Source of the DNA: Oscillospiraceae bacterium
GTDB lineage: Bacteria; Bacillota; Clostridia; Oscillospirales; Ruminococcaceae
Assembly: GCA_017472965.1 (NCBI GenBank)
Contig: JAFUNR010000009.1
Location: forward strand, 62,001 to 126,000
Length of the DNA: 64,000 bases
Direction: 5' to 3'
In this document: positions 1 to 64,000 of the stretch, in pieces
How the letters are laid out: each line of letters starts with the position of its first letter
Numbering within the stretch: position 1 is the stretch's first letter
Made by a program: the position numbers and the translations under genes
Notes under the pieces: model-generated
The model's input: the letters and a program-made list of their open reading frames with translations, nothing else
What the model was told of the DNA's origin: nothing
Database searches by the model: none

Positions 1-812
1 AGCAGCACAACGGTACCAATGACATTCAGCGAAAGGTGGATGGCCGCCACACGCTTGGCGTTGGCATTGGCGCCCACACCGGAGATCATGGCAGTGACAC
101 AGGTACCGATATTCTGGCCCATGATAATGGGAATAGCCACATTGTAGTTGACCAGACCGGTCAGTGCCAGCGCCTGCAGCACACCGACAGAGGCAGCGGA
201 GCTCTGGATCAGTGCGGTGAACAGGGTACCCACCAGCACACCCAGCAGAGGATTCTGGAATTTCAGCATCAGCTCGCCGAATTCCGGCACATCGGCCAGA
301 CCGCGCACGGAGCCGCTCATGAATTCCATGCCGTACATCAGCACGGCAAAGCCCACCATGATGGTACCGATGCTTTTTTTCTTATCGGTCTTTCCGGCCA
401 TCAGCAGGATCACACCGATGAGCGCCACAATGGGGGAGAAATTCTTGGGCTTGAGCATCATCACAAAGAAATTATCGCTGCTCAGGCTGGACAGGGACAG
501 GATCCAGGAGGTCAGGGTTGTGCCGATATTGGAGCCGAAAATGATGTGCAGCGTCTGGGAGAACTGCATAATGCCGGAGTTGACCAGACCCACCAGCATA
601 ACGGTGGTGGCAGAGGAAGACTGCACCGCAATGGTGATCGCCGCACCCAGCATCAGGCTGACGAAGGGATTGGAGGTCATTTTTTTCAGCATATACTCCA
701 GCTTACCGCCGGCCATCTTTTCCAGATTGGAAGACATGACATGCATGCCGAACAGGAAGAATGCCAGACCGAGGATCAGCTCGAGAACTTTGATCTGAGA
801 AAGAATACTCAT
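1..812 (-). CDS. Na+/phosphate cotransporter (NptA/PF02690 family), 3' end outside window
   Basis: Sodium-coupled phosphate uptake carrier of the inner membrane, cut by the window edge; the first 270 residues are visible. The two inverted-repeat signatures of the family can be read: QSSSATT from about residue 64, and QSSAAS further on. Hydrophobic helices fill the rest. The ATG at 812 has an AAGGAGC ribosome binding site eight bases upstream. The gene follows the terminated HD-domain/PhoP/PhoR-like unit on the same strand but has its own leader at 813-983, with a TATACT -10 and TTTACA repeats. The neighbouring two-component system suggests phosphate-responsive control, which is inference. Bacterial members often carry a C-terminal PhoU-like domain; whether this one does lies outside the window. 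Confidence 0.9.
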   Translation of the reverse strand, partial: MSILSQIKVLELILGLAFFLFGMHVMSSNLEKMAGGKLEYMLKKMTSNPFVSLMLGAAITIAVQSSSATTVMLVGLVNSGIMQFSQTLHIIFGSNIGTTLTSWILSLSSLSSDNFFVMMLKPKNFSPIVALIGVILLMAGKTDKKKSIGTIMVGFAVLMYGMEFMSGSVRGLADVPEFGELMLKFQNPLLGVLVGTLFTALIQSSAASVGVLQALALTGLVNYNVAIPIIMGQNIGTCVTAMISGVGANANAKRVAAIHLSLNVIGTVVL

Positions 813-875
813 AACACATCGCTCCTTGCAAATTGATTTTTGTGTTTCGAGAAAGAATTTTTTTCAGACACAGTC

Positions 876-958
876 AGTATAACACAGTTTTTACAAAAAA
901 TCGACTTCTTTTTTACAAAAAAGGAAATTCAGTCAAATGCACACATTCAAATTTAACA
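876..958 (-). promoter_or_regulatory. Candidate promoter and Pho-box-like repeats before the Na/Pi gene
   Basis: On the minus strand a TATACT -10 lies at 876-881. It has no good -35. Instead TTTACA hexamers occur on the plus strand at 890-895 and 912-917, exactly 22 bases (two helical turns) apart, with TTAACA at 953-958. Bacillus PhoP binds TT(A/T/C)ACA repeats spaced 11 bases apart, so a PhoP-activated promoter is plausible. The repeat at the intermediate position (901) is poor. Confidence 0.35.
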
Positions 959-983
959 TTTCCGGATGAAAAGTAATATTTCG

Positions 984-1021
984 CACAAAAAAACCGCCGC
1001 ATTCTGTGTATGCGGCGGTTT
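984..1021 (-). terminator. Terminator of the HD-PhoP-PhoR-like operon
   Basis: A 12-bp perfect stem (991-1002 with 1010-1021, core CCGCCGCAT/ATGCGGCGG) is followed on the minus strand by a run of T. It lies ten bases after the histidine kinase stop codon. Confidence 0.9.
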
Positions 1022-1030
1022 CTTTTTCGT

Positions 1031-2746
1031 TCATTCGGCGGTAAAGCAGACCCTTATCGAAGTACCTTTGTCCGGCTCGCTTTGCAGCAAGATCCTGCCG
1101 CCGTGCATCAGCGCGGCGTGCTTGACGATGGAAAGCCCCAGACCGGTACCGCCGATGCGGCGGGAGTGACTTTTATCCACCCGGTAAAAGCGCTCGAACA
1201 CACGGGACTGGTGCTCCTTCGGGATGCCGATGCCGGTATCCGTTACCTCGACAAACGGGATCTCCCGTCCGCTGTCGTTCTGCACCCCCACACGCACGCA
1301 GACACTGCCGCCCGGACGATTGTATTTGATGGCATTGTCGCACAAATTGGCGATCAGCTCGTGCAGAATGGCAGGAACACCCTGCAGCTCGGCTCTTTCC
1401 CCCTGCAGTGTCAGCGTCACCTGTGCACGCGCCGCGGCATCCGCCAGCTCATCCGTCACCTGCTTTGCCGCAGCCAGCAGATCCACCGATTCCTTTTTCA
1501 TGGCGATGCCGCCGGCATCCAGCTGGGAAAGCCGCAGAATATCCTCCACCAGCCGGATCATCCGGCCGGACTGTGCGTAAATATCCTGTGCAAAGCCGGG
1601 GATATCCTCCGGCTTCACGATACCGCCGGCCAGCAGCTCGGCTGAACCGTGGATCGCCGTCAGCGGCGTCTTAAGCTCATGGGATACATTGGCGGTGAAC
1701 TCCCGACGCAGTCTTTCCCTTTCGGCACGCTCGGTGATATCCACCATCAGCAGAACGGCGCCGGTCAGCCGGCCGGTATCGTCCGGCTTCTCCGCCCCTC
1801 CCCGCTCCTGTTCCGTCCCGCCGAACACAGGGTCCGCAAGCAGCTCGAACAGCCGTCCATTCACCGTCAGCTGTACGCTGCTGCGCTGCCCTTTGAGCGC
1901 ATCGCCGACCACCCGACAGAAATCACGGCTGCGGTTGAGCAGCAGCACATTGTGCCCCACCGCACCGCCGGGCCGCTGAAAAAATGCCGCCATGCTGGCA
2001 TTGCACAGCAGGACCTCGGCATTGGCATCAATCAGCAGCATACCCTCGCTCATATTATCCGCCAGCACGGCAAATTCCCTTTGACGGCGGCCCAGCTCTT
2101 CCATCTGGGCGGCAATGCGGGAATTCTGATCCTGCAGCCGCGCCACCAGCGGGCCGAGTTCCTCATAAATATCCTCTTTCACAGGCGGTGCTTTCGGATC
2201 CAATGTACTGATCGGATGCATGATCCCGCGGGAAAGGTTTTCCGCCAGAACGGCGCACAGCAGCACAAGAAACACCGCAGCCGTCAGCAGCAGAGGCACC
2301 ATCCGCCCCACCAGTGCCCAGACCGTGGCCTGTGCTTTCGCAAGACGCAGTACACTGCCATCGGAAAGGCGCACAGCGTAATAGCAGGTTTTTTCCGCCA
2401 TCGTATCGGAACGGCGCTGAGCGCTGCCCTCGCCCTGCGACATCGCCTGCGCGATCTCGTCACGGGCCGCGTGATTTTCCATGGAACCGGCCTGTACACG
2501 GTTATCAAAAAGCACCGTGCCATCCTTCCCCACCAGCGTGATCCTGTCATCTTCCTCCGGCAGAGTCTGTAAAAATTCCACTCCGTACTTCTCTGTCCCG
2601 GTGCAAAGGTATTCCGCACGGACGCGCAGTTCTTCGGTCAGACTGGCATCAAAATGCGCATACAGAAAAAGCAGCGTCAGCAGCATGCTCAGCAGCAGAA
2701 CACCCAGACAGGTATATATAATAGAATAATAGATCCTTCTGGTCAT
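1031..2746 (-). CDS. Sensor histidine kinase, PhoR-like (PAS-HisKA-HATPase)
   Basis: Membrane sensor kinase of 571 residues. It has transmembrane segments at about 9-29 and 145-168 flanking an extracytoplasmic sensor region. A PAS-like domain spans about 223-345. The HisKA box has the phosphorylated His at about 356 (SHELKTPL). The ATPase motifs are the N box (N471), DTGIGIP (503-509) and GGTGLGL (532-538). This domain order is that of PhoR/WalK kinases. It lies 67 bases after the OmpR-type regulator on the same strand, and the adjacent Na/Pi carrier makes phosphate sensing the best guess. A strong hairpin without a T tract sits between regulator and kinase. The ATG has AAGG seven bases upstream. 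Confidence 0.9.
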   Translation of the reverse strand: MTRRIYYSIIYTCLGVLLLSMLLTLLFLYAHFDASLTEELRVRAEYLCTGTEKYGVEFLQTLPEEDDRITLVGKDGTVLFDNRVQAGSMENHAARDEIAQAMSQGEGSAQRRSDTMAEKTCYYAVRLSDGSVLRLAKAQATVWALVGRMVPLLLTAAVFLVLLCAVLAENLSRGIMHPISTLDPKAPPVKEDIYEELGPLVARLQDQNSRIAAQMEELGRRQREFAVLADNMSEGMLLIDANAEVLLCNASMAAFFQRPGGAVGHNVLLLNRSRDFCRVVGDALKGQRSSVQLTVNGRLFELLADPVFGGTEQERGGAEKPDDTGRLTGAVLLMVDITERAERERLRREFTANVSHELKTPLTAIHGSAELLAGGIVKPEDIPGFAQDIYAQSGRMIRLVEDILRLSQLDAGGIAMKKESVDLLAAAKQVTDELADAAARAQVTLTLQGERAELQGVPAILHELIANLCDNAIKYNRPGGSVCVRVGVQNDSGREIPFVEVTDTGIGIPKEHQSRVFERFYRVDKSHSRRIGGTGLGLSIVKHAALMHGGRILLQSEPDKGTSIRVCFTAE

Positions 2747-2769
2747 ACAAAAACCTTACTGTATCAGAC

Positions 2770-2807
2770 GGCCGGCGCACCGGAGCAGCGCTCCGTTTCC
2801 GCCGGCC
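2770..2807 (-). other. Strong intergenic hairpin between regulator and kinase genes
   Basis: Arms GGCCGGCG (2770-2777) and CGCCGGCC (2800-2807) enclose a second perfect stem, CGGAGC (2781-2786) with GCTCCG (2790-2795). No T tract follows, so it is not a standard terminator. It may act as an RNA-stabilising or processing element that lowers kinase expression relative to the regulator. Confidence 0.6.
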
Positions 2808-2813
2808 AACACT

Positions 2814-3485
2814 TTATTCACTCCGCAAACGGTAGCCCACGCCGCGCACGGTCTCGATCAGTTCCCCGCCCGCACCAAGCTTGGTGCGCAGAGTCTTGAT
2901 ATGCACATCCACCGTACGGTTTTCACCGTCGTAATCGTAGCCCCAGATGCGCTGCAGCAGCTCGTCCCGATCAAAGGCTTTCCCGGGGCGGGAGCAGAAC
3001 AGCCGCAGAAGCTCATACTCTTTATATGTAAGAATAACCTCCTGCCCGTTCACACGCACCTGATGGCTTTCGGTATCCAGCTGCAGCACCCCGCAGCTGT
3101 AAGCGACATTTTCCTGCTCCGGTTTTGTGCGGCGCAGCAGCGCACGGATGCGGGAGATCAGCTCCATTGTACCGAACGGCTTGCAGACATAGTCATCCGC
3201 ACCGCTGTCCAAACCTACCACACGGTCGTATTCCGTGGTCTTTGCCGTCAGCATGATCACCGGCAGACGCTCTGTCGTCTTCTGCGCACGCAGTCGGCGC
3301 AGCACGCTCAGGCCGTCCTCGTCCGGCAGCATGATGTCCAGCAGCACCAGCTCCGGCGCTTCTTTTTCCACCGCAGCCCAGAAATCCGCAGCCAGCTCAA
3401 AGCCCTGCGCCTCCAGGCCGGTGTTATTCAGTGCATACAGTACAAATTTACGGATGCTCTCGTCATCCTCCAGCAGATAGATCAT
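2814..3485 (-). CDS. OmpR/PhoB-family response regulator
   Basis: DNA-binding response regulator of 223 residues. The receiver domain (1-120) has acidic residues EDD at 6-8, phosphoacceptor D50 (LLDIMLPD), and the conserved Thr and Lys in LTAKT and VCKPFG. The C-terminal winged helix (about 130-222) ends with the VRGVGYRL motif typical of the OmpR class. It starts seven bases after the HD-domain gene stop, with GAGGGG as ribosome binding site, and precedes its cognate kinase. Paired with a PhoR-like kinase beside a phosphate carrier, it is best read as PhoP/PhoB-like. That assignment rests on context. Confidence 0.9.
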   Translation of the reverse strand: MIYLLEDDESIRKFVLYALNNTGLEAQGFELAADFWAAVEKEAPELVLLDIMLPDEDGLSVLRRLRAQKTTERLPVIMLTAKTTEYDRVVGLDSGADDYVCKPFGTMELISRIRALLRRTKPEQENVAYSCGVLQLDTESHQVRVNGQEVILTYKEYELLRLFCSRPGKAFDRDELLQRIWGYDYDGENRTVDVHIKTLRTKLGAGGELIETVRGVGYRLRSE

Positions 3486-3492
3486 TTTCCCC

Positions 3493-4152
3493 TCACATCA
3501 AATGCTGTTCGTTGATGATCAGCTTGAATTCCAGCCCCAGCTTGTTTGCCGCCCGGCGGCAAAGCAGCATGCGTTCCAGAAAGATCTCGAAATACTCCAT
3601 GATGCTGCCGTACTGGGTATCGATATCCAGCGAAAGCGTCACCTGATCCCGTGCCTCGTTGATGCTCAGCTGTGAACTGCGCACAGAATAATTGACCCGG
3701 TCATGGATATCAAAGGTAGCGGGATCAATGTTGCGCACACGGCTGCGGCGCACATCGCTTTTATCCGCAAGGATCAGCGCGGCGGCCACCGCATCCACCG
3801 GCACACCGGTGCCCTCGTCATGGTTGCCGATGGCGGTCACCACCGTGGCAAGATCCTCTGCCGGCATATCCATTTTATCCAGAATGCGGAAAGCCATAAC
3901 GGCGCCGCTTTGGGAGTGATCTGTCCGGTTGACCAGATTGCCGATATCATGCAGATATGCCGCCACGCGGGCAAGCTGCACCTCATGATCGCTGCAGCCC
4001 ATGGTCGTCAGAATGTATGCGGCAGTTTTGGCCACACGCAGCACATGGGCATAGCTGTGCTCGGTATAGCCCAGAGCTTCCAGCGAACGGTCCGCTGCTG
4101 TGATATAGGTATTGATATCCTTGTTTTCACGCAGAGTTTCCAGTGTGATCAT
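3493..4152 (-). CDS. HD-domain phosphohydrolase-like protein
   Basis: Cytoplasmic protein of 219 residues with an HD-type metal-binding core: H38-S-Y-A-H near the N terminus, HDIGN in the middle, and a further His and Asp in NHDEG and ADKSD. HD proteins hydrolyse phosphate esters, often of nucleotides; the substrate here is unknown. The start was set at the ATG of MITLE because AAAGGAAG lies eight bases upstream. A start six codons earlier (4170) has no such site. It is the first gene of an operon with the response regulator and histidine kinase, seven bases before the former. Whether it acts in the signalling pathway cannot be told from sequence. Confidence 0.8.
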   Translation of the reverse strand: MITLETLRENKDINTYITAADRSLEALGYTEHSYAHVLRVAKTAAYILTTMGCSDHEVQLARVAAYLHDIGNLVNRTDHSQSGAVMAFRILDKMDMPAEDLATVVTAIGNHDEGTGVPVDAVAAALILADKSDVRRSRVRNIDPATFDIHDRVNYSVRSSQLSINEARDQVTLSLDIDTQYGSIMEYFEIFLERMLLCRRAANKLGLEFKLIINEQHLM

Positions 4153-4240
4153 TGTGTCACTTCCTTTCATTTCACGGTTTGTACCAAAACCATTTATTAC
4201 ATTTAACTATTTACAAATATACGAAGCCCTGTTCCGCACT

Positions 4241-5272
4241 TCATTTCAGCAGGCTGCACTCCTGCACGCCGTACCGGAATCCCTGCGCAAGGCAGGGCTC
4301 GAACCGCAGGCCGTACCAGTGCCCGGGGTATTCGCCCGAGACCGTCGCCTGCACACAGCGGCTGGTAAAGCACGCGGCGGTATGCACCGCACGGCAAAAG
4401 GCATTTTCATCGGCAAGCGACCTTACCCCCTGCGGAGCCTCTGCCAGCGCAGCGGCCAGAAATGCCGCGCTGAACACATCGCCGCAGCCGTGCAGCGCCG
4501 TGTGTACATAGGGATGCCACACCGCAAAGCAGCGACCGTCCGCATCGGTGCAAAGGCAGCCGATCTCGCATTCGCATTCCGCTGTGTCGGCCCGACCTGC
4601 ACGGATATGCTCACAGGGCATTGTCTCCAGCGCAGGCGTTTTCTGCACACCGGTAATAATGACACGCTTTGCACCCAGCTTTTGCAGCCGCACAAAGCAC
4701 TCCTGTACAAGGGCGGCATCCGGCGCATCGGTATAGGGCAGCCGCGCCAGCAGCAGAGCTTCGGTCAGATTGGGCGTGATCACATCCGCACCGGCGCACA
4801 GAGTGGACATTTTCTGTGCGAAGACACCGTCAAAGCCTGCGTACAGCGCACCGCCGTCCGCCATGACCGGATCCACCAGCAGCAGGGTATCCCCTCCGGC
4901 AAAGCGTTTGACAAACGCAGAGGAAAAATCGATCTGTGCCGCCGAGCAGAAATAGCCGGTGGCGATAGCATCCGGCTGCAGCGCAAGGGTCTGCCAGTGG
5001 GCGGCGATACGCTCCAGCTCCTGTGTCATCTCCATACAGGTGTAGCCGGAAAAGCCGCCGGTATGGGTGGAAAGCACCGCCGTCGGCAAAGGCAGAGCCT
5101 CCACGCCCGCAGCGGAAAGAATGGGCAGGCCCACCGTGAGCGAGCACTTGCCGAAGCAGGAAAGATCGTTGAGCAGCACCGCCCGCCGCAGACCTGTCGC
5201 ATTGACAGGCTGCTGGATATTCCGGTGTGTAAAGGCATCGGCCTGATATGGTTTCTGACAGCAGTCAGGCAT
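4241..5272 (-). CDS. Pyridoxamine/pyridoxal kinase (PfkB/ribokinase superfamily)
   Basis: ATP-dependent kinase of the vitamin B6 salvage pathway, making the 5'-phosphate of pyridoxine, pyridoxal or pyridoxamine. The N-terminal signature NDLSCFGKCSLTV and the following LPTAVLSTHTGG are characteristic of clostridial pyridoxamine kinases. VDPVMAD and the C-terminal GCGDVFSAAF hold the PfkB-type ATP and catalytic-base residues. I chose the ATG at 5272, which has GGGGG nine bases upstream and leaves a leader of about 67 bases from the mapped promoter. An ATG at 5326 is possible but would sit within 13 bases of the predicted transcription start. Single-gene unit; no B6 biosynthesis gene is adjacent. 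Confidence 0.82.
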   Translation of the reverse strand: MPDCCQKPYQADAFTHRNIQQPVNATGLRRAVLLNDLSCFGKCSLTVGLPILSAAGVEALPLPTAVLSTHTGGFSGYTCMEMTQELERIAAHWQTLALQPDAIATGYFCSAAQIDFSSAFVKRFAGGDTLLLVDPVMADGGALYAGFDGVFAQKMSTLCAGADVITPNLTEALLLARLPYTDAPDAALVQECFVRLQKLGAKRVIITGVQKTPALETMPCEHIRAGRADTAECECEIGCLCTDADGRCFAVWHPYVHTALHGCGDVFSAAFLAAALAEAPQGVRSLADENAFCRAVHTAACFTSRCVQATVSGEYPGHWYGLRFEPCLAQGFRYGVQECSLLK

Positions 5273-5345
5273 TTCGTTGAACCCCCGTCGGGAAAGATTG
5301 TGCCCTGCGCCGCATATGAAATGCATCGCAAACCACTCCGATTAT

Positions 5346-5374
5346 AGTATATCCTTTTTTTGCCTGCGTGGCAA
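5346..5374 (-). promoter_or_regulatory. Sigma-A promoter of the pyridoxamine kinase gene
   Basis: TTGCCA (5369-5374) and TATACT (5346-5351) on the minus strand are separated by exactly 17 bases. Predicted transcription start is near 5339. Confidence 0.75.
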
Positions 5375-5464
5375 GGTATTTCAAAAAGCCTTCTGACACA
5401 CAGGTGTAAAATTTGCGTAAAACCGGACGAAAAATCTGCCGTAAAACCGCATGACGGATACAAC

Positions 5465-5493
5465 TTGATAACGAACGCATGATAGTATATCAT
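5465..5493 (+). promoter_or_regulatory. Candidate promoter of the second two-component operon
   Basis: TTGATA (5465-5470) and TATCAT (5488-5493) are spaced 17 bases apart, about 60 bases before the regulator start codon. The -10 is imperfect, and a TATAGC just downstream is an alternative. Confidence 0.45.
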
Positions 5494-5553
5494 TATAGCA
5501 GAATCTTTTTAGCTCAATAGACACATTCACCCGCATCTTTGGAGGGATATAAT

Positions 5554-6228
5554 ATGGCATACATACTCATCGCAGAGGACGAAGCCCCGCTGAACCGGCT
5601 GCTGGAACAGAATTTACAGCTGGTCGGCCACCGCACCCGCAGCGTATTCGACGGCGCGGCTGCGCTGGCGCTTGCCCAGCAGGAAAGCTTTGACCTTGTT
5701 TTAATGGATATTATGATGCCAGGACTTTCGGGTCTGGAAGTCAAGGCGCGGCTTCCGCAGGAGCTGCCGGTCATCTTTGTCACCGCTAAAACCGCTACAC
5801 TGGATCAGCTGCAGGGGCTGCGGCTGGGTGCGGATGATTACATCACCAAGCCCTTTGATATTCTTGTGCTGCTTGCCAGAGTGGAGGCCGTACTGCGCCG
5901 CACCCGCAAAAACACCACGCAGATGACCTTCGGCGCATGCACCATCGATACCGTTGCACGCAGCGTACAGGTGGACGGTGTGCCGGTGGAGCTGACCCCG
6001 CAGGAGTACTCCCTGCTGGAGGTGCTGGCGCTGAACCGCAATCTGGCGCTGAGCCGCGAAAAGCTTCTGGAGCTGGCATGGAGCTACGATTTCGAGGGCG
6101 GCACCCGCACCGTGGATATGCACATCCAGCGGCTGCGCAAAAAGCTGCGGCTGGAGGATCATATCCGTACCGTTTATAAATACGGTTACCGGCTGGAGGC
6201 CGACCCTATCGGAGGTGAGGCGCCGTGA
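5554..6228 (+). CDS. OmpR-family response regulator of the second two-component system
   Basis: DNA-binding response regulator of 224 residues. The receiver domain has acidic EDE at 8-10, phosphoacceptor D52 (LMDIMMPG), VTAKT and ITKPFD. The winged-helix output domain covers about 125-218 and ends TVYKYGYRL. The ATG at 5554 has GGAGG eight bases upstream, so a TTG 15 bases earlier is rejected. Its stop overlaps the GTG start of the kinase by four bases (GTGA), and the kinase in turn overlaps the first of three paralogous membrane proteins. The regulator therefore sits at the head of a five-gene operon that it probably controls. Confidence 0.92.
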   Translation: MAYILIAEDEAPLNRLLEQNLQLVGHRTRSVFDGAAALALAQQESFDLVLMDIMMPGLSGLEVKARLPQELPVIFVTAKTATLDQLQGLRLGADDYITKPFDILVLLARVEAVLRRTRKNTTQMTFGACTIDTVARSVQVDGVPVELTPQEYSLLEVLALNRNLALSREKLLELAWSYDFEGGTRTVDMHIQRLRKKLRLEDHIRTVYKYGYRLEADPIGGEAP

Positions 6229-7694
6229 CTGCAAAAGAAAGAAGTTCCCGCGCCGCGCCGGGCTTCCGTCACCGGGTATACCTGTGGGTACTGGCGCTGT
6301 TCCTTGTGTTTTTCAACGGCACAGTGCTGGCAGTGGCATGGAGCAGCAACGACAGAGCCTTTGCCTCGCAGCGGGACAAGCTGCTGACCCAACAGCAATA
6401 CATTGTGCAATCCCTTGCCGAGGATACCACTCTGATCGCCCAGAGCCGCCCGCTGGGTCTGCCCCTGCTGTATCAGCGCAAGGCGGACGAGCTTCTGGAA
6501 GAGGACATCCTGCTGTGCGTGGAGGCGGCCGGCGCCGCAACAAGCTCACTGCCCGCGGACTTTGTGCCGGATCTTATACCCGAGATCGGCCAGCGGGTCT
6601 GGTACGTCAAAGAGGTGACGGATCGCGGCCGGATGCTGGTGGCCGCCACTGCACATGACGGTTCCCACCCCATGACCGTGACCGTCTGCTTCCCCATGCA
6701 GGATTTCTTTGACGGCTGGAATGAGATGCTGCGCACCATTGCGGCGCTTTCTCTGGGCTGCAGTCTGCTGCTGGCAGCGGTTCTTTATCTGCTGCTGCGT
6801 GTGCTCACCGCACCGCTTGCCCGTCTGGAGGCCGCCACCCGCCTGCTGCGCGGCGGAAACTATTCCGCCCGCGTACCGGTGCAAAGCCGGGACGAGCTGG
6901 GAAAACTTGCCGAAAGCTTCAATGAGATGGCCGGACAGCTGGAAACACACATTGCACAGCTGCAGGATGCCGCCGAGGAAAAGCAGCGGCTGCTGGATGC
7001 ACTTTCCCACGAGCTGCGCACCCCGCTGGCGGGCATCAGCGCATCGGTGCAGTATATGCAGATGGCACGGCTGAGCGAGCAGGATTACTACGACACGCTG
7101 GAGGGCATGGCCTTTGAGACCCGACGGATGCAGAATCTTGCGGACAGCATGCTGAATCTTTCCGCGCTGCGCCACGGCGAGAAAGCGCCGGAGGAGTCCT
7201 GCAGCCTGCGCGAGATCGGCGAACGCGCCGTGGCGGTGCTTGCACCGCGCGCAAAGAACACCGGTGTGACGCTGCACATAGCCGTGGAGGAGGAGATCAC
7301 CATCCCCGGTGATCCGGTACTGCTGGAAAGCCTGCTGGTGAATCTGCTTGATAACGCCTGCAAGGCCTGCGCGCTGCAGGCCGAAGATCCTGCCGCCGAA
7401 GCCGGCTATCTGCCGCTGGTGCAGCTGCGGCTGTGCCTGCAGCAGGGACAGCCCGCCGTGCTGGTGACCGACAACGGCGCGGGTATGACGGAGGAGACTC
7501 TGCGCCGCGTGGGCGAGCCGTTCTTCCGCGAGGATAAAGCCCGCAGCCGCCGCTGGGGCGGGGCCGGTCTGGGCGTTTCCATCTGCCGCGCCATTGCCGA
7601 GGCTCACGGCGCACAGCTGCAGTATTCCTCCAAAAAGGGCAACGGCACCATCGCCTGTGTGCTGTTTGGCCAAAACGGGAGAGCCGACAAATGA
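6225..7694 (+). CDS. Sensor histidine kinase with HAMP domain
   Basis: Membrane kinase of 489 residues with a GTG start overlapping the regulator stop; GGAGG lies upstream. Transmembrane helices at about 18-39 and 170-192 bracket an extracytoplasmic sensor of about 130 residues. A HAMP linker (about 193-245) leads to HisKA with His262 (SHELRTPL), the N box with N377 (NLLDNACKA), VTDNGAGM (414-421) and GGAGLG (445-450). The layout matches BaeS/VanS-type envelope-sensing kinases. Its ATG-side coupling (ATGA overlap at 7691-7694) to the first of three unknown extracytoplasmic proteins suggests these proteins belong to the signal input or output. The ligand is unknown. Confidence 0.92.
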   Translation: MTAKERSSRAAPGFRHRVYLWVLALFLVFFNGTVLAVAWSSNDRAFASQRDKLLTQQQYIVQSLAEDTTLIAQSRPLGLPLLYQRKADELLEEDILLCVEAAGAATSSLPADFVPDLIPEIGQRVWYVKEVTDRGRMLVAATAHDGSHPMTVTVCFPMQDFFDGWNEMLRTIAALSLGCSLLLAAVLYLLLRVLTAPLARLEAATRLLRGGNYSARVPVQSRDELGKLAESFNEMAGQLETHIAQLQDAAEEKQRLLDALSHELRTPLAGISASVQYMQMARLSEQDYYDTLEGMAFETRRMQNLADSMLNLSALRHGEKAPEESCSLREIGERAVAVLAPRAKNTGVTLHIAVEEEITIPGDPVLLESLLVNLLDNACKACALQAEDPAAEAGYLPLVQLRLCLQQGQPAVLVTDNGAGMTEETLRRVGEPFFREDKARSRRWGGAGLGVSICRAIAEAHGAQLQYSSKKGNGTIACVLFGQNGRADK

Positions 7695-9607
7695 AAAAGC
7701 GAATTCTTATGACCGCACTGTATACGCTGGGGATGCTTGCGCTGAGCGGGACATCCGTGCTGCTCATCGGGCGCATGGCCGCCGCAGGCTGGCAGCTGCC
7801 GGTCATGCAAAGTGCCCCCGCCAACGGCAGCAGTGCCGTTGAACAGGTGGAAAACGAGCTGAAAGCCTACCCCTATCAGGTTCTGACACGCTCCGCCGCA
7901 GAGATTCTTTATAAGGAGGTCGCCGCAGCCGGCGATGCTTTGACTGTGCGCACCGACGGCGAGGGCTGCATCAGCGCCGCCGAGGCCGCCGCCCTTGCCG
8001 GCGGGCTGGCCGAAACGCTGTACGGCAGCGATCTTTCGGAAAAGACCATGGATCTTGTGCCCGCCGTGTATCACGGCGCCGACGGCACGCTTTCCACCGC
8101 GATCTGGCTGGCGGCCTACACCCTGCCGGATGCCGTGCAGACCGCTGCGGACGGCAGCACCCAGCCCGAAACGCAGGGCTGCTGGCTTTTCTGTCTGGAT
8201 GCGGCGGACGGCAGCCTGCTTTTCAGCCGCTGCACGGCGCTGGAGGGCGAGGCAGATGAGACTTCCGCCGGCAGGCCCTCCTTCGCTTTGAGCGACGAAG
8301 CTATGCTGGCGCTGTATGAGCGCACCCTTGCCCTTGCCGATAAGCTGGGGCTTTCCCCCGCCGCCTTCTTCGGCAGGCGCTCGCTTTCCGTTTCCCGCGG
8401 GGCGGTGCAGAAGAGCTTTTTGCGGCTGGAGGACGGCAGTGTCTGCCGGATGGTCTTTGACGAACACTTCGCCACCGGCGGGCTTTATTCCATCGGCATC
8501 GGCGAAGCCTTCACCGGTGATGTGCCCGACCCCTTCAGCTGGGTCGAGCTGCCGCTTGCTCTGCCGGAGGCGCACGCCTTGCCCGCCGCCGTACAGCTTG
8601 CCGCCGCAGGCAGCGGCAGCGCCGGACGCATCCAGAGCGCTTCCTACAGCGCAGCAAACGAAAGCTGCGCATGGGTGAACGACTATTACAGCTTCGCGTA
8701 CCCCGATTTCTTTGTATATCGCATCGATCCCCGCACCGCCACCCGCAGCCTGCTGTGCGATGCACCGGACTGCCGCCACCGGATACAGGATGGCTGCACC
8801 GCCCGCACCGGCCTGCTGAGTGAGCTTTGCGCCGGCGAGGGCGATACTGTGCAGTTGCTGGATGCGGAAAGCATCAGCGGCCTGATCCGTCAGGATGCGC
8901 TCTGGTACATCCGCCGCAGCGGCGAGGGCTATGAGCTGGTGCGCCGCGATCCTGCTGCGCAGCAGGAGGAGCCGCTCGCCGCGCTGCCTGTGCCGATGGA
9001 GCTTTTCGGCTGGATCGGCGATAAGCTGCTGCTCAGTACAGCCCACGCGGGTGTCACCGTCATCGAGACCGAAGCCGGTCTGCAGCCGCACGATGCCGGC
9101 TGGCGGCGCTCGCTGTACGCCTGCGATATCGAAACCGGCGAGCTTGTCTGCTTTTATCAGGGCGAGGAGCACACACCGCTGCTTTACGATGTTTCCAAGG
9201 GTCATCTGTGGGAATCCTCTGCCGCCCCCGCCGGCGTACAGCTCACCTGCCGCGATCTTTTCACCGGCGAAGCACTGCCGGAGATCCCCGCCGTTTTGCT
9301 GGAGGGTCTGCCGTCCGGCAGTTACCCCACCCACTGGGAGCTGGCGGGCCGGTATATGCTGCTGCGCTTTTATGAGGCCGGTGCGCCGCGGCTGTTTATG
9401 GCGGACACCCTCACCGGCGAGGCCCGCGAGCTGCCGTGGTCGGACAGCTACAATGTACTGACGATCATCGGCTGCTTTGGCGACGAGCTGCTGGTGCAGC
9501 AGACCACCACCGAAAAACACCGCTATTACCTGCTGGCGCTGACCGGGCTTTTTGAGAGCTTCCGTGCGGAGCGCCGCTGGGTACAGGATGATTTTGTCAT
9601 TGAATAA
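7691..9607 (+). CDS. Membrane-anchored extracytoplasmic protein, paralog 1 of 3, unknown function
   Basis: I do not recognise a characterised homolog. The 638-residue product has one N-terminal hydrophobic segment (about 5-27) with no lipobox Cys, so it is probably a signal anchor with the body outside. Residues about 50-290 form a block shared with the next two genes, including AVEQVENELKAYP and LFCLDAADGSLLFSRCT. The second half carries a Cys/His cluster C356-x4-C361-x-H363-x5-C369, then repeats with DAGW, DIETGEL and DLFTGE that look like beta-propeller blades. Translation is coupled to the kinase (ATGA), with GGGAGAG upstream. A sensory accessory or effector of the two-component system is the simplest reading, by context only. 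Confidence 0.8.
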   Translation: MKKRILMTALYTLGMLALSGTSVLLIGRMAAAGWQLPVMQSAPANGSSAVEQVENELKAYPYQVLTRSAAEILYKEVAAAGDALTVRTDGEGCISAAEAAALAGGLAETLYGSDLSEKTMDLVPAVYHGADGTLSTAIWLAAYTLPDAVQTAADGSTQPETQGCWLFCLDAADGSLLFSRCTALEGEADETSAGRPSFALSDEAMLALYERTLALADKLGLSPAAFFGRRSLSVSRGAVQKSFLRLEDGSVCRMVFDEHFATGGLYSIGIGEAFTGDVPDPFSWVELPLALPEAHALPAAVQLAAAGSGSAGRIQSASYSAANESCAWVNDYYSFAYPDFFVYRIDPRTATRSLLCDAPDCRHRIQDGCTARTGLLSELCAGEGDTVQLLDAESISGLIRQDALWYIRRSGEGYELVRRDPAAQQEEPLAALPVPMELFGWIGDKLLLSTAHAGVTVIETEAGLQPHDAGWRRSLYACDIETGELVCFYQGEEHTPLLYDVSKGHLWESSAAPAGVQLTCRDLFTGEALPEIPAVLLEGLPSGSYPTHWELAGRYMLLRFYEAGAPRLFMADTLTGEARELPWSDSYNVLTIIGCFGDELLVQQTTTEKHRYYLLALTGLFESFRAERRWVQDDFVIE

Positions 9608-9625
9608 AAGAGAGAGGAGCGTTCC

Positions 9626-11734
9626 ATGAAAAAGCATTTGCTGCCTGTTTTATGCATTGCCGCGCTGCTGGCGGCGGGTCTGGGGCTTTTGTTCGGCCTT
9701 GGCCGCATTGCAGAAAACGGCTGGCTTTCGCCGGGTACGCAGGATGCTCCCTCTGTACACGATACCGCCGCCGAACAGGTGGAAAACGAGCTGAAGGCCT
9801 ATCCCTACCGCTCGATGACGCTTTCCGCCGCCGAGATCCTGTATGCGGAGATCCGCAATGCCTCCGGTGCAGAGCTGATCGACGAGCGGATGGATCACAG
9901 CGGCCTGATCAGCGCCGCCGAGGCCGCCGCTCTTGCGGGCGGGCTGGCCGAAACGCTGTACGGAACGGATCTTTCCGGAACAACGATGGATGCCCTGCCG
10001 CTGACGGTTTTCCCCGGTGAGCTGTGCGCCGAAGGAAAAGAGGTGTGGGTGATCGCCTGCATTCTGCCCGGCACGGAACAGTCCTCGCAAAACGGCGGCG
10101 CGCATTACGCCGCAGCCGGCTGCCGGCTTTTCTGTCTGGATGCAGCGGACGGCAGCCTGCTTTTCAGCCGCTGCACGGCGGCGGAGGGCGAAAGAGATAA
10201 AACTGCGCCCGGCCCTGCCGAATGCATCGATGACGATACCATGCTGCGGCTTTACGAGCGTACCCTTGCGCTGGGCGAAGCGCTGGGGCTGAAAGCCGAT
10301 GCCTTTACCGCACACCGGCTGAACACTGCCTACCGCGGCGGCGTGCTGTGCAGCTTTCTGCGGCTGGAGGACGGACGCATCTGCCGCATGATCTTTGACG
10401 AGGAATACAGAACAGACAGCCTGTATGAGCTCATCATTGCCGAACAGACATATCTGCCCGCAGCGGATGACATCATGCCCGCACAGGCCGCGCAGCCGCG
10501 GTCGCTGTCATGGCTTTCGCTGCCGCTGGCGCTTTCACAGGAAAACGGTCTGCCCGCCGCCGAAGCCCTTGCCCAAGCACAGCCCGGCCGCAGCACGGTC
10601 TACGCCCAGAACACCAACTATCCCGTAGAAGCCGAAGGCGGTTTCTACCTATACGAATATATCCCGGATCTGGGCGGACAGCTGCTCACCTTTCTGGATG
10701 CCGGCACCGCCGTGCAGCGGCCGGCGTGTGAAAAGCCGGGCTGCACCCACAGCACGCCCGTTGAATGCCCCGCCAGACCTGTCAGCTCCCCCGCTGTGGT
10801 TTCGGATGCGGACGGTTCGCTTTACTATGTCGAAGACGGCTACTACACGCTGGATCATTTCAACAGAATCAAATACGGCGCTATCCGGAAGATCCTGCCG
10901 CAAAGCGGCTCGGTCTTTCTGTACAGCCTTTCTGAAGGTCAGTATTATCAAAGCGCCATTGCCCACAGCGGAACGGTTTATGCTGTGAGCATGCGCCGCG
11001 CCGGCGAAGGGACACAGGCTGCATACACGCTGGAAAGCTATACCCCACCCGCCGATAAAGCCAGTTCAACACAGTGGAACGCGGACGATAAACCGCAGAC
11101 ACTGGCACAGCTGCCCGGTTTGATGTTTTTCGGCGGTGTGCTGGACGAGTATCTTCTGCTCACCATCAATCACTGGGCGCTGCAGCCGATACAGGGCGAA
11201 CACGGTCTGCAGCCCCGCGACGCGGGCTGGATGGAATCCTGGTTTGCTTTTTCCACCCAAACCCATAAGCTGACCCGACTTTACACGCTCCCTGACACTC
11301 AGTCCGACTTTGTAACGGCATCAGATGTCCAAACCGGACGGCTGTGGCAGGCGGCGCTTTCCGAGGGTGTTCTTACCCTGCAGGCGACGGATCTTTTCAC
11401 TGGAAAACAATCCGCTGCCATTGCGCCGGTCCGGGTCCCCCTCGGCGACGGCACCCGGCTCAGCGAGCTTTTCCAGACAAAGGATCACCTTCTTCTTACC
11501 TTCTGGAAGGAAAACCGACTTCAATATCTTGTTGTGGAGCTTGGCACCGGCAGCTTCGCCATGTATCCGGCCGGCCAGAACTTTTACCAGATCGCCGGCA
11601 GCTGCGGCGACGAGCTGCTCATCAAGGCTTACGAAGCGGAAGGAGCTTCCTATTTCTTCCTCAACCTGCCGGAGCTGCTGCACGGACGCACACAGATGCG
11701 CCCTGTACAGAAAGAACTTTCCCCGACAAAATGA
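9626..11734 (+). CDS. Membrane-anchored extracytoplasmic protein, paralog 2 of 3, unknown function
   Basis: Second paralog, 702 residues, 18 bases after the first, with AGAGGAG as ribosome binding site. It has a signal anchor at about 6-29, then RIAENGWLSPGTQDAP, EQVENELKAYPYR and LFCLDAADGSLLFSRCT, all shared with paralog 1, in places nearly identical at DNA level. The Cys/His cluster is C368-x4-C373-x-H375-x5-C381. The later blocks LQPRDAGW and DLFTGK match the other copies. It is about 60 residues longer than the others, from added sequence between the cluster and the C-terminal blades. Function unknown; a metal-binding or redox role for the cluster is a guess. Confidence 0.8.
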   Translation: MKKHLLPVLCIAALLAAGLGLLFGLGRIAENGWLSPGTQDAPSVHDTAAEQVENELKAYPYRSMTLSAAEILYAEIRNASGAELIDERMDHSGLISAAEAAALAGGLAETLYGTDLSGTTMDALPLTVFPGELCAEGKEVWVIACILPGTEQSSQNGGAHYAAAGCRLFCLDAADGSLLFSRCTAAEGERDKTAPGPAECIDDDTMLRLYERTLALGEALGLKADAFTAHRLNTAYRGGVLCSFLRLEDGRICRMIFDEEYRTDSLYELIIAEQTYLPAADDIMPAQAAQPRSLSWLSLPLALSQENGLPAAEALAQAQPGRSTVYAQNTNYPVEAEGGFYLYEYIPDLGGQLLTFLDAGTAVQRPACEKPGCTHSTPVECPARPVSSPAVVSDADGSLYYVEDGYYTLDHFNRIKYGAIRKILPQSGSVFLYSLSEGQYYQSAIAHSGTVYAVSMRRAGEGTQAAYTLESYTPPADKASSTQWNADDKPQTLAQLPGLMFFGGVLDEYLLLTINHWALQPIQGEHGLQPRDAGWMESWFAFSTQTHKLTRLYTLPDTQSDFVTASDVQTGRLWQAALSEGVLTLQATDLFTGKQSAAIAPVRVPLGDGTRLSELFQTKDHLLLTFWKENRLQYLVVELGTGSFAMYPAGQNFYQIAGSCGDELLIKAYEAEGASYFFLNLPELLHGRTQMRPVQKELSPTK

Positions 11735-11761
11735 CCCCGCCGATCACGAAAAGGAGCACCC

Positions 11762-13765
11762 ATGAAGCAACCGAAATACCCGCCCCTGCTTTGCGCCGCA
11801 GCGCTCTTTCTGCTCAGCGCTGCGGGCGTGCTGCTGCTTGGCCGCGCCGCGGAAAAAAGCTGGCTTGCCCCGGGTGTGCAGGATGCACCCGTCACGCACG
11901 ATACCGCTGTTGAACAGGTGGAAAGCGAGCTGAAAAGCTATCCTGTACGCGTGCTGACGCTGCGCACCGCCGCACTGCTTTACACGGATTTTTCCGGCAG
12001 CCGGCAGAATGATTTTCTGGAGGCCGACCCGGATTCCGCAGCGGTTTCCGCACAGAAGGCCGCCGCGCTGGCCGGCGAATACGCGCTGGCGCTTTACGGC
12101 AGGGAGCTTTCCGGTCAGACCGCCGATGCGCTGCTGCTGAGCGGCAAAAAAGGGCAGCCGTACTGGTGGATCGGCATCCCGCAGGAGGATGCGCAGAAAG
12201 CAGAGGACAGCCTGCCCGCCGCACTGTGCTTCCGCATCGATGCCGCCGACGGCCGGCTGCTGTATTCCGCCCGCCTGCCGCAGGCAGAGCCGGACGGCAT
12301 ACCCGCACAAAGCACGCTCCAGCGCTACGATACCCTGAGCTACGGCACGGTCAGCTTTCTTTTGCAGGATGCGCTGCGCCGGTGCGAGGCGCTTTCCCTT
12401 TCGCCGCAAAAATGCCACATCGGTGTGGACGGCACTGCCGATCACGGTTATCTGCCGCAGGTTTTTCTGCTGCTGGAGGATGACTGCGCCTGCACGCTGC
12501 ACTACGCTGCGCCGGACGGCGCGGGCGGGCTGTACCGGTTTGAAGCGGGCGAGAAAAATGCTTTGCTTTCGCTGGAGCCCATGCTGGACGAGGAATTTTC
12601 CTTCACCGCACTGCCGCTGCAGCCGGAAGCTGTGCCGCAGTTGCCCGCCGCACACGAGCTTGCTTTGCAGCAGGATACCGGCACGCTGATCCCGCTCAAT
12701 TCCCTGCATGTCTCCGCTTTCTTTGCCGCGCCAAAGGGCGTCTATCTGTGCGAGCCGGTCACTGTCCCCCACTATCGCCAGCTAATGTATCTGGATGCGC
12801 AGGCCGGCACGCGGCAGGTGCTGTGCAGCCGGGAAGGCTGTACCCACACCACAAGCGCCTGTCCGGCGTGCTTTTCCCAATTGCAGCAGCCCATTGCCGT
12901 GCAGGATGAGCTTTATCTGTACGGTCAGCTTGACACCGGCGGGGAGTATTCCCTGCGGCACCTGACAGCCGACGGCAACTGGGAAATGCTTTTTTCCACC
13001 GACCAGACCTACGCTCCCATCCAGAGCATGGTTTTGCGCGGGGATACTCTTTACGCCACCGCCTTCCGCGATGCCTCCACCATGTGCCTTGAGCGCATCG
13101 GCCTGCCGCAGGGCAAGCGGGAAACGCTGACCGAACTGCCCTTTCCCATGCAGCTTGCGGGCAGCATCGGAAGCCGGCTGCTGCTGACCGCAGGCGGCCG
13201 TGCCAATCTGGTGATAACGGACGATGCCGGTATGCATCTGACCGATCCCGGCTTTGTCAACTGCATCTACGCCTATGATCTGGATACCGGCGAACTGACG
13301 CAGCTTTACAAGGGAACGGAGTTCTTCCATCTGCATCCTGCCGCCGGCGTGCGCTGGCTTTCCCCCAAAGAAGGAAAGCCGCTGCAGTACATCTGCTTCG
13401 ATCTTTTCACCGGTGATGAGCTCTGCCGGTTTTCACCCGCCGAGCCGCAGCTGAAATACCCCGAGCTGCATACAGAGCTGCTTGCTGAGGGCGGCGTGCT
13501 GAGCTGCTCCTCTTTGCCGGAATATCTCTGCCTGCTTTCGGTAGACGGGCAGCTGTGCGAGCGCCGCTTCACCCTGCCGCAGCACCCGCTGCACCGGCCG
13601 GTCTGCACCGTGAACGGCAGCATCCTTTTCCGTATACCGGCGACCCGTGATATGGGAGATTTCCGGTACCGCTATTTCCTTTTGCCGCAGGCGGTGTTTT
13701 CCGGTGCGGAAACCGCGCCCGCCGTTACCGACATTCAGGATCTCTTCGCGTATTATCCCGCATAA
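11762..13765 (+). CDS. Membrane-anchored extracytoplasmic protein, paralog 3 of 3, unknown function
   Basis: Third and most divergent paralog, 667 residues, 27 bases after the second, with AAAAGGAG upstream. It has a signal anchor at about 8-28 followed by GRAAEKSWLAPGVQDAP and VEQVESELKSYP, matching the N-terminal block of paralog 2. FRIDAADGRLLYSARL replaces the DAADGSLLFSRCT segment. The cluster is C355-x4-C360-x-H362-x4-C367, with an extra C370. C-terminal blade-like blocks include YAYDLDTGELTQLYKG and CFDLFTGDEL. Last gene of the unit, followed within six bases of its stop by a terminator. Function unknown. Confidence 0.8.
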   Translation: MKQPKYPPLLCAAALFLLSAAGVLLLGRAAEKSWLAPGVQDAPVTHDTAVEQVESELKSYPVRVLTLRTAALLYTDFSGSRQNDFLEADPDSAAVSAQKAAALAGEYALALYGRELSGQTADALLLSGKKGQPYWWIGIPQEDAQKAEDSLPAALCFRIDAADGRLLYSARLPQAEPDGIPAQSTLQRYDTLSYGTVSFLLQDALRRCEALSLSPQKCHIGVDGTADHGYLPQVFLLLEDDCACTLHYAAPDGAGGLYRFEAGEKNALLSLEPMLDEEFSFTALPLQPEAVPQLPAAHELALQQDTGTLIPLNSLHVSAFFAAPKGVYLCEPVTVPHYRQLMYLDAQAGTRQVLCSREGCTHTTSACPACFSQLQQPIAVQDELYLYGQLDTGGEYSLRHLTADGNWEMLFSTDQTYAPIQSMVLRGDTLYATAFRDASTMCLERIGLPQGKRETLTELPFPMQLAGSIGSRLLLTAGGRANLVITDDAGMHLTDPGFVNCIYAYDLDTGELTQLYKGTEFFHLHPAAGVRWLSPKEGKPLQYICFDLFTGDELCRFSPAEPQLKYPELHTELLAEGGVLSCSSLPEYLCLLSVDGQLCERRFTLPQHPLHRPVCTVNGSILFRIPATRDMGDFRYRYFLLPQAVFSGAETAPAVTDIQDLFAYYPA

Positions 13766-13770
13766 AAAAC

Positions 13771-13826
13771 ACTCCGGCGAACGGGGACTTCCCAAAGAAG
13801 CACCTCTTGCCGGAGCGTTTTTATTT
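13771..13826. terminator. Bidirectional terminator between convergent operons
   Basis: The arms CTCCGGC (13772-13778) and GCCGGAG (13809-13815) are followed by GTTTTTATTTT on the plus strand and by TGTTTTTTATG on the minus strand. It serves the three-paralog operon and the DUF1848 operon. Confidence 0.75.
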
Positions 13827-13848
13827 TGTTATGATCCGATCACGCCCG

Positions 13849-14787
13849 TCATTCAAACAGGCTCAGCTGCGCTGTGCGCAGGCTTTTGGCCGGATATTCC
13901 CGCGGCACCTCGCCGGGGGCAATGCTGCCGCACAGCAGCGGTGCGGCGGGGTCGTGCGCTGCGGCGGCGCGGGCAGCGCGAAGGCCATCCTTATCGTGGG
14001 TGGCGTAGCAGTAGATGCAGCCGTTGGTGCAGGTATCGTAGGCTCCGATATCCACCGCGGCGGCACAGCCGCAGCCGGGGCGCTGGTTTTTATCCCGCTG
14101 CACGGCCAGCGGCCAGCCGCCGATGGCGCCAAGCCGCACCGGATCGATGCACGCCGCCTGTGCGATGCCAAAGGGTGCAAGCCGGCTTTGCTGCTCACAG
14201 CAGGCCACAGGCCGGATGCCGAAGCGGGGTGCACAGCTGCCGATAAAGGCTGCAAGCTCCGCTTCCTCCTGTGCATCCGGTGCACGGAAGCGCGGGTCGC
14301 TTCTGCGGCCGTACAGATCCACAAAGCTCACCGTCACCGTATCGGTACAGCCAGCGAATTTTTCACACAATCGGGCGAATTGCTCCCTGTGCCACGGCAC
14401 ATCCAGCTGTTCATTCAGCAGGATGGGATCATACCGCCACACCAGATGCTGTGCACCGAAGCGGGCGGCAATTTCGCAAAAGGTATCTTCGATGGCGGCT
14501 TTATCCCGCAGGCCGCGCTCGATGCTGCGGTCATAGGGGGTGAGCGTAAACTGGATATACCACGCAAAGCCGCGCTGTGTCAGCTCCTCCAGATGCGGCA
14601 CAAGCGGTGCAGGATCCTTTGTCCACAGCACAATGCCATCCACCGTATCGGGATCAAGCGGCACCCGCACCAGCTGTGCGGGGTTGCGCGGGTTGCGGGT
14701 GAACACCTCGCCCGCGTGGATGCGCTGCATGAACCATGCGGCGTACCGCGCCGGGATATCGGTGCGTCTGGAAGCCGAAACGATCAT
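13849..14787 (-). CDS. DUF1848 family protein with radical-SAM-like cysteine motif
   Basis: Protein of 312 residues. It begins MIVSASRRTDIPA, which with VLWTKDP and the RNP motif marks the DUF1848 family. The C-terminal part has YDTCTNGCIYCYA, a C-x3-C-x2-C arrangement like the iron-sulfur site of radical SAM enzymes, plus CGCAA shortly before it. The family has no assigned reaction that I know of; a cluster-dependent enzyme distantly related to spore photoproduct lyase-type proteins is plausible. It is the last gene of a three-gene minus-strand operon, 21 bases after the zinc-ribbon membrane protein. I see no functional link with the hydrolase upstream. Confidence 0.85.
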   Translation of the reverse strand: MIVSASRRTDIPARYAAWFMQRIHAGEVFTRNPRNPAQLVRVPLDPDTVDGIVLWTKDPAPLVPHLEELTQRGFAWYIQFTLTPYDRSIERGLRDKAAIEDTFCEIAARFGAQHLVWRYDPILLNEQLDVPWHREQFARLCEKFAGCTDTVTVSFVDLYGRRSDPRFRAPDAQEEAELAAFIGSCAPRFGIRPVACCEQQSRLAPFGIAQAACIDPVRLGAIGGWPLAVQRDKNQRPGCGCAAAVDIGAYDTCTNGCIYCYATHDKDGLRAARAAAAHDPAAPLLCGSIAPGEVPREYPAKSLRTAQLSLFE

Positions 14788-14808
14788 ATTCTTCCCCCTT
14801 TTCCCCGC

Positions 14809-15504
14809 TTACAGGAACAGCTTGCGGCGCAGGGATTCGCGCAGCGGCGGGCAGATGGCAATGAGCAGCAGCAGGCAGCCCAGCACCGCCAGCACAGTCA
14901 GAGGGTAAAGCGACCAGACAAAGCCGCGCCGCCCGTCAAAAGAGATATCGATCAGAAACTCCATCAGCAGCATCATGCCGCCCGCGGCAATGCACGCACC
15001 GCCGAAGATATACAGCTCGCCGCCGCGCACATAGCGCAGCAGTGCCGCCGCCGCCGTGACCAGCAGAGTCCACCCGCCGATGACCGGCAGCGCAAAGCTG
15101 AGATACCAGCTGCCGCCGGTATCCAGACAGATGAACAGCACATACAGTGCTGCAGCAGCAGCCGCCGCAGGGATGAAGATCACCGGATTGGGACGACGGA
15201 ACCAGAAGGGCAGCACAAAGCTGACATAAGCCACCGTCACGCCGCCCGCGACATAGCCGAACCATGTGATCTGCCCATGCAGCTGAAAATCGCACAGCAG
15301 CGTGATGATCAGCGGCAGCGTAAAGAGCACGCTGAGTACCGTCAGCACACCCCAGGGGCTCACCTGCGGAGCAGGACGGCTTTCGGCGGGATACAGCCGT
15401 TCGCCCTCGGGCCGGCTGAGCTGCGGATGAAAGACCGCCGTGCCGCACAGCGGACACTGCTTTTCGCTGTCCGCCAGACGGACACCGCATTGAATGCAAT
15501 ACAT
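14809..15504 (-). CDS. Zinc-ribbon integral membrane protein (DUF6320-like)
   Basis: Protein of 231 residues. An N-terminal zinc ribbon (C3-x2-C6 and C18-x2-C21) is followed by a proline-rich linker and about six transmembrane helices (from about 50 to 225). Such proteins commonly sit beside alpha/beta-hydrolase-condensation fusions in Clostridia and I believe correspond to DUF6320, though I cannot verify the match. It lies 17 bases after the fusion gene with AAAGGAGAG upstream, so the two probably act together, perhaps as membrane anchor and acyltransferase-like enzyme. No catalytic residues are recognisable in the membrane part. Confidence 0.75.
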   Translation of the reverse strand: MYCIQCGVRLADSEKQCPLCGTAVFHPQLSRPEGERLYPAESRPAPQVSPWGVLTVLSVLFTLPLIITLLCDFQLHGQITWFGYVAGGVTVAYVSFVLPFWFRRPNPVIFIPAAAAAAALYVLFICLDTGGSWYLSFALPVIGGWTLLVTAAAALLRYVRGGELYIFGGACIAAGGMMLLMEFLIDISFDGRRGFVWSLYPLTVLAVLGCLLLLIAICPPLRESLRRKLFL

Positions 15505-15521
15505 ATGGCGCTCTCCTTTCC

Positions 15522-17678
15522 TTACCGGTTGCTCTGCACCGTGACGGGCAAACCCAGTTCTCTGAGCACCTCAAAGAACTGCGCCTCCAGCTCCGGTTCA
15601 CAGATATCACGGATAAAATTGATATAGACCGTACCCCCATAGGAGAGTACGCCGCAGTTGTGCGGAGCCTTTGCCTGCGGGCCGATGATGAAATCCATGC
15701 GGCGCACATGATCCGCCATACACGCCGGCATACGCACCGCCCCCAGATTGGACAGGCTCAGGCAGGATTTGCACTCGCCCACCGTATCAAAAACCGCCTT
15801 CATCACAAAATTCTTGATGAAAAGCGGCAGCAGCTTGACCGCCCACATACGCTCGCTGGATACATTGGTGGCAATGCGGGTACTCATCACCTTCCGGTTG
15901 ACTTCCAGCCCCATGTGATGATGCACGATGCTGCAGATCTCCGCAAAATCGTAATCTCCCAGCCGCGGATCCAGCTGCGGCGTGGTGTAAAGAGCAAAAT
16001 TACGCAGCGTATTGCTGCCGAACAGCGGGCGCAGATTGACCGGCAGCAGCACCTTGAGCGGCTTGCGCCGCCGGCGGGAACGCACCTTGCGCTTTTGCAG
16101 GCGCTGCAGCGCCTGCAGCATCACAGCCCCCAGAAATGCCGTCACGCTGACATGATATTCATGCGCTTTTTCCAGCATTGCCGCTGCAGGCACCGTAAAG
16201 CAGGTCAGGTGCAGAAAACCGTCCTGCTCCGGCGTGCCGGAAAGATGCCATGCGGTATCCTCGCGCCGGCTTGCATTCACCTTGCCCGCATACCGCAGGA
16301 AGCTGTCCTCCAGTTCCTCCTCTGTGGGCGCCTCCAGCCTGCCCAGCACACCGTATTCCGCCGGCACATGGATGCCATAGCGCTGGTGCAGATATTCCGC
16401 CACCAGCGTTTTCAAAAAAATCATGCCGCCGCTGCCGTCGGTGACGGCATGGAAAAACTCCACCGCAATGCGGTTGCCCCAGCACAGCACACGAAAGGCG
16501 CTGCGGCGCAGCTCTTTACGGTTCATATGCGCCAGCGGCCAGCTTTTTTCCGGCTGCAGCTCCGGCGCGGCAGGCAGCTGCTCCAGATAATACCAGAAAG
16601 CGCCCCGCCGCAGCCGCACAGCAATGGACGGAAACCGCCGCACCGTCACCTCCAGTGCGGTGCGCAGCGCCGCTTCGTCCACCGGCTCATCCATAGTGGC
16701 GGAAAGCCGGAACACATTGCTCCAGTTGCGGCGCAGTGCGGCGGGATAGATTTTGGCGGCGTTATCCAGCCGCAGCCAGCGCAGCTCGTTTTCCCGCGAG
16801 AGATGGCGGTTGAGAAACCGGTTGATCACGGTATATTCACCTGCATCCTCCGCAAGATCATACAGAAGATAGGCGTGCCAGCGATCCTGTCCCACCGACA
16901 GCCGGCTTTTACAGCCGGACGCCAGCAGCTTTTCGTGCAGCAGACGGGAATCATCCAGCATGATCTCATCGCCGCCCACAAAGATCAGTGAAGGCGGCAG
17001 CCCCTCCAGATCGCCGAAAAGCGGCGACACCAGCGGATCCATCCGGTCATTTGTATAGCTTTTTGCGTAAAAATCCAGCAAACTTTTGCTTATAGAGCAA
17101 TCCACATCCTGATTGAAACGGTAGGAATCCCCCGATGCGGTGAGATCCGTCCATGGGGAAATGGCCACGATACAGGCGGGCAGGGTCTCCTGCAGCTCTT
17201 TGAGCCGCAGGCACAGCGCATAGGCCAGACCGCCGCCGGCGCTTTCGCCGCACAGCGCGATCTGGTGCGGCGCATAGCCCTTGCTGCGCAGATAGTGCCA
17301 TGCCGTCAGCGCATCCTCCAGTGCAGCGGGGAACGGATGCTCCGGCGCAAGACGGTATGCCGCGCAGAATACCTGTACCCCCCATTCCACCGCCAGCTTG
17401 GAGCCCACGCCCTTGGCATATTCCAGGTCGCCGCAGGTATAGCCGCCGCCATGCAGATACAGCAGCACGCCCGTGCGGCGGCTCTGGCGCGGTATGACCC
17501 ACGCGCCGTCGAACCGATCAAAAGCGTGCTCATGAACGATCACCTTTTTACGCTGCATCGCGCCCATCAGTTCGCCTATTTTTTCCTGTGCGCGGCGGGT
17601 CTGCTCCAATGACGCATTGGCCAGGATCGGCTTGAGCAGATTCAGCTGTGCACGCACAAATCCGGCAGATAATGCCAC
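15522..17678 (-). CDS. Alpha/beta-hydrolase fused to a condensation-type acyltransferase domain
   Basis: Cytoplasmic two-domain protein of 718 residues. The N-terminal half is a hormone-sensitive-lipase-type alpha/beta hydrolase: oxyanion-hole HGGGY, nucleophile elbow GESAGGG, and a late Asp/His pair (VGGDE, RWHAY). The second half resembles condensation or alcohol-acyltransferase domains, with FHAVTDGSGG fitting the catalytic HxxxDG motif. An ester- or amide-forming enzyme paired with an esterase is implied; the substrate is unknown. The GTG at 17678 has GGAGG seven bases upstream. An ATG at 17714 lies at the predicted -10 and is excluded. First gene of an operon with the zinc-ribbon membrane protein and the DUF1848 gene. 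Confidence 0.82.
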   Translation of the reverse strand: MALSAGFVRAQLNLLKPILANASLEQTRRAQEKIGELMGAMQRKKVIVHEHAFDRFDGAWVIPRQSRRTGVLLYLHGGGYTCGDLEYAKGVGSKLAVEWGVQVFCAAYRLAPEHPFPAALEDALTAWHYLRSKGYAPHQIALCGESAGGGLAYALCLRLKELQETLPACIVAISPWTDLTASGDSYRFNQDVDCSISKSLLDFYAKSYTNDRMDPLVSPLFGDLEGLPPSLIFVGGDEIMLDDSRLLHEKLLASGCKSRLSVGQDRWHAYLLYDLAEDAGEYTVINRFLNRHLSRENELRWLRLDNAAKIYPAALRRNWSNVFRLSATMDEPVDEAALRTALEVTVRRFPSIAVRLRRGAFWYYLEQLPAAPELQPEKSWPLAHMNRKELRRSAFRVLCWGNRIAVEFFHAVTDGSGGMIFLKTLVAEYLHQRYGIHVPAEYGVLGRLEAPTEEELEDSFLRYAGKVNASRREDTAWHLSGTPEQDGFLHLTCFTVPAAAMLEKAHEYHVSVTAFLGAVMLQALQRLQKRKVRSRRRRKPLKVLLPVNLRPLFGSNTLRNFALYTTPQLDPRLGDYDFAEICSIVHHHMGLEVNRKVMSTRIATNVSSERMWAVKLLPLFIKNFVMKAVFDTVGECKSCLSLSNLGAVRMPACMADHVRRMDFIIGPQAKAPHNCGVLSYGGTVYINFIRDICEPELEAQFFEVLRELGLPVTVQSNR

Positions 17679-17712
17679 GGTGCTCCCTCCTTTGCCTCTT
17701 TTTCTTTCTCTC

Positions 17713-17741
17713 ATTTTATCACAGAGAACAGCATATGTAAA
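17713..17741 (-). promoter_or_regulatory. Promoter of the hydrolase-condensation operon
   Basis: TTTACA (17736-17741) and TAAAAT (17713-17718) on the minus strand are 17 bases apart, with a TG one base before the -10. It places the start of transcription near 17706, downstream of the ATG at 17714. Confidence 0.75.
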
Positions 17742-17778
17742 GACGGAACCGGTTTTTTAATAACCGATATCAAGGCAA

Positions 17779-17808
17779 AGAAAAACCCCGCAGTTTTACC
17801 GCAGGGTA
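17779..17808 (-). terminator. Probable terminator of the carD-like gene
   Basis: A short stem (ACCCCGC against GCAGGGT, one mismatch) is followed on the minus strand by TTTTTCTTT. It starts about ten bases after the carD-like stop codon. Confidence 0.55.
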
Positions 17809-17817
17809 TTCTTCTCT

Positions 17818-18336
17818 TTATTCCGGCTGTGCCGGTGCAAGACGGCGCTGAATATATACCTCCACTTCGTCCGCACCGATATGCAGTGCACAGGCCAGTT
17901 CCTCAAACAGGAACTGCTGCGCCATCTGCAGAAATTGCCGGTCCACCTTGCCCAACGCTTTTCCTCGGGCACGATATTCCTTCTGGCGCTGCCACAGGGT
18001 CTTCAGCAGCTGCGCCAGATCTTCAGCGCGATAGGTGCGCAGAATGGCCCTGTACTGCTCAGCCTGTTGTCGGTAATCGCCGGATCCCGGCGCAAGCAGC
18101 GGCGTTTCGGGCAGCGCATCAATCAGCGCGTCTGCCTGCTGTGCATCCATCACCGGGCGCATAAATACGGCGGTATCCACCGGTACATACACCACCCCTC
18201 CGCCATAAACGGGAACAAGTGTATAATACAATCGTTCCTTATCCTGTCCCGGAACGGGCCGCGCCAGCTTGCCAACACTGCCCACACGGCAAACACCGGA
18301 GCCTGCATACACGATCAGCGAATCCTGTTCAAACAT
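17818..18336 (-). CDS. CarD/CdnL-family transcription regulator
   Basis: Protein of 172 residues. The N-terminal 60 residues form a CarD/TRCF RNA-polymerase-interacting domain (IVYAGSGVCRV, YYTLVP, VYVPVD). A helical DNA-binding region fills about 75-165. CarD proteins bind the RNA polymerase beta subunit and stabilise open promoter complexes; in Clostridia they act broadly. The ATG at 18336 has AGGAGGAG seven bases upstream; a start eight codons earlier is less likely. Its leader contains a large hairpin with a T tract that may attenuate transcription or end proC. Monocistronic as far as can be seen. Confidence 0.85.
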   Translation of the reverse strand: MFEQDSLIVYAGSGVCRVGSVGKLARPVPGQDKERLYYTLVPVYGGGVVYVPVDTAVFMRPVMDAQQADALIDALPETPLLAPGSGDYRQQAEQYRAILRTYRAEDLAQLLKTLWQRQKEYRARGKALGKVDRQFLQMAQQFLFEELACALHIGADEVEVYIQRRLAPAQPE

Positions 18337-18357
18337 TCTTTCTCCTCCTGTACACCG

Positions 18358-18404
18358 CAAAAACAGCGCGGCCTGACAACTGGACTTACGTTGTCAAACC
18401 GCGC
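18358..18404 (-). terminator. Large hairpin with T tract in the carD leader, downstream of proC
   Basis: A double stem GCGCGG (18366-18371)/CCGCGC (18399-18404) and TGACAAC (18374-18380)/GTTGTCA (18390-18396) has an internal mismatch of two bases. TGTTTTTG follows on the minus strand. It lies 63 bases past the proC stop but also just downstream of a -10 for carD, so it could be a terminator for proC, an attenuator for carD, or both. Confidence 0.7.
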
Positions 18405-18415
18405 GTTGTATATAT

Positions 18416-18421
18416 ATTATA
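18416..18421 (-). promoter_or_regulatory. Extended -10 promoter of the carD-like gene
   Basis: TGATATAAT (extended -10) lies on the minus strand with the TATAAT at 18416-18421. The only -35 candidate, TTACAT, is weak and 18 bases upstream. Transcription would begin near 18409, so the hairpin at 18366-18404 forms the start of the leader. Confidence 0.5.
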
Positions 18422-18466
18422 TCACATCTTTTTCGCCGATGTAAGTGAAATTTTGCCGCGAAGCGC

Positions 18467-19291
18467 TCACTTTTTAGCGGCTTCCTCACCCAGTTTTGCG
18501 CCGCGGGCTGCGGCGGCAGTCACCGCATCCATCACGGCAGCGCGCATACCGCCCTTTTCCAGTGCATGCACACCTGCAATGGTGCTGCCGCCGGGGCTGC
18601 ACACCGCATCCTTCAGCTCGCCGGGATGCTTTTTGCTTTCCAGCACCAGCGCAGCGGCTCCCTCCACTGCGGCGGCAGCGTACTGAATAGCCTTGGCACG
18701 GGGCAGACCGCACTCCACGCCGCCATCCGCCAGCGCTTCGATGAACTGATATACGAATGCGGGGCTGCAGCCTGCCACGGCGGAAGCCGCATCCATCAGG
18801 CGTTCTTCCAGTTCGTCGAACCGGCCCGCACACTCCATCATCTGCAGAAAATCCGCAAGCTCCTGCGGCTGCACTCCGGTGTGGCAATAGGTGGTCATGC
18901 CCTTGCCGATGGCAGCCGGGGTATTCGGCATGATGCGCAGCACAGGATACGCACCGCCGGCAAGCGTCTGCAGCTGAGCGCAGGTCAGACCCGCCGCCAT
19001 ACTGACCAGAACAAACCGCTCTCCCGCAGCAGCACGCTGCGCCAGCACAGGCGCAATGCCCGCCAGCATACCGGCCATCATCTGCGGCTTGACACCCAGC
19101 AAAAGGAACCGCGCCTGCTGCGCCGCCTGCTCGTTGCTTACCGCTTCTCCGCCAAGCTGCTGTGCCAGAGCCTGCGCCTTGGCAGGGGTACGATTGGCCA
19201 GCAGCATCTGTCCGGCAGGCAGCTTTTCCGCCGCAGCCTTTGCCAGTGCTCCGCCCATACTGCCGCAGCCGATCAATCCGAATTCCTTCAT
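18467..19291 (-). CDS. proC: Pyrroline-5-carboxylate reductase
   Basis: Last step of proline synthesis: NAD(P)H-dependent reduction of pyrroline-5-carboxylate in the cytosol. The 274-residue product has the Rossmann motif GLIGCGSMGGAL at its N terminus, MAAGL and IMPNTPA in the middle, and the C-terminal family signature SPGGSTIAG with GLPRAKAIQYAAA before it. The ATG at 19291 follows GAGGTGG; a start five codons earlier lacks spacing. It has its own promoter and lies between the terminated yabR gene and carD. No other proline gene is nearby. Confidence 0.95.
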   Translation of the reverse strand: MKEFGLIGCGSMGGALAKAAAEKLPAGQMLLANRTPAKAQALAQQLGGEAVSNEQAAQQARFLLLGVKPQMMAGMLAGIAPVLAQRAAAGERFVLVSMAAGLTCAQLQTLAGGAYPVLRIMPNTPAAIGKGMTTYCHTGVQPQELADFLQMMECAGRFDELEERLMDAASAVAGCSPAFVYQFIEALADGGVECGLPRAKAIQYAAAAVEGAAALVLESKKHPGELKDAVCSPGGSTIAGVHALEKGGMRAAVMDAVTAAAARGAKLGEEAAKK

Positions 19292-19331
19292 TTGTTTCCA
19301 CCTCATCCCTGTCAGTTACGATCTTTTCTTT

Positions 19332-19360
19332 ATTATAGCCTGTCACCGCCTGCGGCACAA
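19332..19360 (-). promoter_or_regulatory. Promoter of proC
   Basis: TTGTGC (19355-19360) and TATAAT (19332-19337) on the minus strand are separated by 17 bases. Confidence 0.65.
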
Positions 19361-19380
19361 GCCCCCCTGCACAACGCAGC

Positions 19381-19420
19381 AAAAAAAATCAGACGCGCCG
19401 CAGCCTGAGCAGCGCGTCTG
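19381..19420 (-). terminator. Terminator of the yabPQ-divIC-yabR operon
   Basis: A nine-bp stem CAGACGCGC (19390-19398)/GCGCGTCTG (19412-19420) is followed by eight T on the minus strand, ten bases past the yabR-like stop. Confidence 0.9.
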
Positions 19421-19429
19421 TAAAAAAAC

Positions 19430-19873
19430 TTATTTTCGCCGACCGCCACGGCGATTTTCCACCGATCGGTTGAGATCGCCGATTTTTTCCTCGCTGCGCT
19501 GCTTGTAACGGCTCATCATGTCTTCAAAGCTCATGTTTTCCTGCGCAGGCTGCGGGCGCGGCGGCTGCCACACACGGGGCGCTTCGCGCTGTGCCGGAGC
19601 TTTGCCGCGGGGTCTTGCAAGGCGCTCACCTTCCTGCTGCGGCAGAGCTTTACGGATAGAAAGTGCAATCTTGCCTTCGGGAGAAACGGAAACAACCTTC
19701 ACCTTAACTGTCTGGCCCACCTGCAGAACATCTGCAATGTTCTCCACAAAACCGGTGGAAACCTCGGAAATATGCACCATTCCGCTGACACCCGGCTCCA
19801 GTTCCACAAAAGCGCCGAAGGGCTTGATACCGGTGATACGGCCCTCCAGAATCATACCTGCTTCAATCTGCAT
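19430..19873 (-). CDS. yabR: S1-domain RNA-binding protein (YabR/GSP13 type)
   Basis: Protein of 147 residues with one S1 OB-fold domain at the N terminus (about 1-72). It shows GMILEGRITGIKPFGAFVEL, VHISEVS, VKVVSV and GKIALSIR in the usual order. A low-complexity Pro/Arg/Gln-rich tail with MSFEDMMSRYKQ follows, as in YabR-like proteins. Such proteins bind RNA or ribosomes. The ATG at 19873 has AGGAGAG eleven bases upstream. It directly follows divIC as in Bacillus, where the order is yabP-yabQ-divIC-yabR. The 19-codon extension upstream of this start has no ribosome binding site. Confidence 0.88.
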   Translation of the reverse strand: MQIEAGMILEGRITGIKPFGAFVELEPGVSGMVHISEVSTGFVENIADVLQVGQTVKVKVVSVSPEGKIALSIRKALPQQEGERLARPRGKAPAQREAPRVWQPPRPQPAQENMSFEDMMSRYKQRSEEKIGDLNRSVENRRGGRRK

Positions 19874-19941
19874 GTAAACAAATGCTCTCCTCAAAAAAGA
19901 ATGGATACAGAACGGAGTTGCCATGCGCATGACAACTCCGT

Positions 19942-20262
19942 TTACTGCCCTGTAATATCGACAAAGATCTGTTCATCCGGATAGGAATAACCCAGCTTCT
20001 CACGGGCGATCTTCTCGTAGTATTCGCTGATATCATCGCCCGATTCCAGCAATCGCTGCAGTTCGGTGCTTGCTGCCTGCTGCTGCGCGATCTGTTCCTC
20101 CAGAGAAGCGATCTGCCGGTTTTTGATCATAATATCCAACTCATTGGACACAAGGCACACCAGCAGATATCCGCAGAACACCAACACCAACAGCCTAGCC
20201 AAAACGCCAAGCAGGCCGCCGGCCGCCGGTTTCTTCTTCTTTGCCGCAAAGGAACGCTGCAC
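19942..20262 (-). CDS. divIC: Septum formation initiator DivIC/FtsB-like
   Basis: Small bitopic division protein of 106 residues. It has a basic cytoplasmic tail (about 1-20), one transmembrane helix (about 21-40), an extracytoplasmic coiled coil (about 45-75, MIKNRQIASLEEQIAQQQ), and the conserved C-terminal YYEKIAREKLGYS motif with PDEQIF. DivIC acts with FtsL and DivIB to activate septal peptidoglycan synthesis. The start is a GTG at 20262 with GGGGG nine bases upstream. Position between yabQ and yabR supports the assignment. Confidence 0.9.
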   Translation of the reverse strand: MQRSFAAKKKKPAAGGLLGVLARLLVLVFCGYLLVCLVSNELDIMIKNRQIASLEEQIAQQQAASTELQRLLESGDDISEYYEKIAREKLGYSYPDEQIFVDITGQ

Positions 20263-20337
20263 GGTCTTCGACCCCCTTTACCGTTTTTTCTTTTCCGCCT
20301 GTTCCTGTACCGATCCAAAAAGAACAAGCAGCTTCAG

Positions 20338-20964
20338 TTATAAATTATTATAATATATCTGTGCCGGATTTTGCAACTCTTTTTGCGGATTTTCCTGTAA
20401 ATCTTTTTTGCTTTTTTCGATATCGTTCCTCTTCTCTGCCTGTGCAGCAGCCCGAAGGCGGTTTTCAAGCAACTCGGCCCGCTTTTTTTGCCGTTTCTCC
20501 CAGACAAGACGGCGGCGTTCTCTGCGGGCAAGGCTGCGCCGGTGAAAAAAATCATTTACCGCTGTGTACAGCCGCAGCAGCGGCGCGACGGCATGCAGAC
20601 CCATTTTTACCCAGCGGCGCAGTACAGGCTGCACACCGTAAAAATATGCTGCACATCCCGCCGCTAGTCCTGCAGCCATACTCAGACGAAACTGAGCCGC
20701 ATGGCTGCCTGTCAGCACCCACGCCCGGGTAAATAGGACGCACAATGCGGCGAAAATCGCCTCACCTGCCATGAACGAATATTTACGGCAGCGTTTTTGC
20801 AGCCGTCTCTGCCGCGGACGGGGGGCAAATACACCTGTACACGGCACTTCGCTGCGGTGAAGTATGCGCCGCAGCAGCGCATACACCGCACTGTAAGCAA
20901 AACCCAATCCCATTGCACAGAGCAGATCCGTCAGATGCCACGGGAGCGGGATCTGCGCCATCAT
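20338..20964 (-). CDS. yabQ: YabQ-like spore cortex biosynthesis membrane protein
   Basis: Membrane protein of 208 residues with hydrophobic helices at about 8-32, 64-85 and 93-112, then a long basic, charged C-terminal tail (about 135-208). YabQ is made in the mother cell and is needed for cortex formation in Bacillus. Sequence similarity within the family is low, so the call leans on topology and on gene order: it lies six bases after yabP and just before divIC. Its presence argues for an endospore-forming lineage. Confidence 0.75.
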   Translation of the reverse strand: MMAQIPLPWHLTDLLCAMGLGFAYSAVYALLRRILHRSEVPCTGVFAPRPRQRRLQKRCRKYSFMAGEAIFAALCVLFTRAWVLTGSHAAQFRLSMAAGLAAGCAAYFYGVQPVLRRWVKMGLHAVAPLLRLYTAVNDFFHRRSLARRERRRLVWEKRQKKRAELLENRLRAAAQAEKRNDIEKSKKDLQENPQKELQNPAQIYYNNL

Positions 20965-20970
20965 GCGGCA

Positions 20971-21273
20971 TTACCCGAACAGACGGCGCAGTACGCCGGT
21001 GCCCTTTTCCTTATGGATGCGGCTTTGATACTGCAGATACTCCACCTCGCCCAGAATGCTCGCCTCGCCGGTCTGGGAAGAAAAATTCTGCACACGGATG
21101 CCGCTGCCGCCCACCACCAGGGTGCCGCAGGCAGTCTCCAGTGTGGCGGAATAGGAGTCGTAGGCGGTGACCTCCTGCACGCCGGTCAGCTGCAGAGAAT
21201 TTCTGTTATCCAACACCAGTCTGTGTTCCCGCACCGGCTCGGCTGCGGTCGTTTTCCGTTCCGTATACTCCAT
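20971..21273 (-). CDS. yabP: Sporulation protein YabP
   Basis: Protein of 100 residues of the YabP/YqfC family. Conserved blocks include HRLVLDNRNSLQLTGVQEV, SYSATLETACGTLVVGG, IRVQNFSSQTGEASILGEV and LQYQ. YabP is a mother-cell sporulation protein of uncertain biochemical role, co-transcribed with yabQ. The ATG at 21273 has AGGAGGGAG upstream; the 23 codons before it are not counted. It heads the yabP-yabQ-divIC-yabR operon and is divergent from the 21464 gene. A TATACT-like element lies upstream, but I could not assign a sigma-E promoter with confidence. Confidence 0.88.
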   Translation of the reverse strand: MEYTERKTTAAEPVREHRLVLDNRNSLQLTGVQEVTAYDSYSATLETACGTLVVGGSGIRVQNFSSQTGEASILGEVEYLQYQSRIHKEKGTGVLRRLFG

Positions 21274-21399
21274 AGCTCTCCCTCCTGTTCTTTCGTTTGC
21301 GCTCTTTCCATTGAATATGCTGCTGCGCTGCGCAGTATACATTCTCCACAGGAATTCACGCTTTTTTCATAAAAAGCAATGTACTCATTCATAAAACTA

Positions 21400-21408
21400 T
21401 GTTATAAT
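21400..21408 (+). promoter_or_regulatory. Extended -10 promoter before the 21464 gene
   Basis: TGTTATAAT (extended -10, TATAAT at 21403-21408) lies 56 bases before the TTG start. The -35 position reads TGTACT and is poor. Confidence 0.45.
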
Positions 21409-21463
21409 ATTTTTTGAAAACATAAAGCGGTGTATCCGCACGAACGACAAGGATGTGATTTTT

Positions 21464-22228
21464 TTGGCAAGCCCGCGCTACACATTGAATATCACCGAAG
21501 AGGATCTGAAGCCCGATGAACCCATCGTGCTCACCAAAGAAGAAAAGCGAGAAAACTGGCTGCACTACCACAAATGGCATATCGCCTTTGCCGTTTTCAT
21601 GCTGGTACTGGTCGTGTGGTTTATTCACGACATGGTCACCCGTGTTCTTCCGGATTATCAGTTCGCCATCGTTACCGACAAATACATCAACAGCGCTGCG
21701 ATGGATTCACTGGAGGATGCGCTTTCTGCCGAGCTGGAAGATGTGAACGGCGACGGTCAGGTGGAGGTCACTGTGGTACATTACCGCCTGCACTACGAAG
21801 AGGATTTTGACCGGCTGGATCTATCCAACAAAACCTACACCGAAATGCAGATGGCGGATGAACAGCGCATCTCCACGGATTTTGCGGTAAGCGAATCCCT
21901 GATTTTCATCACCGACTGTTTCCCCGGTCTGCAGAGCCAGGTTCCCCTGTTCGGCTTTTTGGAGGATCCCTACGCCTACCCCGCCGAAGATGAACTGGAT
22001 GATTATGACCGCATGACCATCAACTGGACGGATTCCGCATTCCTGAGCGGCCTCGAGCTGCCGATGGATGTGGTGGACGCCGAAGCCGGTACCTCCACCC
22101 CTGCACAGGAGTTCTTCTCGGATTTTCAAGTCTGTATGCGTACCCTGTTTGACCACACCGATGAGGACCTCACCACCCGTTTCGGCGGCTGTGTCCGGCT
22201 GATGCGCCGCATTCGGCAGGAGGCCTGA
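21464..22228 (+). CDS. Membrane-anchored protein with DxNxDG loop, unknown function
   Basis: Uncharacterised protein of 254 residues. The N-terminal 45 residues are cytoplasmic and charged, followed by a transmembrane helix (about 44-64, IAFAVFMLVLVVWFIHDM) and an extracytoplasmic domain. That domain holds DVNGDGQVE (from about residue 94), which looks like a calcium-binding loop of the EF-hand/dockerin type, and acidic stretches near PAEDELDDYD. I chose the TTG at 21464 because AAGGAT lies nine bases upstream; a GTG at 21455 is too close to it. Monocistronic, divergent from yabP and closed by a strong terminator. No function is suggested by neighbours. Confidence 0.7.
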   Translation: MASPRYTLNITEEDLKPDEPIVLTKEEKRENWLHYHKWHIAFAVFMLVLVVWFIHDMVTRVLPDYQFAIVTDKYINSAAMDSLEDALSAELEDVNGDGQVEVTVVHYRLHYEEDFDRLDLSNKTYTEMQMADEQRISTDFAVSESLIFITDCFPGLQSQVPLFGFLEDPYAYPAEDELDDYDRMTINWTDSAFLSGLELPMDVVDAEAGTSTPAQEFFSDFQVCMRTLFDHTDEDLTTRFGGCVRLMRRIRQEA

Positions 22229-22271
22229 TACCTCCCCGGCCGAACCTCAAATCGAAAGCATAAAATTGCAA

Positions 22272-22317
22272 AACGCTTCACACCACACAGTCAGGCGTTG
22301 GGTGTGAAGCGTTTTTT
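22272..22317. terminator. Bidirectional terminator between convergent genes
   Basis: A 13-bp perfect stem AACGCTTCACACC (22272-22284)/GGTGTGAAGCGTT (22300-22312) is followed by TTTTTT on the plus strand. The A-rich left side serves the bofA-like gene on the minus strand. Confidence 0.9.
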
Positions 22318-22326
22318 ATGCACTTT

Positions 22327-22575
22327 TCAGTTCAGAAACGGATGCAGCGTCAGTAAAAGCACCACCCCGGGCACTCCAAGCACCGCTGTCACAAAGGCGG
22401 TGGCATAATTCAGTGCAATACCGACGCCGGTGAATGATGACAGTGCGTTGACCAATCCCAGAGCACAGCAGCCGCACACAGCGGAAATCCCCGCAGCAGC
22501 CAGCGGCCGGCGCTGATGTGTCGCCGCCAGCGCCACGCCCAGCACCGATACCCCGGCCAGGATCCACAACAGCAT
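22327..22575 (-). CDS. bofA: Pro-sigma-K processing inhibitor BofA-like protein
   Basis: Small integral membrane protein of 82 residues with two or three hydrophobic helices. The C-terminal signature NALSSFTGVGIALNYATAF, followed by LGVPGVVLLL, is typical of BofA. In Bacillus BofA holds the SpoIVFB protease inactive so that pro-sigma-K is not cleaved too early in the mother cell. The ATG at 22575 has GGAGGGGG five bases upstream. It follows a DUF2508 (YaaL) gene exactly as yaaL-bofA do in Bacillus, which strengthens the call. Confidence 0.85.
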   Translation of the reverse strand: MLLWILAGVSVLGVALAATHQRRPLAAAGISAVCGCCALGLVNALSSFTGVGIALNYATAFVTAVLGVPGVVLLLTLHPFLN

Positions 22576-22607
22576 TTTTCCCCCTCCTTCCACACACACT
22601 TTTTTCT

Positions 22608-22910
22608 TTATCGTATGCGGACAACTTCTGCGGCAGAACCGGTATATTCCGCATACAGCAGCCTTGCCTGCAGCATAAGACTGTCGTGCCGGGCACGCAG
22701 CGCCTGCCGCTGGTAGATGCAGCTCTCGATCATGTGCGGATCGCCCGCTATGGCAAACTGCGCCTCATTGCTTTGCAGCGCACGGCTGCAGCACTGCAGT
22801 TCTTCGGCCAATTCGCGGCATTGCTGCTGCAGCGCAAGCTTTTTTCGCTTATTCTCCTGCCGCTGCCGAAGTACACTCCCCACCGATCGGATCCATCGGA
22901 AAAACAGCAT
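22608..22910 (-). CDS. yaaL: DUF2508 family protein (YaaL-like)
   Basis: Small protein of 100 residues, largely helical and charged. It has a basic N terminus, a probable coiled coil (about 18-55, RQENKRKKLALQQQC), and the DUF2508 region around MIESCIYQRQALRARHDSLM. Function is unknown; the family lies upstream of bofA in many Firmicutes, and the two genes here are 32 bases apart. GGGGCTG precedes the ATG. Detection rests on position as much as on sequence. Confidence 0.78.
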   Translation of the reverse strand: MLFFRWIRSVGSVLRQRQENKRKKLALQQQCRELAEELQCCSRALQSNEAQFAIAGDPHMIESCIYQRQALRARHDSLMLQARLLYAEYTGSAAEVVRIR

Positions 22911-22993
22911 CCTATCAGCCCCTTTCGGAAATTATTTCCTTTCCAGTATAGTCGATCAGACGGTCTCTTAAACCGCACACCGGAAAATCCGCA

Positions 22994-23024
22994 CAAAAAA
23001 AGCTGCCGCAAAATGCAGCAGCTT
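22994..23024 (-). terminator. Terminator of the rbsK-thiN unit
   Basis: The stem AAGCTGC (23000-23006)/GCAGCTT (23018-23024) is followed on the minus strand by a run of T. It is about 60 bases past the thiN stop. Confidence 0.75.
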
Positions 23025-23085
23025 CCGCCGGACAGCACACAGCCTGTCCGGATTTTTTTGACAATCCGTAAAACACTGCAGAAAA

Positions 23086-23751
23086 TCAAAGAACCATCTG
23101 CTCCACCTGCGGCAGCACGGGAGCATCCCACGCCAGCAGCAGAACACCTTCCCGCACCTGTACGCAGGCAGGGCGTCCGGTGAAATGGTTGCTGACACCC
23201 AACGGAAAATCCGGCACCAGCTCACCTTCCTCCAGCGGATAAAGCAGCCCCCTCAATGTCACGCCGCAGGCCTTTCCGCCGTGGGCGAACACCGACAGGA
23301 TCCCCTGCTCCAGTGCCGGGAAAGCCGCTGTGCCCTGCCGCAGACAGGTGACGGTCTGCCCGCCTTCAAACAGAAAGCCGACCGCCCCGTGCTGCGCCAG
23401 AAACGCCAGCGCCTGCAGATTGGCAAGGGTATGATCCAGCCTGCCGCCGCAGCCGCCGTACAGGTAAAAGGTACGAAAGCCTTTTTCCAGTCCCAGCCGG
23501 ATGGCCAGCATCATATCGGTATCATCCTTCATCTCTGGCCAGCGCAGAACATTCGTCCCCTGAGGCACATGACCAAGGGAATCAAAATCCCCCAGCACCA
23601 CATCCGGGCGTACACCTGCTGCCTGCACTGCTGTCAGGCCGCCGTCGGCGGCGATCAGCAGATCGTTCGGGCCGTGAGCGGTAAGCGGCGCAAAGGCGGC
23701 AAAGCCCTGCCCTGCGCCAACGATACGGCAGACCCCTTTATGCTGTGTCAT
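23086..23751 (-). CDS. thiN: Thiamine diphosphokinase
   Basis: Transfers pyrophosphate from ATP to thiamine to give thiamine diphosphate. The 221-residue protein shows the family order: AADGG near residue 34, DVVLGDFDS, KDDTDMMLAI, and YGGCGGRLDHTLANL, with the substrate-binding VSNHF near the C terminus. The ATG at 23751 has GGAGG seven bases upstream. It begins 16 bases after the ribokinase stop on the same strand, so the two are co-transcribed. No TPP riboswitch is visible upstream. Confidence 0.93.
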   Translation of the reverse strand: MTQHKGVCRIVGAGQGFAAFAPLTAHGPNDLLIAADGGLTAVQAAGVRPDVVLGDFDSLGHVPQGTNVLRWPEMKDDTDMMLAIRLGLEKGFRTFYLYGGCGGRLDHTLANLQALAFLAQHGAVGFLFEGGQTVTCLRQGTAAFPALEQGILSVFAHGGKACGVTLRGLLYPLEEGELVPDFPLGVSNHFTGRPACVQVREGVLLLAWDAPVLPQVEQMVL

Positions 23752-23767
23752 CTGCGAGCCTCCGCTA

Positions 23768-24712
23768 TTACAGTTCGACACCGTAGGTCTCTTTGAGAAG
23801 TGTCAGGATCTCACTGCGTGCGGGCATGGAATCCGCCGCACCGGCTCTGGTGACGGAAAGGGATGCACAGCAGGAGGCAAACCGCAGCGCCTGCGGCACA
23901 GGAAGCCCTTCGGCCAGTGCCACGGTAAACGCACCGTTGAAAGCATCCCCCGCGCCGGTGGTATCCACAGCTTTTACTGCGGGCGGCGGCAAAAGCTCCT
24001 CCTTCACCCCGCCATCCTGCAGCCAGGAGGCATACACACCCTGCTTGCCCAGCGTGATCAGCACATTTTTCACGCCCAGAGCGCGAATCTTTTCCGCAGC
24101 TTCAGCGGCAGTGGCACGGTCGGTCACCGTCACGCCGCACAGGCGGGCGGCCTCGGTCTCGTTGGGGGTCAGCCAGTCGGTACCTGCCAGCAATTCCGCA
24201 GGCATATCCTTGTAGGGGGCCGGATTCAGAATGAACGGTACGCCGCGTGCTGCTGCCAGCTCCTTGGCGGCGATGACAGGCTCGAAGCCGGTCTCCAGCT
24301 GGGTGAGCACCGCCCCCATGTTTTCGATTTTTGCTGCGGCTGCCTCCACCTGAACTGCGCTGACCTCATCGTTCGCGCCGGTGATCACCACGATGCGGTT
24401 CTGTCCGCTGCCCTCCACCTCGATGAGAGCGGTGCCGGTCTCTGCTGTGGCGCTTTCGGCAACGAACTCGCGGGACATCCCCTCGGCATCGTAATGACGG
24501 CGCACCACATCGGCCATGGCATCCGTACCGATGCAGCCCACCATGCATACATCGCCGCCGCTGCGGTGAGCTGCAATGGCCTGATTGCTGCCCTTGCCGC
24601 CCATACCGATACGCAGAGAAGTACCGAAAACCGTCTCGCCCGCCACAGGAAAACGGGGTGTATATACCGTCATATCCACATTCAGACTGCCGACTACCAT
24701 CACTTTTTTCAT
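23768..24712 (-). CDS. rbsK: Ribokinase (PfkB family)
   Basis: Phosphorylates D-ribose at O5. The 314-residue protein starts MKKVMVVGSLNVDMT and has the ribokinase substrate motif GGKGSNQAIAA at about 38, NPAP and NETEA in the middle, and the PfkB signature DTTGAGDAFNGAF at about 249-261 with the catalytic Asp. CSLSVTRAGA fits the C terminus. It has a promoter of its own, and thiN follows directly. No ribose transporter or rbsD is nearby, so another nucleoside or sugar substrate in the same family cannot be excluded. Confidence 0.9.
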   Translation of the reverse strand: MKKVMVVGSLNVDMTVYTPRFPVAGETVFGTSLRIGMGGKGSNQAIAAHRSGGDVCMVGCIGTDAMADVVRRHYDAEGMSREFVAESATAETGTALIEVEGSGQNRIVVITGANDEVSAVQVEAAAAKIENMGAVLTQLETGFEPVIAAKELAAARGVPFILNPAPYKDMPAELLAGTDWLTPNETEAARLCGVTVTDRATAAEAAEKIRALGVKNVLITLGKQGVYASWLQDGGVKEELLPPPAVKAVDTTGAGDAFNGAFTVALAEGLPVPQALRFASCCASLSVTRAGAADSMPARSEILTLLKETYGVEL

Positions 24713-24747
24713 ATATTTCTCTCCTTGTCATCCGGAATTCTATGTCA

Positions 24748-24776
24748 AGTATACCCCACCGCTTTCCTCTTGTAAA
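24748..24776 (-). promoter_or_regulatory. Promoter of rbsK-thiN
   Basis: TTTACA (24771-24776) and TATACT (24748-24753) on the minus strand are 17 bases apart; AAGGAGAG precedes the ATG. Confidence 0.65.
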
Positions 24777-24826
24777 GCGCAGGCGGGATTTTTCTGCCGA
24801 AAATTTTCACGCACAGACTTCGGTCG

Positions 24827-24856
24827 TTGACAAAGCGCCGCCCTGCGTTCTATAAT
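24827..24856 (+). promoter_or_regulatory. Promoter of the rhamnosidase operon
   Basis: A consensus TTGACA (24827-24832) and a consensus TATAAT (24851-24856) are separated by 18 bases. Start of transcription is expected near 24863. Confidence 0.8.
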
Positions 24857-24859
24857 GAG

Positions 24860-24880
24860 CCTGTGAGAATTTTTCACAGG
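24860..24880 (+). promoter_or_regulatory. Palindromic operator at the rhamnosidase transcription start
   Basis: A perfect inverted repeat CCTGTGA-N7-TCACAGG begins four bases after the -10 and covers the predicted start of transcription. This is a usual place for a repressor operator. The regulator is not encoded next to it. Confidence 0.55.
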
Positions 24881-24917
24881 AAAAAGAAAAGCTTTTCCGC
24901 TGAAAGGACGATTCCAT

Positions 24918-27548
24918 ATGAAACTGACCGATCTGAAGGCAAACCGCATCCGCACACCGCTGGGATTCCGGATGGATACCGCCATGCTCTCCTGGGTGGC
25001 GGAGGATACCGCCGCCAAGCATCAGAGCGCCGCGCGTGTGGTGGTGAGCCTGCATCCCGATTTGAGCGAACCCCTGTTTGACACCGGCAAAAGCGAGAAA
25101 CTGTCCAGCCTTGGCGTGGAATTTGCCGGCCCCTTTACCCCTCGTACCCGCTACTACTGGGGCGTGACTGTCTGGGGCGACAACGGCGAATGTGCCGAGG
25201 CCGCCAGCTGGTTTGAAACCGGCAAAATGGACGAGCCCTGGCAGGGCAAATGGATCAGTTGTGAGCTGCCCAAAACTGCTCACCCCCACTACGCCGTACC
25301 TTTTAATCTGAACGGCGAGGTGGTGCGCGCACGGCTTTACTGCACCGCACTGGGTATGTACGAAGCGGAGCTCAACTGCAGCAAGGCGGGCGAGGAATAT
25401 CTGGCCCCCGGCTGCAACGATTACCACAATTTTCTTCAGATCCACACCTATGATGTGACACAGCTGGTGCACAGCGGCGAAAACCGGCTGGGTATCTGGC
25501 TGGGTCAGGGCTGGTACGCCGGCAAATTCGGCTGGTGCGAGCCGGGTGTAGGCGTATGGGGCGAGCAGCTTGCTCTGCTGGCCGAGCTGGTGGTGGAGCT
25601 TGCCGACGGCAGCACGGTCGTCATCGGCACCGATGAAAGCTGGCGGTGCTGCGCCTCTGCCATCACGCAGAGCGGCATCTATTACGGCGAAGATCTGGAC
25701 GCCCGTCTGGAGGACCGCGGCTGGAGCACACCTGCCGGCGATCTGACCCACTGGCTGTACGCAAAGTCCTTTGAAGCCCCCGCCGCCGCAGTCATCGACC
25801 GCCTGAGCCTGCCCATCGTCATCAAGCAGCGCTGGACGGATCACGAAGTCATCACCACACCCGCCGGGGAGACTGTCATTGATTTCAAGCAGGAAATGAC
25901 CGGCTGGGTGGAATTTGACTGCTGCCTGCCCGCCGGCACAAAGCTGCAGCTGCAGTTTGGTGAGCTGCTGCAGCACGGCAACTTTTACAATGAAAACCTG
26001 CGCAGTGCCGAAGCGCAGTACACCTATATCTCCGACGGCACCCGTGCGCACATCCGTCCCCGCTTTACCTTCTACGGTTTCCGCTTTATGAAGATCACCG
26101 GCGCGGCGGCCGAGGCTCTGGAAAATCTGACCGCCTGTGTCATTTATTCCGACATGGATTCCACCGGCGATATCGTCACCTCCAACAAAAAGGTCAACCG
26201 CCTGATCGCCAATGTGCAGTGGGGCCAGCGGGGCAATTTTCTGGATGTGCCCACCGACTGTCCCCAGCGTGACGAGCGCCTTGGCTGGACGGGCGATGCG
26301 CAGATCTTCTGCGGCACCGCCAATTTCAACATGGACACCGCTGCCTTCTACGGCAAATATCTGTATGATATGCTGCTTGAACAAAAGCAGCTGCGCGGTG
26401 CGGCGCCCCACTTTGTGCCGGATATCCGCATGGCGGAATTCCGCCGCAAGGGCGAGGAGTACACGCTGCAGGGAGCCTGCGCATGGAGCGATGCCGCCAC
26501 CATCATTCCGTGGAACAATTACCTGTATTTCGGCGACAAGGCACAGCTGGCGCGGGAATACGAGAATATGAAGCTGTGGACCGATTACATCAAGACTCGC
26601 GACGAAGAGGTCTGCGGCGGTCGCCGCCTGTGGGCATGCGATTTTCATTACGGCGATTGGCTGGCCATGGATAACCCCGACAAGGAGAGCCGCTTCGGCG
26701 CAACGGACGATTTCTATCTGGCCAGCGGCTACTATTACTGGGCCGCCACACTGACCGCCAAAGCCGCCGCTGTACTGGGCAAAGAGGACGACGCCGCCTA
26801 TTATGCCGGGCTGGCGGAAGAGGTACTGGTCGCCATCCGCGCCGAATACTTCACCCCCACCGGTCGTCTTGCCTGTCCCACCCAGACCGCCCACGCCATG
26901 GCGCTTTTCATGGGTCTTGTGCCCGAGGAAAACAAAGCCCGCACGATCGATGAGCTGGGCAAACTGATCAAAAAGCGCAACGACCATCTGGACACCGGCT
27001 TTATCGGCACCTACCAGCTGTGCAGCGCCCTTTCAGAAAACGGACTGGTGGAAAAAATGTACACACTGCTGCTCAACGAGGATCTGCCCAGCTGGCTGTA
27101 CGAGGTCAACATGGGCGCAACCACCATCTGGGAGCGCTGGAACAGCGTGCTGCCCAACGGACTGGTCAGCGATACCGGCATGAACAGCATGAACCATTAC
27201 TCCTACGGCGCCGTGATGGAATGGATGTACCGCTATATGTGCGGCATTCTGCCGAAGGAGGAGGCCCCCGGCTTTAAAAAGGTGACGATCCGGCCCATGC
27301 CGGATGCCCGCTTTGATCACGCCTGCGCCCGGTACGCAAGCGCCGCCGGCAAATATGTGAGCGGCTGGAAAAAGACGGAAACCGGTATGGAATACGAGGT
27401 GACCGTCCCCTTTGATGCCGAAGCGGAGTTTGTGCTCGTCAACAGCGGAAGCGCTGTCACTCTCAACGGCGACCCCTGCGCCGTGCTGGCCGAAACCGGC
27501 CGCATCACCCTGTGCGCCGGCAGCTACACCATCACCGTGACCGCCTGA
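24918..27548 (+). CDS. Alpha-L-rhamnosidase, GH78 family
   Basis: Inverting glycosidase of 876 residues that releases terminal L-rhamnose from plant glycosides or polysaccharides. No signal peptide is visible, so it acts in the cytoplasm on imported substrates. Domain order is family-typical: an N-terminal beta-sandwich (about 1-110), the rhamnosidase_N lectin-like region (NDYHNFLQIHTYDVT), a connecting beta domain, the (alpha/alpha)6 barrel with DVPTDCPQRDERLGWTGDAQ near 440-460 holding the acidic catalytic residues, and a C-terminal beta-sandwich. WERWNSV is the second conserved block. GAAAGGAC precedes the ATG. Forms an operon with rhaM. Confidence 0.93.
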   Translation: MKLTDLKANRIRTPLGFRMDTAMLSWVAEDTAAKHQSAARVVVSLHPDLSEPLFDTGKSEKLSSLGVEFAGPFTPRTRYYWGVTVWGDNGECAEAASWFETGKMDEPWQGKWISCELPKTAHPHYAVPFNLNGEVVRARLYCTALGMYEAELNCSKAGEEYLAPGCNDYHNFLQIHTYDVTQLVHSGENRLGIWLGQGWYAGKFGWCEPGVGVWGEQLALLAELVVELADGSTVVIGTDESWRCCASAITQSGIYYGEDLDARLEDRGWSTPAGDLTHWLYAKSFEAPAAAVIDRLSLPIVIKQRWTDHEVITTPAGETVIDFKQEMTGWVEFDCCLPAGTKLQLQFGELLQHGNFYNENLRSAEAQYTYISDGTRAHIRPRFTFYGFRFMKITGAAAEALENLTACVIYSDMDSTGDIVTSNKKVNRLIANVQWGQRGNFLDVPTDCPQRDERLGWTGDAQIFCGTANFNMDTAAFYGKYLYDMLLEQKQLRGAAPHFVPDIRMAEFRRKGEEYTLQGACAWSDAATIIPWNNYLYFGDKAQLAREYENMKLWTDYIKTRDEEVCGGRRLWACDFHYGDWLAMDNPDKESRFGATDDFYLASGYYYWAATLTAKAAAVLGKEDDAAYYAGLAEEVLVAIRAEYFTPTGRLACPTQTAHAMALFMGLVPEENKARTIDELGKLIKKRNDHLDTGFIGTYQLCSALSENGLVEKMYTLLLNEDLPSWLYEVNMGATTIWERWNSVLPNGLVSDTGMNSMNHYSYGAVMEWMYRYMCGILPKEEAPGFKKVTIRPMPDARFDHACARYASAAGKYVSGWKKTETGMEYEVTVPFDAEAEFVLVNSGSAVTLNGDPCAVLAETGRITLCAGSYTITVTA

Positions 27549-27610
27549 TAAAAAACAGCGGCACACCCGCCGGCGTGCCCGACAATACGAAAGAAAAAGG
27601 AGAACCTACT

Positions 27611-27925
27611 ATGGAGCGCCATGCATGGAAAGCCGTCATCCGCGACGGCATGATCACCGAGTACATCCGCCGCCATGACGAGATCTGGCCCGAAATGCTG
27701 GAAATGTTCGAGGCCGCCACCATCCACAACTACTCCATCTGGAATGTGGGCAACGAGATCTTCGGCTATTATGAATGCGAGGATCCCGTCCGCGCCGCCG
27801 AGGTGCAGCGGGATAACCCCGTCTCCCGCAAATGGAATGAGTATATGAAGGATGTGATGTATGTGCAGGTGGATTCCGCCACCATGCTTCCTCTGCCTGT
27901 CAAGCAGGTGTTCTACAAGCCCTGA
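27611..27925 (+). CDS. rhaM: L-rhamnose mutarotase
   Basis: Small dimeric alpha/beta-barrel enzyme of 104 residues that interconverts the alpha and beta anomers of L-rhamnose. HDEIWPEMLEMF, NYSIWNVGNEIFGYYEC and the C-terminal KQVFYKP match the RhaM/DUF718 family. The ATG at 27611 has AAAAAGGAG upstream; the frame is open further upstream but that extension has no start site. It lies 62 bases after the rhamnosidase and prepares the freed sugar for catabolism. Rhamnose isomerase, kinase and aldolase are not in the window. Confidence 0.9.
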   Translation: MERHAWKAVIRDGMITEYIRRHDEIWPEMLEMFEAATIHNYSIWNVGNEIFGYYECEDPVRAAEVQRDNPVSRKWNEYMKDVMYVQVDSATMLPLPVKQVFYKP

Positions 27926-27941
27926 ATCTGCAAACCGTTTT

Positions 27942-27979
27942 CGCCCGCCGTGTCCGAAAAGCATGGCGGGCGTTTTTTT
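27942..27979 (+). terminator. Terminator of the rhamnosidase-rhaM operon
   Basis: CGCCCGCC (27942-27949) pairs with GGCGGGCG (27965-27972), followed by seven T. Confidence 0.9.
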
Positions 27980-28003
27980 GTAAAAGACCGCAGCAAAAAC
28001 AGA

Positions 28004-28032
28004 TTGCCAAGCCGGCCGCAATGTGGTAAACT
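28004..28032 (+). promoter_or_regulatory. Promoter of the ThyX-like gene
   Basis: TTGCCA (28004-28009) and TAAACT (28027-28032) are 17 bases apart; the start codon follows 33 bases later with ACAGGAGAG before it. Confidence 0.6.
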
Positions 28033-28065
28033 TTTATTGAATCCGAAAAAGACAGGAGAGATACC

Positions 28066-28737
28066 ATGGGAAATATCATCATCCAGAAAGAAACCACGCC
28101 GGATCCCATCCGTCTGATCGGGCGCGAGGCCGGCGTTTGCTGGGGCGCCGAGACCGGCAACGACGAAAAGGACTATAAGCGCGGCATGGACTGCCTTGTT
28201 TCCGGCCACGGCCGCACATGGGAATATCCGCAGGTGTACATGGTGCTGGAGGGTTACTCCGCCCGGGTCATCCGTGAGCTGTACACCCACATTGCCGGCG
28301 GCCCCACCCGGCTGCAGGCATCCACCCGCTACATCGATTACCAGAAGGGCTTTGACTATGTAATGCCGCCCTCCGTCGCCAAAAACGAGGAAGCCGCCGC
28401 TATTTACACCGGGGCAATGCAGGACATCGTGAACGCCATGCAGAAGCTGGAGGCACTGGAGATCCCCCGCGAGGACTGCGGCATGCTGCTGCCGCTGGGT
28501 ATGACCAGCAAGGTGGTGCTGCGCACAAACCTGCGCAACCTGATCGATATGTCGCATCAGCGGCTGTGCAGCCGTGCTTTCTGGGAGTTCCGCGCCCTGA
28601 TGAACGATCTGAAAAAAGCGCTGGCAGAGTATTCCCCCGAGTGGAAGACGCTGACGGAGGAATTCTTTATTCCCAAGTGTGAAGTCAGCGGCTTCTGCAG
28701 TGAAAAATACACCTGCGGCAGAAAGCCGAAAAAATAA
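28066..28737 (+). CDS. FAD-dependent thymidylate synthase (ThyX)-like protein
   Basis: Protein of 223 residues related to ThyX, which methylates dUMP using FAD and methylenetetrahydrofolate. The STRY end of the ThyX signature is present at 86-89, and TNLRNLIDMSHQRLCSRAFW (154-173) matches the C-terminal substrate-binding helix. The RHR half of RHRxxSx4SxRY is changed: residues 70-75 read RELYTH. The C terminus adds three evenly spaced cysteines, C205, C211 and C217, which could bind metal. The divergence leaves thymidylate synthesis unproven. Single-gene unit between its own promoter and terminator. Confidence 0.78.
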   Translation: MGNIIIQKETTPDPIRLIGREAGVCWGAETGNDEKDYKRGMDCLVSGHGRTWEYPQVYMVLEGYSARVIRELYTHIAGGPTRLQASTRYIDYQKGFDYVMPPSVAKNEEAAAIYTGAMQDIVNAMQKLEALEIPREDCGMLLPLGMTSKVVLRTNLRNLIDMSHQRLCSRAFWEFRALMNDLKKALAEYSPEWKTLTEEFFIPKCEVSGFCSEKYTCGRKPKK

Positions 28738-28801
28738 GGAGAACAGCGCGGATCGATCGCTCCTGTCCGCCGCCAAAGCGAAACCTTTTTATCCAAACGA
28801 A

Positions 28802-28845
28802 AACTCCCGTCCGGAAGCATACAGCCTCCGGACAGGAGTTTTTTT
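28802..28845 (+). terminator. Terminator of the ThyX-like gene
   Basis: The stem AACTCC-c-GTCCGGA against TCCGGAC-a-GGAGTT is followed by TTTTTTT. It also lies downstream of the P-type ATPase gene on the other strand and may act there more weakly. Confidence 0.85.
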
Positions 28846-28879
28846 GATGTTGTAGGGATAATTTGCGCCGCTTTCTGCC

Positions 28880-31528
28880 TTATTTCGCCTTTTTCTTTGC
28901 CGCGGCACGCTGGATGAGCTTGACAAGCTCCACCAGCGGGATGATGCAGGCACCGATGCCGATGGCCACGGCGTACTCCACCAGACTGATGGGCATCAGA
29001 CCGAAAGCGTTGGCAAGGAAGGGAACCTCGCAGATAACGGTGGTCAGCAGCAGGCTGCCGATGGCGGCCAGATACAGGATCTTATTGTGACTCTTCAGGC
29101 CGAACAGGCTGCCGCGCTGCGAGCGCATATTGAAGCTGTGGAAGATCTCGGCCATGGACATGGTCAGGAAGGCCATGGTCATGCCGTGCTCGCTGTTGGC
29201 AATGGCCCAGCTGCCGGTCTCCATATAATCGCCGATGAAGTAGGAGGCCAGCACCAGCGCAGAGATCATAAAGCCCTGGCAGACCACATCAAAGCCCATG
29301 CCGCCGGCAAAGACACCGGCCTTGGCATCGCGCGGGGCGCGGTGCATGATATCGGCCTCGGCCTTTTCCATACCCAGCGCCAGCGCGGGGAAGGTATCGG
29401 TGACCAGATTGATGAACAGCAGGTGCACCGGCTTGAGGATGGTGAAGCCCATCAGCGTGGCGGTAAAGATACTGATGACCTCGCTGATGTTGGAGCCCAG
29501 CAGGAACTGGATGGCCTTGCGGATGTTATCATAGATACGGCGGCCTTCCTCAACAGCGCCCACAATGGTGGCGAAGTTATCATCGGTCAGCACCATATCG
29601 GCAACATTCTTGGTGACATCGGTACCGGTGATGCCCATGCCCACGCCGATATCAGCGGATTTGATGGAGGGCGCATCGTTGACGCCGTCACCGGTCATAG
29701 CGGTGACATTACCGCTGCCGCGCCATGCGTTGACGATACGGGTCTTGTGCTCGGGCTGCACACGGGCATAGACGCTGATGCTGCGGAATTCCTTCTCGAA
29801 GGTCTCATCGTCCATCTCATCCAGCTGTGCACCGGTGACAGCATGGTCACCCTCGGCCAGAATGCCCAGTTCCTTGGCGATGGCTACGGCGGTATCCACA
29901 TGGTCGCCGGTGATCATAACGGGACGGATACCGGCGGTGCGGCATTCGGCGATGGCAGCGGTGACCTCGGGACGGACCGGGTCGATCATGCCGGCCAGAC
30001 CGATGAAGCACAGATCATGCTCCAGATTGTCGGGAGAGGCATCGGCGGGGCAGGCTTCCCACATACGCTCGGCGGCAGCCAGTACACGCAGGGCACGGTC
30101 AGCCATGGCCTTATTGGCGGCGGCGATCTCGGCACGGTAGGCATCGGTCATGGGCACAGGCTTACCGTCCTGCAGATAATGGGTGCAGCGGCCCAGCAGC
30201 ACATCGGGCGCGCCCTTGGTATACTGGATGACACCGGCTTCGATCGTATGAACCGTGGACATCATCTTGCGGCCGGAATCGAAGGGTGCCTCGGCACAGC
30301 GGGGAGCATCGGCCTTCAGGGTCTTCTTGGGCAGCCCCAGCTTGCCGGCCCACGCCACCAGAGCGGCTTCGGTGGGCTCACCGGTGACGGTACCGTCATC
30401 ATCCTGCTCGGCATCGGAGCACAGCGCCATGGCCGTGGCCAGACGGGCCTCATCGGTGGTAAAGGAATCCACCACCGTCATTTTATTCTGAGTCAGAGTA
30501 CCGGTTTTATCGGAGCAGATGATCTGCGCACAGCCCAGCGTTTCCACAGCGGTCAGCTTGCGGATAATGGCATTGCGCCTGGACATATTGGTAACACCGA
30601 TGGACAGCACCACCGTCACAACGGCGGCAAGGCCTTCGGGAATGGCGGCGACCGCCAGAGAAACGGCGATCATGAAGGAATCGATGATCACTTCAAAATC
30701 CAGACCGCCGGCACGCAGCAGCTGCACACCGAACACGGCGGCACAAATAGCCAGCACCAGCCAGGTCAGAATGCGGGAAAGCTGGCTGAGCTTGCGCTGC
30801 AGCGGGGTCTGACCCTCCTGCGCCTGCACCAGAGCATCGGCGATCTTGCCCATTTCAGTATCCATACCGGTGCCGGTCACCACGGCGGTGCCGCGGCCAT
30901 ACACCACCGTACCGCCCATGTAGACCATATTCTTACGGTCGCCCAGCGGCACATCCTTCTGTCCGGCAGCCAGCGGCAGGGCATCCACGATCTTATCAAC
31001 GGGGACGGATTCACCGGTCAGGGCTGCTTCCTCCACCTTCAGACTGGCGCTTTCCAGCAGACGGGCATCGGCAGGCACGGCATCGCCGGCCTCCAGCAGC
31101 ACCACATCGCCCACCACCAGCTCTTCGCTGCGCACACTGACGATATGGCCGTCACGCAGCACACGGGAGGTTGCGGCAGACATCTCCTGCAGCGCCTCGA
31201 TGGCTTTTTCCGCCTTGTTTTCCTGATACACGCCCAGCACGGCGTTGATGATCACAACGGCCAGAATGATGATGACATCGGCAAAGCCCTCGCCCTCCAG
31301 CACGGCCAGCACACCGCTGATAGCCGCTGCGACCAGCAGGATGATGATCATGGGATCGGACAGCTGCTCCAGAAAACGCTGCAGCAGGGTCTTGCCCTTG
31401 GCTTCGGCCAGCTTGTTCAGGCCGTTTTGCTCCAGACGGCGCTTTGCTTCGGCGGCACTCAGGCCGGTTTCGGCAGCGCTGTCCACCTCGCGCAGTACGG
31501 CGGAGGCTTCTTCGCAATAATGCTTCAT
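28880..31528 (-). CDS. Cation-transporting P-type ATPase (Ca2+/Mn2+ type, P2A)
   Basis: ATP-driven membrane pump of 882 residues with the full P-type plan: cation ATPase N-terminal region (1-60), M1-M2, actuator domain with TGES at 171-174, M4 with the ion-binding PEGL at 297-300, phosphorylated D340 in DKTGTLT, nucleotide-binding KGAPD, hinge TGDGVND, and C-terminal M5-M10 with NLVTDTFPALALGME. This resembles SERCA/PMCA-type Ca2+ or Mn2+ exporters. A yybP-ykoY manganese riboswitch in its leader makes Mn2+ export, or dual Ca2+/Mn2+ export, most likely. The ATG at 31528 has AAAGGAG eight bases upstream. Confidence 0.93.
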   Translation of the reverse strand: MKHYCEEASAVLREVDSAAETGLSAAEAKRRLEQNGLNKLAEAKGKTLLQRFLEQLSDPMIIILLVAAAISGVLAVLEGEGFADVIIILAVVIINAVLGVYQENKAEKAIEALQEMSAATSRVLRDGHIVSVRSEELVVGDVVLLEAGDAVPADARLLESASLKVEEAALTGESVPVDKIVDALPLAAGQKDVPLGDRKNMVYMGGTVVYGRGTAVVTGTGMDTEMGKIADALVQAQEGQTPLQRKLSQLSRILTWLVLAICAAVFGVQLLRAGGLDFEVIIDSFMIAVSLAVAAIPEGLAAVVTVVLSIGVTNMSRRNAIIRKLTAVETLGCAQIICSDKTGTLTQNKMTVVDSFTTDEARLATAMALCSDAEQDDDGTVTGEPTEAALVAWAGKLGLPKKTLKADAPRCAEAPFDSGRKMMSTVHTIEAGVIQYTKGAPDVLLGRCTHYLQDGKPVPMTDAYRAEIAAANKAMADRALRVLAAAERMWEACPADASPDNLEHDLCFIGLAGMIDPVRPEVTAAIAECRTAGIRPVMITGDHVDTAVAIAKELGILAEGDHAVTGAQLDEMDDETFEKEFRSISVYARVQPEHKTRIVNAWRGSGNVTAMTGDGVNDAPSIKSADIGVGMGITGTDVTKNVADMVLTDDNFATIVGAVEEGRRIYDNIRKAIQFLLGSNISEVISIFTATLMGFTILKPVHLLFINLVTDTFPALALGMEKAEADIMHRAPRDAKAGVFAGGMGFDVVCQGFMISALVLASYFIGDYMETGSWAIANSEHGMTMAFLTMSMAEIFHSFNMRSQRGSLFGLKSHNKILYLAAIGSLLLTTVICEVPFLANAFGLMPISLVEYAVAIGIGACIIPLVELVKLIQRAAAKKKAK

Positions 31529-31561
31529 TACTTTTACTCCTTTACGCATTTTGTTTCGGAC

Positions 31562-31602
31562 AAAACAAAAACCCAGGCATGGCGGCAGGCCACACCCGGG
31601 TA
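31562..31602 (-). terminator. Riboswitch expression-platform terminator
   Basis: On the minus strand ACCCGGG pairs with CCTGGGT and an inner seven-bp stem (GUGUGGC/GCCAUGC, with G-U pairs). TTTTTGTTTTG follows. It lies between the manganese aptamer and the ATPase gene, so metal binding would relieve termination. Confidence 0.85.
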
Positions 31603-31611
31603 TACGCTCCG

Positions 31612-31740
31612 ATCAAGAGGGACCCTTGCAGTGCCGGGCAGCCATACATGAGTCTCGCGGTTTGAAGCAAGCCAGACGCGCATGCGTCGGAGATGTTGAC
31701 TTGCTACGCACCATACCGGCGCGCCCGCTACTCCCTCGCA
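31612..31740 (-). ncRNA. yybP-ykoY manganese riboswitch
   Basis: The minus-strand leader carries the hallmarks of the yybP-ykoY aptamer. GAGGGAGUAGC opens P1, pairing with UCCCUC near 31614-31625. AGCAAGUCAACAUCUC then leads into a GC-rich hairpin, and UGGCUUGCUUCAAAC closes the second helix. An extended -10 (TGCTACAAT, with the TACAAT at 31759-31764) places transcription start near 31752. The family binds Mn2+ and controls Mn exporters and P-type ATPases. Assignment is by pattern recognition, not a covariance search. Confidence 0.85.
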
Positions 31741-31817
31741 GGATTATCGTTCCTGTCTATTGTAGCATAAAACATTTGGATTTTATGTTAAGAATATGTT
31801 AAATCCAAAATTTCATG

Positions 31818-33551
31818 CTATTTCGACAAATCCTCTGTCTGCAAATAATACAACTGTCGGCAGACTGCCGCAAATACCGGAGCGACGGTCTCGCCGGTGA
31901 CAGAGGTGGAATCCATCATCACCGCGATCGTGTACCGGGGCTCGTCCCCGGGATAAAAGCCGACGAACCAGCTTTCATAAAGCTCCTGCTGCGTGCCGTC
32001 GGCAAGGGTACGGGTGCGGCCGGTCTGTGCGGTGCCGGTCTTGCCGCCCACGGTACATTCCGGAATGGCCGCCTTCGCGCCGAGTCCCTCCTCCACCACG
32101 CTCACCAGCATGGCACGCAGACGGGCGGCGTTTTCCTCGCTCAGCAGCCGCAGCTGTACCGGACGGTACAGACTTTGCACCACATCACCGGTATTGCTGT
32201 TGACAAGCCCCTCCACCAGCATGGGCGCAACATACACCCCGCCGTTGGCAATGGCATTGAAGGCTGCCGCCAGCTGCAGCGGGGTAGCGGTGAGCTGCCC
32301 CTGTCCGAAGCTGAGCCCTGCCAGCTCGCCGGAATTGGCCAGAACCCGTTCATCCGGCAGATTGCCGCTGCCGGCCCGGTACCCGCCGCCCAGATGGGTG
32401 GCGCTGCCGAAACCGCACAGCGTGGAGAATTCCACAATGCTCCCTGCGCCCAGCTGCTGTCCCAGCCGGATGAAATAACAGTTGCAGGAGACCTGCAGCG
32501 CCTTTTCCAGATCCACCTCGCCGTGGCCGGTACGCCGCGCGCAGCGATAGGTGTGGCCGTCCACCTCGATGGAGCCGGTACATTCGTAAAGTGCGCCGGC
32601 ATCAAAGCCCTGCTCCAGTGCCAGTGCAGCAAGGATCGGTTTATACACCGAGCCCACATTGTAAGAGCTGAACGCCCGATTGATCAGCGCAGTATCGGCT
32701 GCAGCAATGCTTGCAGCCACATTCAACGGATCGTACTGCGGCATGCTGACACTTGCCGCAATGCGGCCGGTGGCGCATTCCAGCATGACGATAGCGCCTG
32801 TCGTGACATACTGTGCCGCCACATCCTCGCAGACACGCTGCAGGATGCTGTCAAGCGAAAGCTGCAGCGCATTGCCGCTGCCCTGTATGCGCCGCAGCTT
32901 CACCTCACCGGAGGCGCGGGAAAGCGCATCGGTGGGACACTCCACCCGCAGGATATCCCCACCGCCCTGCAGCCACGCATCAAATGCACGCTCCATACCG
33001 GAGACCCCCGTGCCATCGCCGCTGCAGTAGCCGATGATGTGCTGCGCCAGCGGCACGGCAGCATAGCGCAGCGGATAGCTGAAGCTGAAAATACCGCTTT
33101 GGGCTGCCGGCTGTTCCTGCAGGCGCACCACAAAGGGATCGGCATTTTCCGTACCCTGATACAGCAGCGCCCTGTCCTGCGGCATCGCCAGATCGAACAG
33201 AGTCGTATACTCCGCATTTCCCGCTGTGACTGCGGCCGCGGCCTGCTGCTGCGTACCGGTAAGCGGGCGCAGCGCGTGATCATAAATAACCCCGCGCCCA
33301 TCGGTGAGCTGCTGCGACCAGCTGCTCTGGCGGCGCACGGCAGCGGCTGCTTCCGTATTCAGTGCCAGCTTTGCCAGACGCGCCTCGCACAGACCAAACA
33401 GCAGCAAAAAAGCAAAAGCCAGCCCCAGCAGCCGTGCAGCAGGATCATTTTCCCGCGGCGGCTTCCCCTGTGCCGGTTTTGTTTGCGGCGGCAGTTTTTT
33501 CAGCGGAAGCCTCTTTCTTTTTGCTGTATTACCATTCTTTGATAAACGCAA
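31818..33551 (-). CDS. Penicillin-binding transpeptidase (class B, FtsI/PbpA type)
   Basis: Class B PBP of 577 residues that cross-links peptidoglycan. A basic N terminus (1-35) precedes one transmembrane helix (about 37-56). A short dimerisation-like region follows, and then the transpeptidase domain with S301-V-Y-K304, S355-C-N357 and K504-T-G motifs. It is shorter than typical SpoVD or PbpB and lacks a PASTA domain. The TTG at 33551 has AGAGGGG eight bases upstream; longer open sequence upstream lacks a start. The ribosome binding site is enclosed in a 12-bp hairpin. It follows an ECF sigma/anti-sigma pair and may belong to that regulon. Confidence 0.85.
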   Translation of the reverse strand: MRLSKNGNTAKRKRLPLKKLPPQTKPAQGKPPRENDPAARLLGLAFAFLLLFGLCEARLAKLALNTEAAAAVRRQSSWSQQLTDGRGVIYDHALRPLTGTQQQAAAAVTAGNAEYTTLFDLAMPQDRALLYQGTENADPFVVRLQEQPAAQSGIFSFSYPLRYAAVPLAQHIIGYCSGDGTGVSGMERAFDAWLQGGGDILRVECPTDALSRASGEVKLRRIQGSGNALQLSLDSILQRVCEDVAAQYVTTGAIVMLECATGRIAASVSMPQYDPLNVAASIAAADTALINRAFSSYNVGSVYKPILAALALEQGFDAGALYECTGSIEVDGHTYRCARRTGHGEVDLEKALQVSCNCYFIRLGQQLGAGSIVEFSTLCGFGSATHLGGGYRAGSGNLPDERVLANSGELAGLSFGQGQLTATPLQLAAAFNAIANGGVYVAPMLVEGLVNSNTGDVVQSLYRPVQLRLLSEENAARLRAMLVSVVEEGLGAKAAIPECTVGGKTGTAQTGRTRTLADGTQQELYESWFVGFYPGDEPRYTIAVMMDSTSVTGETVAPVFAAVCRQLYYLQTEDLSK

Positions 33552-33553
33552 AG

Positions 33554-33598
33554 CGTCCGCCCCTCTTTCTTTTTCAAAAAGTATGGGAGGGACGGACG
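33554..33598 (-). promoter_or_regulatory. Hairpin sequestering the PBP ribosome binding site
   Basis: On the minus strand, arm CGTCCGTCCCTC (33598-33587) pairs with GAGGGGCGGACG (33565-33554), a 12-bp helix with one U-G pair. The loop adds CTTTTT/AAAAAG. The 3' arm contains the AGAGGGG ribosome binding site and ends three bases before the TTG start. A translational switch or a terminator with read-through are both possible. Confidence 0.6.
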
Positions 33599-33639
33599 AT
33601 ATTATTCGGTATTCTCCGCAAAGATTGCAGCGGCGGCTT

Positions 33640-34380
33640 TCAGCCGGGATCGTGGGTACACAGCGCATCGGCCAGTGCATCCAGCCACAGCGGTTCCACA
33701 TAACGGCCGGTGCTGTTATCCGTCACCAGCGGATAACGCAAAGCCGCCTTTTGGGCAAAGGGCTCCCACAGTGAGCCGGGGAACTCAACGGTATAGCTTT
33801 TTCCTGCTCTCCAGACTGTAAAAAACACGCTCAGCTCCTGCACACCGTCGTCCGCCGCACAGCGGGAGAGCTGCGACCATCCCTCGCTGATGTGCACGCC
33901 TTCCTCCAGCGCAAGCGCCTGAAGCTTTTGCCGGATTTCCAGTTCATCCTGTGGGCCGACACCGGTAAAGGCGATGTATTTCCGCATACGGATGGGATGC
34001 ATATCTGTGACCGCATCCGCCAGCTTTTCCGCAGTGATATAGGCGGGCAGCGAAAACCATGTATAACCGTCGCCGCGCAGGGTGCAGACCGTCAGCAGCA
34101 GTGCAGCAACGCCAAGCAGCCCCGCAAGAACCCATGCCGCAGCACGCAGCAGCGCCCGCCGCCACAGCTTTGCCAGTGGAGTCGCCGGCTTCAGCTCCTC
34201 CACATCACGGGAGGCTGCAGCCTCCTCTCCGGGCAGCACGGCGCGCAGCTGCTCCCGTCGGCGGCGGCACTCCTCACATTGCTGCAGGTGCTCCTCTATC
34301 GTTGCTGCTGCGGCAAGGCTGCAGACATCCGCCTCATGAAGCGGCAGCAGCTCCCGCACAAGAATGCATAGCTTATCCAT
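33640..34380 (-). CDS. Anti-sigma factor with zinc-finger (zf-HC2) domain
   Basis: Membrane protein of 246 residues. The N-terminal cytoplasmic part has the ZAS motif H31-x3-C35-x2-C38 (EEHLQQCEEC), which binds zinc and holds ECF sigma factors. A transmembrane helix lies at about 80-102, and the extracytoplasmic C-terminal domain (about 105-246) has no match that I recognise. Its start overlaps the sigma factor gene by eight bases, the usual coupling of a sigma factor to its antagonist. Release presumably follows an envelope signal. Confidence 0.85.
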   Translation of the reverse strand: MDKLCILVRELLPLHEADVCSLAAAATIEEHLQQCEECRRRREQLRAVLPGEEAAASRDVEELKPATPLAKLWRRALLRAAAWVLAGLLGVAALLLTVCTLRGDGYTWFSLPAYITAEKLADAVTDMHPIRMRKYIAFTGVGPQDELEIRQKLQALALEEGVHISEGWSQLSRCAADDGVQELSVFFTVWRAGKSYTVEFPGSLWEPFAQKAALRYPLVTDNSTGRYVEPLWLDALADALCTHDPG

Positions 34381-34861
34381 CCTGTTCCATCCTTTCCTTC
34401 AGCTTTTGCCGCGCACGGTGGTATTTTACCCGGGCTGCATTTTCACTGCAGCCCAGAATCGCGGCGATCTCGGCAAAGGGCAGCTGCGCCAGAATGCGCA
34501 GCAGCACCAGCTCCTTTTCCTGCGCGGGCAGTTCATGGATATACCGGTACAGCCGGCGCACCTCTTCGCCGCTTTCCGCAAGCTGCTGCGGTCCGGGTGC
34601 AGGATCGGTCAGCGTTTCATCCGGCGGTGTATCCGTATAGCGGCGGCGCTTTTTCAGGGTATCATACCAGCGGTGCCGCGCGATCTGGCACAGCCATGTC
34701 AGCAGCTTGCAGCTGCCGTCGTACCGGTGCAGACAACGCACCGCTTCGCAGAAGGTATCCTGCGTCAGCTCCTCGGCGGCATCCGCATTGCCGGTCAGGG
34801 TATAGGCAAAGCGGTACACCGGCACAGCATATTCCCGATAGATGCTCTCCGCATCCCGCAT
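34373..34861 (-). CDS. ECF-type RNA polymerase sigma factor
   Basis: Sigma factor of 162 residues with region 2 (about 5-70; YRFAYTLTGNADAAEELTQD and the -10 recognition helix near WLCQIARHRWYD) and region 4 (about 105-158; LPAQEKELVLLRI, FAEIAAILGCSENAARVKYH). Regions 1.1 and 3 are absent, as in group IV. AGGGGAGAGG precedes the ATG. The overlapping anti-sigma gene and the PBP downstream suggest an envelope-stress response. A TGTAAC/CTATAA pair upstream may be its own target promoter. Confidence 0.92.
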   Translation of the reverse strand: MRDAESIYREYAVPVYRFAYTLTGNADAAEELTQDTFCEAVRCLHRYDGSCKLLTWLCQIARHRWYDTLKKRRRYTDTPPDETLTDPAPGPQQLAESGEEVRRLYRYIHELPAQEKELVLLRILAQLPFAEIAAILGCSENAARVKYHRARQKLKERMEQDG

Positions 34862-34908
34862 GGCAGCCTCTCCCCTTTCTTTGAAATTCTTTGTCGCCGT
34901 TCATCTGT

Positions 34909-34936
34909 TTATAGATAAAGCCGCCGTTTCGTTACA
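34909..34936 (-). promoter_or_regulatory. Candidate ECF autoregulatory promoter
   Basis: TGTAAC (34931-34936) and CTATAA (34909-34914) on the minus strand are spaced 16 bases apart, 47 bases before the sigma factor start. The TGTAAC -35 resembles ECF promoters of Firmicutes rather than sigma-A. Confidence 0.4.
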
Positions 34937-34942
34937 GCTTTT

Positions 34943-34992
34943 TGAAAAAAATTCCCAAGGCGGGATGTGTTGCGGCATCCTGCCTTGGGAAA
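34943..34992 (-). terminator. Terminator of gltX
   Basis: A 16-base stem, TTCCCAAGGC-g-GGATG (34952-34967) with CATCC-t-GCCTTGGGAA (34976-34992), is followed on the minus strand by seven T. Confidence 0.93.
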
Positions 34993-34999
34993 TCTGCTT

Positions 35000-36454
35000 T
35001 TACAGCTGGGCAATGCCCTTGCGGATACGGGCAAGGGATTCCTCGCGGCCCAGAATGACGGCCAGCTCGATGCCGCCGCCGGGGGTACGCTCCTTGCCGG
35101 ACAGCGCCACGCGCAGCGGCCACAGAATCAGGCCGTTCTTGACACCCATCTGTTCGATGAGGGCAAACAGCTTATCGTGGATGACCTCCTGATTCCAATC
35201 GGCCTCACTCACGCCTTCCAGCACGGGCAGAAGAGCTTCCAGAGAAACCTTGGAATTCTCGGGGTTGGTCTTCATCTTCTTGCTGGTGTACAGCTCGTTG
35301 GAATACTCGGGCAGGGCATCGATGAAATCGATCTGCTCGGGGATCTCGCCCAGAACCTCGGTACGCTTCTGCAGCACCTCGGCCAGCAGGGCGGTATCGC
35401 AGGGCACATGCACGGTGGCCTCGATATAGGGACGGGCAGCCTCCATAAACTGCTCCGGGGTCATGCGGCGGATGTACTCGCCGTTCATGGAACGCAACTT
35501 GGCCGTATCGAAAATGGCAGGGCTCTTGCTGATGCGGGTGGGATCGAAGTTGTCGATCATCTCCTGCAGAGAGAAGATCTCCTGCTCGCCCTCGGGGCTC
35601 CAGCCCACCAGCAGCAGATAGTTGAGCACGGCATCGGACAGATAACCTTTGGCGATCAGATCCTGATAGCTGGCATCGCCGTTACGCTTGGACAGCTTGT
35701 TCTGGGCATCCTTCATAACGGGCGGGCAATGGATGTAGGTGGGGATATCCCAGCCGAAATCCTTGTACAGCAGGTTATACTTGGGAGTGGAGGACAGATA
35801 CTCCTTGCCGCGGATGACATGGGTGATATCCATCAGGTGGTCATCCACCACATTGGCGAAGTTGTAGGTGGGCATACCGTCGGTCTTGATAAGGATCTGG
35901 TCATCCAGCGTGGTGACATCCACCTCAATATGACCGTAGACCACATCATCAAAGCCGATGGTGCCTTCCTCGGGGATGCGCTGACGGATGACATAGGGCA
36001 CGCCGGCATCCAGCTTGGCCTGGATCTCCTCGGCGCTCAGGTTGCGGCAGTGGCCGTCATAGTGAGGCACCTGACCGCTGGCCTTCTGGATGATGCGCAT
36101 CTCTTCCAGACGCTCCTCGTCACAGAAGCAGTAATACGCCTTGCCCTCACGCACCAGCTGCTCGGCATAGCCCTTGAAGATGCCCATGCGCTCGCTCTGG
36201 ACATAGGGGCCGTAGTTGCCGCCGATATCGGGGCCTTCGTCCCAGTTCAGGCCGCACTGGCGCAGGGTGTTGTAGATGATATCCACGGCGCCTTCCACAT
36301 AGCGCTCCTGATCGGTATCCTCAATACGCAGGATGAAGGTGCCGCCGTCGCTCTTGGCTTTCAGATAGGTGTACAAGGCGGTACGCAGGTTGCCCACATG
36401 CATATACCCGGTAGGGCTGGGGGCAAAACGTGTGCGGGTCTTTTTCTCAGACAT
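35000..36454 (-). CDS. gltX: Glutamyl-tRNA synthetase
   Basis: Class I aminoacyl-tRNA synthetase of 484 residues charging tRNA(Glu), and in many Firmicutes also tRNA(Gln). The start [20 protein letters not shown] contains the HIGH-like motif, and KLSKRNGD near 250 is the KMSKS loop. The C-terminal anticodon-binding region is all-helical. The ATG at 36454 has AAGGAGAG upstream. It has a near-consensus promoter and its own terminator, so it is monocistronic, divergent from trpS. Confidence 0.96.
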
Positions 36455-36536
36455 GGTCGTGCTCTCCTTACTTGTTTTACACTTGCGAAGGGGGATGCGC
36501 CGGCACGGCACAAAACCCCATTATTTTATCTTATAT

Positions 36537-36565
36537 ATTGTACAGCGGGCGGCGGGATTTGTCAA
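36537..36565 (-). promoter_or_regulatory. Promoter of gltX
   Basis: TTGACA (36560-36565) and TACAAT (36537-36542) on the minus strand have a spacer of 17 bases. Confidence 0.85.
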
Positions 36566-36667
36566 TTACAGGATGTCGCAGCAGCTTGCATTTTTCGCCG
36601 TTTTTGTGGTATTATTAAAACAATTCACCCCGCTTTGACAAAAGAGCCGTGTTTTCTCTGGAAATAT

Positions 36668-36696
36668 TTGACATTTTTTGCACTGCGTGGTATAGT
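36668..36696 (+). promoter_or_regulatory. Promoter of trpS
   Basis: Consensus TTGACA (36668-36673) and TATAGT (36691-36696) have a 17-base spacer. The leader is only about 45 bases, too short for a T-box. Confidence 0.85.
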
Positions 36697-36748
36697 AGAT
36701 GCGATACATACCGCCTGCGGGCGGCAAGAGAAAGGAAGTGTTTCCTTT

Positions 36749-37753
36749 ATGGAACAGGAAAAGAAGAAACGCATTCTGAGCGGCATCCAGCCCACCGGCA
36801 CCTTTACGCTGGGCAACTACATCGGCGCGGTGCGCAACTGGGGCAAGCTGCAGGATGATTATGAGTGTCTGTATATGGTAGCCGATCTGCACGCCATCAC
36901 CGTGCGGCAGAATCCCGCCGACCTGCGCCGCATGACCCGTGAGGCCGTGGCGCTGCTGCTGGCCTGCGGCATCGACCCCGAAAAGAGCCTGCTGTTCGTG
37001 CAAAGCCATGTGCCCGCACACAGCCAGCTTTCGTGGGTGCTTTCCTGCAGCACCCAGTTCGGTGAGCTGAGCCGTATGACCCAGTTCAAGGATAAGAGCG
37101 CCAAGCATGCCGACAACGTCAACGCCGGTCTGTTCACCTATCCGGTGCTGATGGCGGCGGATATTCTGGTGTATAACGCCGATCTGGTGCCTGTGGGTGC
37201 AGATCAGAAGCAGCATCTGGAGCTGGCCCGCAATGTGGCGCAGCGCTTCAACAGCCAGTATTCCCCCACCTTCACCGTGCCCGATCCCTATATCGCCAAG
37301 GCCGGTGCCAAGATCATGAGTCTGGCCGAACCGGAAAAGAAGATGAGCAAATCCGACGAGAATGCCAACGCCTTTATTCTGCTGCTGGACGAGCCGGATG
37401 CCATCCTGCGCAAATTCAAACGCGCCGTCACCGATTCCGACGGCGAAGTTCGCTATGCACCCGAAGAAAAGCCCGGCGTTTCCAACCTGATGACCATCTA
37501 CAGCTGCATGACCGGCAAGGATTTTGCCGCCATCGAAGCGGAGTTTGCCGGCAAGGGCTACGGTGATTTCAAAACCGCCGTGGCAGAGAGCGTTATCGCC
37601 GAGCTCGCCCCCGTACAGGCCGAGTACAAGCGCATTCTGGCGGATAAGGCCTATCTGGAGGGCGTGCTGAAGGAAGGCGCCGCCCATGCCAACGCCATTG
37701 CCGACCGCGTGCTGAGCAAGGTATACCGCAAAGCCGGCTTTATGCAGCTGTAA
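36749..37753 (+). CDS. trpS: Tryptophanyl-tRNA synthetase
   Basis: Class I synthetase of 334 residues. It begins with SGIQPTGTFTLGNYIGAV, where TLGN is the HIGH-like motif. DLHAIT, LLACGID, MAADIL and PVGADQKQHLELAR follow in family order, and KMSKSDEN gives a perfect KMSKS loop. Length is normal. The ATG at 36749 has AAAGGAAG upstream. It heads a plus-strand series with an AbrB-type regulator and a TIM-barrel protein. Confidence 0.96.
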   Translation: MEQEKKKRILSGIQPTGTFTLGNYIGAVRNWGKLQDDYECLYMVADLHAITVRQNPADLRRMTREAVALLLACGIDPEKSLLFVQSHVPAHSQLSWVLSCSTQFGELSRMTQFKDKSAKHADNVNAGLFTYPVLMAADILVYNADLVPVGADQKQHLELARNVAQRFNSQYSPTFTVPDPYIAKAGAKIMSLAEPEKKMSKSDENANAFILLLDEPDAILRKFKRAVTDSDGEVRYAPEEKPGVSNLMTIYSCMTGKDFAAIEAEFAGKGYGDFKTAVAESVIAELAPVQAEYKRILADKAYLEGVLKEGAAHANAIADRVLSKVYRKAGFMQL

Positions 37754-37811
37754 GCGGTATTTTCACCCGTTTATCTGTCTTTTTTATCCCTTCCCCGAAA
37801 GGAGCGATCTG

Positions 37812-38054
37812 ATGAAATCCACAGGTATCGTACGCAAGGTAGACGATCTGGGCCGCATCGTGCTGCCCGCCGAGCTTCGCCGTCTGCTGGAGCTGGATGA
37901 CCGCGCCGAGGTGGAGATCTACACCGAGGGCGACACGGTGGTGCTGAAAAAGCACCGTCCCAGCTGCGTTTTCTGCGGCGCACAGGAGGAATTGCGCACA
38001 TTCCGCGGAAACTGCATCTGCGAAAGCTGCCGTATGGCGCTTTGTAAGGACTGA
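37812..38054 (+). CDS. AbrB/SpoVT-type transition-state regulator with C-terminal zinc ribbon
   Basis: Protein of 80 residues. The N-terminal 48 residues are a swapped-hairpin AbrB DNA-binding domain (GIVRKVDDLGRIVLPAELRR). The rest carries C52-x2-C55 and C68-x-C70-x2-C73, a probable small zinc ribbon replacing the Bacillus AbrB dimerisation tail. AbrB-type proteins are global regulators of stationary phase and sporulation onset. The start is preceded by GAAAGGAG. It lies 58 bases after trpS and is followed by a weak terminator-like hairpin. Target genes are unknown. Confidence 0.88.
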   Translation: MKSTGIVRKVDDLGRIVLPAELRRLLELDDRAEVEIYTEGDTVVLKKHRPSCVFCGAQEELRTFRGNCICESCRMALCKD

Positions 38055-38055
38055 T

Positions 38056-38090
38056 CTGCCGACCGGTTTATACCGGCGGCAGGTCCTTTT
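38056..38090 (+). terminator. Possible terminator after the AbrB-type gene
   Basis: CTGCC-ga-CCGG and CCGG-c-GGCAG form a stem over TTTATA, followed by GTCCTTTTG. The T tract is weak. Confidence 0.5.
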
Positions 38091-38119
38091 GTATTTCCGT
38101 ATCGGAAAGGAGCACCCGC

Positions 38120-39040
38120 ATGAAACTGGCAACCACCACCGGAGAGCTGTACCCCGCATTTGTATCCACGCCCGCCGAGGCCGTGCGCTGCTACGAGGGC
38201 ACCGGCTTCACCCATCTGGATTACAGCTTTTACAATGTTCTGACAAAAGATCCGGCCTTTATGAGCGAAAACTGGAAAGAGGGCGTTCTTGCCGCAAAGC
38301 AGACCGCCGCTGCGCTGGGTTTTGATTTTGTACAGGCGCACTCTCCCGACTATAATCCCATGGATCCCGATGCGGATCATACCGCCGGTATGCTGGCGGT
38401 GCGGCGCTCCATCGAGGCCTGTGATATGCTGGGCATCCGCAGCATGGTGATCCACTCCGGCTTTACGCCGCGGCTGCAGTATCCCCGGGATAAGGAGGCC
38501 TATTTCGCCGAAACGCTGGAATTTTTCCGCACGCTGTACCCTGCTATGGAAAAGCACAATGTCTGCCTGCTGATCGAAAACAGCGCCGAGGGTAATATGC
38601 AGGGCCGCTTTTTCTACATGACTGCGCAGGAGATGAACGAATATCTCGCCATCGACAAGCATCCGCTGATGGGCGCCTGCTGGGATATCGGCCACGGCCA
38701 TATGCGCGGCTGCGACCAGTACACCGAGCTGACCACCCTTGGCAGCAACCTGAAGGCAATGCATATCCACGACAACAACGGTATCGGTGACCAGCACCTT
38801 GCCCCTTATTGCGGCACGCTGGATTTTGATGCCGTGGTGCGTGCACTGCGGGATATCCGCTTTGCCGGCTGTTTCACCTTTGAAGCGGACAGCTTCATGG
38901 GGCAGCGCCGCATTCCCGCACCGGTGCCGGAGCACAGCCGCCTGTTCCAGCCGGCGCTGGCAGTGAAGCGCGGTGCGCTGAAGCTGCTGCACACCGTCGG
39001 CAAAACCATGCTGGAAAGCTACGGTATGTACGAGGATTGA
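38120..39040 (+). CDS. TIM-barrel sugar-phosphate isomerase/epimerase-like protein (AP endonuclease 2 fold)
   Basis: Cytoplasmic protein of 306 residues of the xylose-isomerase-like TIM-barrel family. Metal ligands are spread as usual: FVQAHSPD, SMVIHSGF, LLIENSAEG (Glu), CWDIGHGH (Asp, His), AMHIHDN and FTFEAD (Glu). Members include sugar epimerases and inosose isomerases; the substrate here cannot be told from sequence. The start follows GGAAAGGAG. It is 65 bases after the AbrB-type gene and closed by a strong terminator. Confidence 0.85.
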   Translation: MKLATTTGELYPAFVSTPAEAVRCYEGTGFTHLDYSFYNVLTKDPAFMSENWKEGVLAAKQTAAALGFDFVQAHSPDYNPMDPDADHTAGMLAVRRSIEACDMLGIRSMVIHSGFTPRLQYPRDKEAYFAETLEFFRTLYPAMEKHNVCLLIENSAEGNMQGRFFYMTAQEMNEYLAIDKHPLMGACWDIGHGHMRGCDQYTELTTLGSNLKAMHIHDNNGIGDQHLAPYCGTLDFDAVVRALRDIRFAGCFTFEADSFMGQRRIPAPVPEHSRLFQPALAVKRGALKLLHTVGKTMLESYGMYED

Positions 39041-39064
39041 GCAGAGATTTGATCATTTCGCACG

Positions 39065-39098
39065 AAAAAGGAGCTGCGCGGAAAACAGCTCCTTTTTT
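39065..39098. terminator. Bidirectional terminator
   Basis: A 12-bp stem AAAAAGGAGCTG (39065-39076)/CAGCTCCTTTTT (39086-39097) has a T tract on either strand. It separates the TIM-barrel gene from the convergent unknown gene. Confidence 0.92.
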
Positions 39099-39118
39099 CA
39101 TGCCTGCATACAGCAGAT

Positions 39119-39820
39119 TCAGTTGTGTTTTTGTAAAAACAGCTCCCGGATATACAGCATATCCCGGTACAGCGGCGCAAACAGGCGGTCGTGCCCCCGG
39201 CAGCCGGCAAGGTTGGTGACCTGCGGATGGCAGAAGCTGATCACCGGGATCTGTTTTCCGTTGATTTCGGCAAAGAAATACCACCAGTCCCGCTCAAAGC
39301 CGCGGGAGCGGAAACTGGCCCACTCCGTTGAAACAGGCAGCACATGATCCTTGAGCAGCGTGGCATTTCCGGTCATGCCGGAGGAGCTCAGTCCGCAGCA
39401 GACGATGATATCCGGATCGCACAGGCGGATCTCTTCATAAATCATTTTCCGCTGGGTCTGCACGGCTGCCAGAAGTGCCTGCCCGTCAGTGCGGCTGCCG
39501 CCGCCCTCTTTTTTCAGGTTCATAACCGAAATGCGTGCAAGCTGCGGCACCCGTTTTGCCGGGGACATATCCCGCGGGTAATCCAGGTCGCCGTCCAGCA
39601 GCGCTTTTGTCCACCGGCCGATATTGCTCCATGTTTTCCAGCCGCTGCCGTCCCGCCGCAGATCCGCACACAGATCCCGCTCCTGCAGGCAGTTCATATC
39701 GCGCAGGATGAACAGGATATGCGGTTTTTCATAGCGATTTGAATCAACGATCCCGTCCCGGATAAACGCAGCAAAGGAGCAGCTCGCCTTCCATTCTTCA
39801 AACAGTGCATCAAAGTCCAT
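39119..39820 (-). CDS. Uncharacterised protein, possibly uracil-DNA-glycosylase-like fold
   Basis: I do not recognise this 233-residue protein. It is soluble, with no signal or membrane segment. HILFILRDMN at about 34, DIIVCCGLSSSG near 135 and VISFCHPQVTN near 200 follow the spacing of strand motifs in the uracil-DNA-glycosylase superfamily (a final HPx motif after a mid-protein DxxxxxG strand). The catalytic first motif is not recognisable, so the comparison is weak. AAAGGAGAG precedes the ATG. It is 70 bases downstream of the glycyl radical enzyme stop, on the same strand but without clear coupling. Confidence 0.7.
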   Translation of the reverse strand: MDFDALFEEWKASCSFAAFIRDGIVDSNRYEKPHILFILRDMNCLQERDLCADLRRDGSGWKTWSNIGRWTKALLDGDLDYPRDMSPAKRVPQLARISVMNLKKEGGGSRTDGQALLAAVQTQRKMIYEEIRLCDPDIIVCCGLSSSGMTGNATLLKDHVLPVSTEWASFRSRGFERDWWYFFAEINGKQIPVISFCHPQVTNLAGCRGHDRLFAPLYRDMLYIRELFLQKHN

Positions 39821-39892
39821 GCGTCGCTCTCCTTTCGCCTGTAATATGCAGAACAGAAAACTTCTGCCGCTTTTTTCGCCGGACGGCCTGAA

Positions 39893-42244
39893 TCACATGC
39901 GTTCATGCTTGGTACGGCTGATGATGTGATCCTGCAGGTCTTTATTCAGCAGGTTGAATTTCTGGCTGAAGCCGGATACGCGCACCGCCAGATTGCGGTG
40001 GTTTTCGGGGTGCAGCTGGGCATCCCGCAGGGTATCGGCGCTGACGATATTGAACTGCACATTGCTCAGCCCCTTTTCCGCGCCGCCCAGCAGAACATCC
40101 GCAAAATACGGGATATTCTCATCGGTGAACAGCCGGGGATCCGCTTCCACGATGGCGGAGGTGGTGCCCGGGGCTTTTTGGGTAGGCAGACAGGCCAGCG
40201 AATTGATCAGCGCGGTGAAGCCGTTGAAATCGCGGCCCTGCATGGGCGAAACGCTGTAGGCAAGCGGCTCGCCCGCACGGCGGCCGTCCGGCGAAGCCGC
40301 CGTGACCATGCCGTGGTGCAGCATCCACAGATAGGAGAACGGCTGCGGATGGAATGCATGGCCGTATTCTATGGACAGTGCCGCCAGCTCATCGCAGGCA
40401 AACTCCATCAGCTGCGCCGCCAGCGTATCCACCTCGGCGATATCGTTGCCGAATTTTGGGGCCTTGCTGACAAAGCGCCGCCGCTCGGCCTCATCCGGGA
40501 AATTATTTCTCAGCAGCTCAATGACCTGCTGCAGTGTGTAGCGCTTTTGTTCGTACACCAGCACACGCAGCGCGGTCAGCGAATCCGCCAGATTGGGCAG
40601 ACCCACCAGCATGGTCTGGTAATAATCGTACAATGCACCCTGTGCATTGAAATCACGGCCGCTTTCCGCACAGCCCTGTGTCAAAAGAGACTTATAAGGG
40701 CGCGGCTCGGTGGCGGCCGCGGACGGAAAGCTCCGCAGTGTCATATTCACTGCCGTGCGCAGCAGCCAGCGAAGCTGCTTATACACCGCCTGCAGCAGCT
40801 TTTCGTAGGTATCCAGCTCTTCCGGCGTACCGGTGCAAAGACCGGGCTGTGCATCTTCAAAAATCATGCTGCTGCCATTGGACAGGGTGTATTCCAGCGC
40901 CTTGAGCACATTGATGCGAGCAGTGACGGCATGAGGATTGCTCTTGCCGGGGATGACCGTTTCCACACAGCCGATCTGGGTGTAATTACAGGCATCCTCA
41001 TGGGCGATACCCGCCGCTTCCAACGCAGGGATCATCACATCGTCATTGAAGAAGAAGGGCACACCTTTCTGCGTATGGCCCACCACCTCCAGCGCACGGC
41101 ACAAAAACGCCTTATCCGTCCGGGGCGAAAAGCGAACCGACATACAGCGCACAAAATCCAGAGCCTCGGTGGCATCCAGCATCAACCACGAAAGCTCGTT
41201 CACCGCGCTGCTGCCGTCCGGATCGGTGCCGCCTACGCAGGATTGCTGCACATCGTAATCCCGGTACAGCTTGATCCACAGGCAGCAGATCAGCTCGAAC
41301 GCCTGCTCCTTTGTCAGGGTGCCGGCCTCGATATCCGCTTCGTAATAGGGATAGAAAATCTGATCCAGACGGCCGACAGAGTTGGCATTGATGCCGTCCT
41401 CCCAGGTGTTGAGCATATGGGCAAACCACAGGCTCTGCACCGCTTCCCAGAAATTGCGGGCGGGCTTTGCCGGCACCTGCGTGCAGACCTCGGCAATGTG
41501 CTCCAGCTCCGCTTTGCGGACAGGATCGGCTTCCGCGCCCGCCAGCTCTTTTGCCTTGACGGCATACTTTTTGCCCAGCGCACAGCCGGCGCGGCACAGA
41601 ATACGCAGATCCTCGTAAAACGGGCCGTCGCCATTCTTTTCCGCGCAAGTCTCCACATGAGCAAGCAGCCCCTCAAAGCCCAGCTTCACCACCTGCTCAT
41701 ATCCCAGCACGGTATGATTGGCGCAGATGTTGTAGCCCATGGCAGCCATCTCGGCAGCGGCATCCCACTCCTGCTGTGTCTGCGCATGGGAACGGTGCGT
41801 CCCGACCGGATTCAGCCGACCGTTCTCATCGATAAACACGCCCCAGTCGCCCTGCTCAAAGGTGATGATACGGCGTGCATCAAAAGCCCTGCGCTGTGCT
41901 TCAGCAGCATCCATCGCCTCCGGCGCCACACTGCTATCCTTCTCCAGTGCCGCCCGCAGCTGTGCCGGCGAATAGTTTACAGCCTCATCAATACCGTAGT
42001 TGTGACCGACGATCAGCTCACCTTCCATGATGAAAGGCCGTGCTCCGCGGGCAACGCCGGCAGCGCCGCCGGCGATCAGGCGGGCATTCACCTGCGCCTG
42101 TGCGGCGTTTTCGGGAAGATCAAAGGTTTCCAGCGCACCTTTGTAATAATTCAGGATCCATTCCTGTGTCACCGGAGTGGAATGGGATTTGATGTTGACC
42201 GCATCCTCGCGCAGCTGTGCGCACCGATCTGAGATTTTGAGCAT
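39893..42244 (-). CDS. Glycyl radical enzyme (pyruvate formate-lyase-like), substrate unknown
   Basis: Oxygen-sensitive radical enzyme of 783 residues with the PFL-like domain and the C-terminal glycine-radical domain. The catalytic Cys and base are C426 and E428 in IGCVET. The radical glycine is G758 in RVSGFS, where the usual Tyr is Phe, and the end reads DHIISRTKH. The GCVE motif points to the dehydratase/lyase branch rather than PFL itself. NFWEAVQSLWF and PHAVTARINVLKALE are family blocks. The ATG at 42244 has GGCGGG upstream and an extended -10 at 42287-42292. No activating radical-SAM enzyme lies nearby, and the substrate cannot be inferred. Confidence 0.9.
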   Translation of the reverse strand: MLKISDRCAQLREDAVNIKSHSTPVTQEWILNYYKGALETFDLPENAAQAQVNARLIAGGAAGVARGARPFIMEGELIVGHNYGIDEAVNYSPAQLRAALEKDSSVAPEAMDAAEAQRRAFDARRIITFEQGDWGVFIDENGRLNPVGTHRSHAQTQQEWDAAAEMAAMGYNICANHTVLGYEQVVKLGFEGLLAHVETCAEKNGDGPFYEDLRILCRAGCALGKKYAVKAKELAGAEADPVRKAELEHIAEVCTQVPAKPARNFWEAVQSLWFAHMLNTWEDGINANSVGRLDQIFYPYYEADIEAGTLTKEQAFELICCLWIKLYRDYDVQQSCVGGTDPDGSSAVNELSWLMLDATEALDFVRCMSVRFSPRTDKAFLCRALEVVGHTQKGVPFFFNDDVMIPALEAAGIAHEDACNYTQIGCVETVIPGKSNPHAVTARINVLKALEYTLSNGSSMIFEDAQPGLCTGTPEELDTYEKLLQAVYKQLRWLLRTAVNMTLRSFPSAAATEPRPYKSLLTQGCAESGRDFNAQGALYDYYQTMLVGLPNLADSLTALRVLVYEQKRYTLQQVIELLRNNFPDEAERRRFVSKAPKFGNDIAEVDTLAAQLMEFACDELAALSIEYGHAFHPQPFSYLWMLHHGMVTAASPDGRRAGEPLAYSVSPMQGRDFNGFTALINSLACLPTQKAPGTTSAIVEADPRLFTDENIPYFADVLLGGAEKGLSNVQFNIVSADTLRDAQLHPENHRNLAVRVSGFSQKFNLLNKDLQDHIISRTKHERM

Positions 42245-42286
42245 GGTATCCCGCCTTTCCTTTATCCGCTGCATCTCTCTGCACTC

Positions 42287-42292
42287 ATTATA
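42287..42292 (-). promoter_or_regulatory. Extended -10 promoter of the glycyl radical enzyme gene
   Basis: TGTTATAAT on the minus strand (TATAAT at 42287-42292) places the start of transcription near 42280. No good -35 is visible. Confidence 0.45.
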
Positions 42293-42386
42293 ACAGAAAC
42301 GATGAAAAAATCCATTCCCTGTTTGCAGATTCATAAAGAAAAATGCGGTCCCATGCACCCAGCACGGGAACCGCAGCAGAAAGCAT

Positions 42387-42872
42387 TTATTTGTGATATT
42401 TACTGCCCGCCAGAATAGAAAGTGCCCGGTAGATCTGCTCCAGCAGCATCAGACGCGCCAGCTGGTGCGGAAAGGTCATTTTCGACATGGACAGCTTCAG
42501 CTCCGCCCGCTGCTTGACGGCGGGCGCGATCCCGTGGGAGGAACCGATGATGAAGGTGAAATCGCCGCTGCCTGTCACAGCGCTGCTTTGCATCCAATCC
42601 GCCAGTTCCTCGCTGGAAAACTGCTTGCCTTCGATACACAGCGCCACCACACGGCTGCCCCTGCGCAGGCGGGCCAGCATGGCTTCGCCCTCTTTTTCCA
42701 GCGCACGGCGAATGATTGCCTCGCCGGCATTTTTCTCACGGATGGGTTCCTCCGGCAGTTCTGTGACACGGACGGATGCAAGGCCGCCCGCGCGTTTCAC
42801 ATATTCGGCACAGCCGGCGGCAAAGTAATCTGCATTGACCTTGCCCACGCAGAGGATCTCGATATTCAGCAT
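42387..42872 (-). CDS. rlmH: 23S rRNA (pseudouridine1915-N3)-methyltransferase
   Basis: SPOUT methyltransferase of 161 residues that modifies pseudouridine 1915 in helix 69 of 23S rRNA. Family features: ILCVGKVNADYF at the N terminus, FTFIIGSSHGIAPAVKQRAE for the knotted SAM site, and the conserved end LSMSKMTFPHQLARLMLLEQ running to YHK at the C terminus. GAAAAGGAG precedes the ATG. It follows the MBL-fold hydrolase gene by 45 bases on the same strand. Confidence 0.95.
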   Translation of the reverse strand: MLNIEILCVGKVNADYFAAGCAEYVKRAGGLASVRVTELPEEPIREKNAGEAIIRRALEKEGEAMLARLRRGSRVVALCIEGKQFSSEELADWMQSSAVTGSGDFTFIIGSSHGIAPAVKQRAELKLSMSKMTFPHQLARLMLLEQIYRALSILAGSKYHK

Positions 42873-42917
42873 GACTTCTCCTTTTCTGTGTGCGGCAAAT
42901 CGCCGCAGACGGCGAGA

Positions 42918-43736
42918 TCAGAATTCGATCCAGTCGGATGCACCGTGCCGCGGGCTGACCTGAAGCGTCAGCGCACCGGCGGCCAGCTGCTCCGGTGTAA
43001 AGCGGCCATCCTGCAGCAGGCGCTCCATCACGGTGGCGCGGGCCAGATCGGGGATGTTGTTCTCCTGACTGAGGTGGCACAGCGCAAAGCGGGTGCAGCC
43101 GGCAGCCAGCAGCTCGGCCAGCGTTTCGGCACATTCCTCGTTGCTCAGATGACCGCGGGTGGAGTTAATGCGGCTTTTTAAGTAATAAGGATAAGACCCC
43201 ATCATCAGCATGGTCTTGTCGTAGTTGCATTCCAGCGCCACAAGACCGCAGCCCTGCAGCTGCTGCATCACCGGATGGCTGACATAGCCAAGGTCGGTGG
43301 CGATGCTCATCGTATGCCCATCGGCGCATTCGATGTGAAATCCGCAGCAGCCGGCGGAATCATGGCTGGTGGCAAAAGCCTCCACACCGAAGCCGGCGAT
43401 ATCCTCCTGCCGGCCATCAATGGGAATCAGCTGCGCGGCGGGCGGGACGGCGTCCTCCGCCGCCAGCGCCTCCAGTGTGGCAACGCCTCCATATACCGGC
43501 ACAGGATGCTTTTTCAGAAAAACCTTCAGGCCGCTGATATGATCGGAATGCTCATGGGTGACCAGAATCCCCTTCAATCCGCGCACATCCAGTTCCAGCT
43601 GCTGCAGCGACAGCATCGCCTGCTTACAGTTTTTTCCCATATCCACCAGCAAGAACTCCGTGCCTGCCGCCGTGGTCTGTGCCACCGCCGCGCTGTTGCC
43701 GGAGGAACCGCTGTACAAGGTCGCAAAACGAGCCAT
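42918..43736 (-). CDS. MBL-fold metal-dependent hydrolase (YycJ/WalJ-like)
   Basis: Metallo-beta-lactamase-fold hydrolase of 272 residues. SGSSGNSA at the N terminus and THEHSDH (HxHxDH metal motif, near residue 56) match the YycJ/WalJ group, where ATDLGYVS and ALECNYD are also conserved. WalJ has been linked to DNA replication and cell-wall control in the walRK locus of low-GC Firmicutes; here the gene sits before rlmH without walRK. The ATG at 43736 follows AAAGGACAGGG. Confidence 0.87.
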   Translation of the reverse strand: MARFATLYSGSSGNSAAVAQTTAAGTEFLLVDMGKNCKQAMLSLQQLELDVRGLKGILVTHEHSDHISGLKVFLKKHPVPVYGGVATLEALAAEDAVPPAAQLIPIDGRQEDIAGFGVEAFATSHDSAGCCGFHIECADGHTMSIATDLGYVSHPVMQQLQGCGLVALECNYDKTMLMMGSYPYYLKSRINSTRGHLSNEECAETLAELLAAGCTRFALCHLSQENNIPDLARATVMERLLQDGRFTPEQLAAGALTLQVSPRHGASDWIEF

Positions 43737-43762
43737 GGATGAAATACCCTGTCCTTTCTTAC

Positions 43763-43792
43763 AAAAAGACCGGCCCAGACAAGGCCGGTCTT
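43763..43792 (-). terminator. Terminator of murA
   Basis: A perfect ten-bp stem AAGACCGGCC/GGCCGGTCTT is followed on the minus strand by TTTTTG, about 40 bases past the murA stop. Confidence 0.9.
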
Positions 43793-43830
43793 GGGGTTGC
43801 ATATGATGTGGCCGCCGTTCTTTTGCCGGA

Positions 43831-45120
43831 TCAGCCCACCTGATTGATGCCCGCGCTCTGCACGAATTCCACGCGGCGGATATCCGCGCCCAGCGCCGTC
43901 AGCTTTTCCACGATATCCTCGTAGCCGCGGTCGATGTGCTCGATATCCTCGATCTCGGTAACGCCGCTTGCCGCCAGCGCCGCCATGATCATTGCCGCAC
44001 CGGCGCGCAGATCGGTGGCGCGCACAGGGGCCGCCTGCAGCTCGGGCACACCTTCGAATACGGCGACCTTGCCGTTGACCTGAATGTTTGCGCCCATGCG
44101 CTGCAGCTCCTCCACATAGCGGAAGCGGCTTTCCCAGACGCTTTCAGTGATGATGGAGGTACCGGCAGCACGGCACAGCAGCACGCCCATCAGCGACTGC
44201 ATATCGGTGGGGAAGCCGGGATGGGGCGCGGTCTTGATATTGACAGGCTGGATCTCGCCGCTGCGCCAGACGCGCACGGCATCATCGTATTCCTCCACGC
44301 TTGCGCCGGCACGCTCCAACTTATCGGTGATCGGCTCCAGATGCTTGGGGGTGACATTACGGATCAGCACATTGCCGCCGGTGAGCGCCGCACCCACCAT
44401 ATAGGTGCCGGCCTCGATCTGGTCGGGGATGATGGAATATTCACAGCCGTGCAGGTTCTTTGTGCCGCGGATCTTGATGACATCGGTGCCCGCGCCGCGG
44501 ATATCCGCACCGCAGGTGTTGAGGAAGTTGGCAACATCCACCACATGGGGCTCCTTGGCCACATTTTCCAGAACGACAGTGCCGTTGGCGCAGGCCGCAG
44601 CCAGAATGGCATTGATAGTGGCGCCCACAGAAACAGTATCAAAGAAAATATGGGCCTCCTGCACGCCGTTTACGGTGGAAAGATTGATGTAGCCGCCCTC
44701 GACAGAGTTTTCAGCGCCCATCTCGCGGAACGCTTTCAGATGCTGATCAATGGGACGGGTACCCAGATTGCAGCCGCCGGGCATGGCAACGCTGGCGTAG
44801 CCGAAACGTCCCAGCAGCGCACCGAGAAAATAATAGGAAGCACGCATCTGGCGGCAAAGCTCGTCCGAGACAGGCTCGGGCCGCAGATGGGTGGTATCGA
44901 TCTCCATGGCAGTCTTGCTCAGCATACGCACGCTTGCGCCCAGCTCGGCAAGGATCCGCACGCTGACCGCCACATCGCTGATATTGGGCAGATTATCAAT
45001 AACGCAGACGCCGCCCGCCAGAATGGTGGCAGGCAGGATGGCAACCGCCGCATTTTTGGCGCCGCCGATGGTCACTTCACCTACAAGAGGTCGTCCGCCT
45101 CTGATCACAAACTTTTCCAA
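43831..45120 (-). CDS. murA: UDP-N-acetylglucosamine 1-carboxyvinyltransferase
   Basis: First committed step of peptidoglycan synthesis: transfer of enolpyruvate from PEP to UDP-GlcNAc. The 429-residue protein has GGAKNAAVA at 19-27, and PGGCNLGTRPIDQH near residue 115 holds the catalytic, fosfomycin-target Cys. The repeat fold of EPSP synthases is evident. The start is TTG at 45120 with GGAAAGG upstream. It has a near-consensus promoter with a leader of about 150 bases. Many Firmicutes carry two murA genes; only one is in this window. Confidence 0.95.
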   Translation of the reverse strand: MEKFVIRGGRPLVGEVTIGGAKNAAVAILPATILAGGVCVIDNLPNISDVAVSVRILAELGASVRMLSKTAMEIDTTHLRPEPVSDELCRQMRASYYFLGALLGRFGYASVAMPGGCNLGTRPIDQHLKAFREMGAENSVEGGYINLSTVNGVQEAHIFFDTVSVGATINAILAAACANGTVVLENVAKEPHVVDVANFLNTCGADIRGAGTDVIKIRGTKNLHGCEYSIIPDQIEAGTYMVGAALTGGNVLIRNVTPKHLEPITDKLERAGASVEEYDDAVRVWRSGEIQPVNIKTAPHPGFPTDMQSLMGVLLCRAAGTSIITESVWESRFRYVEELQRMGANIQVNGKVAVFEGVPELQAAPVRATDLRAGAAMIMAALAASGVTEIEDIEHIDRGYEDIVEKLTALGADIRRVEFVQSAGINQVG

Positions 45121-45280
45121 AATATAGTTACCTTTCCGGTCTTTTTCATGTTTTGCCGGCTGACGGTTTTAGTATATACCGCAGCAGCAGGCATCATTCT
45201 GCCGAAGGGAAAAATTCAGTACAGGTTGTTTTACGCATGAAAACTCCACACCCGAAAATGCGCGGAATTATCCGCTTACT

Positions 45281-45309
45281 ATTGTAGCACGAAAGCGTAC
45301 CGAATGCAA
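45281..45309 (-). promoter_or_regulatory. Promoter of murA
   Basis: TTGCAT (45304-45309) and TACAAT (45281-45286) on the minus strand are 17 bases apart, with TG one base before the -10. Confidence 0.75.
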
Positions 45310-45317
45310 CCGCTTTT

Positions 45318-45367
45318 GCACAAAAGAAAGCCGCGATCCCGGCTTTTCGGGCCGAAATCGCGGCTTT
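45318..45367 (-). terminator. Terminator of the M23 peptidase gene
   Basis: AAAGCCGCGAT (45327-45337) pairs with ATCGCGGCTTT (45357-45367) around an inner CCGGC/GCCGG stem. TTTCTTTTG follows on the minus strand. Confidence 0.85.
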
Positions 45368-45400
45368 GTCATCTGTTTGTTACCTTTTGTGCAGTCTGCA

Positions 45401-47368
45401 TCAGCCGTTGCCCACCCAGTTGGCAGGGTTATTCGCTATACCGTTGACACGGATCTCGAAATGGCAGTGCGGGCCGGTGGAGTTGCCGGTGCTGCCCAGA
45501 TAGGCGATCAGGTCGCCCTGATTGACCCACTGACCGACCTGTACCGCCAGCGAGCTGCAGTGACCATACAGCGAGGACATACCGCCGCCGTGATCCAGCA
45601 CCACATACACACCGTAGCCCTTATTGGTGTATTTGGCCGTTGTCACGATACCGCTCTGGGTGGCGTAGATCGGCGTACCGACACCACCGCAGATATCGAT
45701 GCCGTTGTGGGCGTACACACCGGTAAAGCCGCGGCTGCAGTAGGTGTAGCCGGGGATGGGCCACATATACGCGCCGTTGGAGGGTACCACCGACACACCC
45801 GGGCGCACCTGTGTACCGACAAGGATCTCCCGGTTGACAGGCGCTGTGATGACCGTGCTGGAAACCAGCGTTTTGGACTGCTGGATGCCGTCCACATACT
45901 CATAGTCATAAACGCATTCCTTCAGACCGGGCACACCCTGAACCACCGTCTTGGTGGCGCCGAAATACAGATCGGAGGTATTCTTCCGGGTCGTTTCGAA
46001 GGGGATCTCCTCCATCTCGGTACGGCGATAGGTCACCTTGACCCGCAGGAAGGGTACCGCCTGCGACACCAGCAGCGAATCGCCGGGGTGCAGACTCTTC
46101 AAAATATTCTGATCCGGGTTCAGATTGACCAGCTCGGCTGTGGTAAGGCCGTGCGCATGGGCAATGCCGGAAGGATTATCGCCGTTTTGGACCGTGTAGC
46201 GAACCTCGCCCGCCACCTGACTGTGGATCAGATCACCGATGGTGGCATAATCCACAATGCTGGAACGAAGGTACACACCCTCCACCAGCTGGGGTTCTTC
46301 AACAAAGGAGATGTACTCGCCTTCCTCGCCGGTGGCGTAGGGCGCCTTGATCTCATCCAGCTCACGCTGCAGACGGTCGCCGTTTGTCACTGCGCCGTAA
46401 AAAGTGCCGTTCAGATAGAAGCCGGTGGCTTCGACGATCTCCTCGCCGGAGGTCTGCAGGATGGCATCGGCGACCTCCGCCGCATCCAGCACCTTGACAC
46501 CGTCATTGACAGCCAGCATATAGCTGGGGGTCAGACTCCACTGATCGCCGCTGTCCTCCTCGGTGTAAACGATGCGGCTGCGCACATCCTGCCGGGCCTT
46601 TTCAAACACATCCTCGCTTGCCACATACCCCAGCACCTGATCGTCGTAGCTGAGCTGCAGCACATACTCGTAATCCATGACGGTGCGCACCGTGAAAACA
46701 AACAGCGCAGCCGCCGCCACAGGCAGTACCCAGCCCAGAATATCGGACAGCAGATGCATATGCTTGTACAGGCCGCGGCCGATATAGGCAAAAACCTTTT
46801 TGAATGTCTCGCCCGGGCGATCCGGATCGCGGGTGAACAGGATATCGCGGACGGTGCGGCAGGCACGGAACAGATACACAAACGGCCGCAAAAACATCAT
46901 CAGAATGGCTGCAGGCAGCCAGAGCACGACCTTGAACAACAGCGCCAATGCACGGAGCAGCGCGCCGCCTGCAACGGAAGCCCCGCGCTTGCAGACGCGC
47001 CCAACCTGCACAAAGGCATACTCGGCATAATAACCGACCTCATACAGAAAATCGCCTGCCATATGCACGCCGTCGCGCATAAACCTGCCAAACCGGCGCA
47101 TATAGCCAGGCAGCCGCGCGGCAAAAATCTTCAGTGCATCCACGGTGCGGTCAGCAAAATCCCGCTCCTGTGCAGCAGTGTTTTCGTTACGCTCCGCTGT
47201 CGCGATCGCAGGTTCAGCCGAAGGCTCTGCCGGTGCATCCTCGGCACGGTCAGCCAGTTCAATCATATCTTCCAACAGCTCCTGCCGTTCGGAACTCTTG
47301 CCCGTACGGGGTCTGCTATCTGTGGTTTTGATCCATTGTTCGTTATTCTTCAGGGATTTTTTACCCAT
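45401..47368 (-). CDS. Membrane-anchored M23 peptidoglycan endopeptidase with LysM and G5 domains
   Basis: Cell-wall hydrolase of 655 residues. A charged N terminus (1-75) precedes amphipathic helices, then hydrophobic segments at about 145-168 and 215-236. The outside part has a G5-like region preceded by LysM (YTVQNGDNPSGIAHAHGLT), and a C-terminal M23 domain with zinc ligands in HNGIDI and PHCHFEIR and the LGSTGNSTG loop. Such DD-endopeptidases cut peptide cross-links. The ATG at 47368 is chosen because GGAGG lies seven bases upstream; ATGs further upstream overlap or precede that site. Confidence 0.9.
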   Translation of the reverse strand: MGKKSLKNNEQWIKTTDSRPRTGKSSERQELLEDMIELADRAEDAPAEPSAEPAIATAERNENTAAQERDFADRTVDALKIFAARLPGYMRRFGRFMRDGVHMAGDFLYEVGYYAEYAFVQVGRVCKRGASVAGGALLRALALLFKVVLWLPAAILMMFLRPFVYLFRACRTVRDILFTRDPDRPGETFKKVFAYIGRGLYKHMHLLSDILGWVLPVAAAALFVFTVRTVMDYEYVLQLSYDDQVLGYVASEDVFEKARQDVRSRIVYTEEDSGDQWSLTPSYMLAVNDGVKVLDAAEVADAILQTSGEEIVEATGFYLNGTFYGAVTNGDRLQRELDEIKAPYATGEEGEYISFVEEPQLVEGVYLRSSIVDYATIGDLIHSQVAGEVRYTVQNGDNPSGIAHAHGLTTAELVNLNPDQNILKSLHPGDSLLVSQAVPFLRVKVTYRRTEMEEIPFETTRKNTSDLYFGATKTVVQGVPGLKECVYDYEYVDGIQQSKTLVSSTVITAPVNREILVGTQVRPGVSVVPSNGAYMWPIPGYTYCSRGFTGVYAHNGIDICGGVGTPIYATQSGIVTTAKYTNKGYGVYVVLDHGGGMSSLYGHCSSLAVQVGQWVNQGDLIAYLGSTGNSTGPHCHFEIRVNGIANNPANWVGNG

Positions 47369-47445
47369 CTGCATCCCTCCTTTTCTTCTTCCGGCAGCCG
47401 TTTTCTCTGTTTTCACCTGTGCCGAAAAAGAATCCATACGGATTT

Positions 47446-47474
47446 ATTATACACCATTGCACGCTTTACGGCAA
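47446..47474 (-). promoter_or_regulatory. Promoter of the M23 peptidase gene
   Basis: TTGCCG (47469-47474) and TATAAT (47446-47451) on the minus strand are 17 bases apart. Confidence 0.8.
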
Positions 47475-47562
47475 CCTTTTGACAGATTTTTCATGGTATT
47501 TTCGCGATTTGACGGGGATATACCGTCATCCGGCAGTTTTTTTGAAAGCAAATTTTACCGGA

Positions 47563-48486
47563 TCATTCCGCCTGTTCGCAAAAGAATGCTTTGCAGGCAT
47601 CCGACAGGATCTGCTGCGCCCGGCCAAGACCCGCCGCATCCAGCAGCTGCTGCGGAAAGGCCGAAGCAAGCTGTATCTCTCCGCTCTGCGGCGGTGCAAA
47701 GCACAGGGCGGCGCAGTGCAGTGCCTGACGGGGAAAAGCGGCATTTTTGCTGCCGCCGTACAGATCATCCCCCGCCAGCGGGCAGCCCAGCGCTGCCATA
47801 TGAACGCGGATCTGGTGTGTGCGGCCGGTCTCCAGCCGGAACACGGCCAGCGAGTATTTTTCGTTCTGCGCCAGAACCTGCCAGTGGGTACAGGCAGGCT
47901 CACCGTCTGGTGAAATGCGGCGCAGGATGACGGAATCCGGGGCGCGACCGATGGGCAGCCGGCAGGTCCCCTGCGGCTGCGGCAGCACACCGGTGAGCAC
48001 AGCTGCATACAGCTTTCGGCAGCTGCGCACCAGAAACGGCTGCGCTGCTGCGCTTTTCGCCAGCAGCAGCAGACCGGAAGTATCCTTATCCAGCCGGTAG
48101 ACCGGATGGAATGCTCCCTGTTCCCCACGGCGGGCAAGCAGCCCCATCCATGCATTCGCCAGTGTGCCGTCGGCGTAATTCAGCGTGGGGTGCACCGCCA
48201 TGCCGGCGGGCTTTTCCACCGCAGCGGCGCACTCGTTTTCCCACACGACCGTCAGCGGAATATCCTGTGCGGAAAGTTCCGGTGAGGCTTCGGGGACCGT
48301 CGGCAGCGTGATGCACATCCCCGCATGAACCGGCATGTTGGTAAAGATCACCGCGCCGTCTGCCTGAATACCGGGCGCAGTGCGCTTGGCAGCGCGGATG
48401 GCTGTGGAGGATACCCCGCAGCTGCGCAGAAAATCCCGCAGAAGCCAGCCGTCCCGTTCGGGCGGCACGATAAACTGCAGCGCCAT
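47563..48486 (-). CDS. RluA-family RNA pseudouridine synthase
   Basis: Isomerises uridine to pseudouridine in rRNA or tRNA. The 307-residue protein has a short N-terminal S4-like region (about 12-70), then VEKPAGMAVHP and the catalytic YRLDKDTSG (His replaced by Tyr at the first position; the catalytic Asp is kept), with LETGRTHQIRVHMAALGCPL and DDLYGG afterwards. The exact RNA target cannot be deduced. GGAGGTG precedes the ATG. It is a single gene between the M23 peptidase and the GNAT protein. Confidence 0.92.
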   Translation of the reverse strand: MALQFIVPPERDGWLLRDFLRSCGVSSTAIRAAKRTAPGIQADGAVIFTNMPVHAGMCITLPTVPEASPELSAQDIPLTVVWENECAAAVEKPAGMAVHPTLNYADGTLANAWMGLLARRGEQGAFHPVYRLDKDTSGLLLLAKSAAAQPFLVRSCRKLYAAVLTGVLPQPQGTCRLPIGRAPDSVILRRISPDGEPACTHWQVLAQNEKYSLAVFRLETGRTHQIRVHMAALGCPLAGDDLYGGSKNAAFPRQALHCAALCFAPPQSGEIQLASAFPQQLLDAAGLGRAQQILSDACKAFFCEQAE

Positions 48487-48553
48487 AATGCACCTCCGCT
48501 CATTCGCTTATTCTCAAAATGCCATACGGCTTTCCCCGCTGTAATGCTGCAGC

Positions 48554-48584
48554 CGCAAAAAACCGGCAGCCGCAAGGCTGCCGG
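48554..48584 (-). terminator. Terminator of the GNAT gene
   Basis: A nine-bp stem CCGGCAGCC/GGCTGCCGG with a four-base loop is followed by TTTTTT on the minus strand, 14 bases past the stop. Confidence 0.92.
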
Positions 48585-48597
48585 AGTTTGTATTGAA

Positions 48598-49728
48598 TCA
48601 GAAATGATCCGCAGAGTCCATAAAGAACGGCAGCGGCAGCCAGTTTCTGAACAGCGGATGCACCGCCACCATGCTCTCCAGCCCCAGGAACAGCGCTTCC
48701 GCTTCGAGCTTGGTCAGAGAAAGCTCCGGCTCGCCGCCGCAGCTGACGGTGGGAACATTGTTTTCCACGCGGACAGTATAGCTTTCGCCGTCAATGGCAA
48801 CCGTTGCGCAGCCGTCCAGCAGCGTTTCATAGCTTGCCTTCAATGCCAGCAGCGTTTCGATCACCCTGGGCCAGTTCAGCACATTCACTTTTCCGGCGGG
48901 CTTGAAGCGGCAGTTCTCGCAGATAGCGGACAGAATATGGATACGCTCGGTCAGGCACAGAGGAACATTGATCTCCACCCCGTCAAGACCGGTATCCGCC
49001 AGCAGAGCCTTGATCACCTTCGGCAGCAGTGCTTCATCCGTCAGTACCAGCTCGGCGGCATTGCCCATCACATAGCCCACCGGCTCGCCGGCAATGCGGA
49101 TCAGCCGGAAGCTGCTCTTCCATGAGTGCATGATATCCAAAAAACGCTCCCGCGGACGCAGGCCCATCAAAGGCTGGCTCTGTGCCAGAGCGTAGGCAAA
49201 ATCCACCTCTTCGGGACGCTCCTCGGTCAGATCGGAGAATACAACATCGCTGATATCGATATCGGCTGCGCGGTGGCGCAGATTGGTCCGGGTGATATCA
49301 AAGCCCATACAGACACCGGCATTTTCAAAGCCGAAATACTGATACCGCTGCCGCTGACCGCCCAGCACCAGCATATCGTAGCCCTGTACCTTTGCATCGG
49401 CAAGCATATCCGCCATCAGGCGCTTCATATGGCCCTCGCCGCGGGAATAAGGATGCACCGACACCGTGCCCACATAGCCGATGCTCAGGGTGCGGTCAAG
49501 ATACCGCATCGCCGTGGGCAGACAGGCCACCATAGCACGGATACGGCCGTCGCGGCGGGCAATGAAATGCTTTGCCGCTTCGGCGCAGTTGACATTTTCG
49601 CCGTAGACCTTGGGAAGAAGTGCCCTGAAATCATGGGGCGCATGCGCCTGAGAGAACACGAAGTTGCCGAAATCCAGACAATCGTCCTGATCCTTCGGCG
49701 CGGCAACGAGATATTCGGTGCTGTTCAT
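48598..49728 (-). CDS. GNAT-family N-acetyltransferase with C-terminal extension (Eis-like)
   Basis: Cytoplasmic protein of 376 residues. The GNAT core occupies about 1-150: VGTVSVHPYSRGEGHMKRLM is the acetyl-CoA binding motif A, and YQYFGFENAGV is a typical end of the fold. A second GNAT-like and SCP-like C-terminal region, as in Eis proteins, follows to 376. The acceptor is unknown. ACAGGAGCGATC precedes the ATG. Downstream of rnpB on the same strand. Confidence 0.85.
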   Translation of the reverse strand: MNSTEYLVAAPKDQDDCLDFGNFVFSQAHAPHDFRALLPKVYGENVNCAEAAKHFIARRDGRIRAMVACLPTAMRYLDRTLSIGYVGTVSVHPYSRGEGHMKRLMADMLADAKVQGYDMLVLGGQRQRYQYFGFENAGVCMGFDITRTNLRHRAADIDISDVVFSDLTEERPEEVDFAYALAQSQPLMGLRPRERFLDIMHSWKSSFRLIRIAGEPVGYVMGNAAELVLTDEALLPKVIKALLADTGLDGVEINVPLCLTERIHILSAICENCRFKPAGKVNVLNWPRVIETLLALKASYETLLDGCATVAIDGESYTVRVENNVPTVSCGGEPELSLTKLEAEALFLGLESMVAVHPLFRNWLPLPFFMDSADHF

Positions 49729-49794
49729 GGTGATCGCTCCTGTATTCTTATATTTGCAGATCTCTGCAGAGACGCTGCATTACAAACAGAGTAC

Positions 49795-49816
49795 GCCCTG
49801 CAATGCGGTGCAGGGC
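49795..49816. repeat. Inverted repeat downstream of rnpB
   Basis: A perfect seven-bp stem GCCCTGC (49795-49801)/GCAGGGC (49810-49816) lies between rnpB and the GNAT gene. It lacks a T tract on the minus strand; a T run directly after the rnpB 3' end may terminate that RNA instead. Confidence 0.55.
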
Positions 49817-49834
49817 GGTTGATTTTTGAAAAAA

Positions 49835-50169
49835 GGAGTAAGTCATAAGCCGGGTTTTGTATTAAACGACGATCTATCTGTGACCCTTTGTCGCCAAAGG
49901 GCTCAAGCCACCTCCGAGGACGCGCAGGACGACGCATAGTCCTCATACGGGTGTTGCTTCCGGTAGGGTTTACATGGCCGCACAGTCGCCAGTGCGCCGG
50001 TGAGCTCTTACCTCGCCTTTCCATCCTTACCGGGCAGGTGCCCGGCGGTATCTTTCTGTTGCACTATCCCTGGGGTCGCCCCCGGCTGCCGTTAGCAGCT
50101 ACCGTTGTCCTGAGAAGCCCGGACTTTCCTCATGCGGGCAAAGCCGCACGCCGCCGTATGGCCTGCTCC
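49835..50169 (-). ncRNA. rnpB: RNase P RNA, bacterial type A
   Basis: Catalytic RNA that trims the 5' leader of pre-tRNA. Universally conserved segments can be read on the minus strand in order: GAGGAAAGUCCGGGCU (CR I), ACAGAAAGAUACCGCC, GGUAAGGAUGGAAAGG, GGUAAGAGCUCACCGG, GUAAACCC, AGAUAGAUCGUCG and ACAAAACCCGGCUUAU (CR V). The ends were placed from the P1 pairing (GGAG at 50169 with CUCC at 49835). Length of about 335 fits type A. A T run follows the 3' end. The upstream promoter would fall inside the 3' end of the kinase gene. Confidence 0.95.
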
Positions 50170-50186
50170 TGTTTTACCTGTATGAA

Positions 50187-51983
50187 TTATTGCGGCTCCC
50201 CTTCGGAGCTGCTCTCCGCCGTTGTATCCGATTCTGCGGCAGATTCACTCTCGGCAGGTGCGCTCTCCTCCTCCGGTTCGCCGGAGGACGGATCGGCGCT
50301 GCTCACCTCCGGCTTTGCGGAAGCTACGCGAAGAATGACCGTATCCACACCGGGCTGCACCGGCGTATCCGCCGCGGGAGAGGTCTCGGTGACCACATCC
50401 GATGCCCAGCTGCCGTCGTTGATGACGGTGACGATCTCGTATTTGATGCCAAGGCTGTTCAGCAGGCTTTCGGCACTGGCGCGGGTATTGCCTTCCAGGT
50501 CGGGCAGCGGAATGGGCTCAATGCCCTGGCTGACCACGATGACGATGGTGTTATCCGTCACCTCTTCACCGGCAGCCGGAGACTGCGAGGTGATGTAACC
50601 CGCCGCATAAGCGCTGGAATACTCATACGTCACGCTGAAGCGGTAATCGCTGAATTCCAGACGGGCTGTCTTGAATTCCTTACCCACCAGCGCGGGCGCA
50701 GTGATAATATCCTCCTGCGATTCCGGCACGGAATCCGGCTGGGACTGGGTGCTGGAAGGATCGACCACCGAAATGCTTTCGCTGCCGGAGACATCACTGT
50801 CCGGTTCATCCTCTCTGCCGCCGTACCAGATACCCAGTACCACGGCGAAGATCAGCGCAAGAAACGCAAAGGTGCACAGCGCCACCTTGATATCGGTGTT
50901 CATGCGGCTCCAGAGATTCTTTTTTTCCGGCTCGGTGCGCACCGCTCCGCCGGGAACACGCGCAGCCCCGGAGACCGCCGCCGGTGCGGCAGCCTTTTTC
51001 TTCTGACCGGTCAGGGCCATACGGAAGGATGTCATATCCGCAAAGCGCTCGCCGCAATCCAGCTGCAGACCATGCAGGATGGCATCCGCCAGATAGACAG
51101 GCAGCTTCTGCACACTGCCGTCAGGCAGCGGCGCGGTGGTATAGACGGTGGGATCCTCCAGTGTGTCCTCCACCAGACGCTCGCGGGCGCTGGGCACCGC
51201 AACACCGGTCACCATGCGGTACAGCACAGCGCACAGCGCATAGATATCGGTGAAAGCACCGTCAAAATCAGAGGAGGAGTACTGCTCCGGCGCAGCGTAA
51301 CCCGCGTAGAGCTGCGCCTTCAGCTCGGTGCCCTGACTGCGCATAGCCTGCGTGGCATAGCCGCCCAGACGCACCACGCCAGGGCCGGTGACTGTGATAT
51401 TGTCGCAGCAGATGCCGCGGTGGATGATACCTGCACGGTGCAGCTTTTCCATCGAAACCCACAGCGGATCGAGCAGATCCAGCGCCTCGTTCCAGCCGAT
51501 ACGACCGCCGCAGCGCTCCAGATATTTTGTCAGCGAAAGACCCTCGGCCTTTTCGGTGACGGCGTAAACGGTGTTGTTGGCGTAAAAGACCTCGCAGACG
51601 CTCAGCAGACAGATATCGTTGTTGAAATGCCGCAGCTTGGCGTACAGGTCGGCAAAATCCGCCGCATTGTTCTTATACGGTACCTCGCTGCCCACACGCA
51701 CCTGCAGGGACAGATCCTCTGCGCGGCCGCTGCACAGCGTTACCGGCATATATTCCTTGATCAGATAAGCGCGGCGGCCGGTGATATCCATCGCATCATA
51801 AATGGCGCCCTCGCTGTCCAGCGAAAGGAAAGCATCCACACGGTAGGTATCATTCAGCAGCATTCCCATCGGCAGGCTGCCGGAGGGATTTTTATTCTCC
51901 GGTGCAGCTGCACCGCAGCATGGGCAGGCATTCTGATCGGAATCGTACACCGTCATGCAGGCGGCGCATACTTTTTTATACAT
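50187..51983 (-). CDS. Zinc-ribbon PASTA pseudokinase
   Basis: Membrane protein of 598 residues. Order: zinc ribbon C6-x2-C9/C20-x2-C23, a protein kinase-like domain (about 45-325), a transmembrane helix (about 367-388), an acidic linker, then two PASTA domains (about 430-565) and a Ser/Glu-rich tail. The ATP-binding lysine (K76) and APE motif (231-233) remain. However, the catalytic HRD reads H188-R-G190 and DFG reads LGG, so phosphotransfer is unlikely. It may be a scaffold that reads muropeptides or lipid II through PASTA. CAGGAGGT precedes the ATG. It lies directly upstream of rnpB. Confidence 0.88.
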   Translation of the reverse strand: MYKKVCAACMTVYDSDQNACPCCGAAAPENKNPSGSLPMGMLLNDTYRVDAFLSLDSEGAIYDAMDITGRRAYLIKEYMPVTLCSGRAEDLSLQVRVGSEVPYKNNAADFADLYAKLRHFNNDICLLSVCEVFYANNTVYAVTEKAEGLSLTKYLERCGGRIGWNEALDLLDPLWVSMEKLHRAGIIHRGICCDNITVTGPGVVRLGGYATQAMRSQGTELKAQLYAGYAAPEQYSSSDFDGAFTDIYALCAVLYRMVTGVAVPSARERLVEDTLEDPTVYTTAPLPDGSVQKLPVYLADAILHGLQLDCGERFADMTSFRMALTGQKKKAAAPAAVSGAARVPGGAVRTEPEKKNLWSRMNTDIKVALCTFAFLALIFAVVLGIWYGGREDEPDSDVSGSESISVVDPSSTQSQPDSVPESQEDIITAPALVGKEFKTARLEFSDYRFSVTYEYSSAYAAGYITSQSPAAGEEVTDNTIVIVVSQGIEPIPLPDLEGNTRASAESLLNSLGIKYEIVTVINDGSWASDVVTETSPAADTPVQPGVDTVILRVASAKPEVSSADPSSGEPEEESAPAESESAAESDTTAESSSEGEPQ

Positions 51984-52073
51984 GGGCTATACCTCCTGTT
52001 TGAATATCCGTGCCGCATGGCAGCCGGACAATCCGCTGCAGCCCGTCCGGCCGGCAGCGGCCTTCAGGGGGCA

Positions 52074-52814
52074 TCAGCGATCCAGAGCGTCCTCGTTGGC
52101 CAGATTGTGCCAGACCTCCTGCACATCGTCATCCTCATCCAGAGAATCCAGCAGACGGGTCATGTTCTTCATGTTGTCCTCGCCCTCGACAGCGGTCTCG
52201 GTGGTGGGCAGATAGGCGACCTCAAAGCTCTCGAACTTGTAGCCCATGCCCTCCATGGCCTCGCGCACGGCGCTCAGGTCAGCGGGAGCGGTGGTGATCT
52301 CAATGTACTCCTCGCCCATGTCGAAATCCTCGGCACCGGCCTCGAAGCAATCCTCCATCACCTTTTCCTCATCCAGTCCCTCAGCCTCCAGCACCAGCAC
52401 ACCCTTCTGGTTGAACAGGAAGGAAACGCAGCCGCTGGTACCCAGATTGCCGCCGAACTTATCGAAGTAGTGACGCATGTTGGCGGCGGTGCGGTTACGG
52501 TTATCGGTCATGGTCTCCACGATCATGGCAACGCCGTTGGGACCATAGCCTTCGTACAGGATGGTTTCGTAATCCTCGCCCTTGGCTTCGGCAGCACGCT
52601 TGATGGCGCGCTCAATGTTATCGTTGGGCACGTTGGCAGCCTTGGCCTTGGCGATGGCATCGCGCAGACGGCTGTTGGAGCTGGGATCCCCGCCGCCGCC
52701 TTCCTTCACGGCGACCACGATCTCGCGGGCCATCTTGGTGAAGATCTTGGCTTTTGCGCCGTCGGTCTTTTCTTTTTTACGCTTGATGTTGTTCCATTTG
52801 GAATGTCCGGACAT
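52074..52814 (-). CDS. yebC: YebC/PmpR-family regulatory protein
   Basis: Cytoplasmic protein of 246 residues. MSGHSKWNNIKRKKEKTDG, the start of the family, is nearly invariant; YEGYGPNGVAMIVE, DNRNRTAANMRH, GNLGTSGCV and FLFNQKG follow. YebC proteins were described as transcription regulators and have more recently been tied to translation at difficult sequences such as polyproline. The ATG has AGGGGGAA upstream. A consensus promoter and a leader hairpin precede it. Confidence 0.95.
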   Translation of the reverse strand: MSGHSKWNNIKRKKEKTDGAKAKIFTKMAREIVVAVKEGGGGDPSSNSRLRDAIAKAKAANVPNDNIERAIKRAAEAKGEDYETILYEGYGPNGVAMIVETMTDNRNRTAANMRHYFDKFGGNLGTSGCVSFLFNQKGVLVLEAEGLDEEKVMEDCFEAGAEDFDMGEEYIEITTAPADLSAVREAMEGMGYKFESFEVAYLPTTETAVEGEDNMKNMTRLLDSLDEDDDVQEVWHNLANEDALDR

Positions 52815-52890
52815 GATACATTTCCCCCTGCTTATCGCACAAATTTCTGTAGTTTCGTTTCAATCGTCTGCGCCGTTCAGTTTTATGCGC

Positions 52891-52913
52891 AAAAAACGAG
52901 GCTTGAAAAGCCT
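52891..52913 (-). terminator. Small hairpin with T tract in the yebC leader
   Basis: AGGCTT/AAGCCT with a three-base loop is followed by CGTTTTTT on the minus strand. It begins about five bases after the predicted start of transcription and so may attenuate yebC or end read-through from the amidase gene. Confidence 0.6.
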
Positions 52914-52924
52914 TTTGACAATTC

Positions 52925-52953
52925 AGTATACCACATATCGCCGCTGATTTCAA
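52925..52953 (-). promoter_or_regulatory. Promoter of yebC
   Basis: TTGAAA (52948-52953) and TATACT (52925-52930) on the minus strand are 17 bases apart, with TGG before the -10. Confidence 0.8.
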
Positions 52954-53008
52954 ACCTTATTTACCGATTATGTCAAAAAAACATCACATTTTGACGAAAT
53001 TGCGTACA

Positions 53009-55372
53009 TCAGCGCAGCCGCTGACGAAAAAATTCCAGAATCCCCTGTGCGGTGGCATCGCCCTGCCGCAGAATGGTAAGCGGATCGGCGCAGGCCTCGT
53101 ATTCTGCCGGATTGACGAGGAAGCCGTACTCCAGCAGCACAGCAGGGGTATAGGTCATGCGGGTGACATAGAAGTAGCTCCAGCTGGAGCCCCTGTCGGG
53201 ACGGCCGCCGGCTGCGGCAACGCCCGGCAGCAGACAATCCGCAAGCTGCTTGCCCGGCAGCGTGAAATAGTAGGCATATGTACCGGTCACATCACCGGCG
53301 TCGCGGGTCAGCTCCACGCTGTTGTGGTGCAGTGCCAGATACAAATCAGGATGCACCTCGTTGGCAAGGCGGCTGCGCTCCTCCAGCGACAGAAAGCTGT
53401 CGTCCTCCCGTACCATAACCACCGAAGCGCCCATCTGCTGCAGCCGCGCGCGCACCGCCAGTGCAACCGCCAGATTCAGGTCTTTTTCCTTCGGGCCGCC
53501 CAGTGCACCGGCAACGCCCAGCGCACCGTAATCGTCCGCGCCGTGACCGGCATCCAGCACAATGACCGCGCCCTCCAGCGGACGGGCGGCATCCGGTGCA
53601 AGCTGCGGCGCAGCCTTTAAGTAAAGCACGGTATCGCCGGCTTCGTTATAGGTCACATCATAGCCCCACAGCTGCCGTGCGCCGTCGGTGGAAAAAATCA
53701 GCCGCACACCGCCGTTTGTCAGCTCTGTCTTTACGCCGGTGACAAGCTCGCTTGCGATAGCGTATTCCCCCTGCACCGCTTCGGTGTTGGCAAGGGTGAC
53801 TGTCAGGGTGTTGTTCTCCTCATCCCAGCTGTCATAGCCCAGCGCCGTGCCGCCGCGCACTAGTGTGATGTACTCATCCCGGCCATCCTTCGTCACGGCA
53901 AAATCAGCCAGAGGCCACGGGCCGATGTTTTCATTGATAGCCTCGCAGTGGTAGGCGGGGATCCAGCCGCCGGTGGTCAGCTCATAGATATAAGTATATT
54001 TACCGTTTCTCACTGTGGTGGCACAGCGGTTGACCACCGCCACACCGCCCTGCTTGGCGGTTTCTTTGATCATATCCTCGTTATCCGGATCGGCGAGAAC
54101 ACTGGCGATCCAGCTGGTAACGCGGATGCGCTGCCCCTGATACAGCTTTACCGTACCGTCCCGCTGCATTGCACCGCCGCCGGCAGCTTCGGCACGGGTC
54201 ACGGTGAGCAGGATATTCTCGCCGCCCTGTGTCACAAGGATGCGGTTCTCCCCTTTTTCCAGCGGTACCAGCACACCGAAGCTGCCGCCGCGGGCGCGGT
54301 GCTTTACCTCGGCGCCGTTGACGGTCAGCGGCTGCGCAGGGTCAGAGGTACCCATCAGATACACATTTTCACTGTACAGCGTGGCGCCCTGTGCAGGATA
54401 GGACACCGCCAGCGTGCGCCCGATTTCAGGCACGGAAAGTGCAAAGCCGCTTTGCTTCACCGAAAGCACGGTGCTTTGCACACTTTGCAGCGCCTCCGGC
54501 TCCAGATCTGCCTGCTTTACGCTGCCCCAGATGCAGCTGTTCACCGGCAGACCCTGCCCGGCGGCATAATACGCTGCGGCAGCCAGCAGCTGCGGCTGCT
54601 GTGCCAGCCAGAGCACCGGCAGGCCGTCCTGTGCGGATACCTTTGCCAGCGCAGCGGCAGCCTCGGCATCGGCAGAGCTTTCCACCCGCGCCACCGCAAG
54701 CGCTGCACCGGTACTTGTTGTACGGAGCAGTCCGTGCGAAGCGGGCAGCTCCAGTCCCATGGGCACGGCGCACTGCCGTGCCATGCCGGAAAATGCCGCG
54801 CGGGCGGCGGAACTATCGGTGGGAGCATCCGCAAAACGCAGCACTACGGCGCTGACACCGTACTGAGCGGAGATATCCCGCACGGCAGCGGAAAGGCGGG
54901 TGACAAAATCGCCGTCATCCAGCGCCGCATTGCCGTCGCGCCCATCAGCCAGATCATTGACATCCAGCACAGCAACCAGCCGTACACTTTGCTGCGCGCA
55001 TGCATCGGAAAGGCGATCCAGCACATCCAGTGTACGCACGGCAAGACCGAACAGCTCCTGGTGCTGCAAACGGGGCTCGGCTGGAAAGCGCTTGCTGCGC
55101 CAGCCGATGCCGTTTTCGTTATTCACCGTATAATACAGTGTGTCATAACCGGTCTGTGCCGCAATGGCGGGCAGGGCATCCAGCTGGGCCTGCTGGGTTT
55201 TGATATCCGCCGGCAGATCGCTGATACCGGCAGAGAGCGCCGCAATGCCCTGCTGCGGATCCAGTGCCGCTGCGGGCAGGGCTGTGAATGTTGTGAACCA
55301 TACCGTTGCCGCCGCAGCCGCAATGACTGCCAAAGCAAGAAAAAACAAGCCGATCCCTTTCCAGATCCTCAT
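53009..55372 (-). CDS. Membrane-anchored N-acetylmuramoyl-L-alanine amidase (Amidase_3) with glycosidase-like N-terminal domain
   Basis: Exported cell-wall protein of 787 residues. An uncleaved signal anchor (about 5-27) is followed by a large region (about 40-330) with alternating strands such as YDTLYYTV, RLVAVLDVND, VSAVVLRFAD and GLPVLWLA, resembling a GHL-type TIM barrel. Two beta-rich SH3/copper-amine-oxidase-like segments (about 330-590) lead to Amidase_3 with DAGHG near 605, LHHN, and the catalytic LLEYGFLVN. The amidase splits the MurNAc-L-Ala bond, needing zinc. Activity of the N-terminal domain is unproven. The ATG at 55372 has GAGGTG eight bases upstream. Confidence 0.88.
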   Translation of the reverse strand: MRIWKGIGLFFLALAVIAAAAATVWFTTFTALPAAALDPQQGIAALSAGISDLPADIKTQQAQLDALPAIAAQTGYDTLYYTVNNENGIGWRSKRFPAEPRLQHQELFGLAVRTLDVLDRLSDACAQQSVRLVAVLDVNDLADGRDGNAALDDGDFVTRLSAAVRDISAQYGVSAVVLRFADAPTDSSAARAAFSGMARQCAVPMGLELPASHGLLRTTSTGAALAVARVESSADAEAAAALAKVSAQDGLPVLWLAQQPQLLAAAAYYAAGQGLPVNSCIWGSVKQADLEPEALQSVQSTVLSVKQSGFALSVPEIGRTLAVSYPAQGATLYSENVYLMGTSDPAQPLTVNGAEVKHRARGGSFGVLVPLEKGENRILVTQGGENILLTVTRAEAAGGGAMQRDGTVKLYQGQRIRVTSWIASVLADPDNEDMIKETAKQGGVAVVNRCATTVRNGKYTYIYELTTGGWIPAYHCEAINENIGPWPLADFAVTKDGRDEYITLVRGGTALGYDSWDEENNTLTVTLANTEAVQGEYAIASELVTGVKTELTNGGVRLIFSTDGARQLWGYDVTYNEAGDTVLYLKAAPQLAPDAARPLEGAVIVLDAGHGADDYGALGVAGALGGPKEKDLNLAVALAVRARLQQMGASVVMVREDDSFLSLEERSRLANEVHPDLYLALHHNSVELTRDAGDVTGTYAYYFTLPGKQLADCLLPGVAAAGGRPDRGSSWSYFYVTRMTYTPAVLLEYGFLVNPAEYEACADPLTILRQGDATAQGILEFFRQRLR

Positions 55373-55426
55373 TTCAAAGCACCTCACTTTCGCGCACAAG
55401 CGGCACAGATTTTGTCTCTTTTTTAA

Positions 55427-55432
55427 ATTATA
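55427..55432 (-). promoter_or_regulatory. Extended -10 promoter of the amidase gene
   Basis: TGATATAAT on the minus strand (TATAAT at 55427-55432) lies 55 bases before the start codon. The -35 is poor. Confidence 0.45.
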
Positions 55433-55519
55433 TCATATTTATATGGAAAAAGACAGAGATATTCCACGACAGAATGTGAAATAGTCGTATCCGAAGCGTA
55501 AATAGCCGCAAAAGCACGC

Positions 55520-55548
55520 TTGCACTGCGGCTGCTGCAGGGGTATAAT
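55520..55548 (+). promoter_or_regulatory. Promoter of the 55598 gene
   Basis: TTGCAC (55520-55525) and consensus TATAAT (55543-55548) are 17 bases apart. Confidence 0.8.
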
Positions 55549-55597
55549 GAAAAAAAATGCTTTCGCCCACAACAAAACAAAAGCGGAGGGAAAAAAT

Positions 55598-56641
55598 ATG
55601 AAGCCGATCTTTACGGGATATTTTGGCAGACACCACATTCAGGGCATTGCGCTGGATCTTGAAAAGGGGTATCTTTACTGCTCCTTCACCACGCAGCTGG
55701 TCAAACTGACACTGGATGGAAAGTTGGTGGGCAGTGTGGGCGGTCTGACCGGCCATCTGGGCTGCATTGCTTTCAACAGAGAGAACGGCAAGGTGTATGG
55801 CTCACTGGAATACAAAAACGATGCCATCGGCAAGGGCATTGCCGCTGAAGGTCACGCCGAGGATGCCTTTTTGATGACGGTTTTTGATGTGGATAAAATC
55901 GACCGTCCCGGCATGGATGCCGAAGCTGACGGCGTGGTGCGCGCCGTCTATCTGAAAGAGGTGGTGGAGGATTACCATGGTACCGGCGTACACGCCGACG
56001 GATCGCCCGCACCCCACCGCTGCGGCTGCAGCGGCATCGACGGCACCGCCATCGGCCCCATGTTCGGTGCACCGCGCGGCAGCAAGCCCTATCTTTTTGT
56101 GGCATACGGTATCTACGGCGAAACCGACCGTGCCGACAATGACCATCAGGTACTGCTGGGCTACGATCTGGATGCGCTGAACACCGCCGCGGTGCCGCTT
56201 TCTGCTGCTATTGCCCACGGCGGAGAGGAGCTGCGCCCTGCAGGGCGATTCTTCGCCTTTACCGGCAACACTACCTGGGGTGTGCAGAATCTGGAATACG
56301 ATCCCTTCACACACGCCTATTTTATGGCAGTCTACCCCGGCACAAAACCGCAGTACGGTAATTATCCGCTGTATGCACTGGATGCCGCCGCAGCGCCGGT
56401 GCACGCACCGCTGCAGGGGCTTGACGAGGCCGGTGCACTTCTCACATTAAAACCCGGCACGCTGACCGATGCCGCCGGTGTTTCCGGCTGGGATTTTCCG
56501 TGGGGCTCCACCGGTATGTTCGCCGCAGGCGACGGCACATGGTACATCAGCCGCGAGGGCTGCGACGAACAGGGACAGTACAGCCATATCCACCGGTATG
56601 TGTGGGACAGAAAAGCGCCGTTTGTAGAAAAAGACACATAA
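55598..56641 (+). CDS. Uncharacterised beta-propeller-like protein
   Basis: Soluble protein of 347 residues without signal peptide. I recognise no characterised family. HHIQGIALDLEKGYLYCSFTT, HLGCIAFNRENGKVYGSLEY and VQNLEYDPFTHAYFMAVYPG are spaced repeats with the G-x-D-x-x-x-G-x-x-Y rhythm of propeller blades. CGCSGIDG, WGVQN and GWDFPWGSTG look like conserved active-site or ligand loops, rich in Gly, Trp and His. The start follows GCGGAGGG. It is monocistronic, with a strong promoter and terminator, so it is probably well expressed. Neighbours give no hint of function. Confidence 0.75.
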   Translation: MKPIFTGYFGRHHIQGIALDLEKGYLYCSFTTQLVKLTLDGKLVGSVGGLTGHLGCIAFNRENGKVYGSLEYKNDAIGKGIAAEGHAEDAFLMTVFDVDKIDRPGMDAEADGVVRAVYLKEVVEDYHGTGVHADGSPAPHRCGCSGIDGTAIGPMFGAPRGSKPYLFVAYGIYGETDRADNDHQVLLGYDLDALNTAAVPLSAAIAHGGEELRPAGRFFAFTGNTTWGVQNLEYDPFTHAYFMAVYPGTKPQYGNYPLYALDAAAAPVHAPLQGLDEAGALLTLKPGTLTDAAGVSGWDFPWGSTGMFAAGDGTWYISREGCDEQGQYSHIHRYVWDRKAPFVEKDT

Positions 56642-56682
56642 AAGTGCCGGAGCGGCACAGATCCTCCGGCAGCAGCGGACAC

Positions 56683-56737
56683 AAAAACCTCCGTCCGGAG
56701 ACTTCCTCATACGGAAGTCCGGACGGAGGTTTTTCTT
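56683..56737. terminator. Bidirectional terminator
   Basis: A long stem, AACCTCCGTCCGGA with TCCGGACGGAGGTT plus inner ACTTCC/GGAAGT, is followed by TTTTTCTTT. It ends the 55598 gene and the convergent PAP2 gene. Confidence 0.92.
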
Positions 56738-56744
56738 TGCTTTT

Positions 56745-57242
56745 TTATACCAGCCAGAAGCCGATGCCGCCCGCAAGAAGCGACAGCACCGCGCCGGCAA
56801 GCACATCCACCGGATGGTGTACGCCGGCGATGACGCGCACCGCGCAGATCAGTACGGCGATCACGCTCAGCGCCGCACCCATACCCGGCGCGGCATACCA
56901 TGCCGCCAGCGCGATGATCACGGCGCTGGCCGCGTGACGGCTGGGGAAGCCCTCGCCTTTGGAGTGGGTATCGACCAGCGGCTCAAGGCCCTCCAGCTCA
57001 AAAGGACGCGGACGGTTCCACACCTTGCGCAGTACAGTGCACAGCACAAACGCCGCGGCAGGCACCAGCACGGTGCGCAGCAGACGCTCATCCTTTACCT
57101 GCCACAGGATCACCAGCATGGCAGGATATGCACAGTACACCGGTACGCTCAGGCAGCTGTACAGAAAGCGAAGCAGCAGCAGACGGCGGCTGCCCTCGGG
57201 AAAGAACGCCCGCAGACGGGCATAGCTTTCAGCGCTCCACAT
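56745..57242 (-). CDS. PAP2-family membrane phosphatase
   Basis: Integral membrane phosphatase of 165 residues with five to six helices. The PAP2 motifs are KVWNRPRP (KxxxxxxRP), PSRHA and RVIAGVHHPVDV. Substrates in the family include undecaprenyl diphosphate and phosphatidic acid. The ATG at 57242 has GGTGG nine bases upstream and lies four bases past the galM stop, so translation is probably coupled. The frame is open to a TTG at 57263 inside galM. Confidence 0.9.
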   Translation of the reverse strand: MWSAESYARLRAFFPEGSRRLLLLRFLYSCLSVPVYCAYPAMLVILWQVKDERLLRTVLVPAAAFVLCTVLRKVWNRPRPFELEGLEPLVDTHSKGEGFPSRHAASAVIIALAAWYAAPGMGAALSVIAVLICAVRVIAGVHHPVDVLAGAVLSLLAGGIGFWLV

Positions 57243-57246
57243 GGGA

Positions 57247-58284
57247 TCAATCCACCAGATCAAAAGCGTAGGTGGTGCGGGTGCGGAAGATCTCGCGGGC
57301 CTTCAGCACCACGCTGGGGAAGCTGGGAATGTTGGCGGCGTTGGGGTAGCGCTGGGTCTCCAGACACACCGCGCCGTGCTCGCCGTAGTGTGCGCCGCCC
57401 TTGCCGTTTTCGGCATCCAGATAGTTGCCGGAATACACCTGCACGCAGGGCATATCGGTGACACAGGTCATACGGATGCCGTTGGCGGGACAGGTCATCA
57501 CCGCAGCGGTGCGCATACCTTCGCCATCCAGAATATAGTTGATATCAAAACCGTTGGCGGCTTCCATCATGGGATGGCTGCCGTGAACCGCTGCACCCAG
57601 CTCTTTGGCGGTGCGCAGATCGAAAGCGGTGTTCTCCACCCCCATATACTCACCGGTGGGGATCAGCTCGCCATCCACGGGGGTGATACGGCTGGCATTG
57701 ACCTGCAGGGTCTGGCCGGCAACGCTGCCCGCACCCGCCAGATTGAAGTAGGCGTGGTTGGTCAGGTTGACCAGCGTATCCTCCTCGCTCATGGCGGTGT
57801 AGGTGATATTCAGCTCATTGGTGCTGGTCAGCTCAAAGTTGACGGTGACGCGCATCAGGCCGGGGAAGCCTTCCTCCATGTGGGCAGAATTGCGGTAGAA
57901 GGAGATCAGGTGCTCCTGCATGACGCACTCCCACATTTTGCTGTCAAAGCCGTGAATGCCGCCGTGCAGCTGGTTTTTGCCCTCGTTGGCAGAAAGATGA
58001 TACACGATGTTGTTCAGCTTGAAGCAGGCGCTCTTCAGGCGGTTGGCAATACGGCCGACGGTGGCACCCATATAGGTACCGGCATACTTTTCGTAGCCGG
58101 CCATATCGTCAAAGCCAAGGCAGACATCCACGATGTTGCCGTCGCGGTCGGGCATACCGATGGCACGGATATGCGCACCCCAATCCAGCAGTTCCACATA
58201 GGCGCCGCTCTTGTTCTGCATACGGTAAACATGTACCTCCTGCCCGTCGGCAGTGGTACCAAACAGCTTTTTGGTGATCTCCAT
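57247..58284 (-). CDS. galM: Aldose 1-epimerase (mutarotase)
   Basis: Interconverts alpha and beta anomers of glucose or galactose. The 345-residue protein shows GRIANR (near 80), NEGKNQLHGG with the catalytic His, NLTNHAYFNLAG with the second His, and VYSGNYL and ETQRYPNA towards the end with the catalytic Glu. The ATG at 58284 follows AAAGGATG; the ORF is open seven codons further. It is translated just before the PAP2 gene. No Leloir-pathway galK/galT is nearby. Confidence 0.93.
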   Translation of the reverse strand: MEITKKLFGTTADGQEVHVYRMQNKSGAYVELLDWGAHIRAIGMPDRDGNIVDVCLGFDDMAGYEKYAGTYMGATVGRIANRLKSACFKLNNIVYHLSANEGKNQLHGGIHGFDSKMWECVMQEHLISFYRNSAHMEEGFPGLMRVTVNFELTSTNELNITYTAMSEEDTLVNLTNHAYFNLAGAGSVAGQTLQVNASRITPVDGELIPTGEYMGVENTAFDLRTAKELGAAVHGSHPMMEAANGFDINYILDGEGMRTAAVMTCPANGIRMTCVTDMPCVQVYSGNYLDAENGKGGAHYGEHGAVCLETQRYPNAANIPSFPSVVLKAREIFRTRTTYAFDLVD

Positions 58285-58317
58285 TGTATTATAACATCCT
58301 TTCACGGCGGATCCTTT

Positions 58318-58824
58318 TTATTTTGGATCGCTTTTCTTATTATGATACCGCTTTTTCACTGAATTTACAACTGTTTTCGTCAAAATCCGGCACAGAATCA
58401 GACCGCAGAGAAAGCCGGCCCAGTCCAGCCAGACATCGCTGAGCTGTGCCGAGCGTCCGGGGCTTGCCAGCTGCAGCGTTTCGTCGCACAGCGCCGCCAG
58501 AAGGCCGACCAGTACGGCGTGAGCAAATACTCCGCGTTTCACCGGCTGCTCCGCCAGCAGCCCGAACGCTGCCAGCGTTGCCAGCGCAAACGCACCGAGG
58601 ACAAAAAATTCGGCAAAATGTGCCAGCTTGCGCACCAGATGCTCCAGTTCATCCACCGGCTGCGCGGTTTGCAGCAGCCACTGCAGCAGGCGGGTCAGCC
58701 GGCCGCTGTACATGGAGGATTCCACCGCGCTGTGCAGACTCTGCGAAAAAATGAAGCCCAGCCATGCCGTATCCGCCGCACACAGCAGATATTTTTTGAC
58801 GGCAGTCTCCTTTTGCTTTTTCAT
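58318..58824 (-). CDS. VanZ-like family membrane protein
   Basis: Membrane protein of 168 residues with about four helices. LVRKLAHFAEFFVLG and LCDETLQLASPGRSAQLSDV, followed by WLDWAG, are the VanZ-like family signatures. VanZ gives low teicoplanin resistance in enterococci, but most homologs are housekeeping envelope proteins of unknown role. The start is unsure: ATG at 58824 with GAGG twelve bases upstream, or GTG at 58842 overlapping the murC stop. Downstream of murC on the same strand. Confidence 0.82.
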   Translation of the reverse strand: MKKQKETAVKKYLLCAADTAWLGFIFSQSLHSAVESSMYSGRLTRLLQWLLQTAQPVDELEHLVRKLAHFAEFFVLGAFALATLAAFGLLAEQPVKRGVFAHAVLVGLLAALCDETLQLASPGRSAQLSDVWLDWAGFLCGLILCRILTKTVVNSVKKRYHNKKSDPK

Positions 58825-58838
58825 TCCGACAAGGATCC

Positions 58839-60209
58839 TCACGCCTGCAGCATCCGGCGGGCAGCTTTATAGATATCGCCGCAGCCCAGCGTGATGACCA
58901 GATCCCCCGGCTGTGCGTGCTGCATAACATAGTCGGCAGCCTCTTCCTTGGTTTCAAACCAGACGCTTCCCGGGATCTTTGCCGCAAGGTCGGCGGTGCG
59001 GACGGTATGATCCTCTGCACGCTCACGGCTGCCCATGATCTGGGTGAGTACCACATGATCCGCCAGCTGCAGCACCTCGGCAAATTCATCCAGAAGCATC
59101 TGTGTACGGCTGTAGGTAAAGGGCTGGTGCACCGCCCACACGCTGCGGAACGCAAGCTTGCGCGCGGCGCGCAGGGTAGCGCCCACCTCGGTGGGGTGAT
59201 GCGCGTAATCATCCACCACAGTCACGCCGTTTTTCTCGCCCACGATCTCAAAGCGGCGGCCCGCGCCGCCAAAGGCACCGATGCCCTCCACGATATCCTG
59301 CACTTCGCACCCGGCACGGTGACACACCGCAAAGCTGGCCAGCGCATTATACACATGATGACGGCCCGGCACACCCAGCGTAACGCAGGCGATGATGCAG
59401 CCGTCGAAAACAACATCGAAGGCATAGAAGCCGGGGCGAGGCTCCCGCACATTGACGGCACGGTAATCGCATTTCTCCCCTTCACCAAAGCTGACGGTGT
59501 GCGGCACCTGTACCGCACGCATGGTATCCAGCGTTTCGGTATCGTCGCCGTTATAGATGACGGTATCGGTGGCCGCGTTGCAGAATCTGGCAAAGGCAGC
59601 CTTCAGGTTTTCCATATTGCCGAAGAATTCCAGATGGTCGGCATCCACATTCAGCAGCACGGCGGTGTGGGGGAGCAATTCAAAGAAAGTATTGTGATAT
59701 TCACAGCTTTCCACCACGATGGTATCGCCGCTGCCGCTGCGGCCGTAGCCGTCGATATAGGGCAGCTTGCCGCCGATGACGGCAGCGGGGTCGCGGCCCG
59801 CCATGAGCAGGGTCTGTGTGAGCATGGCAGTGGTGCTGGTCTTGCCGTGGGTGCCGGCCACGCAGACGGGCGCGGCATACAGCGAAGCGACATAGCCCAG
59901 CATGACACTGCGCTCCACGCAGGGGATACCCAGCCGCTCGGCTTCTTTCCACTCGGGGTTATCGCGGGAGATGGCAGCGGAATACACCACAAGATCCGCA
60001 CCCTCCACACAGGCCGCATCGTGGGGAATGGTGACAGTGATGCCCATTTCCCGCTCGTAGCGGATGATATCGCCCTCGTTCACATCGCTGCCGGTGATGG
60101 TATACCCCGCCGCGTGCAAAATCTGGATGATGGGAAACATACCGCTGCCGCCGCAGCCGATGAAATGCAGGTGTTTTTTGTCTTTCAGGAGATCTTTATT
60201 CCAGTTCAT
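58839..60209 (-). CDS. murC: UDP-N-acetylmuramate-L-alanine ligase
   Basis: ATP-dependent Mur ligase of 456 residues that adds L-Ala to UDP-MurNAc. It starts with a Rossmann UDP-binding domain (HFIGCGGSGMFPI), has the Mur P-loop GTHGKTSTTAM near 118, NVDADHLEFF with the central-domain metal residues, and VVDDYAHHPTEV in the C-terminal domain. AAAGGAG precedes the ATG. It forms a unit with the vanZ-like gene and is divergent from cca. Confidence 0.96.
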   Translation of the reverse strand: MNWNKDLLKDKKHLHFIGCGGSGMFPIIQILHAAGYTITGSDVNEGDIIRYEREMGITVTIPHDAACVEGADLVVYSAAISRDNPEWKEAERLGIPCVERSVMLGYVASLYAAPVCVAGTHGKTSTTAMLTQTLLMAGRDPAAVIGGKLPYIDGYGRSGSGDTIVVESCEYHNTFFELLPHTAVLLNVDADHLEFFGNMENLKAAFARFCNAATDTVIYNGDDTETLDTMRAVQVPHTVSFGEGEKCDYRAVNVREPRPGFYAFDVVFDGCIIACVTLGVPGRHHVYNALASFAVCHRAGCEVQDIVEGIGAFGGAGRRFEIVGEKNGVTVVDDYAHHPTEVGATLRAARKLAFRSVWAVHQPFTYSRTQMLLDEFAEVLQLADHVVLTQIMGSRERAEDHTVRTADLAAKIPGSVWFETKEEAADYVMQHAQPGDLVITLGCGDIYKAARRMLQA

Positions 60210-60372
60210 AGCGCTACTCCTTTATACCGGTGCCGCGGCAAACGACCGCCGCTTGCTTTTATCCTTTCTATTATATAATTATTTTACAGGAAAAGAAACA
60301 TTTTTCAAAAAAATATGGTATGATAAAGATACGAATCTGCGATTTTCTCTTGTCGAAGGAGATTTTTGGAAT

Positions 60373-61581
60373 ATGAAGGAGCTTTTTGACCCCCGTGTGA
60401 CAGAGGTGCTGCGCACTGTACAGGATGCGGGGTTTGCATGTGTGATCGTGGGCGGTGCGGTGCGGGATGCACTGCGCGGGGTACGCCCCGGCGATTACGA
60501 CCTTGCCTGCAGTGCTGACCCCGCGCAGCTGCTGGCGCTGCTGCCGGATGCTCAGGCCACCGGCGGCGAATACGGCACGGTGACGCTGGAGCGCGGCGGC
60601 CTGCGCTGCGAGATCACCCCCTTCCGTGCGGAGGGCGGCTATACCGACAGCCGGCACCCGGACGAGGTGCGCTTCGGCGTGAGCCTTGCCGAGGATCTGG
60701 CGCGGCGGGATTTCACCGTCAACGCCATGGCGTGGGACGGCAAAACACTGACCGATCCCTTTGACGGACAGGGCGATGTGCAGCGGCACTGTATCCGCAC
60801 GGTGGGGGATCCGCTGCGCCGCTTCAATGAGGATGGACTGCGGATCCTGCGGGCGCTGCGGTTTGCCAGCGTGCTGGATTACGAGCTGGAGCCCGCCACG
60901 CTGGCCGCTGCCATCAGCTGCCGAGGAAGTCTGCGCGGAGTGAGTCTGCCGCGGCTGCGCAGCGAGCTGCAGGCCGCCGTGCTGGGAAGTGCGCCGCAGC
61001 GGCTGGATGCCTTTCTGGCAGCGGGCGGGCTGCGCTGGCTGGGACTGCGTATGCCGCTGACCGCTGCGGATACCGAAGGGAACGCCTCCGTCCCCTGCTC
61101 GCTTGCACCGCTGGCCGGGGTGCCCTGCCGCATGCTGCTGCGCTGGTGGGCATTCCTGACACTGCTGGATGCGGATAAAAAATATCTGTGCGGCAAGCTG
61201 GGCTTTGCCGACAGCTTTTACCGCGATATGGTGCTGTTGGATGCGTATTTCGCCGCCCCCGCCGACCGCATCACGCTGAAGCGCCGCGCGGCAAAACGGC
61301 TGCCTGTAAGTATGGATGAGCTGCTGGATACCTTCTGTGCGCTGGATGCCCGCTTTGAAGCCGACCGCACCCTGTGGCAGGAGATCACCGCCGCCGGCGA
61401 GCCCTGCGGTATGGATACGCTTGCCATCACCGGCCGCGATCTGCTGACGCTGGGACTGCGGGGACCTGCCATCGGCAAGCGGCTGCAGCTGCTGCTGGAG
61501 GCCGTGCTCGCCGAGCCGCAGCTGAATAACATCGACACGCTGATCGCTCTTTCCAACGCGCTGGACGGATTGGGAAGATAA
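60373..61581 (+). CDS. cca: CCA tRNA nucleotidyltransferase
   Basis: Adds or repairs the 3'-terminal CCA of tRNAs. The 402-residue class II nucleotidyltransferase has GGAVRDAL with the following GDYDLA (metal-binding DxD), RRDFTVNAMAWD, and RFNEDGLRILRALRFA. The C-terminal half is helical and lacks a clear HD phosphohydrolase motif. The ATG at 60373 follows AAGGAG by 12 bases. It is 30 bases upstream of an MFS transporter, with which it is probably co-transcribed. Confidence 0.93.
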   Translation: MKELFDPRVTEVLRTVQDAGFACVIVGGAVRDALRGVRPGDYDLACSADPAQLLALLPDAQATGGEYGTVTLERGGLRCEITPFRAEGGYTDSRHPDEVRFGVSLAEDLARRDFTVNAMAWDGKTLTDPFDGQGDVQRHCIRTVGDPLRRFNEDGLRILRALRFASVLDYELEPATLAAAISCRGSLRGVSLPRLRSELQAAVLGSAPQRLDAFLAAGGLRWLGLRMPLTAADTEGNASVPCSLAPLAGVPCRMLLRWWAFLTLLDADKKYLCGKLGFADSFYRDMVLLDAYFAAPADRITLKRRAAKRLPVSMDELLDTFCALDARFEADRTLWQEITAAGEPCGMDTLAITGRDLLTLGLRGPAIGKRLQLLLEAVLAEPQLNNIDTLIALSNALDGLGR

Positions 61582-61611
61582 CTTACGGAAACGCTTTACA
61601 GGAGGAACATC

Positions 61612-62781
61612 ATGGCCACACTGCTTCTCATCATCATTTATATCGCTTTCATCGGGCTTGGCCTGCCGGATTCGCTGTTCGGCGCGGCGTGGTCCGCCAT
61701 CTGGCCGGAGTTCGGCGTCGGGCTGAGCGCGGGTGGATATGTAACGGTGCTGGTCTCCGGCTGCACGGTCATTTCCAGTCTGCTTTCCTCCCGCATACTG
61801 GCGCGGTTTTCCACCGCAGCAGTCACTGCTGTCAGCACCGCTATGACCGCTGCGGCGCTGCTGGGATATTCCTTCGCACCCGGCCTGTGGTGCATGTGTC
61901 TGTTTGCCGTTGTGCTGGGCTTTGGCGCAGGCGCCATCGATGCGGCGCTGAATGACTACATCTCGCTGCATTACAGTGCCATGCACATGAATTTTCTGCA
62001 CTGCTTTTACGGTGTAGGCGTGGTGGTCAGCCCGTATGTAATGTCTGCCATGCTGCGCACCGCCACCTGGCGGGAGGGATACCGTACCGTCTTTTTCATC
62101 CAGAGCGGCATCGCCCTGCTGCTGGTGCTCTCCCTGCCGCTGTGGAAAAAGATGCGCCATGCGGATGCCACCATCGCAGAGGAAGCCCCCCGCCGCGTGC
62201 TGCGTTTTGGCGAAATGGCAAAAACGCCCGCTATCCGGCTGGTGTGGGCCGTGTGTGTCGCCACCAACGCGGTAGAGGCTGTGTGCGGCATCTGGGGCAG
62301 CTCTTTTCTGGTGCTGGTACACGGACTGGATGCCGCAGCGGCGGCAGGCGCGATCCTTTTCTATTATCTGGGGCTGGCACTGGGACGCTTTCTCTCCGGT
62401 CTGGTTTCGATCAGGATCAAGCCGTGGAGCATCATCGGCATCTGTACCGGCATAACGCTGGCAGCTGTGGCGCTGCTGTTCATCCCCGTACCCGGAATCG
62501 CCATTGCCGGGCTGTTTCTGGCAGGGCTGGGCAACGGCCCCATCTATCCCAACATCATGTATCTGACCCCGCAGCACTTCGGCGCTGATGTTTCCGCCAG
62601 CATCATGGGCACACAGATGGCGTTCGCCTACGGCGGCTTTATGGCGGCACCGCCGCTTTTCGGCGTACTGGCCGAGCATATCAGCGCCGGCCTGTTCGCA
62701 CCGTTCGTGCTGTGCTGCTGGCTGCTGATGGCGGTGTTTGCCGGTTTGCTTTATAAAAAAGTTTCGCATCAGACCTGCTGA
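61612..62781 (+). CDS. MFS transporter
   Basis: Membrane carrier of 389 residues with 12 predicted helices, of the major facilitator superfamily. It resembles the fucose-permease/FHS group: FIGLGLPDSLFGAAW in helix 1, GFGAGAIDAALNDY before helix 5 and NFLHCFYGVG. The substrate is unknown; family members carry sugars or drugs. ACAGGAGG precedes the ATG. It ends at a strong terminator. Confidence 0.88.
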   Translation: MATLLLIIIYIAFIGLGLPDSLFGAAWSAIWPEFGVGLSAGGYVTVLVSGCTVISSLLSSRILARFSTAAVTAVSTAMTAAALLGYSFAPGLWCMCLFAVVLGFGAGAIDAALNDYISLHYSAMHMNFLHCFYGVGVVVSPYVMSAMLRTATWREGYRTVFFIQSGIALLLVLSLPLWKKMRHADATIAEEAPRRVLRFGEMAKTPAIRLVWAVCVATNAVEAVCGIWGSSFLVLVHGLDAAAAAGAILFYYLGLALGRFLSGLVSIRIKPWSIIGICTGITLAAVALLFIPVPGIAIAGLFLAGLGNGPIYPNIMYLTPQHFGADVSASIMGTQMAFAYGGFMAAPPLFGVLAEHISAGLFAPFVLCCWLLMAVFAGLLYKKVSHQTC

Positions 62782-62815
62782 GTTGTTTTTGGCGCTCCGC
62801 TGAATCATCGCATAA

Positions 62816-62866
62816 ACAAAAGTTCCGGAGAGCTTCCCGTACGGAAGACTCTCCGGAGCTTTTTAC
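62816..62866. terminator. Bidirectional terminator
   Basis: The stem TCCGGAGAG/CTCTCCGGA, with an inner TTCC/GGAA, is followed by GCTTTTT on plus and ACTTTTG on minus. It separates the MFS gene from the convergent glyS. Confidence 0.85.
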
Positions 62867-62884
62867 ATCTTATATATGCGGCGA

Positions 62885-64000
62885 TCAGAACGCGATCTTC
62901 TCTTCCACATAGGCCAGCACATCCTCGATGGGGATGCGCACCTGCTCCATGGTATCGCGGTCGCGGACGGTGACCTTGCCATCGCCGGGGTTGTTATCGT
63001 CGCCGAAGGTGTCGAAGTCAACGGTGACGCACAGCGGAGTGCCGATCTCGTCCTGACGGCGGTAGCGCTTGCCGATGGAGCCGGCATCGTCGAAATCGAC
63101 CATGAAGTGAGAAGCCAGCTTCTGGTACAGGGGCATGGCCTTCTCGCTCAGCTTCTTGGAAAGCGGCAGCACAGCCACCTTGTAGGGAGCCAGAGCGGGA
63201 TGCAGATGCAGCACCACACGCACATCGTTCTTGGCGGGATCAACGACCTCCTCGTCGTAAGCCTCGCACAGGAAGGCCAGCGCCACACGGTCACAGCCCA
63301 GAGAGGGCTCGATGACATAGGGAATGTAGTGCTCGTTGCTCTCCTGATCGAAATACTCCAGACTCTTGCCGGAAGCTTCCTGATGGCGGCCCAGATCGTA
63401 ATCGGTACGGTCGGCAATGCCCCACAGCTCGCCCCACTCGGTGAACGGGAAGGCGTACTCGATATCGGTGGTGGCGCGGGAGTAGAAAGCCAGCTCTGCG
63501 GGCTCGTGATCACGCAGGCGCATATGCTCCTCGCGGATGCCCAGACTGGTCAGCCAGTTCTTGCAGTAATCCTTCCAGTAGGCGAACCACTCCAGATCGG
63601 TGCCGGGCTTGCAGAAGAATTCGCACTCCATCTGCTCGAACTCGCGGGTACGGAAGGTGAAGTTGCCCGGGGTGATCTCGTTGCGGAAGGCCTTGCCCAC
63701 CTGACACACGCCGAAGGGCAGCTTGCGGCGGGTGGTGCGCTGGATGTTGGCATAGTTGACGAAGATGCCCTGCGCGGTCTCGGGACGCAGGTAGCAGGTG
63801 GAGGAGGAATCCTCGGTGACACCGATGGCGGTCTTGAACATCAGATTGAACTTGCGGATGGGGGTGAAATCGTGCTTGCCGCAGATGGGGCAGACCACAT
63901 CGGCATGCTCGGTGATGAAGGCATCCATCTCGTCAAAGCTCATGGCATCCACATTCACTTCACTGTGGATATCGCCGATCAGCTTGTCGGCGCGGTGACG
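62885..64000 (-). CDS. glyS: Glycyl-tRNA synthetase, homodimeric type, 5' part outside window
   Basis: Class II aminoacyl-tRNA synthetase charging tRNA(Gly); about 371 C-terminal residues are visible and the frame stays open to the window edge. Class II motif 2 is [21 protein letters not shown], and motif 3 lies in [23 protein letters not shown] is a zinc-type insert. The HGTP anticodon-binding domain ([11 protein letters not shown]) ends the protein. This is the alpha2 enzyme, not the alpha2beta2 GlyQ/GlyS form. Confidence 0.95.

Follow-up and report, generated by a model that had tools for sequence, protein, structure and literature searches.

Why should a sensor histidine kinase be encoded in one operon with three different copies of an extracytoplasmic protein? 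We know of no identified mode of signal perception for most sensor kinases, and the question arises from a 64,000-nucleotide stretch of the genome of an Oscillospiraceae bacterium (contig JAFUNR010000009.1; hereafter, the window), in which the genes of a response regulator (RR) and a histidine kinase (HK) are followed by those of three paralogs, P1, P2 and P3. The first-pass annotation, made from the sequence alone, took these paralogs to be dedicated accessory sensors or effectors of the kinase, in a possible undescribed envelope-sensing system. We have compared each part of this arrangement with its relatives in other genomes.

Results

A two-component operon with three paralogous proteins

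The five genes are tightly packed (Table 1): RR and HK overlap by 4 bp, as do HK and P1, and gaps of 18 and 27 bp separate P1 from P2 and P2 from P3. Together with the plus-strand coordinates and the 3' terminator, this spacing bears out the single five-gene operon that had been proposed. The one terminator claimed to close it is also confirmed, as the segment 13758-13832 has a folding energy of -29.7 kcal/mol (z -5.49), a value equalled by 0 of 200 shuffles; it is absent from the list of a simple scan restricted to loops of 3-8. All domains of RR (receiver and winged helix) and HK (HAMP, HisKA and HATPase_c) exceed their Pfam cutoffs, and the pair is a two-component system of the OmpR/PhoB type. 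In HK, hydrophobic segments starting at aa 20 and aa 172 flank an extracytoplasmic loop, roughly aa 39-171, in which the Pfam scan found no domain.

Table 1. Coordinates of the operon and its features in the window.
Feature	Position	Strand	Description or basis
Candidate RR operator, ACAACT-N5-ACAACT direct repeat	5460-5476	+	9/12 letters; 36/200 shuffles as good
Putative promoter, sigma-70-like TTGATA-17-TATCAT	5465-5493	+	Consensus scan only
RR	5554-6228	+	OmpR-type response regulator, 224 aa; Pfam Response_reg 4.8e-24, Trans_reg_C 2.2e-23
HK	6225-7694	+	Sensor histidine kinase, 489 aa, GTG start; HAMP, HisKA, HATPase_c
P1	7691-9607	+	638 aa; signal anchor, N-domain, beta-propeller with C/C/H/C motif
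P2	9626-11734	+	702 aa; signal anchor, N-domain, beta-propeller with C/C/H/C motif
P3	11762-13765	+	667 aa; signal anchor, N-domain, beta-propeller with C/C/H/C motif
N-domain, PepSY-like	P1 7943-8515; P2 9896-10456; P3 12014-12571	+	Alignment A6; hhalign to kinase-adjacent proteins
Propeller domain	P1 8615-9604; P2 10595-11731; P3 12695-13762	+	Alignment A7; PDB profile search
Intrinsic terminator between convergent genes	13765-13822	+	G+C-rich core at about 13772-13815

Two other regions of the window were noted in passing. A second RR-HK pair, PhoB/PhoR-like by eye, lies on the minus strand at 1031-3485, about 2 kb from the operon; it is distant from the P1-P3 system and forms a long branch in the RR+HK tree described below. 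A minus-strand ORF at 15522-17714 (730 aa) combines, by eye, an alpha/beta-hydrolase with an acyltransferase- or condensation-like region.

A single hydrophobic segment stands at the N-terminus of each paralog, that of P1 being the weakest (mean 1.66 over 19 aa), and the block VEQVExELKxYP is common to all three, so that the signal anchor and N-terminal block ascribed to them beforehand are both upheld, by the segments and by the alignment. P1 shares 40% identity with P2 and 31% with P3. Scans of Pfam and NCBIfam gave no credible family match for any of them, and their membership in a family of either database was rejected. The earlier statement that they match no characterised family holds at the cutoffs of these collections; it does not hold for their parts, which are recognisable by profile as a distantly PepSY-like domain and a beta-propeller. 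As read from the sequence, each of P1, P2 and P3 is the junction of an N-domain module with a propeller module. Searches of their own genome (85% complete) with the P2 protein and with the N-domain profile returned the P1-P3 genes only. A three-row profile of P1-P3 (A1) found matches in 51 of 297 family genomes, own genome counted; among the matches listed outside the own genome, those to the C-terminal part lie mostly in ORFs of 350-500 aa, and only two, both in genome G182, concern the N-terminal part.

The N-domain accompanies one branch of related kinases

Locus L034 of genome G182 reproduces the gene order of the operon, with an RR 66% and an HK 36% identical to those of the window, followed by four tandem proteins of 264-305 aa that carry the N-terminal motif of P1-P3 and lack a propeller. 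With the G182 kinase as query at 1e-40, 38 of 294 family genomes gave matches, which span the full length at 17 loci in 17 of the 294. The loci compared comprise the window, L034, the other 15 full-length kinase loci and five more distant kinase loci; the genes of the relatives were called with a codon-score script, which may have misplaced starts and N-terminal segments. No HK ortholog was found in the other genome of the genus (88% complete), whose best match (2.0e-23) covers the kinase core only. A scan of a genome collection with the P1-P3 paralogs found no relatives; a scan with the kinase, based on generic kinase patterns, returned mostly other kinases, and 6 of its 80 loci were examined. 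One locus found through the kinase, in Paenibacillus tuaregi, has the order RR-HK-partner, and its partner is itself a row of the N-domain profile.

This profile, A6, was built from 23 rows taken from kinase neighbourhoods. A tree of RR and HK with 37 rows (17 pairs with an A6-partner label, 12 lying beside C/C/H/C propellers and 8 unlabelled) splits the 17 A6-partner pairs from the 12 propeller pairs by a branch with SH-aLRT support of 100, and 14 of the 17 full-length kinase loci fall on the A6 side. On this branch and its sister branch, at least one gene without recognised family adjoins the RR-HK pair, and its product usually begins with a hydrophobic segment or a lipobox; no N-terminal hydrophobic segment was called in the partner genes of L070, L075, L082, L083, L085 and L191 and in the two of L071.

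In the family search, in which at most 11 candidates were scored per genome, A6 matched 19 of 294 genomes at 0.01. All 23 matches below 1e-30 (in 12 genomes among the 294) sit at RR-HK loci, the E-values of the profile's own rows being circular. An adjacent match was found at all 14 full-length loci of the A6 side: 12 of them below 1e-30, the other two in G218 (2.2e-6) and G151 (0.0039), which, like the class-level matches, are not among the A6 rows. In the class search, 13 of 341 genomes, own genome counted, matched A6 at 0.001. The four best matches outside the own genome (1.2e-33, 6.6e-29, 8.3e-9 and 1.8e-7) all lie directly downstream of an RR-HK pair whose RR is 55-59% identical. The gene-neighbourhood survey suggested at the outset thus supports the linkage well, the N-domain adjoining RR-HK at 14 of 14 branch loci and at the four best class matches outside the own genome.

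Weaker matches form a mixed set. One of the other eight class-level matches at 0.001 was examined: a 75-aa fragment in G791, 1.6 kb before a distant RR (31%). Of 394 genomes searched at order level, six matched A6 at 0.001; two are known loci, and the one examined among the other four has no kinase beside it. Weak matches in G169 and G080 are RpoA, that in G323 is a 715-aa secreted-looking protein with no adjoining kinase match, and that in G151:C8 has no called match at its place. Thirteen weak matches were left out of this reading (class G770, G869, G676, G835, G910, G925 and G711; order G438, G611 and G551; family G059, G152 and G084).

Profile alignment with hhalign related the N-domain of P1-P3 to several groups of kinase-adjacent proteins, with probabilities of 96% for group D (L071, L073, L074), 92% for group C (L070, L072), 79% for group S (G182) and 66% for group VP (L075, L077-L080). 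A single accessory superfamily embracing all kinase-linked anchor proteins was considered and rejected, the anchors of L084 and L085-L088 being without profile match to the N-domain. Tandem copies of the N-domain occur in G182 and G137 (four each) and in G026, G206 and G283 (two strong matches each), and tandem copies beside this kinase are therefore recurrent. That the N-domain is dedicated to one RR-HK branch appears well supported by these comparisons.

A domain only distantly resembling PepSY

Searched against the PDB, A6 gave eight matches at E up to 10. The best is a PepSY propeptide (9vy3, E 0.0073), with an alignment covering the DAxTG block and the second half; the other seven look like chance. 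The Pfam PepSY model touches 5 of the 23 A6 members, best L034:7506-8180 with 23.1 bits against a gathering cutoff of 24 (PF03413), a cutoff reached by none of P1-P3, in which no PepSY match of any kind was found. The N-domain may accordingly be called PepSY-like, only distantly, and not PepSY. An internal duplication within it was also considered; none was found, and the idea is not supported.

A propeller shared with other systems

The propeller profile A7 combines the C-terminal domains of P1-P3 with 29 lipoproteins of relatives. Against the PDB it matched 96 sequences at E up to 10, and the best 60 of these 96 are propeller proteins by name, many of them variants of one protein (Keap1). 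The matches include designed propellers, oligogalacturonate lyase, Kelch, TolB, PkwA and S9 peptidases, all of which we take to be propeller proteins. The best E-value, 1.7e-12, is a sum over the repeats of a designed propeller, the best single stretch seen reaching 1.7e-4 (3pe7). By profile, the C-terminal domain of P1-P3 is a beta-propeller, and the propeller-like blades described earlier find support at this level. The motif CxxxxCxH...CxA occurs in the propellers of P1-P3 as in the lipoproteins of relatives; its invariance among the 29 lipoproteins is circular, as these were chosen by their cysteine motif, the P1-P3 rows having been chosen otherwise.

Elsewhere, this propeller is found as a lipoprotein beside the sister kinase branch or beside an ABC transporter. 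We surveyed 50 regions (part of the A1 match list and one other), 43 of which contain the propeller as judged from profile and motif. At 21 of the 43, a match to RR or HK lies within 4 kb on the same strand, and at 26 an ABC ATPase or permease is matched within 5 kb (22 with a large permease, 4 with an ATPase alone); 10 loci have both and 6 have neither. At three of the ATPase-alone loci (L209, L211, L215) the ATPase is about 4 kb away, in L209 beside an apparently unrelated transporter. The 22 loci without RR or HK include 16 that have an ABC transporter gene instead. Since 259 OmpR-type matches were counted in about 51.6 Mb across 20 genomes with propeller loci, we estimate that some 2.5% of loci would lie beside an RR by chance. 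A recurring module of C/C/H/C propeller lipoprotein, ABC ATPase and ABC permease of about 800 aa was observed at L035, L036, L038, L039, L207, L216, L221 and others.

Paralogs commonly occurring without a kinase had been named as what would speak against a dedicated role. For the propeller this is the case at about half of the loci (22 of 43); for the N-domain the linkage holds. The claim of dedicated accessory proteins is well supported for the N-domain, with its 14 of 14 branch loci and 4 of 4 best class matches, and is half undercut for the propeller.

Fusion, duplication and divergence

At nine loci of the sister branch (L085, L087, L088, L209, L213, L226, L241, L243 and L244), HK is followed by a protein of 222-299 aa, with an N-terminal segment called in 8 of the 9, and by one or more propeller lipoproteins. 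In L086 (752 aa), anchor and propeller are fused in one protein. The own genome also holds a second RR-HK system, L205 (G000:C46, 3899-7776), with a 588-aa anchor-plus-propeller protein 9 bp after HK; derivation of the P1-P3 propeller from that system was considered and is not supported, the P1-P3 propellers forming a deep clade of their own whose placement is unsure.

The history of P1-P3 fits one fusion followed by two duplications, because the N-domain tree (three-row clade 83/79, P1+P2 99/99) and the propeller tree (supports 96 and 93) both put P3 outside P1+P2. In the N-domain tree, the four G182 copies cluster together (97/96) on long branches. The two modules of P1 and P2 differ in their divergence: N-domain and propeller are 55% and 29% identical, with dN of 0.38 and 0.82 and dS of 0.79 and 1.44, respectively. 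Such faster divergence of the P1-P2 propellers would fit separate ligands, which the first-pass annotation had named, beside a hetero-oligomer, as what the three copies might mean; comparisons involving P3 show little contrast (34-36% in the N-domain, 27% in the propeller). Two tracts of P1 and P2, inside the N-domain of genes otherwise diverged, are 88% identical in DNA (7970-8053/9908-9991, 84 nt, and 8177-8272/10118-10213, 96 nt). These tracts, together with a third-position identity of up to 0.83 between the P1 and P2 N-domains, suggest gene conversion between the two.

A candidate direct repeat upstream of the operon

Some related upstream regions share the direct repeat ACAACT-N5-ACAACT, placed ahead of an element that is -10-like by eye. 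It was first noticed in 10 regions, after which 35 were scored with mononucleotide shuffles. Among the 25 beyond those 10, eight have at most 3 of 200 shuffles as good (L075, L081, L084, L086, L087, L091, L092, L193) and 17 miss this level. In L078-L080, three loci of one genus in which the partner gene comes before RR, the repeat precedes the partner gene and matches 11 of 12 letters (0-1 of 200 shuffles). The window copy is weak and by itself not significant (36 of 200 shuffles). The shared repeat suggests autoregulation by RR. Across the own genome the pattern occurs 2 times, one of them here, against 14 for the reversed control, and no regulon can thus be derived from it.

A separate, perfect repeat, GTAAAACCG, is present at 5417 and 5441 (5417-5449; 24 bp apart), upstream of the promoter. 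The whole window has no third copy, a perfect 9-mer repeat so spaced arose in 14 of 3000 mononucleotide shuffles of the upstream region, and GTAAAACCG was not seen in the nine relatives checked.

Discussion

Comparison with known systems

Among the accessory proteins of the known systems compared here, LpqB has a propeller named by Pfam PF10647, YycH and YycI are encoded after RR and HK, and CpxP is a small soluble helical protein. The scans of P1-P3 found no match to GerMN, Gmad1 or CpxP (Pfam) and none to the YycH/YycI family (Pfam and NCBIfam), and in relatives Gmad1 appeared only at 0.066 and 0.14, in one relative each.

The Vibrio cholerae system DbfQRS resembles ours in encoding an extracytoplasmic PepSY-type protein with RR-HK; according to its published description, DbfQ binds the sensory domain of DbfS and shifts DbfS toward phosphatase activity, and PepSY genes lie near two-component genes more than 60-fold above chance and across phyla, in modules that are widespread (PMC12714742). 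P1-P3 adjoin RR-HK, as in DbfQRS-like modules, which are defined by a PepSY gene no more than four genes away from HK or RR, with a PepSY similarity that is only distant. DbfQ is described there as a single secreted PepSY protein of 135 aa (PMC12714742), whereas P1-P3 are anchored, only distantly PepSY-like, fused to propellers and present in three copies. The actinobacterial MtrAB-LpqB, sometimes termed a three-component system (PMC10714768), shares the gene order RR-HK-accessory and an accessory protein with a beta-propeller. It differs in that LpqB is a single-copy lipoprotein, P1-P3 lack GerMN and Gmad1, and HK, for which MtrB is the best NCBIfam match, scores 161.6 bits against a cutoff of 450. 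WalRK, with YycH and YycI, also has accessory membrane proteins of a sensor kinase (PMC7355866), but HK scores 140.3 bits against the WalK cutoff of 725. In CpxAR, too, an extracytoplasmic accessory protein, CpxP, alters the activity of the sensor kinase (PMC4160245).

Most likely, then, the P1-P3 system works like DbfQ in its PepSY aspect and like LpqB in its propeller, as a member of neither family. Among the titles and abstract openings listed from open-access literature, none describes a P1-P3 family. Accompaniment of two-component systems by PepSY proteins is already known, as is that of MtrAB by a propeller lipoprotein, and the possibility of an undescribed kind of system falls away.

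A proposed multi-partner sensor system and its alternatives

We favour, with a rough probability of 0.58, a multi-partner sensor system in which P1-P3 would be anchored accessory receptors that set the activity of HK. RR and HK would form the conserved two-component core, and an uncleaved signal segment would keep P1-P3 in the membrane. We infer that the N-domain would dock on the extracytoplasmic loop of HK and set its balance between kinase and phosphatase, as DbfQ does for DbfS, while the outward-facing propeller would bind a ligand or a component of the envelope. Binding or loss of the ligand would alter docking and, with it, the phosphorylation of RR, which may in turn bind the direct repeat at its own promoter and adjust the supply of the whole set. 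With several partners carrying diverged propellers, one HK could integrate several inputs. More tentatively, P1-P3 might be exchangeable receptor cartridges that combine a kinase-facing dock, its similarity kept partly by gene conversion, with propellers of the sister-branch type, so that one kinase would serve several ligands.

A tight operon is by itself no proof that P1-P3 act on HK. Sharing it with RR would also suit proteins that are mainly outputs, such as wall- or glycan-binding envelope proteins whose production RR governs and whose feedback on the kinase is CpxP-like at most. Propellers are generally known to bind carbohydrate or protein in many cases, and at one related kinase locus, L092 of a Lachnospiraceae genome, an NlpC/P60 protein (11149-11985, 3.6e-16) occupies the accessory position after RR-HK. 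Output genes, however, often also occur away from their regulator, whereas the N-domain is bound to one kinase branch with no strong match elsewhere, and we consider a mainly output role unlikely. The transporter neighbourhoods of the propeller raise a different prospect, that of receptors or immunity-like parts in the detection of antimicrobial peptides, as in modules of kinase and ABC transporter, the transporter being elsewhere or lost. A relative of one ABC permease of about 800 aa lies within 5 kb on the same strand at 22 of the 43 propeller loci, 7 of these 22 also having RR or HK within 4 kb, and ABC-transporter-like genes were seen by eye near L081 and L192, in the branch of the window kinase; but no transporter gene was read among the ORFs in or directly beside the operon, and such a role strikes us as distinctly improbable. 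We would give very little credence to a role of P1-P3 in inhibiting or chaperoning an envelope protease, the function that has been proposed for PepSY domains, with an indirect link to the kinase: the weak PepSY similarity of the N-domain family would agree with it, but the Pfam scan of the operon found no protease gene.

Anchored accessory receptors remain our preferred reading of P1-P3. In several families of the class, and at one Paenibacillus locus, an N-domain without Pfam family appears bound to a single kinase branch. The recurrent tandem copies of this domain and, in P1-P3, its fusion to a receptor-like propeller would make the operon a direct and testable case, one that bears on accessory proteins that read ligands for a kinase system and on how such parts join and multiply in evolution.
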